Shown: positions 1 to 45,765 of the stretch, piece by piece
Position numbering within the stretch: the stretch's first letter is position 1
Layout of the letters: each line of letters opens with the position of its first letter
Assembly: GCA_016291005.1 (NCBI GenBank)
Contig: JAEEVT010000007.1
Location: 1-45,765 of the forward strand
DNA length: 45,765 nt
Source: Prevotella sp.
GTDB lineage: Bacteria; Bacteroidota; Bacteroidia; Bacteroidales; Bacteroidaceae
Direction: 5' to 3'
Made by a program: the position numbers and the translations under genes
The notes under the pieces: generated by a model
Told to the model about the DNA's origin: nothing
Database searches by the model: none
Seen by the model: the letters and a program-made list of their open reading frames with translations, nothing else

Positions 1-431
1 GAGAACTTCTCCTGACCTTTGGCTTTGACGTTTTCAGCATCCTTTTGACGGAAGAAGGCCTCTCGCTCCCTGCGTTCACTCCACTGGCGATACTCCTCGG
101 GAGTCATCAGGATGGGCGTGTTGATGTATGAGTCGCCGATTTTCGAGCCGATGCGATAGACGTTCAGCGAGTCGTCATATTCCACTTCCTGCTTGATGTT
201 CTCAGGCATCTTCAGGTCAACAGCCGACGAGTCCAGGTCGGCCACCTCTATCGGTGCCGTAGGCTGTACGCGCCAGCGGGAAGAAACATTTTCAACGGAT
301 GCGGTGTCGTTGGCCTGCCTGTTGTTGCGTGGACGGTTATCCTGCGGTGGAATGGCCAAAGCTGTGAGACACAATAGGACAATGAATAGTGGTGCGACCT
401 TTTGCATATGTCGCATCAACCTGTTTGTCAT
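1..431 (-). CDS. sprA: SprA-like cell surface/T9SS protein, N-terminal part (runs off window start)
   Basis: Minus-strand reading gives MTNRLMRHMQKVAPLFIVLLCLTALA...ILMTPEEYRQWSERREREAFFRQKDAENVKAKGQEKFS, open to the window edge; signal peptide; next to ruvA as in other Bacteroidetes. Confidence 0.75.
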   Translation of the reverse strand, partial: MTNRLMRHMQKVAPLFIVLLCLTALAIPPQDNRPRNNRQANDTASVENVSSRWRVQPTAPIEVADLDSSAVDLKMPENIKQEVEYDDSLNVYRIGSKIGDSYINTPILMTPEEYRQWSERREREAFFRQKDAENVKAKGQEKF

Positions 432-508
432 TATCTTATAATATCTCATCGTCTCTGTTTTCAACTCTATCTACTCCCCCTCCCTTGTGGAGGGGGTGGG
501 GGGTAGGC

Positions 509-1144
509 CTATTTTATCTGCTTCAGCGCCAGTTTCACCACTTGTTCGACGGGCAGGTCGGGCTGGTCTTTCAGGATGGCCACGACGACCTTCTGCGTCG
601 GTGCAGGAGCAAAGCCCAGCATGGTAAGTGCAGCAACGGCTTCATCACGGACACCATTATCGACAGGTGCTGACACACTGCCTCCTGCTGGAATCTCGTC
701 GGCAATGCCTAAGGCGACAATCTTGTCCCTGAGGTCGACGATGATGCGCTGAGCCGTCATCTTTCCGATGCCCTTGATGCCCTTGATGAGTCGCTCGTCG
801 CCACGACTGATGGCGCCACAGAGTTCGCTAACGCTCATCGAAGAGAGCATCATGCGGGCCGTGTTCGTTCCTACGCCGCTGACCGTGATGAGCAGTTCGA
901 ACATCTCGCGCTCCTTTTTCGAGACGAAGCCGTAGAGCACGTGAGCGTCCTCGCGGATGGCCTCATAGACGTACAGCTTGACGTCCTTCTCCGACCTGTG
1001 CTCAGAGTGTGACGTCGAGAGTTTTCCTTGTATGGCCGAGTACGTGGTCAGCGAAATGTTCAGCCCATAACCTACGCCTGCGGCTTCGACCGTAGCTAAT
1101 GCCGGGGTAAGCTCCGTCAGCTCACCCTTGATGTATTCTATCAT
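509..1144 (-). CDS. ruvA: Holliday junction branch migration protein RuvA
   Basis: [31 protein letters not shown]...[18 protein letters not shown]; start set at internal Met (1144), not the ORF-track start. Confidence 0.93.
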
Positions 1145-1228
1145 AGTCTTACCAATTTTGTATATATACAACTTTATTAACGCTGCCAAGTCCCGATTTA
1201 TTGTATTCCACCATGAAAAAAGACGTAC

Positions 1229-1258
1229 AAAAAAGGGGTTGCGCCGCAACGCAACCCC
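1229..1258 (-). terminator. Rho-independent terminator downstream of ddh
   Basis: 9-bp stem GGGGTTGCG/CGCAACCCC followed on the minus strand by TTTTTT. Confidence 0.75.
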
Positions 1259-1277
1259 TCATTCTTCATCTTTATAT

Positions 1278-2177
1278 TTATACCAAATGCTCGATGAGAT
1301 CGGCACGCTCGCCTGGCAACATGTCGATGACGGGAATCTCCACCATCGTGTAGCAACCGGGTTGCAGGCGCATCGAGGCACGGGCCACGTTGACCAGCAC
1401 CTGACCCGTCAGAGCCGGATTGTTGATCTGCATGTTGAACTCTAAACGCTGGTTCTGAGTCTGTCCGCTGACACCCTTGCGCACCAGGTTCACGCCGTGA
1501 CCCATATCGCGGACGTCGTCGACGCTCTCAACTTGGAAGACGTGTGTCTCGTCAGAGGCAAAGTAGGGGTCGGCCTTGATGTCCTTCGTCACCTGCTCCA
1601 GCGTGTAGCCGTCCTCTAACTCTACATATACCATGCGGCGATGGATGCCCTCGCCCAGGGGAATGGTCATCGACAGGGCGTTCTTCACGCCAGCCTTCGA
1701 GCGAACGCAGACGGAGTGGCCCATCGACATACCAGGGCCGAAGTTGGTGTAGCTTAGTCCCTTAGGAGCCAGACTCTGCATCAGCGTGCGCACAATGCTG
1801 TCTGAGCCTGGATCCCAACCAGCGGCGATGACGCTGACGGTGTTTGTCTCCTTGTTGATGGCCATCAGGCGCTCACGATAGCCGCGGATGTTGGTGTGGA
1901 TGTCGAACGAGTCGACGGTATTGATGCCCAACGGCAGAATCTGCTTGGCAAACTCCTCACACGAACGGGTAGGTGTGGCAAGGATGGCGACGTCGACGTC
2001 CTTCAGTTCCCTGATGTCCTTCACAACCTCATACTGTGCCAGTTCTGCGGGTTTGCCCTCGGCACCCTGACGGCGCACGATGCCTGCGATTTCAAAGTCT
2101 GGCGCGGCCTCCAAGGCCTGCACGCTGTACTTTCCAATGTTGCCGTAACCTACTACGGCGGCTCTGATTTTCTTCAT
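1278..2177 (-). CDS. ddh: meso-diaminopimelate D-dehydrogenase
   Basis: MKKIRAAVVGYGNIGKYSVQALEAAPDFEIAGIVRR; 299 aa, typical Ddh. Confidence 0.93.
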   Translation of the reverse strand: MKKIRAAVVGYGNIGKYSVQALEAAPDFEIAGIVRRQGAEGKPAELAQYEVVKDIRELKDVDVAILATPTRSCEEFAKQILPLGINTVDSFDIHTNIRGYRERLMAINKETNTVSVIAAGWDPGSDSIVRTLMQSLAPKGLSYTNFGPGMSMGHSVCVRSKAGVKNALSMTIPLGEGIHRRMVYVELEDGYTLEQVTKDIKADPYFASDETHVFQVESVDDVRDMGHGVNLVRKGVSGQTQNQRLEFNMQINNPALTGQVLVNVARASMRLQPGCYTMVEIPVIDMLPGERADLIEHLV

Positions 2178-2265
2178 CGTCCTTAAAAGTTTATTTGATG
2201 TAATATTTCACTTTTTCTTATGTGTCACTGCTTATTAAATGACACTTTTTCGAGCTTTCTGCGTG

Positions 2266-2273
2266 CAAAAGTA
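2266..2273 (-). promoter_or_regulatory. Bacteroidetes -7 box (TACTTTTG) upstream of ddh
   Basis: CAAAAGTA on + strand = TAnnTTTG on minus strand. Confidence 0.5.
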
Positions 2274-2429
2274 CACTTTTTCTTTGAATTACGTGACATT
2301 TTGCCAGATTTTTTATCAAAAAAATATTAAGACAAGCTTAGTCCGTCCTCGTCCCTATACATTAATATACTGAGGGAGAGAAAGAAAAGACGTCACAGAG
2401 GCGTTAAAAAATGCAAGAAGTGACGTTGT

Positions 2430-2465
2430 TTAACTCCCTTTAACTCCATTAACTCCTTTAACTCC
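2430..2465 (+). repeat. four direct copies of TTAACTCC at 9-10 bp spacing
   Basis: TTAACTCC at 2430, 2440, 2449, 2458, just upstream of the glyS promoter box. Confidence 0.7.
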
Positions 2466-2476
2466 ATAAAAAGTTG

Positions 2477-2484
2477 TACCTTTG
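2477..2484 (+). promoter_or_regulatory. Bacteroidetes -7 box (TACCTTTG) for glyS
   Basis: TACCTTTG 41 nt upstream of the glyS ATG. Confidence 0.65.
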
Positions 2485-2524
2485 CAGCCGCTTAAGGAAT
2501 TGAAAATAGAAAATTTTAATTGAT

Positions 2525-4066
2525 ATGGCACAAGAAGATGTTTTTAAAAAAATCGTGAGTCATTGCAAGGAGTACGGTTTCGTGTTTCCTTCGAGTGAGA
2601 TTTACGACGGTCTGGGCGCTGTGTATGACTACGGTCAGAATGGCGTGGAGTTGAAGAATAATATTAAGCAGTACTGGTGGAAGGCTATGACGATGCTTCA
2701 CGAGAATATCGTTGGTATCGACTCGGCCATCTTCATGCACCCGACGATATGGAAGGCTTCTGGCCACGTGGACGCTTTCAACGATCCATTGATTGACAAC
2801 CGCGATTCTAAGAAGCGCTATCGTGCCGATGTGCTCATCGAGGATCAGATAGCAAAGTACGACGAGAAGATTCAGAAGGAGGTTGAGAAGGCCCGCAAGC
2901 GTTTCGGCGATGCTTTCGACGAGGCTCAGTATCTGGCCACGTCGCCCCGTGTTGCCGAGACTAAACAGAAGCGCGACGCTCTTCATGAGCGCTATGCTGC
3001 CGCCATGCAGGGTCCTGACTTGGAGGCTCTGAAGCAGATTATCCTGGACGAGGAGATTGTGGATCCCATCAGCGGTACTAAGAACTGGACCGACGTTCGT
3101 CAGTTCAACTTGATGTTTGCCACGGAGATGGGTGCCAGTGCCGACGCTTCGATGAAGGTCTACCTGCGTCCTGAGACCGCCCAGGGTATCTTCGTGAATT
3201 ACCTGAACGTTCAGAAGACGGGCCGTATGAAGATTCCTTTCGGTATCGCCCAGATTGGTAAGGCTTTCCGTAACGAGATTGTCGCCCGCCAGTTCATCTT
3301 CCGTATGAGGGAGTTCGAGCAGATGGAGATGCAGTTCTTCGTACAGCCCGGCACGGAGTTAGAGTGGTTCCCGAAGTGGAAGGAGACGCGTATGAAGTGG
3401 CACCAGGCCTTAGGCTTCGGCGCTGAGAACTATCGTTTCCACGACCACGACAAGCTGGCCCACTACGCCAACGCCGCTACCGACATCGAGTTCAAGATGC
3501 CGTTCGGCTTCAAGGAGGTGGAGGGCATCCACTCACGTACCAACTTCGACCTGTCGCAGCATGAGAAGTACTCTGGCAAGCAGATTAAGTACTTTGACCC
3601 CACAACCAACGAGAGCTATACGCCGTACGTCATCGAGACCTCGATTGGTGTCGACCGTATGTTCCTGAGCATTATGTGCCACGCCTTCGACGAGGAGAAG
3701 CTGGAGAACGGCGAGACGCGTACCGTATTACGTTTGCCTGCCGCCCTGGCTCCTGTGAAGTGCGCCGTAATGCCGCTGGTAAAGAAAGACGGTCTGCCAG
3801 AGAAGGCTCGCGAGATCATCGACCAGCTGAAGTACCACTTCGCTTGTCAATACGACGAGAAGGACTCCATCGGCAAGCGCTACCGTCGTCAGGACGCCAT
3901 CGGTACGCCGTACTGCGTCACTGTGGACCACGACACGCTGCAGGATGGTTGCGTTACGCTTCGTTTCCGCGACACGATGGAACAGGAGCGCGTTCCCATC
4001 AGCGAACTGAACAGCATCATCGAGGATAAGGTGAGCATTGCCTCATTGCTGAAAAAACTTCAGTAA
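2525..4066 (+). CDS. glyS: glycyl-tRNA synthetase (homodimeric type)
   Basis: 513 aa; MAQEDVFKKIVSHCKEYGFVFPSSEIYDGLGAVYDYGQNGVELKNNIKQYWW; class II motifs. Confidence 0.95.
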   Translation: MAQEDVFKKIVSHCKEYGFVFPSSEIYDGLGAVYDYGQNGVELKNNIKQYWWKAMTMLHENIVGIDSAIFMHPTIWKASGHVDAFNDPLIDNRDSKKRYRADVLIEDQIAKYDEKIQKEVEKARKRFGDAFDEAQYLATSPRVAETKQKRDALHERYAAAMQGPDLEALKQIILDEEIVDPISGTKNWTDVRQFNLMFATEMGASADASMKVYLRPETAQGIFVNYLNVQKTGRMKIPFGIAQIGKAFRNEIVARQFIFRMREFEQMEMQFFVQPGTELEWFPKWKETRMKWHQALGFGAENYRFHDHDKLAHYANAATDIEFKMPFGFKEVEGIHSRTNFDLSQHEKYSGKQIKYFDPTTNESYTPYVIETSIGVDRMFLSIMCHAFDEEKLENGETRTVLRLPAALAPVKCAVMPLVKKDGLPEKAREIIDQLKYHFACQYDEKDSIGKRYRRQDAIGTPYCVTVDHDTLQDGCVTLRFRDTMEQERVPISELNSIIEDKVSIASLLKKLQ

Positions 4067-4105
4067 CGACGCAAATGAAAGAAATGAAAGAAATGTAAAT
4101 GAGAA

Positions 4106-4684
4106 ATGAAGAAATGGTTGTTTCTTGTATGCCTTGGCGCCTTAACTGCCTGCAGCGAGGCTGACGATTCTATCGACGAGTACGCCAATTGGCAGGAGCG
4201 GAATGAACTCTTCTTCGAGCAGCAGTACCAAGCGTACAACGTGAAGTATGCCAGCTGGACGAAGGCCGGCGACAAGCTGCCTACAGAACTGCCCCACACC
4301 GACTGCATACTGGTGGAGGAGATTGAGCGTAACACGGAAGAGACTACCAGTCCGTACTATACCGACTCGGTGGAGATTCACTATGAGGGACGTCTCATCC
4401 CCTCGGCATCGTACAAGGAAGGCTACGTGTTCGACAGGAGTTTCCTGCCACCCTTCGACATTGAGGTGGACGCTCCGACCACATTAGCCGTCAACAGCGT
4501 GGTGGACGGATTCTCTACCGCCCTGCAGCACATGCACCGCGGCGACTACTGGCGCGTCATCGTGCCCTACCAGTTGGGGTATAATAAAGAGGAGAAGACG
4601 GAAATCCCCGCCTATAGCACCTTGGTATTCTACATCTGGCTCGTCGACTTCTGGCATGAAAAGCCCGGCGACAGAGACGAATAA
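4106..4684 (+). CDS. FKBP-type peptidyl-prolyl cis-trans isomerase, lipoprotein
   Basis: lipobox LGALTAC; VEIHYEGRLI...FDRSF...VVDGFSTALQHMHRGDYWRVIVPYQLGY. Confidence 0.85.
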   Translation: MKKWLFLVCLGALTACSEADDSIDEYANWQERNELFFEQQYQAYNVKYASWTKAGDKLPTELPHTDCILVEEIERNTEETTSPYYTDSVEIHYEGRLIPSASYKEGYVFDRSFLPPFDIEVDAPTTLAVNSVVDGFSTALQHMHRGDYWRVIVPYQLGYNKEEKTEIPAYSTLVFYIWLVDFWHEKPGDRDE

Positions 4685-4688
4685 GATG

Positions 4689-5714
4689 TTAGACGGAAGA
4701 TGTAAGAGGTGTCGGCTTCGCCGAGTAAGCATTAAGGAATCGGTCTACGTCGTACTGGATTTTGCGGAATTGCTCTGAAAGCATGTAGCCCGTGTTCTTT
4801 TTCAACATCTGTCGGATGTCCTGCAACGAGTGTTCGTAGCAGGACATTTCGTTTCGCCGCTGCGTGTGGTGGCGGGCCGTACGGGCAATCTCGTCCTGGC
4901 GTTCCTGACGCAGACGATTGCACACCTTATTTAATATAGGGACTACGACGGTGTCGAAGAGGTGGTGCCCCTGGATGTAGAGATACGTCGTCTGAGGTGT
5001 GACGCCCAGCGCCTTGATATCCTCCTTGGTCTTCAGATATTCCTCTTTGTTGTCAGGATACTCGCTCTGCAGCTGGCGCACCTTCGTTGCTATCTTATGG
5101 CGCAGGTGGTCGATGGACGATTGCGGGTTGTTTAGGGTGAAGCCGCTGGGGTCGGCCACGCGGTTGAAGTCACTCAGCGAGAAGCGGTTGTGGCGCCCGA
5201 CGCGATAAGCCCATACCGACCAGATGAACAGCGGGAAGATGGCTTCAGAATACTGGCGCAGATAGTCTTCGAAGTCGAAGATGCGATGGTCGTTGAGCGT
5301 GATGGCCACACAGGTGTCGTGGAGCGAAGAGGAAAAACATTGCAGATTCTCGATGGCATAGGCGTAGGTATGGAAGACGTATGGACTCTCCACCACCTTC
5401 TTCGACTGCGGTGTGGCACCTTGCAACAGGTAGTCGTAGTCGGCATCAACACAGGCTATCATGTCCGGGCCGATGTTTTCCAGAAAACTCATCAGCACCG
5501 CCTTCTTGCCGCGCTCCAGTTTCTTGTGCGTAGGCAGCATCACCTCGAAGTAGCGCTTCTCGTCCTCGAAGCGGCTCAGCACGGTGCGCCAGAAATAGAT
5601 GTCGTCGTAGCTCTCGACGTAGGCCACTATCCTGCGCCGTTGCTGCTTCGACTTCATGGCGTTCGCCGCCTCAAAGTACCGCGAGTTAATATTATCCTTC
5701 AGCCTACTGCCCAT
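4689..5714 (-). CDS. DUF4435-family protein (Toprim/AriB-like)
   Basis: RRRIVAYVESYDDIYFWRTVLSRFE...ACVDADYDYLL...SPYVFHTYAYAIENLQC; downstream of an AAA ATPase. Confidence 0.75.
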   Translation of the reverse strand: MGSRLKDNINSRYFEAANAMKSKQQRRRIVAYVESYDDIYFWRTVLSRFEDEKRYFEVMLPTHKKLERGKKAVLMSFLENIGPDMIACVDADYDYLLQGATPQSKKVVESPYVFHTYAYAIENLQCFSSSLHDTCVAITLNDHRIFDFEDYLRQYSEAIFPLFIWSVWAYRVGRHNRFSLSDFNRVADPSGFTLNNPQSSIDHLRHKIATKVRQLQSEYPDNKEEYLKTKEDIKALGVTPQTTYLYIQGHHLFDTVVVPILNKVCNRLRQERQDEIARTARHHTQRRNEMSCYEHSLQDIRQMLKKNTGYMLSEQFRKIQYDVDRFLNAYSAKPTPLTSSV

Positions 5715-5742
5715 TCTTGATTCTTAATTCCTCATTCCACAT

Positions 5743-6591
5743 TTACAAAGTAATGTCGCTCACTTCCGTCACCTGGTCTGTCCAGCCGTTCATGATGACG
5801 GCGGGTGAGTGGGTGGTCAGGATGATCTGCACCTGTGGGTTCAGTTCTAAGATGAGGTCGATTAGCCGCTTCTGCCACTCAATGTGCAGACTCACTTCCG
5901 GCTCGTCCATGAAGAGCACGTAGGGTTGTCCGTCCTCAACGAGTACGGTCAGCAGGATGGCCAACATCTGCTTTTCGCCACTTGACAGCTGGTAAGGTAC
6001 CAGCGTCTCGCCTATTTGCGAGAAGCGTATCTCGTTCTCTGTGCGAACTATCTTCTTGCCAGTCTCCAGGAACAGGTCGTCCACGATGTCCTGGAAGCGC
6101 GTCTTGCGCTGCGACAGATGCTGGGCGGCATCCATCTGACCTTGCTGAAGAGCGGCGATAATGCGGTTGCCGATGTTTACCTGATAGTCCAAATACTTGC
6201 GCTGCAGGTGGTAGAGCTGGAGGTCAAGCATAGAAGTTGCCGAAGCGACATGCGGCGAAACGGGTATGTTCTGCATCTGCAACTGTTCCCTCATGTCTGC
6301 CCGCTCGCCTTTCAGTTCAAACACCGGCGAGTCCAATGAGCGTATCATGTCGAACCGGACATGCGTGGCGTCCTCAGGCTCGGCTATGATGTGGACACCC
6401 TTCAACAGGTGGTTGAGGAGGTCACCGTTGGTATTGATGCTGCGGAATACCTTATTAAGAATGGTCGACTTGCCCACACCGTTGATGCCGCTGAGGATGT
6501 TTACGTGCGGATCCAGCGTCCATAGGATGTGCTTCTTGCCGCTCCACAGGGCGTCAATCTCAATCTGTTTGATATAGGATGCGTATTTCAT
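5743..6591 (-). CDS. AAA family ATPase (ABC/OLD-like), partner of DUF4435 gene
   Basis: Walker A GINGVGKST, signature-like QLSSGEKQML, Walker B YVLFMDEPEVSLH; start set at MKYASYIKQIEI (6591) because longer ORF overlaps manA. Confidence 0.88.
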   Translation of the reverse strand: MKYASYIKQIEIDALWSGKKHILWTLDPHVNILSGINGVGKSTILNKVFRSINTNGDLLNHLLKGVHIIAEPEDATHVRFDMIRSLDSPVFELKGERADMREQLQMQNIPVSPHVASATSMLDLQLYHLQRKYLDYQVNIGNRIIAALQQGQMDAAQHLSQRKTRFQDIVDDLFLETGKKIVRTENEIRFSQIGETLVPYQLSSGEKQMLAILLTVLVEDGQPYVLFMDEPEVSLHIEWQKRLIDLILELNPQVQIILTTHSPAVIMNGWTDQVTEVSDITL

Positions 6592-6615
6592 AAGCTTTAC
6601 GTTTTTGTCGTTATT

Positions 6616-6648
6616 GGGGCCAGGCGGGGAAACCGCCCGGAGCGGACT
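6616..6648 (-). repeat. palindromic element, GGCGGTTTTCCCGCC family
   Basis: minus strand AGTCCGCTCCGGGCGGTTTCCCCGCCTGGCCCC; resembles 17444, 19421 and 30976 copies. Confidence 0.6.
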
Positions 6649-6649
6649 A

Positions 6650-7549
6650 TCACGAAGGGACGTAGGTCTCCAGGAACTTGATGGTGCCGTCGATGCTGAC
6701 CTCGGTAGCTGTTGCAGGGATGAGGATGCTCTCGCCGGCATGCAGCGTGGTTTCTTCGCCGTCAATGGTCAGCGTGCCTTCGCCCTTCAGACCGATAAGC
6801 ACCACAAAAGAGTCGAGTTCGGAGTAGTCGATGGTCATCGGCTCCGTGAGGTCATAGACGGCGGTATTGAAGTGGGGACATTCCACCAACGGCACGCCCT
6901 CGTTCTTCTTGGGTGTATAGTGCGTCCGATAGTCAGGATAGACGGTAAAGTCTATCGACTCTGCCGCCTGTTTGGTGTGCAACTGGCGGGGATTGCCATC
7001 CTTGTCTAAACGGTCGTAGTCGTAGATGCGGTAGGTAACGTCCGAAGTCTGCTGAATCTCCACCAGACAGCAGCCGCTGAGGATGGAATGGATGCGTCCA
7101 GCAGGAATATAGAAGCAGTCGCCTTCGCTGACGTTATATCTTGCCAAAGCATTACAGATGGTCTTCTGTTCCACCATCTGGGCGTATTCCTCGGGGGTAA
7201 GCTGTTGCCTCAGTCCTATGTAGATGCCGCCCTCAGGGGTGGAGTCCAGTATGTACCACATCTCCGTCTTGCCCTTGTCCCAACCCTGACGGCGTGCCGT
7301 CTCGTCATCGGGATGAACCTGGATGCTGAGGTTTGTCTGGGTTTCTATGAACTTGATGAGCAACGGAAACTCGTTGCCGAAGCGCTGGTAGTTGGCTTCG
7401 CCCACCAACAGGGCTTTCTGCTGGGCTACCAGTTCGTTGATGCTCTGGCCCTCGCAGACGGTTTCGCTGCCAGGAACACCAGATATCTGCCATATCTCCG
7501 TGCCCCAAATCAGCGTCTTAGGTAGTGGTGTAAACTTATAGTAGTTCAT
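6650..7549 (-). CDS. manA: mannose-6-phosphate isomerase, class I
   Basis: MNYYKFTPLPKTLIWGTEIWQIS...FPLLIKFIETQTNLSIQVHPDDETARRQG...KTEMWYIL. Confidence 0.92.
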   Translation of the reverse strand: MNYYKFTPLPKTLIWGTEIWQISGVPGSETVCEGQSINELVAQQKALLVGEANYQRFGNEFPLLIKFIETQTNLSIQVHPDDETARRQGWDKGKTEMWYILDSTPEGGIYIGLRQQLTPEEYAQMVEQKTICNALARYNVSEGDCFYIPAGRIHSILSGCCLVEIQQTSDVTYRIYDYDRLDKDGNPRQLHTKQAAESIDFTVYPDYRTHYTPKKNEGVPLVECPHFNTAVYDLTEPMTIDYSELDSFVVLIGLKGEGTLTIDGEETTLHAGESILIPATATEVSIDGTIKFLETYVPS

Positions 7550-7578
7550 ATCATTTCATATTTTAGGCGAAGCTTGCA

Positions 7579-9039
7579 TCAATTGTCTTTCCAGAACGCT
7601 CTTGTGAAAAGTACCAGCACGGACAAAATCTCCAGACGTCCGACAAGCATGAGGAACGAGCACGCCCACTTGATATAGTCTGGCAGTTCTGCCCACGTCA
7701 TCACGGGACCTATCTGACTGTCCAAAGATGCACCGACATTACTCATACAGCTTAGCGAGATAATCATGGAATTGGTAAAATCGATACCTGCCACTATCAT
7801 AATCGTCGCCGTGAAAATCACCATCATCGAATATATCGCAAAGAATGCTAGCAGCGAAGTGAGCTTCTGCTGGGGAATTGCCTGTTCGTTCACTTTGACA
7901 GGCAGCACGGCATTGGGATGCAGGATTTTGCGGAACTCGTTTCTCAACACCTTGAACACCATGATGCCGCGAATGCACTTGAAACCTCCAGTAGTCGATC
8001 CTGAGCAGGCTCCGAGGAACATCAAGCAACACAATACGACCCACGTAATGTGTGGCCACATGCCCACCTCGTCGTTGAAGAGTCCTGTCGTCGTCATGAA
8101 CGACACCACTTGGAACAGTCCGGAGCGGAAAGCATGTTCCATGCCGTAGCCCTTGAGGTGCATCAGCAGGCACATTATAAATAAGGTGGAGGAGGTAATG
8201 ATGAAGATGAAGGTCTTGAATTCGGAACTCTTCAGCAAGGCGCCGACTTTCAGCTTGAAAATGGCCATGTAGAGCATGGCGAAATTGATGCCTGCCAAGA
8301 ACTGGAAGAGTATGCTGACATACTCGATGCTGGGCGAGTTGAAGTAGGTGGTCGAGTCGTCGTGGGTGGCAAAACCACCAGTAGCTGTTGTAGTCATCGC
8401 GTAGTTGATGCTGTCGAACCAGTTCATACCGCAAAGGTAGAAAGACCCGACGCAGGCTAAGGTCAGTCCCAGATAGATGGTCCAAATCCATTTGGCCATT
8501 GTCGACAGACGAGGATGCATCTTCGAGCGCATCGGTCCTGTAGCCTCTGCTGCGAACACCTTCACGCTACCGCTACCTACCATCGAGGGCAGAATGGCTA
8601 TGGTGAAGAAGACGATTCCCAAACCGCCTATCCACTGTGTCTGTGTGCGCCAATAAAGGATGCTGTGTGGCAACCATTCCACACGTTTCAGAATAGTGGC
8701 TCCTGTGGTGGTGAAACCCGACATCGTTTCAAAGAAGGCATCGGTAACATTGGGGATATAGCCTCCGATGAGGAAGGGTAACATGCCAAAGAATGAGAAG
8801 ATGATCCACGTTGTCGTCACAAGGAAGTAACTATCGCGACGACTCAGACTGTTGTTGGCATTACGTCCCATGTATTTAAAGATGAAACCGGCAGTGATGG
8901 TCAGTATGCTGGAGATGAGGAAGGCCAGCAGGTCATCCTCGCCATAATAGATGGAAATGATGACGCAAATGCCCAGCAGCGCTCCCAACAGGAACAGTAG
9001 CGAACCGATAATCTTATATACCAGAGGGAAGTTTACCAC
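7579..9039 (-). CDS. trkH: TrkH family potassium uptake protein
   Basis: 486 aa polytopic; MSGFTTTGATIL, TTATGGFATHDDS, ACSGSTTGGFKCIR selectivity-filter-like repeats. Confidence 0.93.
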   Translation of the reverse strand: MVNFPLVYKIIGSLLFLLGALLGICVIISIYYGEDDLLAFLISSILTITAGFIFKYMGRNANNSLSRRDSYFLVTTTWIIFSFFGMLPFLIGGYIPNVTDAFFETMSGFTTTGATILKRVEWLPHSILYWRTQTQWIGGLGIVFFTIAILPSMVGSGSVKVFAAEATGPMRSKMHPRLSTMAKWIWTIYLGLTLACVGSFYLCGMNWFDSINYAMTTTATGGFATHDDSTTYFNSPSIEYVSILFQFLAGINFAMLYMAIFKLKVGALLKSSEFKTFIFIITSSTLFIMCLLMHLKGYGMEHAFRSGLFQVVSFMTTTGLFNDEVGMWPHITWVVLCCLMFLGACSGSTTGGFKCIRGIMVFKVLRNEFRKILHPNAVLPVKVNEQAIPQQKLTSLLAFFAIYSMMVIFTATIMIVAGIDFTNSMIISLSCMSNVGASLDSQIGPVMTWAELPDYIKWACSFLMLVGRLEILSVLVLFTRAFWKDN

Positions 9040-9048
9040 GTTTTTTGT

Positions 9049-9097
9049 TTATTGTTTACCGTTTACAGTTTATTGTTTACCGTTTATTGATTATTGT
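9049..9097. repeat. degenerate microsatellite spacer (GTTTATTGTTTACC units)
   Basis: gtttattgtttaccgtttacagtttattgtttaccgtttattg. Confidence 0.7.
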
Positions 9098-10462
9098 TCA
9101 AAGTGAGAAGATTGATGATTTCTTAAAATAGTTCTCTACCTTCTTCAATTGTTGCTCGTGGCAGAAAACCATCACCGAGTCACCTGCCTCGATCTGCGTG
9201 TTACCATTGACCAGGATGCCCTGCTCCTTACGGACCAAGCCACCAATGGTCACGCCAAAGGGTAAACCGAGTTCCTTGACGGGCTTTTTGGTGACCTTGG
9301 AACCCTCTGCAGCTACAAACTCAGCCACGTCGGAGTCGACAAGCATCAAGGAACGTACGTTGCTGACATCGGCATCCAGCATCATCTGATAGATGTGGCT
9401 GGCGGCCAGCGTCTTCTTGTTGATGATGGTACCAATGTCCAAGCTCTCGGCCATCTCCACATAATCGAGGTTTTCCACCATCGCCACCGTCTTGCGGACA
9501 CCTAAGCGTTTGGCCGTCAGACAAGCCAGGATGTTGGTTTCGGCATTGCCAGTCAGGGCTACAAAGGCCTGCGTGTTCTGGATGCCTTCGTCCTGCAAGA
9601 GACCAATGTCTCGTCCGTCACCATGAATAATCATCACGTCCAAGTCGGAGAGTTTCTCGTTGAGTCGTTCGCAACGTGCAGCATCCTGCTCGATAATCTT
9701 TAGGTTCATGTAGTCAGGAACTATCTTGGCCACACGGACGGCAGTACGTCCGCCACCCATGATGATGACGTTCTTGACATCGGCATAATGCTCCTTGCCG
9801 GAAATCTGACGAATATAGGGGATGTACTCACGGGTGGTCATGAAGTAGGCCAGGTCGTTGACGTGCAGTTCGTCGTTACCACCAGGAACCAACGTTTCCC
9901 CATGACGCTTGATAGCCACAATAAGATACGGGTCTTCCGGACCGCAAAGCGTACGTAGGGGTTTGTTCAATATCTCACAGGTTTCGCGTAACTTGATACC
10001 CAGCATGACGAGGGCTCCACCGTGCACGTCCCAACGCTGACGGGCCCACGACATTTTCAGTCCGTTGGTGATGTCAACGGCAGCCAACACCTCTGGGAAG
10101 ATGAGCGAGTTGATGCCCATCTTTACGAAGAATTCCTTGCGTGCAGGGTCGAGATATTCGAAGTTGTCGATGCGCGCAACAGTCTTCTTCGCCCCTAAGG
10201 CATGAGCTAACATGCAGGCGGTCATATTGCGACTCTCGTCAGGAGTCACACCGACAAAGAGGTCGGCATGTTCCACATCAGCATCCTTGAGCGTCGTGAT
10301 GCTGGTGGGGCGGCCTTGTAACGTCATGATGTCATATCGACTGTCGAGGTCGCCCAGACGGTTTGGGTCTTCGTCTATCAGCACGCAGTCCTGATGGTCG
10401 CGTGACAGCAGTTTCGACAGGTGAGTACCCACGGCACCTGCACCGGCTATGATGATCTTCAT
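9098..10462 (-). CDS. trkA: Trk system potassium transporter TrkA
   Basis: MKIIIAGAGAVGTHLSKLLSRDHQDCVLIDED; duplicated TrkA-N Rossmann domains. Confidence 0.93.
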   Translation of the reverse strand: MKIIIAGAGAVGTHLSKLLSRDHQDCVLIDEDPNRLGDLDSRYDIMTLQGRPTSITTLKDADVEHADLFVGVTPDESRNMTACMLAHALGAKKTVARIDNFEYLDPARKEFFVKMGINSLIFPEVLAAVDITNGLKMSWARQRWDVHGGALVMLGIKLRETCEILNKPLRTLCGPEDPYLIVAIKRHGETLVPGGNDELHVNDLAYFMTTREYIPYIRQISGKEHYADVKNVIIMGGGRTAVRVAKIVPDYMNLKIIEQDAARCERLNEKLSDLDVMIIHGDGRDIGLLQDEGIQNTQAFVALTGNAETNILACLTAKRLGVRKTVAMVENLDYVEMAESLDIGTIINKKTLAASHIYQMMLDADVSNVRSLMLVDSDVAEFVAAEGSKVTKKPVKELGLPFGVTIGGLVRKEQGILVNGNTQIEAGDSVMVFCHEQQLKKVENYFKKSSIFSL

Positions 10463-10469
10463 TGCACCT

Positions 10470-10535
10470 CTTAATTCTAAACTCTAAATTATTGATTGCC
10501 GCAGGCAACAACTCTTATTCCTAACTCTTAATTCC
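10470..10535. repeat. TTAATTC-type spacer with hairpin core TTGCC-GCA-GGCAA
   Basis: hairpin 10496-10508 flanked by cttaattctaaactctaa / aactcttattcctaactcttaattcc. Confidence 0.6.
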
Positions 10536-12422
10536 ATATTCCGCAAGGATTGCCTTTTTGATGCTTTCCTTGTCGATGCCGACGATGGCACGAAGTTCGC
10601 TGACCTTGCCGTGCTCCACAAAGGCATCAGGCAGACCCAGCCGATGGATAGTGGGCTGATAGCCGTGGTCGCTCATCCACTCTAAGACAGCAGAGCCCAT
10701 ACCACCTTTACGCACACCATCCTCGATGGTAATCACCTTCTGGAACTTACGTCCTATCTCATGCAGCATGTCTTCGTCCAACGGTTTCAGGAAGCGCAGG
10801 TCGTAGTGGGCTACGGACTTGTTTGTCACGATGTCATCGCGACTTGCTGAACACTCGTCGATGGCCTCGGCGGCTGTGGAGCCGATGGGGCCTATGGTGA
10901 TGACGGCCACATCGTTGCCGTCGCGCAACTTACGTCCCTTGCCGACAGGAACTTTCTCCAACGGACAATGCCAGTCGACTAAAGACCCACAGCCGCGAGG
11001 ATAACGGATGACGAAAGGTCCCATGTCGGGCAGCTGTGCCGTGTACATCAGTCGGCGCAGTTCATGTTCGTCCATCGGCGAGGCTATGGTGAGGTTGGGA
11101 ATGGGGCGCAGGGCTGCCATATCGAAAGCACCATGATGTGTCGGACCGTCTTCTCCGACCAGTCCGGCACGATCCAGACAGATGACGACATTGAGTTTGA
11201 GGATAGCCACATCGTGGATGATGTTGTCGTAAGAGCGCTGGGCAAAGGCACTATAAATATTACAGAAAGGAAGCAGTCCCTCTTTGGCCATACCGCCCGA
11301 GAAGGTTACGGCATGTCCCTCGGCAATGCCAACGTCGAAGGTGCGCTCTGGCATCTCCTTCATCATGATATTCAAGGAACAGCCTGTAGGCATAGCGGGG
11401 GTAACACCGACTATCTTTGGATTCTCGCGGGCCAGTTCCAACAATGTCTCGCCGAAGACATCCTGGAAACGTGGTGGCGTATTACTGGTGTCCTTGATGA
11501 TACGCTCACCTGTTTCGGCATCGAACTTACCTGGGGCGTGCCAAACCGTCACATCCTTCTCGGCAGGAGCATAGCCGTGACCCTTCTGCGTATGCAGATG
11601 CAACAGTTTGGGACCTTTCATGTCCTTCAACTGGCGCAGGATACGTACCAACTCCTTCACGTCGTGACCCTTGAAAGGTCCAAAGTAACGGATGTCCATA
11701 CCCTCGAAAACGTTCTGCTGGTGCGAGATGGCCGACTTCAAGGCGTTGGTCAGACGGATGAGTCCACGACGGCGGTCGTCCTCCATCAGGCCAATCTTAT
11801 GCAGCCAGCGCGTCACCTTGAAGCGCAGGGCGTTATAGGTCTCGTTGGTGTTCAGCGAGAGCAGGTACTCCTGCATACCCCCCACAGCCCTGTCGATGGA
11901 CATGTTGTTATCGTTCAGGATGATAAGCATGTCGTTATCCGTCGACGACACGTTGTTCAAACCTTCAAAAGCCAGACCGCCGGACATGGCACCGTCGCCG
12001 ATGACGGCAACCACTTTACGGTGGTTGTCTTTGTTGGCTACTGCCATTCCAAGGGCGGCAGAGATGCTGTTGGAGGCGTGACCGCACATGAAGCTGTCGT
12101 ACTCGCTCTCCTCTGGTGACGGGAAAGGCCTCAAGCCTCCTAACTTGCGGTTGGTACAGAACTTCTCCCGACGACCTGTCAGGATCTTGTGTCCATAAGC
12201 CTGATGGCCTACATCCCAGACGATACGGTCGTCAGGGGTGTTGTAGACATAATGTAACGCCACCGTCAATTCAACAGCGCCGAGACTGGAAGCCAGGTGT
12301 CCAGGATTAACCGAAAGTTCCTGCACGATGACTTCGCGCAACTCCCTACACAGCTCAGGTAACTCGTCGACAGTAAGTTTCCTGAGGTCTTCAGGATATC
12401 TGATATCTTTTAGTAATTCCAC
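10521..12422 (-). CDS. dxs: 1-deoxy-D-xylulose-5-phosphate synthase
   Basis: 633 aa; [19 protein letters not shown]...[16 protein letters not shown]...[16 protein letters not shown]. Confidence 0.96.
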
Positions 12423-12444
12423 TATTTTATTGTCTATGACGCTG

Positions 12445-12452
12445 CAAAGATA
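12445..12452 (-). promoter_or_regulatory. Bacteroidetes -7 box (TATCTTTG) for dxs gene run
   Basis: CAAAGATA on + strand upstream of dxs. Confidence 0.65.
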
Positions 12453-12515
12453 CGAAAACTAAAGGTATTTGCAAAATAAAAACCAAAAATCCTTGCATTT
12501 TACATAAATTCTTCA

Positions 12516-12523
12516 TATTTTTG
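12516..12523 (+). promoter_or_regulatory. Bacteroidetes -7 box (TATTTTTG) for lipoate ligase-gcv operon
   Basis: TATTTTTG 21 nt upstream of ATG at 12545. Confidence 0.55.
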
Positions 12524-12544
12524 CAAGGCAATAGCATAAAACCG

Positions 12545-13516
12545 ATGACACATATCACTTTGCCTACCGATGAGGCAAGACCTTTATCCTTCTATCTGGC
12601 TATGGAGGAATATGTCGCCCGCTGCATGACAGTCCCAGACTGTTTTATGATGTGGCAGGTGAAGCCAAGTGTCATCTTCGGAAGGAACCAGCTGATTGAG
12701 AACGAGGTTAATCTGGACTTCTGCCGTTCGCACGACATCTCCATCTACCGCCGCAAGAGCGGTGGCGGGTGTGTCTATGCAGACATGTCGAACGTCATGT
12801 TCTCCTATATCACCAGTGAAGAGCAAGTCGGGTTTACCTTTAACCGCTACATCACGATGATTGTCAATATGTTACGCCGTCTGGGTGTCGATGCTTCAGC
12901 CTCAGGGCGTAACGACGTGATGATAGGCGACCGCAAAGTGTCAGGCAATGCTTTCTATAAGATTCCAGGACGTAGCATTGTTCACGGTACGATGCTTTAC
13001 GACACAAACCTTATTAATATGGTCGGCAGCATCACTCCGTCCGGAACAAAACTGTTGTCGAAGGGCATCTTGAGTGTGCGCCAGCGCATTGCCTTGCTGA
13101 AGGACTATACCGACCTGTCGTTAGACGAGTTCAAGGCTTTTGCCCTCAAGACCATCTGCGACGAGGAGCATGTGTTGACGGAGAAAGACATCAAGTGTAT
13201 CAAAGAGATAGAAAAGGAGTATGACTCGGATGCCTTTATCTTTGGCAAGAACCCCCGCTATACACTTGTGAAGCAGCGCCGCATTGAAGGTGTGGGCGAG
13301 CTGGAAGTGCGTCTCGAACTGAAAAACGGTATCATCAAGGACGTAAACCTCATGGGGGACTACTTCCCAATAGGCGATGTGGATGGTCAGCTGCTTCAAA
13401 AACTTAGGGGTGTTCCTTTGGAACATTGTGCCCTGAGCCGAGCACTCCCATACCGCATCGACGACGTCATCCGGAATCTAGTAAAAGAAGACTTTATTTC
13501 ATTACTTATAGAATAA
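12545..13516 (+). CDS. lplA: lipoate-protein ligase A
   Basis: VIFGRNQLIENEVNLDFCRSHDISIYRRKSGGGCVYADMSNVMFSYI...GRNDVMIGDRKVSGNAFY; start at internal Met. Confidence 0.9.
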   Translation: MTHITLPTDEARPLSFYLAMEEYVARCMTVPDCFMMWQVKPSVIFGRNQLIENEVNLDFCRSHDISIYRRKSGGGCVYADMSNVMFSYITSEEQVGFTFNRYITMIVNMLRRLGVDASASGRNDVMIGDRKVSGNAFYKIPGRSIVHGTMLYDTNLINMVGSITPSGTKLLSKGILSVRQRIALLKDYTDLSLDEFKAFALKTICDEEHVLTEKDIKCIKEIEKEYDSDAFIFGKNPRYTLVKQRRIEGVGELEVRLELKNGIIKDVNLMGDYFPIGDVDGQLLQKLRGVPLEHCALSRALPYRIDDVIRNLVKEDFISLLIE

Positions 13517-13530
13517 AACTTATCTGTTTT

Positions 13531-14631
13531 ATGGAAAACAAAAGAACCTGTCTTTATGACAAACATGTTGCCTTAGGGGCGCTTATCTCACCTTTCGGCG
13601 GTTTCGACATGCCTATACAGTATAGTGGTATTGTCGACGAGCATCTGGCCGTTCGTCAGGCATGTGGCGTTTTCGACGTCAGCCACATGGGCGAGGTACT
13701 TGTCAGCGGTCCTGAGGCTGAACGGTATGTGAATCACATCTTTACCAACGACGTTACGAAGGTTGCCAACGGTAAGATACTCTATGGCATGATGTGCTAC
13801 GAGGACGGTGGTGTGGTGGACGACCTATTAATATATAAGGTGGCGGCTGACCGTTACTTCCTGGTCATCAATGCGTCCAATATCGATAAGGACTGGGCCT
13901 GGATACAAGAGCAGGCCAAAGGCTATGACGTCACGCTGGAACACCAAAGCGAACAGTATGGTGAACTGGCCGTACAGGGGCCTGAGGCAGAGCGGGTGAT
14001 GGAAGAGGTGCTCCAAATTCCCTGCCAGGAACTGACTTTCTATACCTTTAAGGGCATGAAGCTTCCAGAGGCGGAGGGCGTAGTTATCGTCAGCCGCACA
14101 GGCTATACGGGTGAGGACGGCTTTGAGATTTATGCCACTCCTGGATATATCAACGACTGTTGGGACAAACTGATAGCCAGCGGATGCTGCAAGCCTTGTG
14201 GACTGGGCTGTCGCGACACCCTGCGTTTTGAGGTGGGACTACCGCTCTATGGCGATGAGTTGTCTGAAGAGATCACACCCGTGATGGCAGGTCTGAGCAT
14301 GTTTGTGAGACTCGACAAGGAGGAGTTTATAGGCAAAGAAGCTTTAGCGCGCCAAAAGGCCGAAGGTCCCAGCCGCAAACTCGTCGGCATCGAGTTGGCA
14401 GACAAAGCCATTCCTCGTCACGGATATACCGTCCTGAAGGATGGTGAAGCCATTGGCGAAGTGACCACAGGCTACCACACCATTTCTACTGACAAGAGCG
14501 TCTGTATGGCTCTTATCGACGCCCAGTATGCCACTTTAGGGACGGAGGTCGAGATACAGATTCGCAAGAAGGTGTTCCCAGGGAAAGTGGTGAAAAAGCA
14601 ATTCTATAACAAAAACTACAAGAAAGATTAA
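13531..14631 (+). CDS. gcvT: glycine cleavage system aminomethyltransferase (T protein)
   Basis: MENKRTCLYDKHVALGALISPFGGFDMPIQYSGIVDEHLAVR; start at 13531. Confidence 0.95.
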   Translation: MENKRTCLYDKHVALGALISPFGGFDMPIQYSGIVDEHLAVRQACGVFDVSHMGEVLVSGPEAERYVNHIFTNDVTKVANGKILYGMMCYEDGGVVDDLLIYKVAADRYFLVINASNIDKDWAWIQEQAKGYDVTLEHQSEQYGELAVQGPEAERVMEEVLQIPCQELTFYTFKGMKLPEAEGVVIVSRTGYTGEDGFEIYATPGYINDCWDKLIASGCCKPCGLGCRDTLRFEVGLPLYGDELSEEITPVMAGLSMFVRLDKEEFIGKEALARQKAEGPSRKLVGIELADKAIPRHGYTVLKDGEAIGEVTTGYHTISTDKSVCMALIDAQYATLGTEVEIQIRKKVFPGKVVKKQFYNKNYKKD

Positions 14632-14678
14632 AGATTTAAGATTAAAGACTAAAATTTAATATTTAATTGAGAAGGATT

Positions 14679-15059
14679 ATGGCAAAAGTAATTGAAGGAC
14701 TCTACTATTCTGAGTCGCATGAGTTTGTACGTGTAGAAGGTGACTTTGGTTTTATCGGCATTACCGACTATGCCCAGAATGCGTTAGGTAATGTGGTGTA
14801 TGTCGACGTGCCTGAGGTGGACGACGAAGTGTCTGCTGGCGAGGAGTTTGGCGCCGTAGAGAGCGTCAAAGCAGCTTCCGACCTGATATCGCCTGTAACG
14901 GGTGTCGTCGTCGAGGTGAATGAAAGCCTTGAGGACGAGCCAGAACGCATCAATGCCGACGCCTATGAGAACTGGATCATCAAGGTCTCGCTGGCTGACA
15001 AATCGGAACTCGATAACCTCATGGACGCGAAAGCATACGCTGCTTTCTGCGAGAAATAA
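14679..15059 (+). CDS. gcvH: glycine cleavage system H protein
   Basis: MAKVIEGLYYSESHEFVRVEGDFGFIGITDYAQNALGNVVYVDVPEVDDEV...GAVESVKAASDL (lipoyl Lys). Confidence 0.96.
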   Translation: MAKVIEGLYYSESHEFVRVEGDFGFIGITDYAQNALGNVVYVDVPEVDDEVSAGEEFGAVESVKAASDLISPVTGVVVEVNESLEDEPERINADAYENWIIKVSLADKSELDNLMDAKAYAAFCEK

Positions 15060-15115
15060 TTCTTAATTCCTCATCGCGAAGCGATAACTCAATATTTAAC
15101 ATTCAACATTCTTAA
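15060..15115. repeat. TTAATTC-type spacer with hairpin core ATCGC-GAA-GCGAT
   Basis: hairpin 15073-15085 between ttcttaattcctc and aactcaatatttaacattcaacattc. Confidence 0.6.
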
Positions 15116-16459
15116 ATGTACAAATACTTTCCCCATACTGAGGACGACTTGCAGGCGATGTTGGACAAAGTGGGTGTCGATTCCCTTGATGCCTTGTTCT
15201 CCGACATCCCTGAAGCCATCCGCTTCCGCAGGGACTACCAACTGCCAGAGGCGATGAGCGAACTGGAACTACGGAAGTTCTTCCAGTCTATGACCAGCTT
15301 CACGCTCAACACACCGCTGACGGTATTCGCTGGCGCAGGCATCTACGACCACTATGCTCCATCGATAGTACAGAACCTCATCCAGCGCTCTGAGTTCCTG
15401 ACCAGCTACACGCCCTATCAGGCAGAAATCTCGCAGGGTACGCTGCACTACATCTTTGAATACCAGTCGATGATGGCCGAACTGACAGGTATGGACATCT
15501 CCAATGCCTCGATGTACGATGGTGCTACAGCTACTGCAGAAGCCGTCATGATGGCTTTTGCCAATGCCAAGAAGGCCGATACGGTATTGCTTAGCAGTAC
15601 ACTTGACCCCAAAGTGCGCCAGGTGGTGGAGACCTATGCCCACTATCACGGCATTAAGATCGAGCTGATTGCTGAGGAGAATGGCGTCGTCAACCTCTCA
15701 ACGCTCAACGCCCAACTCTCCACGCTCCAGAGTGTGGCTGGTGTCGTGGTGCAGTCGCCCAACTACTACGGCATCGTAGAGGACTATACTGGTTTTGCCG
15801 ATGCCGTCCATGAGGCGAAGGCGCTCTTCATCGTCAACAGCGTCGCTTTCGACCTCGCCGTACTGAAGACCCCTGCCGAATGGGGTGCCGACATTGCCGT
15901 AGGCGATGGCCAGTCGTTGGGTATTCCCATGAACTTTGGTGGTCCTGGCGTGGGCTATATGTGCTGTACTGAGAAGCTGATTCGCAAACTACCTGGCCGC
16001 ATTGTCGGAATGACGCGCGACAATCGAGGTCAGCGTGCCTTCGTCCTGACGCTACAGGCCCGCGAACAGCATATCCGTCGTCAGAAGGCGACGTCGAACA
16101 TCTGTTCCAACCAGAGCCTGATGGCGCTCTATGTCACTATCTATCTTGCCGTAATGGGTCGTCAGGGTCTGCGCGAAGCTGCTGAACTGTCATACGGCGG
16201 AGCCCACTACCTCTGCGAGGAACTTGTGAAGACGGGCTACTTCCAGTTGAAGTACGACCAGCCTTTCTTCAACGAGTTCTGCGTCACCTACGACGGCGAC
16301 ATCGACGTGCTACAGGCCGAATGTGCCGATGCAGGCTTTATGGCAGGTGTTAAGGTTGACGACCACACGCTGATGTTTGCCGTTACTGAGCAGCGCAGTC
16401 GTGACGAGATAGACGAACTGGTGGATGTCATTAAACAAATCAGGGAGGGCCAAGAATAA
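15116..16459 (+). CDS. gcvPA: glycine dehydrogenase (decarboxylating) subunit 1
   Basis: MYKYFPHTEDDLQAML...MSNASMYDGATATAEA-type motif; split P-protein. Confidence 0.94.
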   Translation: MYKYFPHTEDDLQAMLDKVGVDSLDALFSDIPEAIRFRRDYQLPEAMSELELRKFFQSMTSFTLNTPLTVFAGAGIYDHYAPSIVQNLIQRSEFLTSYTPYQAEISQGTLHYIFEYQSMMAELTGMDISNASMYDGATATAEAVMMAFANAKKADTVLLSSTLDPKVRQVVETYAHYHGIKIELIAEENGVVNLSTLNAQLSTLQSVAGVVVQSPNYYGIVEDYTGFADAVHEAKALFIVNSVAFDLAVLKTPAEWGADIAVGDGQSLGIPMNFGGPGVGYMCCTEKLIRKLPGRIVGMTRDNRGQRAFVLTLQAREQHIRRQKATSNICSNQSLMALYVTIYLAVMGRQGLREAAELSYGGAHYLCEELVKTGYFQLKYDQPFFNEFCVTYDGDIDVLQAECADAGFMAGVKVDDHTLMFAVTEQRSRDEIDELVDVIKQIREGQE

Positions 16460-18036
16460 TGAATAATAGACTATATGGAAATCTGATCTTCGAACTGTCG
16501 AAGAGTGGTCGCAAGGGCTATTCGCTGCCTGCCAACACGTATGACCACACAACAGGCGAACTGCCTGCCGGATTGCTGCGCCAGGAGGAGGCGCAGTTGC
16601 CTGAGTGTGACGAGATGACGGTAGTGCGCCACTATACCAATCTGAGCCACAACAACTTTGGCGTCAACGACGGCTTCTACCCGTTGGGGTCGTGCACTAT
16701 GAAGTACAACCCCATCATCAACGAGGAACTGTCAGCCCTGCCTGAGTTCACACAGCTGCATCCCCTACAGCCCGTCGAGACGTGCCAGCATGCCTTGGGA
16801 CTCTATTATCATCTGCAACAGACGTTGGCCGAACTGACGGGATTGAGTGAGTTTACGCTGAATCCCTGTGCTGGTGCTCACGGCGAACTGACGGGACTCA
16901 TGATTATCCGAGCCTACCACGAGAGTCGTGGCGAACAACAACGCACCAAAGTGCTCATCCCCGATTCGGCTCACGGCACTAATCCTGCCTCAGCAGCCGT
17001 CTGCGGACTGGAGGTGGTCGAGGTGAAGAGCCTACCTAACGGTCAGGTTGATGTAGAAGACCTCAAGCGACTGGTTGCTGAATGTGGAGAGAGTGTCGCC
17101 GCTATGATGATGACCAACCCTAACACGCTGGGCATCTTCGAGCAGGCCATCCCAGAGATTACGACACTCATCCACGACTGTGGCGGTCTGATGTATTACG
17201 ACGGTGCCAACCTGAATCCGATGCTGGGCGTCTGTCGTCCTGGTGATATGGGCTTCGACGTGATGCACATCAACCTGCACAAAACCTTCTCGACGCCTCA
17301 TGGAGGAGGAGGACCAGGTAGCGGTCCCGTTGGTGTGCGCAAAGGGCTGGAGTCCTTCCTGCCAACACCTCGTGTGGTAATCAACGATGAGGGGCTCTTC
17401 GACATCCAGCGCGACGCTGTGTTTCATTCCGCCAACGATGCCTCGTCCGCGGTTGGCGGTTTTCCCGCCGATGCCATCCAGTCACACTCCTTGGGAAGCA
17501 TTGGCGCCTTCTTGGGCAACTACGGCGTGATGATTAAAGCGTACGTCTATATCCTCTCCTTAGGTCGCGAGAACATGAAGATGGTTGGTCCTTTAGCCAC
17601 CCTGAATGCCAATTATATCAAGGAGTCGCTGAAGGACGTCTATGAACTGCCCATCGAGGGGCTTTGCAAACATGAGTTTGTCTTCGACGGTCTCAAGGAC
17701 AAGAGTACGGGCGTTACCACGATGGACGTTGCCAAGCGCCTGTTAGACTACGGCTACCACGCTCCCACCATCTATTTCCCGTTGCTGTTCCACGAGAGCC
17801 TCATGATAGAACCTACGGAAAACGAGTCGAAGGACACCATCGACGGCTTCATCGACGTCATGCGAAAGATTGCGGACGAGGCGAAGACTGACCCAGAACT
17901 GGTGAAGTCGGCTCCGCATACGACGCCCATCGGACGTGTCGATGACGTGCTTGCCGCCAAGCATCCGGTCACGACGTTCCGTCAAATGAAGAATGAGGAT
18001 TGCAACGCCACACTCGGCTCTGGCCGAGAATGTTGA
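16459..18036 (+). CDS. gcvPB: glycine dehydrogenase (decarboxylating) subunit 2
   Basis: GFYPLGSCTMKYNP, INLHKTFSTPHGGGGPGSGPVGV; carries apparent insertions (see findings). Confidence 0.94.
   Translation: MNNRLYGNLIFELSKSGRKGYSLPANTYDHTTGELPAGLLRQEEAQLPECDEMTVVRHYTNLSHNNFGVNDGFYPLGSCTMKYNPIINEELSALPEFTQLHPLQPVETCQHALGLYYHLQQTLAELTGLSEFTLNPCAGAHGELTGLMIIRAYHESRGEQQRTKVLIPDSAHGTNPASAAVCGLEVVEVKSLPNGQVDVEDLKRLVAECGESVAAMMMTNPNTLGIFEQAIPEITTLIHDCGGLMYYDGANLNPMLGVCRPGDMGFDVMHINLHKTFSTPHGGGGPGSGPVGVRKGLESFLPTPRVVINDEGLFDIQRDAVFHSANDASSAVGGFPADAIQSHSLGSIGAFLGNYGVMIKAYVYILSLGRENMKMVGPLATLNANYIKESLKDVYELPIEGLCKHEFVFDGLKDKSTGVTTMDVAKRLLDYGYHAPTIYFPLLFHESLMIEPTENESKDTIDGFIDVMRKIADEAKTDPELVKSAPHTTPIGRVDDVLAAKHPVTTFRQMKNEDCNATLGSGREC
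17429..17473 (+). repeat. in-frame palindromic element inside gcvPB
   Basis: CCGCCAAC (17429-17436)/GTTGGCGG (17452-17459) plus core GGCGGTTTTCCCGCC (17455-17469). Confidence 0.6.
17997..18028 (+). repeat. GGATTGCAACGCCACACTC repeat followed by hairpin CTCGGC-TCTG-GCCGAG
   Basis: 19-nt exact match to 26394-26412, both followed by a palindrome. Confidence 0.75.
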
Positions 18037-18060
18037 ATGAGGAATGTTGAATGAGGAATT

Positions 18061-19398
18061 ATGGTGACTTCTGACTTAATCATTATTGGCGCTGGGCCTG
18101 GGGGGTATAAGGCGGCTGAATATGCTGCCAAGCAGGGACTGAAGGTCGTCATCTTCGAGGCAGGAGAGGTTGGGGGTACGTGTCTCAATGTGGGATGCAT
18201 ACCCACGAAGACTTATGTCCATAGTGCCACCTTCGAAGAGGCCCGCGAACGACTGGCACAGGTGGTTACCCAGCTACGGCAGGGGGTGGAGGGCATTCTC
18301 TCCCATCCTAACATCACGCTGGTGCGAGGCAGGGCCCGCTTCACCGCTACGGGGGCTGTATGTTGCGATAATATCGCAACAAAGGAAACAGAGACTTGTG
18401 ACATCGCGAGAAAGGAAACAGAGACTTGTGACATCGCGAGAAACGGAGCAGACGCCATCGCAACAAAGGAAACAGAGGCCTATGCGGCGAGGAATATCAT
18501 CATCGCGACGGGGTCGGAGACGAAATGGCTTCCTATCAAGGGCATAGACGACGCGAGAGTGGTCGATTCCACGGGACTGCTACAGCTTGACACGCTTCCG
18601 AAGAAGCTTTGCATCATTGGGGCTGGCGTCATCGGTATGGAGTTTGCCTCAGTCTTCAACCGCTTTGGTTCCGAGGTGACGGTGATAGAATACCTGAAGG
18701 AATGCCTGCCGGCTTTGGATAGTGACATCGCCAAGCGGCTACGCAAGACTTTGGAGAAACAGGGCATCACCTTCAAGATGAAGACCGCCGTGCAGGATAT
18801 TGCTGACATCGATGCTGACGTCATCCTGATGGCGACAGGCCGCAAGCCTCGTACTGAGGGGCTGAACCTCGAAGCGCTGGGTATCACCCTCACCCCGCAA
18901 GGTGCCATTCCCGTCGATGAGAACTTTCGTGTGAGTGATGGTGTTTACGCCATTGGCGACGTGAACGGGCGCCAGATGTTGGCGCATGCTGCTGAGATGC
19001 AGGCCGTGAGGGCCGTGAATAGTATCCTGCAAAGGAAGGACCAAATCCGCTTCGACATCATGCCTGCTGCCATCTTCACAGAACCTGAGGCTGCTTGTGT
19101 CGGGCCTACGGAGGACCAGCTGAAAGCTGAGGACGTTGCCTTCAAGTGCCACAAGGCTTTCTGGCGTGCCAACGGCAAAGCGGTGGCAATGGGTGAGACG
19201 GAAGGGATGCTGAAGCTGTTCTCTGAGCCTGACGACGGGCGCATCCTGGGGTGTCACGCATACGGTGCGCACGCTGCGGATATTGTTCAGGAGGTGGCTG
19301 TGCTCATGTGTTGTGGGGCGACGGTTCAGAGGCTGAGAGATATGGTGCACATCCATCCTACCTTGGGCGAAGTATTAAAGGCTGCTACGGAAGCGTAA
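18061..19398 (+). CDS. lpdA: dihydrolipoyl dehydrogenase
   Basis: DLIIIGAGPGGYKAAEYAAKQGLKVVIFEAGEVGGTCLNVGCIPTKTYVHSA; FAD/NAD motifs. Confidence 0.95.
   Translation: MVTSDLIIIGAGPGGYKAAEYAAKQGLKVVIFEAGEVGGTCLNVGCIPTKTYVHSATFEEARERLAQVVTQLRQGVEGILSHPNITLVRGRARFTATGAVCCDNIATKETETCDIARKETETCDIARNGADAIATKETEAYAARNIIIATGSETKWLPIKGIDDARVVDSTGLLQLDTLPKKLCIIGAGVIGMEFASVFNRFGSEVTVIEYLKECLPALDSDIAKRLRKTLEKQGITFKMKTAVQDIADIDADVILMATGRKPRTEGLNLEALGITLTPQGAIPVDENFRVSDGVYAIGDVNGRQMLAHAAEMQAVRAVNSILQRKDQIRFDIMPAAIFTEPEAACVGPTEDQLKAEDVAFKCHKAFWRANGKAVAMGETEGMLKLFSEPDDGRILGCHAYGAHAADIVQEVAVLMCCGATVQRLRDMVHIHPTLGEVLKAATEA
18361..18491 (+). repeat. palindrome and 30-nt tandem repeat inserted in lpd coding sequence
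   Basis: TGTTGCGAT-AAT-ATCGCAACA (18361-18381); two identical 30-nt units 18381-18410 and 18411-18440; partial third from 18465. Confidence 0.85.
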
Positions 19399-19410
19399 CA
19401 GCCTTTTTTT
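19377..19410 (+). terminator. Rho-independent terminator of the gcv-lpd operon
   Basis: AAAGGCTG...CAGCCTTT followed by T-run; stem begins in the lpd 3' end. Confidence 0.8.
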
Positions 19411-19420
19411 GTTCCAAGCA

Positions 19421-19457
19421 GGGAAGCCAGGCGGGAAAACCGGCTGGCGCAAGTCTG
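19421..19457 (-). repeat. palindromic element, GGCGGTTTTCCCGCC family
   Basis: minus strand GCAGACTTGCGCCAGCCGGTTTTCCCGCCTGGCTTCC; CCAGGCGG/CCGGCTGG stem with one mismatch. Confidence 0.6.
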
Positions 19458-19463
19458 CTATTA

Positions 19464-20894
19464 TTAGTTGCTCTTGGCATTTTTGAGGAGGGTGACGTTG
19501 GACAGCTTGATTTGGGCGGTCTTGTCGTCAATCTGTTTGTCAGCCTTGTTGTAGATGATGGTGGTGTTGCTGATGTCCACGTCGTGGATGCAGTTCAGAC
19601 CAGCCATACCGTTAGCCCTGATGCCTGTCTGGGCGCCTCGGCAGGTGACGTTGGTGATGTGGATGTCCTGGAACTCGGGTGCCAGCTTACGCTGTTCGTC
19701 GGTATAGGTGGGCACGGCGTTGGGGTCGCTGCCTGCGGGACGGTCCACGTAGTCACATTGGAAGACGATGGCCTCGCCTGCGATGTCAGTCATCACGATG
19801 TCCGAGATGTACATCTGCTCGGTCTTTCCTCCCCTGCCCACGCTGCTCTTGAAGCGCAGGCCAGTATCGGTGCCTGAGAAGGTGTTGTGACGCACGACGA
19901 TGCGCCGCATGCCGGCAATGGTCTCGCTGCCCAGCACGAAGCCTCCGTGGGCGTGATAGACGATGTTGTCCTGGATGACGATGTCCTCGCAGCCGTTGGC
20001 AGGCGACTGTGGCTTCACCTTGTTACTCTTCATGCAGAGGCCGTCGTCGCCAGCATCGACGATGCAGTTGACGATGAGTCCCACATTGATGTCGGAGAAG
20101 TCTATGGCATCGCCGTTCTGTGCATTCCACGGGCAACGTACTGTGACGCCGTCGAGGATGACGTTACGACAGTTCAGCGGGTGGACGTGGAACTTGGGTG
20201 AGTTCTGGACGGTGACACCCTCGATGAGGACGTTCTCGCAGTCGGTGAATCGGATGATGTCGTTGCGCATCTTCTCTTGTTTCTCGGGTGTCTCGGCAAT
20301 GTCGGCATCGCCCCATTTCATCTGCCAGGGGTACCACAGCTTGCCGTCCTTGCTCTCCTGGCCTCCGAGGGCTTTGTACCTGTTCCACTCGATGCTGCTC
20401 ACCTTGTCGCGCTTCACGGGGCGCCAGTGCTCGCCGTTGCCGTCGATGATGCCCTGACCAGTGATGGCGATGTTCTTGCGCTTCGAGGCCTTGATGGCGG
20501 GCAGTACGCGCGAGGCTTTGGCATTGCCCTTGTCGACGTACAGCTCCTTGTCGGGCGAGAAGACGAGAATGGCGTTCTTCTCTAAGTGCAGGTCGATGTT
20601 GTCCTTCAAGTTAACAGGCCCTGTGAGCCACACGCCCTCTGGGATGACGAGTCGGCCGCCGCCTTGCTTCGTCAACTGACTGATGCCCTTGGCGATGGCG
20701 TCTGTGTTCAGCGTCACGCCGTCGGCTACGCCGCCCACGTCCTTCAGGTTCACCTGGTTGTTGGGGATGACGGGTCGCGAGACGCGAGCCACTTCGACGA
20801 GCAGCTGTTCGTAATACTTACTGTACTCTTGCGCCCTGGCGGCTACGGAGAGCACCAGGGTGATGACGATGATGATGTTCTTGAGTTGCTTCAT
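19464..20894 (-). CDS. glycoside hydrolase family 28 protein (polygalacturonase-like), secreted
   Basis: signal peptide MKQLKNIIIVITLVLSVAARAQ; NLKDVGGVADGVTLNTDAIAKGI; parallel beta-helix motifs NSPKFHVHPLNC, GDDGLCMKS. Confidence 0.88.
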   Translation of the reverse strand: MKQLKNIIIVITLVLSVAARAQEYSKYYEQLLVEVARVSRPVIPNNQVNLKDVGGVADGVTLNTDAIAKGISQLTKQGGGRLVIPEGVWLTGPVNLKDNIDLHLEKNAILVFSPDKELYVDKGNAKASRVLPAIKASKRKNIAITGQGIIDGNGEHWRPVKRDKVSSIEWNRYKALGGQESKDGKLWYPWQMKWGDADIAETPEKQEKMRNDIIRFTDCENVLIEGVTVQNSPKFHVHPLNCRNVILDGVTVRCPWNAQNGDAIDFSDINVGLIVNCIVDAGDDGLCMKSNKVKPQSPANGCEDIVIQDNIVYHAHGGFVLGSETIAGMRRIVVRHNTFSGTDTGLRFKSSVGRGGKTEQMYISDIVMTDIAGEAIVFQCDYVDRPAGSDPNAVPTYTDEQRKLAPEFQDIHITNVTCRGAQTGIRANGMAGLNCIHDVDISNTTIIYNKADKQIDDKTAQIKLSNVTLLKNAKSN

Positions 20895-22335
20895 TTTGAT
20901 TGTTATTAGTAGTTTGGTTGTTCTGGAATTCTTTCTCGCGGGCGTCAAACTTGTCCAGCTTGTCTAAATAGTACTGGCGCAGTTCCTTCCACGGGTAATA
21001 GGGATGTTGGGTAGTCTTCACGGGCAGGGTGCACTCGCGCTCGTTCAGCAGCACCTTGACCAGTATGTCGCCGCCGGCATTGTCTGCGGGACGGTAGAAA
21101 ATGATCTGCACGTTACAGCCCATCGGGAAGATCTTGTAGTTGCGCCAGAGGGTCTCCAACTGCATGAGGTCTGTCACTTCGGCACCGCTGTTGCCCAGTT
21201 CCATCAGGCAGGCTAAGGGCATCACGCACACCTCGTGGCCGAAGCGCATCGTGGCCTGCACCTGCGTCACCGTGTCGGCAGTCTCGATGATGTTCCGCAG
21301 CAGGTTCCTCTGTGAGAAAGGCATCACGCTCCCTGTGGCTGGTGCGGGACCGTAGTGCAGGTACCAACGGACATTATCCATGCGCCACTGGTTATAGACC
21401 TCGTCCTCGGTGAACAGCGAGAACATGTCGATGCCGTCGTCGTGGCTCTGCATGTTGGTGACCACCTCAAACAGCCGGTCCATCAGCTGTTCGGCCTTGA
21501 TGCTGTCGCTCACCCACGCAGGGTCGTTGAACAGCACCTTCATCAGACGGTCGGGCGTGTGGGTCTTCCTGACTTCATCGTTGAACTGGCGACGCACGTC
21601 AGAACTCTTCTCGCGCATGTGCTGCAACAAGCCCGAGCGAGGCTGGTTCAGGTAGTACTGCAGGGCGTCGCTCACGTCGTTGTGGAACCGTATCGTGGGA
21701 TTAGCGGCGGCCAGCTGCTCACACTCGGCCATCATCGACAGGATGCAACGGTTCACCGTCGTCGAGCGTGCATCGATGCGGATGCCCTCCTTCAGGAATA
21801 TCTCGGGGAAGTTCTTGGCCATACGGCTTGCAATGCCGTGATGCTGGCGTTCGCCGACCGTCGTCAGGTCGCCCAGTCGCAGCTGAGCACCCGAGAACTG
21901 GCCGTCCAAAGCGGGGAAGTCGGCCACGGGCAGACGATAGAATGCCGTCAGCTGAGTCAGCACCTCCTCACCCTTTGCAGTCAACTTGCCCTGCGCCTTA
22001 GCCTTCTGGAGCGGGTCCAGGACGCTGGTATAGCTGTCCTTGGCGATGAGCCAGCGCGAACCGTGACGGCCGTAGTGCGACATATAATAAGGAACGTAAC
22101 CCGCAGGTGCAGGCGTCAGCGCCTCAGTGGCCAGCTGGCGGTCGTAGTCCAGATAGTTGCTGCCGGAGAGGAACTTGTTCGCCTTGATTTCCTCGCGTGC
22201 CGTCTGGCCGAAGGGTACCACACCAGCCCCGCGCACCGTCTGAGCAAGAGAAGTCACACCAGCCCCGCTTGCAGCCTGGGCAAGGGCACCGAGAACAAGT
22301 CCTGTGAAGAGCAATAGAGCAGTCAGTCTTTTCAT
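20818..22335 (-). CDS. secreted histidine-type (branch 2) acid phosphatase
   Basis: signal peptide MKRLTALLLFTGLVLGALAQ; SHYGRHGSRW (RHG) motif; FGHEVCVMPL candidate proton-donor region. Confidence 0.8.
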   Translation of the reverse strand: MKRLTALLLFTGLVLGALAQAASGAGVTSLAQTVRGAGVVPFGQTAREEIKANKFLSGSNYLDYDRQLATEALTPAPAGYVPYYMSHYGRHGSRWLIAKDSYTSVLDPLQKAKAQGKLTAKGEEVLTQLTAFYRLPVADFPALDGQFSGAQLRLGDLTTVGERQHHGIASRMAKNFPEIFLKEGIRIDARSTTVNRCILSMMAECEQLAAANPTIRFHNDVSDALQYYLNQPRSGLLQHMREKSSDVRRQFNDEVRKTHTPDRLMKVLFNDPAWVSDSIKAEQLMDRLFEVVTNMQSHDDGIDMFSLFTEDEVYNQWRMDNVRWYLHYGPAPATGSVMPFSQRNLLRNIIETADTVTQVQATMRFGHEVCVMPLACLMELGNSGAEVTDLMQLETLWRNYKIFPMGCNVQIIFYRPADNAGGDILVKVLLNERECTLPVKTTQHPYYPWKELRQYYLDKLDKFDAREKEFQNNQTTNNNQNEATQEHHHRHHPGALRSRQGARVQ

Positions 22336-22370
22336 TTTACGAGTCTTTTTAGAGATTAGTTTTACGACTG

Positions 22371-22378
22371 CAAAGTTA
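22371..22378 (-). promoter_or_regulatory. Bacteroidetes -7 box (TAACTTTG) for acid phosphatase
   Basis: CAAAGTTA on + strand. Confidence 0.6.
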
Positions 22379-22480
22379 CGAAAAAAATCTGAATTATCCA
22401 ATACTTTCCCTTAAAATCTTCAAGATATTTTTGAGTGCTTTGTATCATCCGTCATTGTCAGTCGAAAATTCGATTTACAT

Positions 22481-22641
22481 TGTTGCAGTTGTTGCAGTGT
22501 TGCAGTTCCAAAACACATAGTCCGAGGACATGAAAATAATCTATTTATATATATAATATATATATTATATATATAAATAGAAGTAATTTGGCATATGGGT
22601 AAGTCTTCTCGAGAACTGCAACAACTGCAACAACTGCAACA
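22481..22641. repeat. nested inverted repeat centred on a perfect palindrome
   Basis: arms 22481-22508 and 22613-22641 (28/29 nt, one indel), each 32 nt from a perfect 40-bp palindrome at 22541-22580. Confidence 0.92.
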
Positions 22642-22707
22642 GCGAGAGCAGAGTCAGGTTGTTGAGGAAGTACAGAAATCATGGCGATAAAGGCAAGAAA
22701 TCTAGGT

Positions 22708-22835
22708 GATTTCCTCAAGAAGTTGCCGTGATTTCCGTAAGAAGTTACCGTGATTTCCGTAAGAAGTTGCCGTGATTTCCGTAAGAAGTTACCGTGATTT
22801 CCGTAAGAAGTTGCCGTGATTTCCGCAACTTTTCC
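22708..22835. repeat. 22-bp tandem repeat array (5 copies plus partial) upstream of dnaG
   Basis: units gatttccgtaagaagtt(g/a)ccgt at 22708, 22730, 22752, 22774, 22796; degenerate sixth. Confidence 0.92.
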
Positions 22836-22924
22836 TAAGGATTTCTGATGGAAAGTGCCGTGATTTTTTCGTGACTTCGCTAAATAAAATTCTCCGAATC
22901 GCTTGGCGGTTGAGGGATTTTTCG

Positions 22925-22932
22925 TAACTTTG
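22925..22932 (+). promoter_or_regulatory. Bacteroidetes -7 box (TAACTTTG) for dnaG
   Basis: TAACTTTG ending 9 nt before dnaG ATG. Confidence 0.65.
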
Positions 22933-22941
22933 CAACCGACT

Positions 22942-24909
22942 ATGATAGATAGGGCGACGGTAGATAAGATTATGGACGCCGTGAACATCGTGGATGTGGT
23001 GGGCGAGTTCGTTAACCTGCGCAAGGCGGGGGTTAACTATAAGGGCTTGTGTCCGTTCCACGACGACAAGACGCCGTCGTTCATGGTGTCGCCGGCGCGG
23101 CAGATATGTAAGTGCTTTGCCTGTGGCGAGGGCGGTAACGCCGTCAACTTCCTGATGAAGCACGAGCAGATTACCTATCCTGAGGCCTTGCGCTGGTTGG
23201 CGAAGAAATACAACATCGAGATTCAGGAGCGCGAACTGACGGACGACGAGAAGCGTGAGCAGTCGGAGCGCGAGTCGATGTTCATCGTCAACGAGTGGGC
23301 GTGCCAGTACTTCCACGACATCCTGAAGAACAACGTCGACGGCCAGGCCATTGGCAAGCAGTACTTCCGCAGTCGAGGCATCAGGGACGACATCATTGAG
23401 AAGTTCCAGTTGGGCTTTGCCCTCAATAAGCGCGACGCCTTAGCCAGCGAGGCCCGCCGCAAGGGGTATAAGGACGAGTTTCTGGTGAAGACGGGATTGT
23501 GTATTGAGAATGAAAAGGGTCTTTACGACCGCTTTGCCGGCCGCGCCATTTTCCCGTGGCTGAACGTCAGCGGCAAGGTGGTGGCCTTCGGAGGCCGTAA
23601 GCTTGACGCCGCCACCAAAGGTGTGCAGCAGAAGTACGTCAACTCGCCCGACTCGGAGATTTACCACAAGGAGCGCGAGCTCTACGGCATCTATCAGGCC
23701 AAGAAGGCTATCGTCAAGGAAGACTGCGTCTATATGGTGGAGGGCTATACCGACGTCATCGCTATGCACCAGTGTGGCATAGAGAACGTGGTGGCCAACT
23801 CGGGTACGGCGCTGTCAACTTATCAGGTGAAGCTGCTGCATCGTTTCTCGCAGAACATCGTACTGCTCTATGATGGTGACGAGGCTGGCATACATGCTGC
23901 CATGCGAGGGACGGATATGCTGTTGCAGGAGGGTATGAACATCAAGGTCTTGGTATTGCCAGACGGCGACGACCCTGACTCCTTTGCCCGCAAGCATACC
24001 GCTCAGCAGTTCATGGACTACATCAGCGAGCACCAGAAGGACTTCATCCAGTTCAAGACCGACCTGCTCTTGAAGGGCGTCACCGACCCGCAGAAGCGCT
24101 CGGAGGCCATCGCCAGCATCCTGAAGAGCGTCTCCATCATTCCTGACCCGCTGAAGCGTAACACCTATCTCTCGGAATGCTCTCACCGTTTTAACGTCAA
24201 CGAGCAGGCGCTGGTGACGACGGTAAACAGCTATATCCAGAAGGACAAGGAAGACAAGCAGAAGGAGCGCGAGCGGGCCATGAGCGGTCAGGGACAAGTC
24301 GCTGAGACGACAACCGGCCAGCGTCAGGAAACGGCGCCGTTGGTCATTGGTCTGCATACCGCCCAGGAGCAGACGTCGGAGGTGGAACGCCTTATCATCC
24401 AGAACATTATCCGTCACGGCGACGAAATCATCTTCAGCGACTTAGAGGCCGAGGACGGCAGTACCGTCAGCCTGAACGTGGCACAATATGTGGACTTCGA
24501 CCTCTCGCAGGACAGTCTGACCTTCAGCACCCCTATATATAATAAGGTGTTGGAGGAGGCTGTGCTCCATTCCGCCGACGAGGGCTTCAAGGCCGACCGC
24601 TACTTCCTCCAGCACCCTGATCCGCAGATCAGTCAGCTGGCAGCCTCTTTAGGCATCGACCGTCACCAGCTGAGCCGTAGCTTCGAGATAAAGAAGCGCG
24701 ACGGCGACCTGCGCCAGCGCATGCAGCACTTGATTCTGGACTTCCGCATGGACATCGTCAACCAGCACATGAAGACTCTCCAGACTCAGCTGAAGCAGGC
24801 CGGTTCGGACATGGAGCGCATCAAGGCCTTGATGGAAGACTATAAAGATACACAGGAGCTGCGCAACGCTTTGGCTAAAAAGCGCGGCAGCGACGTCATA
24901 GTGAGTTGA
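22942..24909 (+). CDS. dnaG: DNA primase
   Basis: MIDRATVDKIMDAVNIVDVVGEFVNLRKAGVNYKGLCPFHDDKTPSFMVSPARQICKCFACGEGG zinc finger; Toprim VEGYTDVIAMHQ. Confidence 0.96.
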   Translation: MIDRATVDKIMDAVNIVDVVGEFVNLRKAGVNYKGLCPFHDDKTPSFMVSPARQICKCFACGEGGNAVNFLMKHEQITYPEALRWLAKKYNIEIQERELTDDEKREQSERESMFIVNEWACQYFHDILKNNVDGQAIGKQYFRSRGIRDDIIEKFQLGFALNKRDALASEARRKGYKDEFLVKTGLCIENEKGLYDRFAGRAIFPWLNVSGKVVAFGGRKLDAATKGVQQKYVNSPDSEIYHKERELYGIYQAKKAIVKEDCVYMVEGYTDVIAMHQCGIENVVANSGTALSTYQVKLLHRFSQNIVLLYDGDEAGIHAAMRGTDMLLQEGMNIKVLVLPDGDDPDSFARKHTAQQFMDYISEHQKDFIQFKTDLLLKGVTDPQKRSEAIASILKSVSIIPDPLKRNTYLSECSHRFNVNEQALVTTVNSYIQKDKEDKQKERERAMSGQGQVAETTTGQRQETAPLVIGLHTAQEQTSEVERLIIQNIIRHGDEIIFSDLEAEDGSTVSLNVAQYVDFDLSQDSLTFSTPIYNKVLEEAVLHSADEGFKADRYFLQHPDPQISQLAASLGIDRHQLSRSFEIKKRDGDLRQRMQHLILDFRMDIVNQHMKTLQTQLKQAGSDMERIKALMEDYKDTQELRNALAKKRGSDVIVS

Positions 24910-24910
24910 T

Positions 24911-26383
24911 ATGCACGGGCTGTTGACAATCATCGGAATGACGCTGCTTTGGGTGGCAGTAACCATTGCTATCGTCCACGTGCTGATGGACAACCGTCAG
25001 CCGGCCAAGACGATGGCCTGGGTGCTGGTCATCTTCTTCCTGCCCGTCGTCGGCATCGTGCTCTATCTCTTCTTCGGCATCAACCATCGCCGCGAGCGAC
25101 TTGTCAGCCAGCGCTCACTCGACCTGCTGTCGAAACGTTCCATGCTAAGCTTTGTTGAACAGCAGAACCTGCGACTGCCGGAGAAGCACAAGCAGTTGAT
25201 AGACCTCTTCATCAACCAGAACCTCTCGCTGCCCTTCAAGGACAATCTGGTGGACATCATGACGGACGGCTATGCTTTCCTGCCAGAGCTACTGAAGGAC
25301 ATTGCTGACGCCAGACATCACATCCACATCGACATGTACATCATCGAGGACGATGCCTTGGGGCGTCTGGTGGCCGACAGCCTGATAGCGAAAGCCCACG
25401 AAGGTGTCAAGGTCCGCGTCATCTACGACGATGTGGGCTGTTGGCGCGTCCGCCACCAATTCTGGGAACACTTGCGCGAGGAGGGCGTCGAGGTTCATCC
25501 CTTCCTGCCCGTCCACTTCCCCTCGTTCACCAGCAAGGTGAACTATCGCAACCACCGCAAGCTAATCATCATCGACGGCAAGACAGGCTATATCGGTGGT
25601 ATGAACATCGCCAAGCGCTACGTCTCTGACACTTGGCGCGACACCATGCTGCGACTGACGGGAGGCGTCGTCTATGCCATGCAGCGTACCTTCCTGATAG
25701 ACTGGTACTTTGTTGACCGTACGCTCATCAGCGACCGCGACTACTATCCGCCACTCATCACCCATCAGCCGTCCGCCACCACCACTCAGCCATCAGCCCT
25801 AAGCCCTCAGCCCTCCCTCGTCACCCCAAATAACTGCCTGGCACAGATTGTGACCAGCGGCCCCACGACGCCCTATCCGGAGATTATGCAGGGCTATATG
25901 AGGGCGATTACGGCAGCCAGACGATACATCTATATTGAAACACCGTATTTCCTGCCCAACGAAGCCATACTCTTCGCCCTCAAGACGGCCATCATGGCTG
26001 GCGTTGATGTCAGGTTGCTCTGTCCCCGTCACTCTGATGCACGCTTCACGGAATGGGCTTCGCGCAGCTATCTGCGTGAGATGCAGGAGGCTGGAGCCAG
26101 CGTCTGGCTTTACAGACCAGGATTCATACATTCTAAACTGATGATTGTCGACGATGTGCTTACCACATGCGGCTCGACGAATGTCGATTTCCGTTCCTTC
26201 GAGAACAACTTCGAAGCGAATATTTTCATATTCGATGAAGGAACGGCATTGCGTCTGAAGAAGATTTTCTTAGACGACCAGTCTCTCAGTGTCCGTTTAG
26301 AGGATGTGCCCAGTTGGCTGCATCCTCACTTTTTCCAACGGTTGTGGGAAAGCCTCACCCGCCTGTTGTCTCCCCTGCTGTAA
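24911..26383 (+). CDS. cls: cardiolipin synthase (phospholipase D family)
   Basis: two HKD motifs NHRKLIIIDGKTGYIGGMN and HSKLMIVDDVLTTCGSTN; N-terminal TM segments. Confidence 0.93.
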   Translation: MHGLLTIIGMTLLWVAVTIAIVHVLMDNRQPAKTMAWVLVIFFLPVVGIVLYLFFGINHRRERLVSQRSLDLLSKRSMLSFVEQQNLRLPEKHKQLIDLFINQNLSLPFKDNLVDIMTDGYAFLPELLKDIADARHHIHIDMYIIEDDALGRLVADSLIAKAHEGVKVRVIYDDVGCWRVRHQFWEHLREEGVEVHPFLPVHFPSFTSKVNYRNHRKLIIIDGKTGYIGGMNIAKRYVSDTWRDTMLRLTGGVVYAMQRTFLIDWYFVDRTLISDRDYYPPLITHQPSATTTQPSALSPQPSLVTPNNCLAQIVTSGPTTPYPEIMQGYMRAITAARRYIYIETPYFLPNEAILFALKTAIMAGVDVRLLCPRHSDARFTEWASRSYLREMQEAGASVWLYRPGFIHSKLMIVDDVLTTCGSTNVDFRSFENNFEANIFIFDEGTALRLKKIFLDDQSLSVRLEDVPSWLHPHFFQRLWESLTRLLSPLL

Positions 26384-26393
26384 ATGACACAGC

Positions 26394-26424
26394 GGATTGC
26401 AACGCCACACTCTCGCAGAGAGAA
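26394..26424 (+). repeat. GGATTGCAACGCCACACTC repeat with hairpin CTCTC-GCA-GAGAG
   Basis: 19 nt identical to 17997-18015; CTCGCAGAGAGAA also at 41873-41885. Confidence 0.75.
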
Positions 26425-26441
26425 CCGACCCCGTTGTGCAA

Positions 26442-27023
26442 TTATTTGAAGAGCGAGAAGTTGACACTGCCGTATTGGCGATGCTCAACGAAGTGGGGAT
26501 GAGCAGAGAAGTCGTAGTCCTTGCCGTGCTCGAAGACGAAGATGCCGTCGGGCTTTAGCAGAGGTGTGTGGTGAGTGGAGAGAGTTGAGTCGCCGAAGAT
26601 GAGCTCTGGAATCTGAGGCAGTTCTTTCAGGGCGTAGGGTGGGTCGGCAAAGATGAAGTCAAAAGGCTGTTTGCACGACTTGATGAAACGGAAGACGTCG
26701 GCTCTGAGTACTTTAGCCTTTGAGTTTTGAGCTTGACGATTTTCTTCGCCACCTTCTATCTTATTCACGCACTCGCAGATGAACCGATGGTGGTCACGGT
26801 CTAGTTCTACGCTGACCACACTTGAACAACCGCGTGAGAGCAGTTCCAGCGTGATGCTGCCTGTGCCAGCGAAAAGGTCAAGGGCTGTGGCTCCGTCGAA
26901 GTCTATGTATTGTGTCAGGACATTAAAGATGTTCTCTTTCGCAAAGTCGGTGGTTGGCCGCGCCTTGAAAGAACGCGGAATGTCGAAATGCCTGCCCTTG
27001 TATTTCCCGGTGATGATGCGCAT
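26442..27023 (-). CDS. rsmD: 16S rRNA (guanine(966)-N(2))-methyltransferase RsmD
   Basis: MRIITGKYKGRHFDIPRSFKARPTTDFAKENIFNVL; DLFAGTGSITLE; FADPPYAL. Confidence 0.94.
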   Translation of the reverse strand: MRIITGKYKGRHFDIPRSFKARPTTDFAKENIFNVLTQYIDFDGATALDLFAGTGSITLELLSRGCSSVVSVELDRDHHRFICECVNKIEGGEENRQAQNSKAKVLRADVFRFIKSCKQPFDFIFADPPYALKELPQIPELIFGDSTLSTHHTPLLKPDGIFVFEHGKDYDFSAHPHFVEHRQYGSVNFSLFK

Positions 27024-27048
27024 GCCTTTCCTTGCTACTCTAACTTCT

Positions 27049-27840
27049 CTAACTTCTCCTCAAATACTGTAGCATCATGTCGTAGGGCATGTTCTCAATC
27101 TGTGTCACTGGGGCACGGTTGAACTCGCCAGAGGGATTGTTGACGAAGATGCGCTTGACGTATTGGCTGGCCTGCTCTACAAACTGTTCTTTCTCAGGAA
27201 TGTCGCCATACAAGTGCAACTCGTCCTGCTGAGGTGCAAAACCTAACAGTTTCCATGTTGCCAACAGGAAGTAGAGTGCGTCGGCGTATTCGTTGACAGC
27301 AAAGGAGTTGTAGAACTTGAAACGGTTCTGCCCGAAGCTGAAGACCTCCAGCTTGCGGTCGTGGAAATAGCCGTAGAGCTTGCCGTTCTTACTGGTGAAA
27401 CTCTTCTGGTAGAGGTGTTGCCAGACGGGAATCATCAACGGCAGGACGTTCACGCTGCCATACTGGTCTGTCAGCACCTGACGCAGGTCTTTCTGAATGG
27501 TGAAGACGGCTACGGCATTCAGTTCCGGCACCACGCTATGCACTACGGCAACCTGTTGCTGTTGGGTGAAGGTGTGATGATAAAGTTCCTCCTTCTCTTC
27601 CTCTCTGAACAGGTCGACAGGTGTCATCAGGATGGGGGCATCGGTAATGACCTTGACGCGGTAGAAGCCATTCTGCAACAAGGGAACCTGTTTTAATGCC
27701 TCACGCATGTTGGCAGCCAGAGAAATGCTGCTTCTCAGCGGATAGCGCTCGAAGGTAACGTCATGCCCGTCGGAAGTCGAGAAGGCTAAACTGTTGCGGC
27801 TTATCCTGATAACCAGCCGTTGTGTATGCTCTGTCGTCAT
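27049..27840 (-). CDS. DUF3822 family protein
   Basis: 263 aa upstream of rsmD, a typical Bacteroidetes neighbourhood. Confidence 0.75.
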   Translation of the reverse strand: MTTEHTQRLVIRISRNSLAFSTSDGHDVTFERYPLRSSISLAANMREALKQVPLLQNGFYRVKVITDAPILMTPVDLFREEEKEELYHHTFTQQQQVAVVHSVVPELNAVAVFTIQKDLRQVLTDQYGSVNVLPLMIPVWQHLYQKSFTSKNGKLYGYFHDRKLEVFSFGQNRFKFYNSFAVNEYADALYFLLATWKLLGFAPQQDELHLYGDIPEKEQFVEQASQYVKRIFVNNPSGEFNRAPVTQIENMPYDMMLQYLRRS

Positions 27841-27847
27841 CTCGCTA

Positions 27848-27925
27848 TTTAACTCTTAACTCTTAATTCTTAATTCATAATTCGCCAAGGGCGAATAATT
27901 CTTAATTCTTAACTCTAAACTCTTA
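27848..27925. repeat. TTAATTC-type spacer with hairpin core ATTCGCC-AAG-GGCGAAT
   Basis: hairpin 27880-27896 flanked by aactcttaactcttaattcttaattcata / aattcttaattcttaactc. Confidence 0.7.
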
Positions 27926-28012
27926 ACTCTTTACGACGCTTAGCACGCATAGTATGGCAAGGACCAGCGCTACGAGGGCTAAGATGATGTTTGTCTTACG
28001 GATAGTTGTCAT
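27923..28012 (-). CDS. predicted 29-aa single-pass membrane microprotein
   Basis: MTTIRKTNIILALVALVLAILCVLSVVKS*; -7 box immediately upstream; below ORF-track length cutoff. Confidence 0.55.
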   Translation of the reverse strand: MTTIRKTNIILALVALVLAILCVLSVVKS

Positions 28013-28021
28013 TTTCGGCTA

Positions 28022-28029
28022 CAAAGGTA
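28022..28029 (-). promoter_or_regulatory. Bacteroidetes -7 box (TACCTTTG) for microprotein/DUF3822/rsmD
   Basis: CAAAGGTA on + strand, 9 nt before the ATG of the 29-aa ORF. Confidence 0.6.
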
Positions 28030-28039
28030 ATAAAAAAAG

Positions 28040-28120
28040 GTAAAAGTGAAAAGTGAAAAGTGAAAAATTTGCTGCTGCTGCAAATTATTCTTCATTCCTC
28101 ATTCCTAATTCCTAATTTAT
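28040..28120. repeat. AAAGTGAAAAGTG / TTCATTCCTAATTCC spacer with hairpin AATTTGC-TGCTGCT-GCAAATT
   Basis: stem 28066-28072/28080-28086. Confidence 0.65.
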
Positions 28121-28123
28121 TAG

Positions 28124-28131
28124 TATCTTTG
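28124..28131 (+). promoter_or_regulatory. Bacteroidetes -7 box (TATCTTTG) for helicase gene
   Basis: TATCTTTG ending 10 nt before the ATG. Confidence 0.6.
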
Positions 28132-28141
28132 CCTGCAAATT

Positions 28142-29623
28142 ATGATTTCCGACGAGTTGACATATCGTATCCGGGAGGTGTTCGGCCATGTGCCTACCCG
28201 AGAACAGGAACAGGCCATAGGCGTCTTCACGACGTTTATGACAGACCATCGTGAGGAGGCTGTGATGGTGATGCGTGGCTCGGCGGGAACGGGAAAGACC
28301 ACGCTGGCTGCTGCCGTCGTACGGGCACTGGCTGCTCTGGGACAAGAGTTCGTGCTGCTGGCTCCAACAGGACGGGCGGCGAAGGTTTTCTCACTGTATT
28401 CTGGACATCCTGCCTACACCATCCATCGTCGCATCTATCGCCAGAAGTCTTTGGAGGGTGGATTCTCGCTGGGCTACAATATGGCGAAGAACACGCTGTT
28501 CATTGTCGACGAGGCCTCGATGGTTAGTAACGGCTCGTCAGCCGACAGCATCTTTGCCGGCGGACAGTTACTCGACGACCTCATACAGTTTATCTATAAT
28601 GGTCGAAACTGTCGGCTGATGCTCATTGGTGACCGTGCCCAGCTGCCGCCAGTAGGTGAAGTGACCAGTCCGGCTCTTCAGGCAGAGATGCTGAGAGGCT
28701 ATGGTCTGCACGTCTATGAGTGCGACCTGAATGAAGTGCTGCGCCAGAGTCAGGAGTCGGGCATCCTGTGGAATGCCACCAGGATCAGGAACCTCACTCC
28801 GGTTGAAGAGTGGGGTGGGGAATCGTCTGAGAGTCAAGTGCTGCCCACTATTCGGTTTTCTGGATTCTCAGACATCAAGGTGGTGCCTGGCGACGAACTC
28901 ATCGAGTCGCTGGCATCGAGCTACTCGAAGGTTGGTATGGATGAGACGATTGTGGTCACACGCTCCAACAAGCGTGCCAACATCTATAATCAAGGCATTC
29001 GCCGTACCGTCCTTGACCGCGAGGACGAGTTGTGCACGGGAGACCGACTGATGATCGTGAAGAACAATTATTATTGGGCCAAGCAGCTTCCCTCCCGTCA
29101 AGAGGAGGGGCAAGGAGGAGAGTCTCTTTCCTTCATTGCCAACGGCGACATTGCTGTGGTGCGACGGGTGCGTAACATCCAGGAACTCTATGGTTTCCGC
29201 TTTGCCGAGGTGACGATGACCTTTCCAGACTACGATGACTATGAGTTGACGGCCACCACACTCCTTGACACCCTGACCAGCGAGGCACCAGCCCTGACCC
29301 GTGACCAGCAGGAACAGCTGTTCCAGCAGGTGCTGGCCGACTATGCCGACATCCGCTTCAAGGCCGATCGCCTGAAGAAGCTCAAAGAGGATAAATACTT
29401 CAACGCCTTGCAGGTGAAGTTTGCTTACGCTGCCACCTGCCACAAGGCTCAAGGCGGGCAGTGGGCACACGTCTATGTCGACCAAGGCTATATGACTGAT
29501 GATATGCTGACTGCCGACTATCTGCACTGGCTCTATACCGCCTTCACTCGTGCCACGGAGCAGCTCTACCTCGTTAACTGGCCAAAGACGCAGACCGCAG
29601 AAACGATGAACTGTGAACGATGA
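28142..29623 (+). CDS. AAA/RecD-like DNA helicase (UvrD C-terminal-like)
   Basis: Walker A GSAGTGKTTLA; VDEASMVSNG; GDRAQLPPVGE; TCHKAQGGQWAHVYVDQ; YTAFTRATEQLYLVNW. Confidence 0.88.
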   Translation: MISDELTYRIREVFGHVPTREQEQAIGVFTTFMTDHREEAVMVMRGSAGTGKTTLAAAVVRALAALGQEFVLLAPTGRAAKVFSLYSGHPAYTIHRRIYRQKSLEGGFSLGYNMAKNTLFIVDEASMVSNGSSADSIFAGGQLLDDLIQFIYNGRNCRLMLIGDRAQLPPVGEVTSPALQAEMLRGYGLHVYECDLNEVLRQSQESGILWNATRIRNLTPVEEWGGESSESQVLPTIRFSGFSDIKVVPGDELIESLASSYSKVGMDETIVVTRSNKRANIYNQGIRRTVLDREDELCTGDRLMIVKNNYYWAKQLPSRQEEGQGGESLSFIANGDIAVVRRVRNIQELYGFRFAEVTMTFPDYDDYELTATTLLDTLTSEAPALTRDQQEQLFQQVLADYADIRFKADRLKKLKEDKYFNALQVKFAYAATCHKAQGGQWAHVYVDQGYMTDDMLTADYLHWLYTAFTRATEQLYLVNWPKTQTAETMNCER

Positions 29624-29656
29624 ACTATGAATTATGAACTGTGAACTATGAACTGA
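29596..29656. repeat. degenerate ATGAACTGTGAAC repeats across helicase 3' end and rmuC start
   Basis: cgatgaactgtgaacgatgaactatgaattatgaactgtgaactatgaactgatg. Confidence 0.75.
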
Positions 29657-31032
29657 TGATTGCAGTATATATTATAATAGGTGTAGCCCTTGGGGCTGTG
29701 GTGGTCTACCTCGTGATGAATCCGAAGCAGGCCAGGCTGGTGGTCGAACTGGCCAAGAAGGAAACTGAGATGCAGCTGTTGACGCAACAGACCGCTGAAC
29801 AGAAAGAGGCCGAGCGCCAGATGTTCGAACAGCAAAAACAAGCTGACCGTCAGATGTTCGACCAACAGAGACAGGCTGAGCGCCAGATGTTCGAACAGCA
29901 GTTGCAGACCGTCCGTGAACAGTTACAGAACATGGCCCAGCAGCAGATGGAGGCGCAGACCTGTCGGCTGAAGGAAGAGAACCGTGAGAGTATGAACACT
30001 ATCACGCAACCTTTGAAGGACGCCATCAGCGAGATGCGCAAAGCCATCAATGACAACACCAAAGACCATACGGCACAGACGGCCTCGCTCAAGGAACAGC
30101 TGCGGCTGATGATGGAAACGGGGCGCGAGATGAGTGAAAAGGCCGAGGGACTGGCCAACGTGTTGCGCCGCGACAACAAGGTCAGTGGCAATATGGGTGA
30201 GATTATCCTTGGCGACCTTCTGGCAAGTCAGGGACTCACCGAGGGCATCCACTATGAGGTGCAAGCCCGACTGCGTGACGAACAAGGTCGTCCGCTGAAA
30301 AACGACGATACGGGGAAGGAAATGCAGCCCGACGTCATTCTGCACTATCCGCAGGGACAGGATGCCGTCATCGACTCCAAGGTATCGCTCGTTGCCTACC
30401 AGCGCTATGTCAATGCACAGACGCCGGACGAGAAGGAGCGCGCCTTGCAGGATCACATCAAGAGCATCCGCAGCCATGTTACGGAATTGGCACGTAAGGA
30501 CTACTCCAAATACATCAAGGCTCCACGCGAGGCCGTTGACTTCGTCATCATGTTCGTACCTTTCGAGTCATCGTTGCAGTTAGCGTTGGCCAATGATCCC
30601 ACGCTGTGGCGCGACGCCTTCGAGCGTAAGGTCTTCGTCACTGGCGAACAAAACCTCTTAGGCATTCTCCACATGATACACATCGCCTGGGTGCAGAATC
30701 AACAGGCCGAGAACCAGGAAAAGGTGTTCGGCGTGGCTGAACAGCTGCTCGACCGCTTAGGCGACTTCATCCAGCGTTATAATAAGGTGGGGGAAAACAT
30801 AGAACAGTTGCGCAAGTCGTTCGATGCCGCAGGCAACAAGCTCTTCACTGGCCGCCAGAGTGTGGTGCAGAAGGGCAACGAGCTGAAGTCCCTCGGTGCC
30901 AAAGAAAACCCCAACCGCCGCATCCCCCAACCCCAAGAATCCGCGCTCGACCTTTCTTCCACTGAACCCCAAGAGTCCGCGCTCGGCGGTTTTCCCGCCG
31001 AGTCCCTTTCCAAAGATGTTTTACCTGAATGA
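29641..31032 (+). CDS. rmuC: DNA recombination protein RmuC
   Basis: TM N-terminus, coiled coil with repeated EQQKQADRQMFDQQRQAERQMFEQQ, RmuC core VSGNMGEIILGDLLASQGL...DAVIDSKVSLVAY; start could be 29656. Confidence 0.92.
   Translation: MNYELMIAVYIIIGVALGAVVVYLVMNPKQARLVVELAKKETEMQLLTQQTAEQKEAERQMFEQQKQADRQMFDQQRQAERQMFEQQLQTVREQLQNMAQQQMEAQTCRLKEENRESMNTITQPLKDAISEMRKAINDNTKDHTAQTASLKEQLRLMMETGREMSEKAEGLANVLRRDNKVSGNMGEIILGDLLASQGLTEGIHYEVQARLRDEQGRPLKNDDTGKEMQPDVILHYPQGQDAVIDSKVSLVAYQRYVNAQTPDEKERALQDHIKSIRSHVTELARKDYSKYIKAPREAVDFVIMFVPFESSLQLALANDPTLWRDAFERKVFVTGEQNLLGILHMIHIAWVQNQQAENQEKVFGVAEQLLDRLGDFIQRYNKVGENIEQLRKSFDAAGNKLFTGRQSVVQKGNELKSLGAKENPNRRIPQPQESALDLSSTEPQESALGGFPAESLSKDVLPE
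30931..31002 (+). repeat. direct repeat plus hairpin in the rmuC 3' end
   Basis: CCCCAAGARTCCGCGCTCG at 30931-30949 and 30967-30985; CTCGGCGG-TTTTC-CCGCCGAG (30982-31002). Confidence 0.8.
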
Positions 31033-31588
31033 CGACATAGCCTCCTTCGACCTCGCCGCCGCCTTGCCGCTATTGTCGGACCAGCGCCGCGAGCAGTGCC
31101 TCAAGTTCCGCTTCGAACTGGGGCGTAAAACCTGTGCGATGGCTTACCTCCTTCTGTGCGAGGGATTACGAAAGGAATACGGCATCACGGAACGGCCCAT
31201 CTTCGAATTTGGCGAGCACGGCAAACCATTTATTGTAGGCCATCCGGACATCCATTTCAACTTCAGCCATTGCCGCGAAGCTGTCATCTGTGCTATCAGT
31301 GACCACCCCGTAGGTGTCGATGTGGAGAGCATCCGTGAATATCATGAGAGCCTCGTCCGCTATACAATGAACGATCAGGAGGTGGAGCAGATAGAACGTG
31401 CGGATCGTCCTGATGTCGAGTTCATCCGGCTGTGGACGATGAAGGAAGCTGTACTTAAACTGACGGGGCAGGGCATTACTGACAATCTGAAGGAAGTCCT
31501 TACAAACGTAATGACTTCGGAGCTGACCACCGTGGTCGACCCCGAAGTCCGTTATGTCTATAGTATCTGTCGTCCCGTCAAGCCCTGA
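31016..31588 (+). CDS. 4'-phosphopantetheinyl transferase superfamily protein
   Basis: HFNFSHCREAVICAISDHPVGVDVESI; FIRLWTMKEAVLKLTGQGI; start set at internal Met. Confidence 0.88.
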   Translation: MFYLNDDIASFDLAAALPLLSDQRREQCLKFRFELGRKTCAMAYLLLCEGLRKEYGITERPIFEFGEHGKPFIVGHPDIHFNFSHCREAVICAISDHPVGVDVESIREYHESLVRYTMNDQEVEQIERADRPDVEFIRLWTMKEAVLKLTGQGITDNLKEVLTNVMTSELTTVVDPEVRYVYSICRPVKP

Positions 31589-31623
31589 AAACCCTCAGGC
31601 CTTGCAAACGAAAACGTCTTGCC

Positions 31624-32217
31624 TTAGAACGGGAACTTATATCCTAAAGTCATCTGAACGACGCTGTTGCGGAGTTTGTCGCCTTCCTTGTTAATGGGAA
31701 TGAGTCCCATGTTGTAGCGCACGTCGAGCACAAACTTCTTCCATTCGTACGAGAGGCCCATAGGGATGGCTAAGTCGAACTTCCGGAACTCAGACGACAT
31801 GCCCGTCAGGGCTTCCAAATTGTCGATGTCAATCTTCTGCCCGTCAATCTTCGCTTTCTTGCCCATCATGAATCCCAACTGGGCTCCTGCCTTGATAGCC
31901 AAACCCTTGACAGGATAGAACTGCACCAATAACGGCACATTGACATAGTTGAAAAGAAGTTCCAGGTCGATATCTTTTTCTTTCTCTCCCTGCATGGAAG
32001 CTATCACGGCAGCAGACAGTCCCACTTGGTCTGTGAGACCGTACTCCAACTCGAAGCCTCCTGCGAATCCGGGAATCATCTTACTATCGGAACTGCCTGT
32101 CACTGTAGCGAGGTTGACACCCGCTTTCACCATCCATGAACACTCACCTTCTTCGTTCTGAGCTTTTGTCGTCAAGACGGCTAAAAGCATCACGCTCAGC
32201 ATCAAAATCTTCTTCAT
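31624..32217 (-). CDS. outer membrane beta-barrel (porin family) protein
   Basis: signal peptide MKKILMLSVMLLAVLTTKAQ; alternating strands; C-terminal YKFPF. Confidence 0.82.
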   Translation of the reverse strand: MKKILMLSVMLLAVLTTKAQNEEGECSWMVKAGVNLATVTGSSDSKMIPGFAGGFELEYGLTDQVGLSAAVIASMQGEKEKDIDLELLFNYVNVPLLVQFYPVKGLAIKAGAQLGFMMGKKAKIDGQKIDIDNLEALTGMSSEFRKFDLAIPMGLSYEWKKFVLDVRYNMGLIPINKEGDKLRNSVVQMTLGYKFPF

Positions 32218-32256
32218 AGCTTGCTTTTGTTTATTCGTTTCGTAAAATATTGTTGG

Positions 32257-32264
32257 CAAAGTTA
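32257..32264 (-). promoter_or_regulatory. Bacteroidetes -7 box (TAACTTTG) for the porin family gene
   Basis: CAAAGTTA on + strand. Confidence 0.6.
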
Positions 32265-32273
32265 CGAAAAAAA

Positions 32274-32352
32274 GGTAAAAGTGGAAAGTGAAAAGTAAAA
32301 AAATTGCTGCCTTCGCAATTATTTTTCATTTTTCAATTTTCAATTTTCATTT
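32274..32352. repeat. AAAGTGAAAAGT / TTTTCATTTTTCAATTTTC spacer with hairpin AATTGC-TGCCTTC-GCAATT
   Basis: stem 32302-32307/32315-32320. Confidence 0.65.
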
Positions 32353-32360
32353 TTTTATCG

Positions 32361-32368
32361 TACCTTTG
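32361..32368 (+). promoter_or_regulatory. Bacteroidetes -7 box (TACCTTTG) for zinc metallopeptidase
   Basis: TACCTTTG 33 nt upstream of ATG. Confidence 0.6.
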
Positions 32369-32401
32369 TAGGCAAAATTAATCACTTAAAACAATAAAGT
32401 T

Positions 32402-33289
32402 ATGAAATTAGACGGAAGACGCGAAAGCTCGAATGTAGAAGATCGCCGCGGAATGAGCGGTGGCACAAAGGCCGGTCTTGGTATCGGCGGTATCATCGTA
32501 GTCGCTCTCATGGCCTGGCTGTCGGGCGGCAATCCCTTAGAGGCTGTTGTACAGCAGGTGGCTGAGAACGGAGGATTAGGTTCGCTAACGGGTACTAATA
32601 CCGAAGTGAATGAAGGTCAGCGCGAGTTTACGGAAGAGGAGCAGGCCCTGGCCAAGTTCTCGACGCAGATTCTGGCTGGCACGGAAGATGTGTGGACGGA
32701 AATCTTCAAGTACAACGACATGCAGTATAAGAACCCAACGATGGTGCTCTATACCGACGGCACGCAGACCGCCTGCGGTCAGGGTTCTGCAGCTATGGGT
32801 CCCTTCTATTGCTCTGGCGACCAGAAGTTGTACATTGACCTCTCCTTCTTCACCACCATGAAGAAGCAGCTTGGTGCTGATGGCGACTTTGCCTATGCCT
32901 ATGTCATTGCCCACGAGGTAGGCCACCATGTGGAGTACTTGACTGGCATACTCGACGACACTCACCAGAAGATGGCTAAGGTCAGCAAGACAGAGGCAAA
33001 CAAACTCAGCGTACGTCTGGAACTGCTGGCTGACTTCTATGCCGGCGTATGGGCACATCACGACAACAAGCGCTTCGGTTCCTTAGAGGACGGTGACATC
33101 GAGGAGGCCATCAACTGCGCACAGAAGATAGGTGACGACTACCTTCAGACCAAAGCTCAAGGCTATGCCGTTCCTGAGTCCTTCAACCACGGAACGTCGA
33201 AGCAGCGCATGAAGTGGTTCAAGCTTGGTCTTGAGACAGGTGATGTATCCAAGGGCAACACCTTCGAGTGCTCGGACGCTGAACTGTAA
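32402..33289 (+). CDS. neutral zinc metallopeptidase (YpfJ/KPN_02809 family)
   Basis: MKLDGRRESSNVEDRRGMSGG N-terminus; zinc motif VIAHEVGHHVE. Confidence 0.92.
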   Translation: MKLDGRRESSNVEDRRGMSGGTKAGLGIGGIIVVALMAWLSGGNPLEAVVQQVAENGGLGSLTGTNTEVNEGQREFTEEEQALAKFSTQILAGTEDVWTEIFKYNDMQYKNPTMVLYTDGTQTACGQGSAAMGPFYCSGDQKLYIDLSFFTTMKKQLGADGDFAYAYVIAHEVGHHVEYLTGILDDTHQKMAKVSKTEANKLSVRLELLADFYAGVWAHHDNKRFGSLEDGDIEEAINCAQKIGDDYLQTKAQGYAVPESFNHGTSKQRMKWFKLGLETGDVSKGNTFECSDAEL

Positions 33290-33312
33290 TCAAAGAATTA
33301 CTCCTATAAATT

Positions 33313-33349
33313 CAGAACCCACGGTCAACTGGTCGTGGGTTCTGTTTTT
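33313..33349 (+). terminator. Rho-independent terminator
   Basis: 11-bp perfect stem CAGAACCCACG/CGTGGGTTCTG then TTTTT. Confidence 0.88.
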
Positions 33350-33402
33350 GCTTTTGTCAAATGTCCTAAAGGGCTTTCAACTGCTTTCTGTTCTTCACCT
33401 AA

Positions 33403-34989
33403 TTATTTATCGTAGGCGTGAAGGGGATAGTCGGTGGTGAAGTGTAGGCCGCGGCACTCCTTGCGCTCGAGAGCCCAGCGGGTGATGAGGTAACCGACGT
33501 TGATCATGTTACGCAACTCGCAAATGTCACGGGTGGCACGGACGCGTTTGAAGAGACGCTCGGTCTCCTCGTAGAGCATGTCGAGACGGTCCCAGGCACG
33601 GTGCAAACGTAGGTCGGAACGCACGATGCCGACATAGTTGGCCATAATCTGGTTGACCTCGCGGACGCTCTGGGTGATGAGCACCTTCTCTTCGTTGGTC
33701 ATAGTACCCTCGTCGTTCCATTCGGGCACGCGGTCGTTGAAGTCGTAGAGGTCGACGTGGGCCAGGGAGTCCTTGGCAGCGGTGTCAGCATAGACCACGG
33801 CTTCGATGAGCGAGTTGGAGGCTAAGCGGTTGCCGCCGTGAAGTCCGGTACACGAGCACTCGCCGAGGGCATAGAGGCGCTCAATGGAGGACTGTCCGTT
33901 AAGATCCACCTTGATGCCGCCGCACATATAGTGGGCTGCCGGTCGGACGGGGATGTAGTCGGTGGTGATGTCGACGCCCATGCTGAGGCACTTCTGGTAG
34001 ATGTTGGGGAAGTGGTGGCGCGTCTCGTCGGGGTCTTTATGGGTAACGTCTAAGCAGACGTGGTCCAAACCGTGGATCTTCATCTCCTTGTCGATGGCAC
34101 GTGCTACGATATCGCGTGGCGCCAAGGAGAGACGCTCGTCGTACTTCTCCATAAACGTCTCGCCGTTGGGCAGTTTCAGAATGCCGCCATAGCCGCGCAT
34201 AGCTTCAGTAATAAGGTAGGCGGGGTGCGTCTCCTTAGGATTGTGTAATACTGTCGGGTGGAACTGTACAAACTCCATGTCGGCCACGGTACCCTTGGCA
34301 CGATAGACCATGGCGATGCCGTCGCCGGTGGCAATGACGGGGTTCGACGTGGTCAGGTAGACGGCTCCACAGCCGCCGGTACACATGACGGTGATCTTCG
34401 AGAGGTAGGTGTCGACCTTCTGAGTCTTGGGATTTAGCACGTAGGCCCCATAGCACTGGATGTTGGGTGAGCGGCGTGTCACGCGGACACCGAGATGGTG
34501 CTGGGTGATGATCTCTACGGCGAAGTGGTTTTCCTTGATGTCAATGTCAGGACAGTTGCGCACGGCTTCCATCAGTCCGCGCTGTATCTCGGCACCCGTG
34601 TCGTCAGCATGGTGCAAGATGCGGAACTCGGAGTGGCCGCCCTCGCGGTGCAAGTCGAAGTCGCCGTTCTCCTTGCGGTCGAAGTTGACGCCCCACTTGA
34701 CCAGCTCCTGTATCTGACTCGGAGCCATCTTGACCACCTGCTCGACGGCGGCTCGGTCGCTGATGTAGTCGCCGGCAATCATGGTGTCCTCGATGTGCTT
34801 GTCGAAGTTGTCAACTTCCAGGTTTGTCACACTGGCCACGCCGCCCTGGGCAAACGAAGTGTTAGCCTCGTCGAGTCCGGCTTTACAAATCATACATACG
34901 CGGCCTTTCCCTGCGCGGGCCACCTTCAGCGCATAGCTCATACCGGCAACTCCAGCGCCGATAATGAGAAAATCGTACTTATAAACCAT
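33403..34989 (-). CDS. nadB: L-aspartate oxidase
   Basis: YDFLIIGAGVAGMSYALKVARAGKGRVCMICKAGLDEANTSFAQGGVASV; CSCTGLHGGNRLASNSLIEA. Confidence 0.95.
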   Translation of the reverse strand: MVYKYDFLIIGAGVAGMSYALKVARAGKGRVCMICKAGLDEANTSFAQGGVASVTNLEVDNFDKHIEDTMIAGDYISDRAAVEQVVKMAPSQIQELVKWGVNFDRKENGDFDLHREGGHSEFRILHHADDTGAEIQRGLMEAVRNCPDIDIKENHFAVEIITQHHLGVRVTRRSPNIQCYGAYVLNPKTQKVDTYLSKITVMCTGGCGAVYLTTSNPVIATGDGIAMVYRAKGTVADMEFVQFHPTVLHNPKETHPAYLITEAMRGYGGILKLPNGETFMEKYDERLSLAPRDIVARAIDKEMKIHGLDHVCLDVTHKDPDETRHHFPNIYQKCLSMGVDITTDYIPVRPAAHYMCGGIKVDLNGQSSIERLYALGECSCTGLHGGNRLASNSLIEAVVYADTAAKDSLAHVDLYDFNDRVPEWNDEGTMTNEEKVLITQSVREVNQIMANYVGIVRSDLRLHRAWDRLDMLYEETERLFKRVRATRDICELRNMINVGYLITRWALERKECRGLHFTTDYPLHAYDK

Positions 34990-35011
34990 AGGTCTTTCGT
35001 TTCTTTGTGTG

Positions 35012-35019
35012 CAAAGTTA
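35012..35019 (-). promoter_or_regulatory. Bacteroidetes -7 box (TAACTTTG) for nadB
   Basis: CAAAGTTA on + strand. Confidence 0.6.
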
Positions 35020-35062
35020 CGAAATAATTGATAATTGACAACCGAGAATTGAGTTTTTTTTG

Positions 35063-35070
35063 TAATTTTG
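35063..35070 (+). promoter_or_regulatory. Bacteroidetes -7 box (TAATTTTG) for dacB
   Basis: TAATTTTG ending 8 nt before the ATG. Confidence 0.5.
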
Positions 35071-35078
35071 CAGCCGAA

Positions 35079-36368
35079 ATGAAGAAATATTTGTTTTTAT
35101 TCCTTATATTTGCGCTCTCTGTGTCTGCTATGGCACAGAGCGACATTCTCCCTCAGGGCTCCGTGTCCCCCTTGGCACAGAGCGACAGTATACCTCAAGA
35201 CTCCGTGGACGATGGTCTTCCCCTGGAGTTAACGACCGAGGGAGTTCCACTCAGAGTCCAACTCGACTCCTTGTTGCGTGCTCCGATGTTCGAAACGTCA
35301 CAGGTGGGACTGATGGTCTATGATTTGACTGCCGACAGCGTTCTCTATACGAAGAACCACCGTCACCTATTGCGTCCGGCCAGTTGCATGAAGCTCGTCA
35401 CGGCCATTGCGGCATTGGACCGGTTGGGTGGCGACTACCAATACAAGACGCGCATCTACATGACTGGCGACTTACGTAACGGTGTGCTGACGGGCAACAT
35501 CTACTGTGTTGGCGGTTTCGACCCTACGCTGACAGCTGACGACGTGGCCGTTATGGCAGAGAGCGTGCGTAACCTCGGCATTGACAGCATCAGTGGCAGC
35601 ATTGTCGGCGACTGTACCATGAAGGAGACGCTGGACTATGGCGAAGGCTGGTGTTGGGATGACGACAACCCAATGCTCATTCCGCTGACCATTGGCCGTA
35701 AGAACATCTTTCTCCCGGTTTTTGCTCGTGAGCTGAAACGCTTGGGTGTCAAGACGGGAGGCATCACTTTGGAGGAAAGTGGTATCACGCCGTCGAATGC
35801 CCGCTTGGTGAGTACCTACCGCCACAGCATTGACGTGGTACTGGAGCGCATGCTGAAGATGAGTGACAACTTCTATGCCGAGTCGATGCTCTACCAGATG
35901 GCAGCATCGACAGGAAACCAGTTGGCGAAGGCTTCCCATGCCCATAACATCACGAAGCAGCTGTTGAAGAAGATAGGTTTGGGCAACAAGACATATAAGT
36001 TTGCCGACGGTTCAGGGCTTTCGCTATATAATTATGTGTCGGCAGAACTGTTGGTCGCCCTCTTGCGCTATGCTTATCACAAGGACGACATCCGCGACCA
36101 CCTGCGTCCTGCCTTGCCTATTGCCGGCATCGACGGTACGCTGAAGGACCGCATGAAGAAGTCGGCAGCCTATGGTAATGTCCGTGCCAAGACGGGAACC
36201 CTCACCGGCATCTCGTCGCTGGCAGGCTATTGTACCAGTGCCGATGGACACGATTTGTGCTTTGCCATTATCAACCAAGGCATTATGCGCACCCAGACAG
36301 GTAAGAAATTCCAAGACCACGTCTGCCGAATTCTCTGTGAGAAGGGAGGAGTGAGAAGTGATAAGTGA
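35079..36368 (+). CDS. dacB: D-alanyl-D-alanine carboxypeptidase/endopeptidase (PBP4 family)
   Basis: signal peptide MKKYLFLFLIFALSVSAMAQ; RPASCMKLVTA (SxxK), SDNFYAESML (SxN), RAKTGTLTGISSLAGY (KTG). Confidence 0.92.
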   Translation: MKKYLFLFLIFALSVSAMAQSDILPQGSVSPLAQSDSIPQDSVDDGLPLELTTEGVPLRVQLDSLLRAPMFETSQVGLMVYDLTADSVLYTKNHRHLLRPASCMKLVTAIAALDRLGGDYQYKTRIYMTGDLRNGVLTGNIYCVGGFDPTLTADDVAVMAESVRNLGIDSISGSIVGDCTMKETLDYGEGWCWDDDNPMLIPLTIGRKNIFLPVFARELKRLGVKTGGITLEESGITPSNARLVSTYRHSIDVVLERMLKMSDNFYAESMLYQMAASTGNQLAKASHAHNITKQLLKKIGLGNKTYKFADGSGLSLYNYVSAELLVALLRYAYHKDDIRDHLRPALPIAGIDGTLKDRMKKSAAYGNVRAKTGTLTGISSLAGYCTSADGHDLCFAIINQGIMRTQTGKKFQDHVCRILCEKGGVRSDK

Positions 36369-36385
36369 GGAATGAATAGATTGTT

Positions 36386-37450
36386 ATGTCCTTCACATCG
36401 ACGATATTGCAATGGTTTCGCGAGAACGGCCGTGACCTGCCCTGGCGGCAGACACGCGATCCGTATGCCATCTGGCTGTCTGAAATCATTCTCCAACAGA
36501 CGCAGGTCAAGCAGGGTTGGCATTACTGGGAACGTTTCATGCAGCGCTGGCCGACGGTTGACGACCTGGCTGCGGCGTCGGAGGACGAGGTGTTACGTGA
36601 ATGGCAGGGACTGGGCTACTACAGCCGCGCCCGCAACCTGCATGCTGCCGCCAAGCAAGTGGTTGTACTGGGTGGTTTCCCCAATACGATAGAAGGTCTT
36701 CGTTCGCTGAAAGGTGTCGGCGACTATACTGCTGCCGCCATCGGCAGCTTCGCCTTTGGCTTGCCTGCCGCCGTGGTCGATGGCAACGTCTATCGCGTCT
36801 TGGCACGCCGCTTCGGCATCTCGACACCTATTAATACCACCGAAGGCAAAAAGGAGTTTGCCGCCTTGGCACAAGAACTTCTGCCTTCAGAGAATGTTCA
36901 ATTGTCACTTTTGAATGATCAATTGTCGCCTGTTGCGGCCTATAACCAGGCCATGATGGACTTTGGTGCCACCCACTGCACACCGTCAAAGCCATTATGT
37001 ATGCAGTGTCCGCTGCAAGACTCTTGCATCGCCCTGCGCGAGGGTAGGGTAGCAGAGCTCCCCGCCAAGCAGAAGACGCTCAAGGTGAAGGAGCGGCACC
37101 TTATTTATATATATATAAGGTGTAACGGCGAGACCGCCATCCGCCGCCGTCCTGCCGGTGACATCTGGCAAGGCTTGTACGAACCCTTACTCATTGATGG
37201 TGGACAAATGACCATAGACAACTGGGCTGCCCAGCATCATTGTCAGTCATCAATGGTCAATTGTCAATTGCTTCGTAAGAACGTCAAGCACGTTCTGACG
37301 CATCGCATCCTCTATGCCGACTTCTACTTGTGGCAGCCGGACGAAAAACCCGCCCTGCCTGACGACTACTTCTGGATTCCCGAGGCTGACATCGACAACT
37401 ACGCCGTCCCCCGCCTCATAGAAATCCTCTTAGAAATGCTAAATGCTTAA
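36386..37450 (+). CDS. mutY: A/G-specific adenine glycosylase
   Basis: HhH LKGVGDYTAAAIGSFAFG; QTQVKQGWHYWERFMQRWP; Fe-S cysteines CTPSKPLCMQCPLQDSC. Confidence 0.95.
   Translation: MSFTSTILQWFRENGRDLPWRQTRDPYAIWLSEIILQQTQVKQGWHYWERFMQRWPTVDDLAAASEDEVLREWQGLGYYSRARNLHAAAKQVVVLGGFPNTIEGLRSLKGVGDYTAAAIGSFAFGLPAAVVDGNVYRVLARRFGISTPINTTEGKKEFAALAQELLPSENVQLSLLNDQLSPVAAYNQAMMDFGATHCTPSKPLCMQCPLQDSCIALREGRVAELPAKQKTLKVKERHLIYIYIRCNGETAIRRRPAGDIWQGLYEPLLIDGGQMTIDNWAAQHHCQSSMVNCQLLRKNVKHVLTHRILYADFYLWQPDEKPALPDDYFWIPEADIDNYAVPRLIEILLEMLNA
37191..37270 (+). repeat. low-complexity inverted element within mutY with hairpin CTGGGC-T-GCCCAG
   Basis: ATTGATG (37193-37199)/CATCAAT (37248-37254) around core 37222-37234, then GGTCAATTGTCAATTG. 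Confidence 0.65.
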
Positions 37451-37526
37451 TTTATAATTTATAATTCTTAATTGCCGCCAGGCAATAACTCTTAATTCAA
37501 CATTCAAAATTCATAACTTAAAATAT
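37450..37526. repeat. TTAATTC-type spacer with hairpin core ATTGCC-GCCA-GGCAAT
   Basis: hairpin 37471-37486. Confidence 0.65.
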
Positions 37527-38090
37527 ATGCTCAACATTGCCATTTTCGTTTCTGGTAGCGGAACAAACTGTGAGAACCTCATCCGCCACTTCCAAGGTTC
37601 AGACCGCGTGAACTGTGCCCTCGTCGTCAGCAACAAGGCCGATGCCTACGCCTTAGTGCGGGCCGAGAACTTAGGTGTCAAGACTGCCGTCGCCCCAAAG
37701 GCGCAGCTGAACGATGCCGACTTCATGCTGCCGCTGCTCAAGGAGCACCACATTGACTTCATCGTACTGGCCGGTTTCCTGCCGTTAGTGCCTGACTACC
37801 TGATTGACGCCTTCCCGCGTCGCATCGTCAACCTCCATCCTGCACTCCTGCCGAAGTTTGGTGGCAAGGGCATGTGGGGCCACCACGTCCATGAGGCCGT
37901 CAAGGCCGCCGGTGAAACGGAGACAGGCATGACGGTTCACTATGTCACGCCAGTCTGCGACGGCGGTGAAATCATTGCCCAATACCGCTGCGCCCTCTCT
38001 CCCGACGATACCGTTGACGACATCGCCGAGAAAGAGCACCAGCTGGAAATGAAGTATTTCCCGAAAGTCGTGGAAGATATATTGCTTTAA
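37527..38090 (+). CDS. purN: phosphoribosylglycinamide formyltransferase
   Basis: NIAIFVSGSGTNCENLIRHF; IVLAGFLPLVPDYLIDAFPRRIVNLHPALLPKFGGKGM. Confidence 0.94.
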   Translation: MLNIAIFVSGSGTNCENLIRHFQGSDRVNCALVVSNKADAYALVRAENLGVKTAVAPKAQLNDADFMLPLLKEHHIDFIVLAGFLPLVPDYLIDAFPRRIVNLHPALLPKFGGKGMWGHHVHEAVKAAGETETGMTVHYVTPVCDGGEIIAQYRCALSPDDTVDDIAEKEHQLEMKYFPKVVEDILL

Positions 38091-39751
38091 TATATTACGC
38101 TGAACGTCTTCGTGTCCATCAGGTGGCGGTCGGTAATCTTAATGTCTGGGATTACCGGCAGGCACATGAATGCCATCGTGATAAAGGGTGACTTCATCTG
38201 ACAACCAATGTCCTTTACCTTCTCCTGAATGCACAGCGTGCGGAAAGCAATCTCATGGCCACTCATCGGTGCCATCAGTCCGGCAATGGGCAGAGGGATG
38301 TCTTGCATTTCTTCAGCACTGACTACCACCTGTCCGCCCTGCATCTCGACAATACGGTTGATGGCCTTGACGATGTACTCGTCATCGGAACCGATTGCCA
38401 CGATGTTATGACAGTCGTGAGCCACCGAACCGGCTATGGCACCCTCCTTGATGTCGAAGCCGCGCACCAGTCCTACTACGGGTTTGGCACCAGGCTCGTA
38501 ACGGTTATAGACCACGATCTTCTGCACCTCCGTCCACGGATAGTGTGAGTCGAACAGGGGATTACCGGTCAGCGTCACCTCGTCGTGGGCTGTCAACAGA
38601 CTACCGTCGGTAGCATGTATGATGTGAACCGTGTCGCCGGCATGGATGTCCATGGCGATATCGGCTGCGGTAATGGGGGCGGCAACGAAGTTGTTTGGGA
38701 AATTCTCGTCTAAGAGATAGTCTGATATTTCGGGATGTCTCGAGGGTAGGTTGGAATTGTAGTCGAACACCTCCTCGCCGCGAATCCACGTACTCTCTAC
38801 TCGGAAGTGCGGTGTGATACTGTCAACGGTAATAAACGTTGCAGGGTCGCCCACCTGCAGCAGTCCCCACTTCTGCCGATAGTGCTTCTGGGCATTGACG
38901 CTGGCAGCCTGCAAGACGTCCCACAGGTCGTAGCCCTCGGCCAGGGCACGCTTCACGATGAGGTTGATATGGCCTCGCACGAAGTCGTCGGGGTGACAGT
39001 CGTCGGTACAGAACATCACCATGTTGGGACTCTCCTTAATCAGCGGACTCAGCAACTTGTAGTCCTTGGCAGCACTACCCTCGCGGATGATGACCTTCAT
39101 GCCGGCATTGATGCACGACCGGCCCTCGTCCAGTGTCGAGCACTCGTGGTCGGTGGTAATGCCTGCTGCGGCATACCGGTCACGCTGTTGTCCTGTCAGT
39201 CCTGGGGCGTGACCGTCGACGGGCTTGCCGTTACGTTGGGCAGCCGCAATCTTGGCCATCACCTCCTTGTCACTATTCAGCACACCGGGATAGTTCATCA
39301 TCTCAGCTAAGAAGCCGATGTCGTCGCGGGCCATGAGGGCCTCCGTGTCCTTGACGTCGATGACCTTACCGCAGGTCTCAATGTCGCCACCTACGGCAGG
39401 CACACAGCTTGGCGCGCCGAACAGGAAGTTGAAACGAGCCTCGTTGCCGGAGCGAATCATGTAGTCAACGCCCTCTACGCCTAAGACGTTGCCAATCTCG
39501 TGCGGGTCGGCAATGACGCCTATCGTTCCGTGGCTGACGGCGATGCGTGCAAACTTGTGCGGCACCATCATGCTGCTCTCAATGTGTACGTGGCTGTCTA
39601 TGAAACCAGGCATCACGTACGGCCAGGGCTTCTCGTCCTCAGGCAGTTTACACGGTTTAATCTCTACGATGGTTTCGTTCTCAATGACCAGTTCGCCGTC
39701 GAATATCTCGCGGCGCATCACGTCCACTATATGACCTTTAATCTTCTCCAT
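38087..39751 (-). CDS. ade: adenine deaminase
   Basis: 554 aa; VMPGFIDSHVHIESSMMVP; DGHAPGLTGQQ; FCTDDCHPDD. Confidence 0.94.
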   Translation of the reverse strand: MEKIKGHIVDVMRREIFDGELVIENETIVEIKPCKLPEDEKPWPYVMPGFIDSHVHIESSMMVPHKFARIAVSHGTIGVIADPHEIGNVLGVEGVDYMIRSGNEARFNFLFGAPSCVPAVGGDIETCGKVIDVKDTEALMARDDIGFLAEMMNYPGVLNSDKEVMAKIAAAQRNGKPVDGHAPGLTGQQRDRYAAAGITTDHECSTLDEGRSCINAGMKVIIREGSAAKDYKLLSPLIKESPNMVMFCTDDCHPDDFVRGHINLIVKRALAEGYDLWDVLQAASVNAQKHYRQKWGLLQVGDPATFITVDSITPHFRVESTWIRGEEVFDYNSNLPSRHPEISDYLLDENFPNNFVAAPITAADIAMDIHAGDTVHIIHATDGSLLTAHDEVTLTGNPLFDSHYPWTEVQKIVVYNRYEPGAKPVVGLVRGFDIKEGAIAGSVAHDCHNIVAIGSDDEYIVKAINRIVEMQGGQVVVSAEEMQDIPLPIAGLMAPMSGHEIAFRTLCIQEKVKDIGCQMKSPFITMAFMCLPVIPDIKITDRHLMDTKTFSVIY

Positions 39752-39774
39752 AAAATCTTCAATTCTTCATTCCT

Positions 39775-40068
39775 TCAATTCTTCTTCCCGTAGTCGTTTC
39801 GCATCTTGATCACAAAAATGATGACTGAACAGGTGGCGGTGATGAAGTTGGTGATGAAAAAGAAGATACCTACTTCAATGCCCTGCCTGATGCACAGCAT
39901 CAATCCTTGGCACATAAAACATAAGCTTCCGACGGCCATCATGATGAAGCCCGGAAGTGATATACCGTCCGTTTTGCGGGTACGAATGGTCTGAATGGCT
40001 TGGGGCAGATAGCCTAAGATAAGGCCAATGCTGCCTAACCAACCGAAAATCTGATATAACATGTCCAT
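39775..40068 (-). CDS. SemiSWEET/PQ-loop family sugar transporter
   Basis: 97 aa, three TM helices; GSIGLILGYLPQAIQTIRTRKTDGISLPGFIMMAVGS; start at MDMLYQ. Confidence 0.85.
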   Translation of the reverse strand: MDMLYQIFGWLGSIGLILGYLPQAIQTIRTRKTDGISLPGFIMMAVGSLCFMCQGLMLCIRQGIEVGIFFFITNFITATCSVIIFVIKMRNDYGKKN

Positions 40069-40091
40069 AGTAATAGTTTTAGTTAGTGCTG

Positions 40092-40099
40092 CAAAGTTA
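40092..40099 (-). promoter_or_regulatory. Bacteroidetes -7 box (TAACTTTG) for the SemiSWEET gene
   Basis: CAAAGTTA on + strand. Confidence 0.6.
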
Positions 40100-40226
40100 C
40101 AATAAATTTGAATAATTATCAAGTTGCTTTTGTTAAATAAACGAAAAAGTGCAGAGCTGCGTTTTAACCATTCTTGGCTTTTTGGAGTCTAAAAGTTAAT
40201 TATTCACCAGCAAAAACTAATAAGTT

Positions 40227-43200
40227 TTGAATTACCGTCTTACCATATTAGTCGTGTTGAGTTGGATGTTCGGCCTGAACATCGCAGCCCAGAATTCGTC
40301 GCTGTCTGCCCAAGCCGTCGATGCCAATACGGGAGAAGCGCTTGTGAAGGCTACGTCGCAACTCTATCGTATTGCCGACCGTCGTGGAGGAGGACATGAT
40401 ACGACGTTTGTGTCTGGAACCTACTCGGACGGTCGGGGGCGTATCGCCTTCAATCATATCGCGGCAGGAAACTACCTGCTGCGAGTGTCGTATCTGGGTT
40501 ACAAGACAGTGGACAAACCGTTCCGTACGAATGGCAGCGAGCCGCAGGCTCTCGGCAAGATCCGTATGAAGGCCAATTCTAACGAGCTGGCCGAGACAGT
40601 GGTGACGGCTAATCTTCCCAAGATGCTGGTGAAGGACGATACCGTGGTCTATAATGCCGATGCTTTCCGTGTGCCTGAGGGTTCCGTCGTCGAGGCTTTG
40701 GTCGAGGCCTTGCCAGGTGCTAAGATTGACGAAGATGGTAAAATCACCATCAACGGCAAGGACGTGAAGAAGTTTAAGATGGACGGTCGCGACTTCATGA
40801 CGGGCAACAACGATGCGGTGATGAAGAACTTGCCGTCGTACGTGATAGACCAGGTGAAGGCCTACGACGAGAAGAGCGACCTGTCGCGAATGACTGGTCT
40901 GGACGACGGCAATGACGACTTCGTACTGGAGTTTGTCACCAAGCGGAGTGCCCGCAAAGGCATACAAGCCAACCCGGACTTAGGCTATGGTACCCACGGA
41001 CGCTACGGTATCCGACTTACCGCTATGAAGCCTTTCGGCAAGATGCGCTATACTTTTATGGGTAATGCCAACAACGTGAACGACCGCAACTTCTCGGGTC
41101 GTGGCGGACGAGGTCGCGGCAATGGCCAGGGCCAGCGCACCACGAAGACGGCAGCCTTGGACGCCAGCTACGAGAACGACCGTAACCTGAAGTGGAGCGG
41201 TCGTGTGACGTGGAGCCACGGCGACAACGACAACTGGAACAAGACGGCTTCCGAGAGCTTTGTCATTACCCGTGGCGGCGCCTTCTCGAACAGCGTCAGC
41301 CAGAGCTACTCGCGCAACAACAACTGGACGGCTAACATGAACCTGCAATGGAACATTGACTCGCTGACCACCCTCTCGTTCCGCCCTGACGTGAGCTATC
41401 AGACCAACGACAGCCGCAGCGCCTCGACGTCGGCGTCGTTCAATGCCGATCCTTATTTATATGTCTATGACCCGCTGACCCCGGAGGGCTTGATGGAGAT
41501 GCACCGTCTTGGGCTGGCCGTCAACAGCCGCCAGAACAAGGGCTTGACATACGGCGATGACAAGAATGCCAACGCCCAGCTGCAGGTCTATCGCCGACTG
41601 GGCGGCAAGGGTCGTCATGTGGCCATCAGCTCGAACTTCAGATATCGCGACGGCAACAACCAGAATGCCAACCTCTCGAGCGTACATCTTTATCAGCAGA
41701 AGGACATTTACGGCAACGACTCCACCTACCAGACCAACCGCTATACTGACTCAGCCAGCGACCAGCTGAGCTATTCGATAGGCGTCACCTATACCGAGCC
41801 CATCCTCCTCTTCAACTCCCGCCGCAATGACCGTTCGCGCCGCGGCGATGACGGTTCGCGCTCTGCGGATTCCTCGCAGAGAGAAGGCCGTCGTGGCTCC
41901 TTTGGTGGCGGTGGCGGCGGTCCCTTCGGCGGAGGTGGTGGCCGCCGTGGTCCCTTCGGGGGCGGCGGACGTGGCCGTGGCTTCGGACAGCAGGGACTCT
42001 TCCTCCAGCTGAACTACCGCTACTCCTACAGTCACCAGAAGAACGATCCTGCCACCTACGACTTCCCCGACCTTTCGGATGAGGCTTTTGTCAACTCACT
42101 GAACGAATACAGGTCGTGGATGACGCTGTTCGGCTATTTGGACAATCCCTACGAGACCTATCTCAGCATCCCTCTGAGTCGTTTTTCCGAACGGACGGAG
42201 TACGGCCATAACGCCGACGTCCAGCTGCGATACATCCGCGAGAAGGTCAACCTGAATGCGGGCATCTCGCTCCAGCCGGAGAAGTCGCACTACATCCAGC
42301 AATACCTCAACCGCGACATCGACACGGTGAGAACCGTCACCGTTCTCTCGCCGACTATGAACCTGCGCGTCCGCTTCAACCAGCAGACCAACCTCCAGGT
42401 GCAGTTCCGCGGCCAGACGCAGCAGCCAAACATCACCCAACTGCTCGACATCTACGACGACACCAATCCCCTGAACATCAACGTGGGTAACCCCGGCCTG
42501 GATCCCTCGTTCACCTCAAACCTCAGGGCCAACTTCCAGATGATGCGCCAGACGCGCTTCGTGACCGACGAGATGGGATTCCAGGTGCCTATGGCCCAGC
42601 GCCACTGGAGTTTCAACGCCAACGGCTCATGGCAGGTGGTCAGCAAGGCCATCGGCAACATTGTGACCTATAACGAAGTGACAGGCGGACGCATCACCCG
42701 CCCCGAGAACATCAACGGCAACTGGAATGCCAGTCTTGGCGTAGGCTTCAACATCGGCCTCGACACGCTGAACCGCTGGGACATCAGTGGTTCCATCAAC
42801 GGACGCTACGACCACCGCATAGGCTACGTCAACCTTTACCGCACGGCAAACTCAGAACGTAACGTCACACATACCTATAACCTCTCACCCGACATCTCGC
42901 TCAGCTACCGTAACTCCTGGTTCAGCGGTTCCTTAAACGGACGCCTCAACTATGCCAGGACGGAGAACCGGCTTCAGGCTTCCAACAACCTGACGACGTG
43001 GAACTACTCCTATGGTGCCAGTACGAAGATTACCTTCCCGTGGGGTACCAGTCTGAGTACCGACATCAACATGTTCAGCAAGCGCGGCTACAGCGACGAG
43101 TCGCTGAATACCAACGAACTGATCTGGAATGCCCAGCTGTCGCAAGGTTTCCTGCGAGGCAAGCGCCTGACGGTCATGCTGCAATTGTATGACATCCTGC

Positions 43201-43487
43201 ATGAGCAGACCACCTTCTCACGTATGGTCAACGCCAACGGCTGGCGTGACCAGGAGGTTAACGCCATCACATCCTACGCCATGCTGCACGTCAGCTACCG
43301 CTTGAACTTCTTCGGTGGCGGACAAGGTCGTGGCGGACGTGGCAACTGGCGCAATCGCCGAGGTGGAAGAGAAGAAGGTGACTTCCCTGGCGGTCCTGGT
43401 GGCTTCCCGGGTGGTGGGCCTGGCGGCTTCCCCGGCGGTGGTCCCGGCGGATTCCCAGGTGGCGGCGGTCCCGGCGGCGGCTTCTGA
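40227..43487 (+). CDS. TonB-dependent receptor-like outer membrane beta-barrel protein with Gly-rich loop and tail
   Basis: signal peptide; carboxypeptidase-regulatory-like domain; plug-like VKDDTVVYNADAFRVPEGSVVEALVEALPGAKIDEDGKITINGKDVKK; TTG start. Confidence 0.88.
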   Translation: MNYRLTILVVLSWMFGLNIAAQNSSLSAQAVDANTGEALVKATSQLYRIADRRGGGHDTTFVSGTYSDGRGRIAFNHIAAGNYLLRVSYLGYKTVDKPFRTNGSEPQALGKIRMKANSNELAETVVTANLPKMLVKDDTVVYNADAFRVPEGSVVEALVEALPGAKIDEDGKITINGKDVKKFKMDGRDFMTGNNDAVMKNLPSYVIDQVKAYDEKSDLSRMTGLDDGNDDFVLEFVTKRSARKGIQANPDLGYGTHGRYGIRLTAMKPFGKMRYTFMGNANNVNDRNFSGRGGRGRGNGQGQRTTKTAALDASYENDRNLKWSGRVTWSHGDNDNWNKTASESFVITRGGAFSNSVSQSYSRNNNWTANMNLQWNIDSLTTLSFRPDVSYQTNDSRSASTSASFNADPYLYVYDPLTPEGLMEMHRLGLAVNSRQNKGLTYGDDKNANAQLQVYRRLGGKGRHVAISSNFRYRDGNNQNANLSSVHLYQQKDIYGNDSTYQTNRYTDSASDQLSYSIGVTYTEPILLFNSRRNDRSRRGDDGSRSADSSQREGRRGSFGGGGGGPFGGGGGRRGPFGGGGRGRGFGQQGLFLQLNYRYSYSHQKNDPATYDFPDLSDEAFVNSLNEYRSWMTLFGYLDNPYETYLSIPLSRFSERTEYGHNADVQLRYIREKVNLNAGISLQPEKSHYIQQYLNRDIDTVRTVTVLSPTMNLRVRFNQQTNLQVQFRGQTQQPNITQLLDIYDDTNPLNINVGNPGLDPSFTSNLRANFQMMRQTRFVTDEMGFQVPMAQRHWSFNANGSWQVVSKAIGNIVTYNEVTGGRITRPENINGNWNASLGVGFNIGLDTLNRWDISGSINGRYDHRIGYVNLYRTANSERNVTHTYNLSPDISLSYRNSWFSGSLNGRLNYARTENRLQASNNLTTWNYSYGASTKITFPWGTSLSTDINMFSKRGYSDESLNTNELIWNAQLSQGFLRGKRLTVMLQLYDILHEQTTFSRMVNANGWRDQEVNAITSYAMLHVSYRLNFFGGGQGRGGRGNWRNRRGGREEGDFPGGPGGFPGGGPGGFPGGGPGGFPGGGGPGGGF
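43395..43484 (+). repeat. tandem repeat encoding PGGFPGGG units at the C-terminus
   Basis: FPGGPGGFPGGGPGGFPGGGPGGFPGGGGPGGGF*. Confidence 0.9.
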
Positions 43488-43534
43488 TTAACAAAATGAC
43501 AAGTTTTTGAAGTTTTATTTGGAAATTTAGTAAA

Positions 43535-43579
43535 AACTGCCTATCTTTGCAACCAAAGATAAGGCAGTTCTTTGCCTTA
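43535..43579 (+). promoter_or_regulatory. overlapping inverted repeats covering the guanine deaminase promoter and leader
   Basis: -7 box TATCTTTG 43542-43549 within AACTGCCTATCTTT/AAAGATAAGGCAGTT; second hairpin TAAGGCA/TGCCTTA (43560-43579). Confidence 0.6.
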
Positions 43580-43602
43580 GGCTATTTCTTAAACTACATA
43601 TT

Positions 43603-44904
43603 ATGAAAAAGGTATATAAGGCACATATTCTGTTTACGAAGGAGAAGGACCACTTTGAGGTTTTTGAGAACGGCTACGTTGCTGTTGAGGACGGGATTGT
43701 TATAGGTGTCGCAAACAGTCTGAAGGATTTGGATTGTGAGGACGCTGAGGTCGTTGACTTCGGCAACAAACTGCTCATCCCAGCCATGAACGACATGCAC
43801 GTCCATGCCCCGCAGGTGCACAACCAGGGCGTAGCGATGGATCTTGAACTGCTGCCGTGGTTGCAGAACTATACCTTCCCCGAGGAGTCGAAGTATGCCG
43901 ACGTACACTATGCCGAGCGCATGTATCGCCGTTTCCTGCATACCCAGTGGCTCTTCGGTACAATGCGCAGCGTGGTCTTCGGCACCATACATACTGAGAG
44001 TACCCGCATCCTGATGAAGTTGTATCAGGAAGCCGGCATGGGCGCTATGGTCGGCAAGGTGGCGATGAACCGCAACTGCCCTGACACGCTCAACGAAGGC
44101 GTCGAAGCCTACACCGAAGGCATGGAGTCCCTCATCAAGGAATTTGCTCCCCTCGCCTCTTGGAGAGGGGGTGGGGGAGAGGCATCTCTCGTTCGTCCCA
44201 TCATCACCCCGCGCTTTGTACCGTCGTGTACGCCGGAGTTGCTGAAAGCCTGTGGCGAACTGGCTGCCAAGTACCAGTTGCCCGTACAGTCGCACTTGTC
44301 GGAGAATACGTCTGAGATAGCCTGGGTGGCAGAGCTGGAGAAGGAGAGTACCAGCTATGGCGATGCCTACAACCGCTACGGACTCTTCGGTCAGACACCT
44401 ACCATCATGGCCCACTGCGTATGGACAAACGGCAGCGAACTGGAGCTGATGAAGCAGAACGGCGTCATGGTGGCCCATTGTCCCACGTCGAACTTCAACC
44501 TGTCGTCAGGACTGGCTCCCATCCGCACGTTCCTCGACGAAGGACTGCCCATCGGTCTGGGCAGCGACATCAGCGGCGGCCACGACCTGAACATGTTCCG
44601 CATGCTGGTCTATGCCATCCAGGTCAGCAAGATGCACTATCAGATTGACAAGAGCAAGGCCTTCCTCACGTTGCCCGAGATATTCTGGATTGCCACCAAG
44701 TCGGCTGGCTCGTTCTTCGGCAAGGTGGGCAGCTTCGAACCCGGCTACGAGTTCGACGCACTGGTCATCGACGATGAAGTGTTGCATCCTGACGAATACT
44801 CTCTACTGCACCGCCTGGAGCGCTTCATCTATGTGGGTGACGACCGCCAGATAGTCCAACGCTTCTGTCGCGGACAAGAGGTGCAGGAACCTGAGATGAT
44901 TTAG
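43603..44904 (+). CDS. guaD: guanine deaminase
   Basis: amidohydrolase: LLIPAMNDMHVHAPQV; VQSHLSENTSEIAWV; MAHCVWTNGSELELM; GLGSDISGGHDLNMFRML. Confidence 0.92.
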   Translation: MKKVYKAHILFTKEKDHFEVFENGYVAVEDGIVIGVANSLKDLDCEDAEVVDFGNKLLIPAMNDMHVHAPQVHNQGVAMDLELLPWLQNYTFPEESKYADVHYAERMYRRFLHTQWLFGTMRSVVFGTIHTESTRILMKLYQEAGMGAMVGKVAMNRNCPDTLNEGVEAYTEGMESLIKEFAPLASWRGGGGEASLVRPIITPRFVPSCTPELLKACGELAAKYQLPVQSHLSENTSEIAWVAELEKESTSYGDAYNRYGLFGQTPTIMAHCVWTNGSELELMKQNGVMVAHCPTSNFNLSSGLAPIRTFLDEGLPIGLGSDISGGHDLNMFRMLVYAIQVSKMHYQIDKSKAFLTLPEIFWIATKSAGSFFGKVGSFEPGYEFDALVIDDEVLHPDEYSLLHRLERFIYVGDDRQIVQRFCRGQEVQEPEMI

Positions 44905-45031
44905 TCGCTTTTTTCGGCAAAAGCCAGACTTGAGAAGGTTAATTTTCCGTAAAATTATTATTTTAAGTTAAAAATAGTCAACGGGAAGTAACTTTATACT
45001 TTATATATTAGGTGGAATGGAATAATTGTTG

Positions 45032-45039
45032 TACCTTTG
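45032..45039 (+). promoter_or_regulatory. Bacteroidetes -7 box (TACCTTTG) for rpsL
   Basis: TACCTTTG about 95 nt upstream of ATG. Confidence 0.6.
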
Positions 45040-45133
45040 CAGCCCGAAACGCCTTTTTGCGAGGGAGCTGAAGGTGTAACTGGTTGAATTTGAACAAAAT
45101 AATATATAATCAAAATTTAAAAACAAATTTATT

Positions 45134-45514
<381 letters not shown>

Positions 45515-45524
45515 GAAGAGTTGG

Positions 45525-45625
45525 TGAGTTTTTGGGTTTTTAGTTCCAGGGTGCTCGGAGATGAGCAGGCTCAGAACTGAGGAAAGACTCAAAAAACTCA
45601 AAAACTCAAAAACTTACAAAACTCA
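45525..45625. repeat. imperfect inverted repeat spacer downstream of rpsL
   Basis: tgagtttttgggtttttagttcc ... gaactgaggaaagactcaaaaaactcaaaaactc, core TGCTC/GAGCA. Confidence 0.65.
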
Positions 45626-45765
45626 GAAAACTTTTAGAAAAGAAAAAATCCGTTTTGCTGGAGATTTTGTTATAGACAGGTTGAGTAAATGCCCATGTGA
45701 GAGCGTTGAAGAACGAGAAAAGAACAGCCCCAAGCAGACACAATTAAAATTAGTAAAACTAAAAA

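Follow-up and report, generated by a model that had tools for sequence, protein, structure and literature searches.

Among the closest described systems is the BrickBuilt MITE of Porphyromonas gingivalis, an intergenic, multi-copy element of the Bacteroidales with inverted-repeat ends, tandem repeats and outward promoter activity (PMC4596501). In the same species, the HU protein PG0121 binds DNA with an inverted repeat upstream of the capsule operon (PMC3969353). More generally, REP and BIME sequences with their RAYT transposases (PMC2817692, PMC3733652) are dispersed extragenic palindromes of bacteria, and inverted repeats have been found enriched near gene starts (PMC13155455). The locus considered here lies in a stretch of 45,765 nucleotides from Prevotella sp. 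(the window), in which positions 22481-22641 are one copy of a dispersed, non-coding, low-copy family of hairpin elements found only in Prevotella in our samples. The family, scattered through rumen Prevotella genomes, is apparently undescribed so far; the part of the literature that was covered gave no description of it. The element and its surroundings comprise the following features:

20818-22335, minus strand: left-hand divergent gene with an RHG phosphatase-like motif and no family match (motif; profile searches)
22369-22385, minus strand: outward promoter-like motif TTTTTCGTAACTTTGCA of the TAnnTTTGC type, putatively of the left-hand gene (by motif), about 100 bp away from the element and repeating the dnaG-side motif in inverted orientation
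22481-22508, plus strand: left outer arm, built from TTGCAG repeats (three 8/9-mers) and closed by the A-end motif CAGTTC (19-bp inverted match; period 8-9; homologous in 80 elements)
22509-22539, plus strand: inner region CAAAACACATAGTCCGAGGACATGAAAATAA of the A side, the A and B ends being distinguishable (A-side consensus across species)
22540-22581, no strand: perfect 42-bp A+T palindromic core (exceeds the 18-20 bp maximum of shuffles)
22582-22612, plus strand: B-side inner region, unlike A and kept as B in other copies (cross-species consensus)
22613-22641, plus strand: right outer arm, in which three CTGCAACAA 9-mers repeat the left arm in inverted orientation (inverted match; tandem period)
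22706-22866, plus strand: tandem array with a 22-bp unit (GTGATTTCCGTAAGAAGTTGCC) in about 5.5 copies, located between element and dnaG (tandem-repeat search)
22918-22934, plus strand: outward promoter-like motif TTTTTCGTAACTTTGCA, putatively of dnaG (by motif), about 280 bp from the element
22942-24909, plus strand: dnaG, DNA primase (TIGR01391, 447.6 bits)

An earlier sequence-only reading had described a nested inverted repeat around a perfect 40-bp palindrome, and this symmetry was confirmed with a slightly longer core of 42 bp (22540-22581), as compared to longest palindromes of 18 bp in 20 shuffles of the window and 20 bp in 2000 local shuffles. The arms (22481-22508 and 22613-22641) indeed each lie 32 nt from the palindrome when measured from the 40-bp core at 22541-22580, and they share a perfect 19-bp inverted match (22480-22498 with 22615-22633). 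Their tandem period is 8-9; of the 9-bp direct repeats noted for the arms, the right arm has three 9-mers and the left has one unit of 8 nt in place of 9, which is why the arm lengths differ by one nucleotide. The strong cruciform potential that had been proposed is likewise supported, family copies being dispersed, bounded and multi-copy with covarying arms.

A covariance model built from 12 copies matched in 91 of 300 species of the same genus, with a sporadic distribution; the order's other genera, represented by 147 genomes, gave no match. The proposed search of the genome itself and of related species was positive on both counts: the window's own genome carries a second full copy on contig C64 as well as partial copies at the contig ends of C130 and C194, possibly one locus cut in half. 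Positive genomes usually hold 1-4 copies at unrelated loci, which is low for a MITE. The named records containing the core motif belong to Prevotella, Prevotellaceae or Bacteroidales MAGs, most of them recovered from the rumen, and a phage or plasmid origin was rejected, as no match occurred among phages, plasmids and viral contigs. A contig end lies within 700 bp for 20 of 80 copies, and element copies account for some of the contig breaks in rumen Prevotella assemblies. The window element itself is no assembly join artefact, one of the circumstances named as fatal to the original claim, because independent homologous copies exist in many genomes, including the single-contig genome G141.

When 80 elements were oriented and compared, each copy showed two different ends, covarying tandem-repeat arms, an A+T palindromic core and an intergenic position. 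The elements are about 155-170 bp long, non-coding and bordered by inverted-repeat arms; their ends can be told apart as A (CAGTTCCAAAATAGGTTATACGAAAGTCAAAAATTAA) and B (CAGTTCTCGAAAAGGCTATTCCCATACCCTAAAAATACTT), both read toward the core, and the core is perfectly palindromic over 18 bp or more in 67 copies (maximum 60 bp). The arm unit (TTGCAG, TTACAG, CTACAG or CTGCAG) is identical on both sides in 78 of the 80. Alignment of the elements revealed both-side changes in 13 pairs as compared to 6.4 in shuffles, an excess somewhat inflated by the presence of some elements in both orientations. The arms are often fused with another repeat, GCGAGAGCAGAGCCAAGCTTGCTTGAGCTATGCCGAGCGCCAGCAGTTGTCGACGAAGTCAAC (L028:58-220 and the flanks of L039, L095, L106 and L127).

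Elements usually sit between outward-pointing promoter motifs: within 300 bp, the Bacteroidetes-type motif TAnnTTTGC points away 93 times and toward the element 7 times (A side 44 and 5, B side 49 and 2), with a peak 50-100 bp outside the element, although some loci are orthologous, so that these counts are not all independent and are inflated by shared ancestry. Pfam matches to HU-HIG, an HU-type DNA-bending protein, were obtained for 15 of the 89 genes whose start faces an element, as compared to about 10 matches in the whole of the window's own genome and 2-30 in relatives of the genus; with HMMs built on element-adjacent HU-HIG proteins, an HU-HIG gene reading away within about 600 bp was found at 30 of the 80 elements, in most cases on the B side, and these counts are subject to the same shared ancestry. 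Just upstream of the HU-HIG-linked promoters lies a box, TTCGTRAACCGCA, that occurs 38 times within 450 bp and not once in 299 kb farther out (a number again raised by orthologous loci), and the strict box-plus-promoter pattern is rare genome-wide. Conversely, long-armed inverted repeats (score at least 10) precede 13 of 37 HU-HIG genes versus 7 of 72 controls (Mann-Whitney p = 1.5e-4; HU-HIG loci oriented and scanned upstream only, controls from the window's own genome only). The idea that HU-HIG genes usually carry the palindromic-core element failed, with 1 case in about 37 sampled loci, and no HU-HIG gene stands beside the window copy or the other full copy of its genome. In element-linked cassettes, HU-HIG is followed by a 39-aa DUF6486-like ORF (L102:4233-4349 and similar) resembling the 'smalltalk' proteins of Bacteroides. 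At L117 and L140, HU-HIG genes stand beside elements that look truncated or internally deleted, which suggests decay of the cassette.

HU-family proteins bind distorted DNA. Taking these observations jointly, we tentatively favor, with confidence a little short of even, that the elements are MITE-like hairpins which supercoiling extrudes as cruciforms, which HU-HIG proteins bind and which tune nearby promoters. Negative supercoiling accumulating upstream of active promoters would melt the core and extrude the cruciform, the repeat arms would stabilize it, and HU-HIG proteins would bind it, so that neighboring promoters may respond to supercoiling or to the HU-HIG level; both the extrusion upstream of active promoters and the HU-HIG binding are proposed because of the analogy with the HU-bound inverted repeat of P. 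gingivalis. At the window copy, the genes affected, if any, would be dnaG and its left-hand neighbor. Spread would be MITE-like and driven by an unnamed transposase, with the element moving by itself or together with an HU-HIG gene and the promoter of that gene. They may thereby offer a candidate DNA site and partner for the expanded, poorly understood HU-HIG proteins of the Bacteroidales, as well as a natural setting in which cruciform-prone DNA next to promoters can be tested.

The strongest competitor, which we regard as a serious if rather doubtful possibility, is that the family is a purely selfish MITE, spread by an unnamed transposase and devoid of host function, which persists only where it is harmless, in compact genomes just upstream of promoters, with the HU-HIG cassettes being passengers or sharing the mobility of the element. 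The promoter proximity could then be survival bias. Much of the distribution fits: the copies are discrete, bounded and dispersed, their presence among species is sporadic, the element is missing at dnaG of relatives, and neighbor genes differ at nearly every copy. Copies at unrelated loci of one genome, compared genome by genome, are 73-97% identical, and their alignments mostly end 5-25 bp from the arms. Larger units have also been duplicated, namely element plus HU-HIG gene in L102/L125 (bounded at the outer arm, from -7) and HU-HIG plus element in L166/L168 (bounded at the outer arm, to +20), while L164 and L165 have in common the element and about 117 bp including the promoter, the remainder being different. 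These sequence comparisons support dispersal of the copies, by a mechanism that we infer. The MITE-like nature suggested at the outset is partly right and stands as regards dispersed, bounded, multi-copy elements with covarying arms; as to transposition, no transposase was found among the families reported for the nearest neighbor genes of elements and no target-site duplication was found, the repeat arms blurring the ends and filled and empty sites being compared between species only. On contig C191 of the window's own genome, an ORF with the HUH-like motif MMPDHLHGIIF (L183:1176-2303) resembles a RAYT transposase and has a hairpin with GGTCATTT arms as well as an HU-HIG gene next to it; it has no Pfam match, and the RAYT link was set aside. 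What speaks against a purely selfish element is the sharp 50-100 bp spacing to outward promoters with a dedicated box, the HU-HIG enrichment, the paired change of both arms and the fact that hairpins differing in sequence have repeatedly occupied one site.

This site is the uvrC-dtd gap. In G075, it contains a 146-bp class-1 insertion directly upstream of the dtd promoter, in G025, G018 and G061 it is without the element, and in G007, G032 and G020 it holds hairpins with quite different arms; filled and empty sites, as known from MITEs, are hence present here between species rather than between strains. Altogether, 23 of 47 species carry a long-armed inverted repeat (score at least 10) with many different arms in this gap, a count that includes G075, from which the comparison started, and a few matches of a different plan. 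The locus is either an insertion hot spot or a place at which structure is kept while sequence changes, and lends itself to a direct test of conserved structure versus non-conserved sequence. The same plan combined with other arms is also seen in hairpins of the window's own genome, i.e., GGTCATTT (C191, C152) and GTGACGCAGTGACAC (C36), and of G141 (GTGCCATC arms); an inner ATTAAG motif common to several arm classes hints at descent. A class-1 element of G141 has as its neighbor a second hairpin, whose arms are CGTGCCATCGTGCCAT and whose A+T palindrome is long (L165:3170-3380). In total, 18 long-armed inverted repeats were counted in 444 kb of the window's own genome as compared to none in 120 kb of shuffled sequence, some of the 18 looking like ordinary terminator-type hairpins. 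An extension of the favored cruciform reading, which we consider unlikely, would be that Prevotella has a genus-wide set of cruciforms ahead of its promoters in which the arm sequence turns over completely but the architecture persists, each arm class perhaps being cognate to one HU-HIG paralogue. Paralogues and arms would then co-evolve as a many-channel, supercoiling-sensitive control layer.

The symmetry itself might be a mutational by-product, with hairpin-templated strand switching during replication correcting imperfect repeats to palindromes in the absence of selection. Such a correction would fit the perfect cores, which vary in length, the symmetric changes and the uniformity of repeat units within each element; we nevertheless deem it improbable, as the A and B inner regions have kept their differences across species where correction would have made them symmetric, and dispersal, promoter spacing and HU-HIG association are left unexplained.

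A structured RNA, as also suggested by the sequence-only reading, or a transcription terminator acting in the transcript is very improbable, even though the single-strand fold of the window element is very stable (-71.8 kcal/mol, z = -10.8) and the base pairs covary. The elements lie upstream of outward promoter motifs, and gene settings are divergent in 23 cases and convergent in 8 (co-directional in 29). G.T and A.C mismatches in the arms are equal (23 and 23), i.e., there is no G.U strand bias, and DNA is favored over RNA because the arm units change together without it. A known RNA family was ruled out, no Rfam family scoring above its gathering threshold and sub-threshold hits being confined to plant and animal miRNA models.

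The gap had been described as lying between a phosphatase and dnaG; the latter was confirmed (TIGR01391), and the former is suggested by the RHG motif typical of histidine phosphatases, the gene having no match at 1e-3 in Pfam or NCBIfam. The 22-bp array lies outside the core element and is perhaps associated with it. Similar repeats adjoin other hairpins of the same genome (L026:3318-3460, L183:829-960, L190:1330-1450, L185:690-840, L193:1930-2060). Tandem repeats with a 7-bp period are numerous within and close to gene gaps of the window (e.g., 9040-9098, 14623-14663 and 29602-29659) and resemble the short tandem repeats forming the element arms. Upstream of dnaG, long-armed inverted repeats occur in 2 of 9 readable relatives, are weak and apparently formed by paired promoter motifs. 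A dnaG-linked site for DNA unwinding, replication or primase loading, as its upstream position and A+T-rich core had suggested, is hardly credible and a dnaG-specific function was rejected, because the element is absent from the readable dnaG upstream DNA of the nine nearest relatives, the neighboring gene is not conserved, elements stand beside many unrelated genes and GC skew is weak in this region of the window.

How, then, does the element compare with the described systems? Judged by its sequence, it is MITE-like, its length falling within the 50-1000 bp range of MITEs and its copies being non-coding, multiple and dispersed with terminal inverted repeats, and it was distinguished from known MITE and REP families by its ends. 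It shares with REPs and BIMEs the nature of a dispersed extragenic palindrome, whereas REPs measure 20-40 bp and bear GTAG or CGTC tags (PMC2817692, PMC3733652); the element, of about 160 bp, has repeat arms and no such end tag. The preference for positions upstream of gene starts agrees with the general enrichment, a statistical trend that defines no element family and was reported without mention of Prevotella (PMC13155455). Like the capsule operon case, it combines a long upstream inverted repeat, cruciform potential and a linked HU-family gene; PG0121, however, concerns a single locus and a canonical HU rather than HU-HIG, with no dispersed family, repeat-built arms or A+T palindromic core described, and binding there is paralleled here by HU-HIG gene adjacency alone (PMC3969353). 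BrickBuilt is similar in its order, intergenic position, copy number, inverted-repeat ends and tandem repeats, and its outward promoter activity is counted as a likeness that we know here from promoter motifs (PMC4596501). No close match to its minisatellite or CCGAAAGGTCTC-type ends was found near the element, where the adjoining array has its own 22-bp unit. Both appear to be sited at promoters and are set apart by ends and body: BrickBuilt carries CCGAAAGGTCTC-type ends and a 23-nt minisatellite between leader and tail, whereas in the Prevotella element the repeats form the arms and the center is an A+T palindrome.
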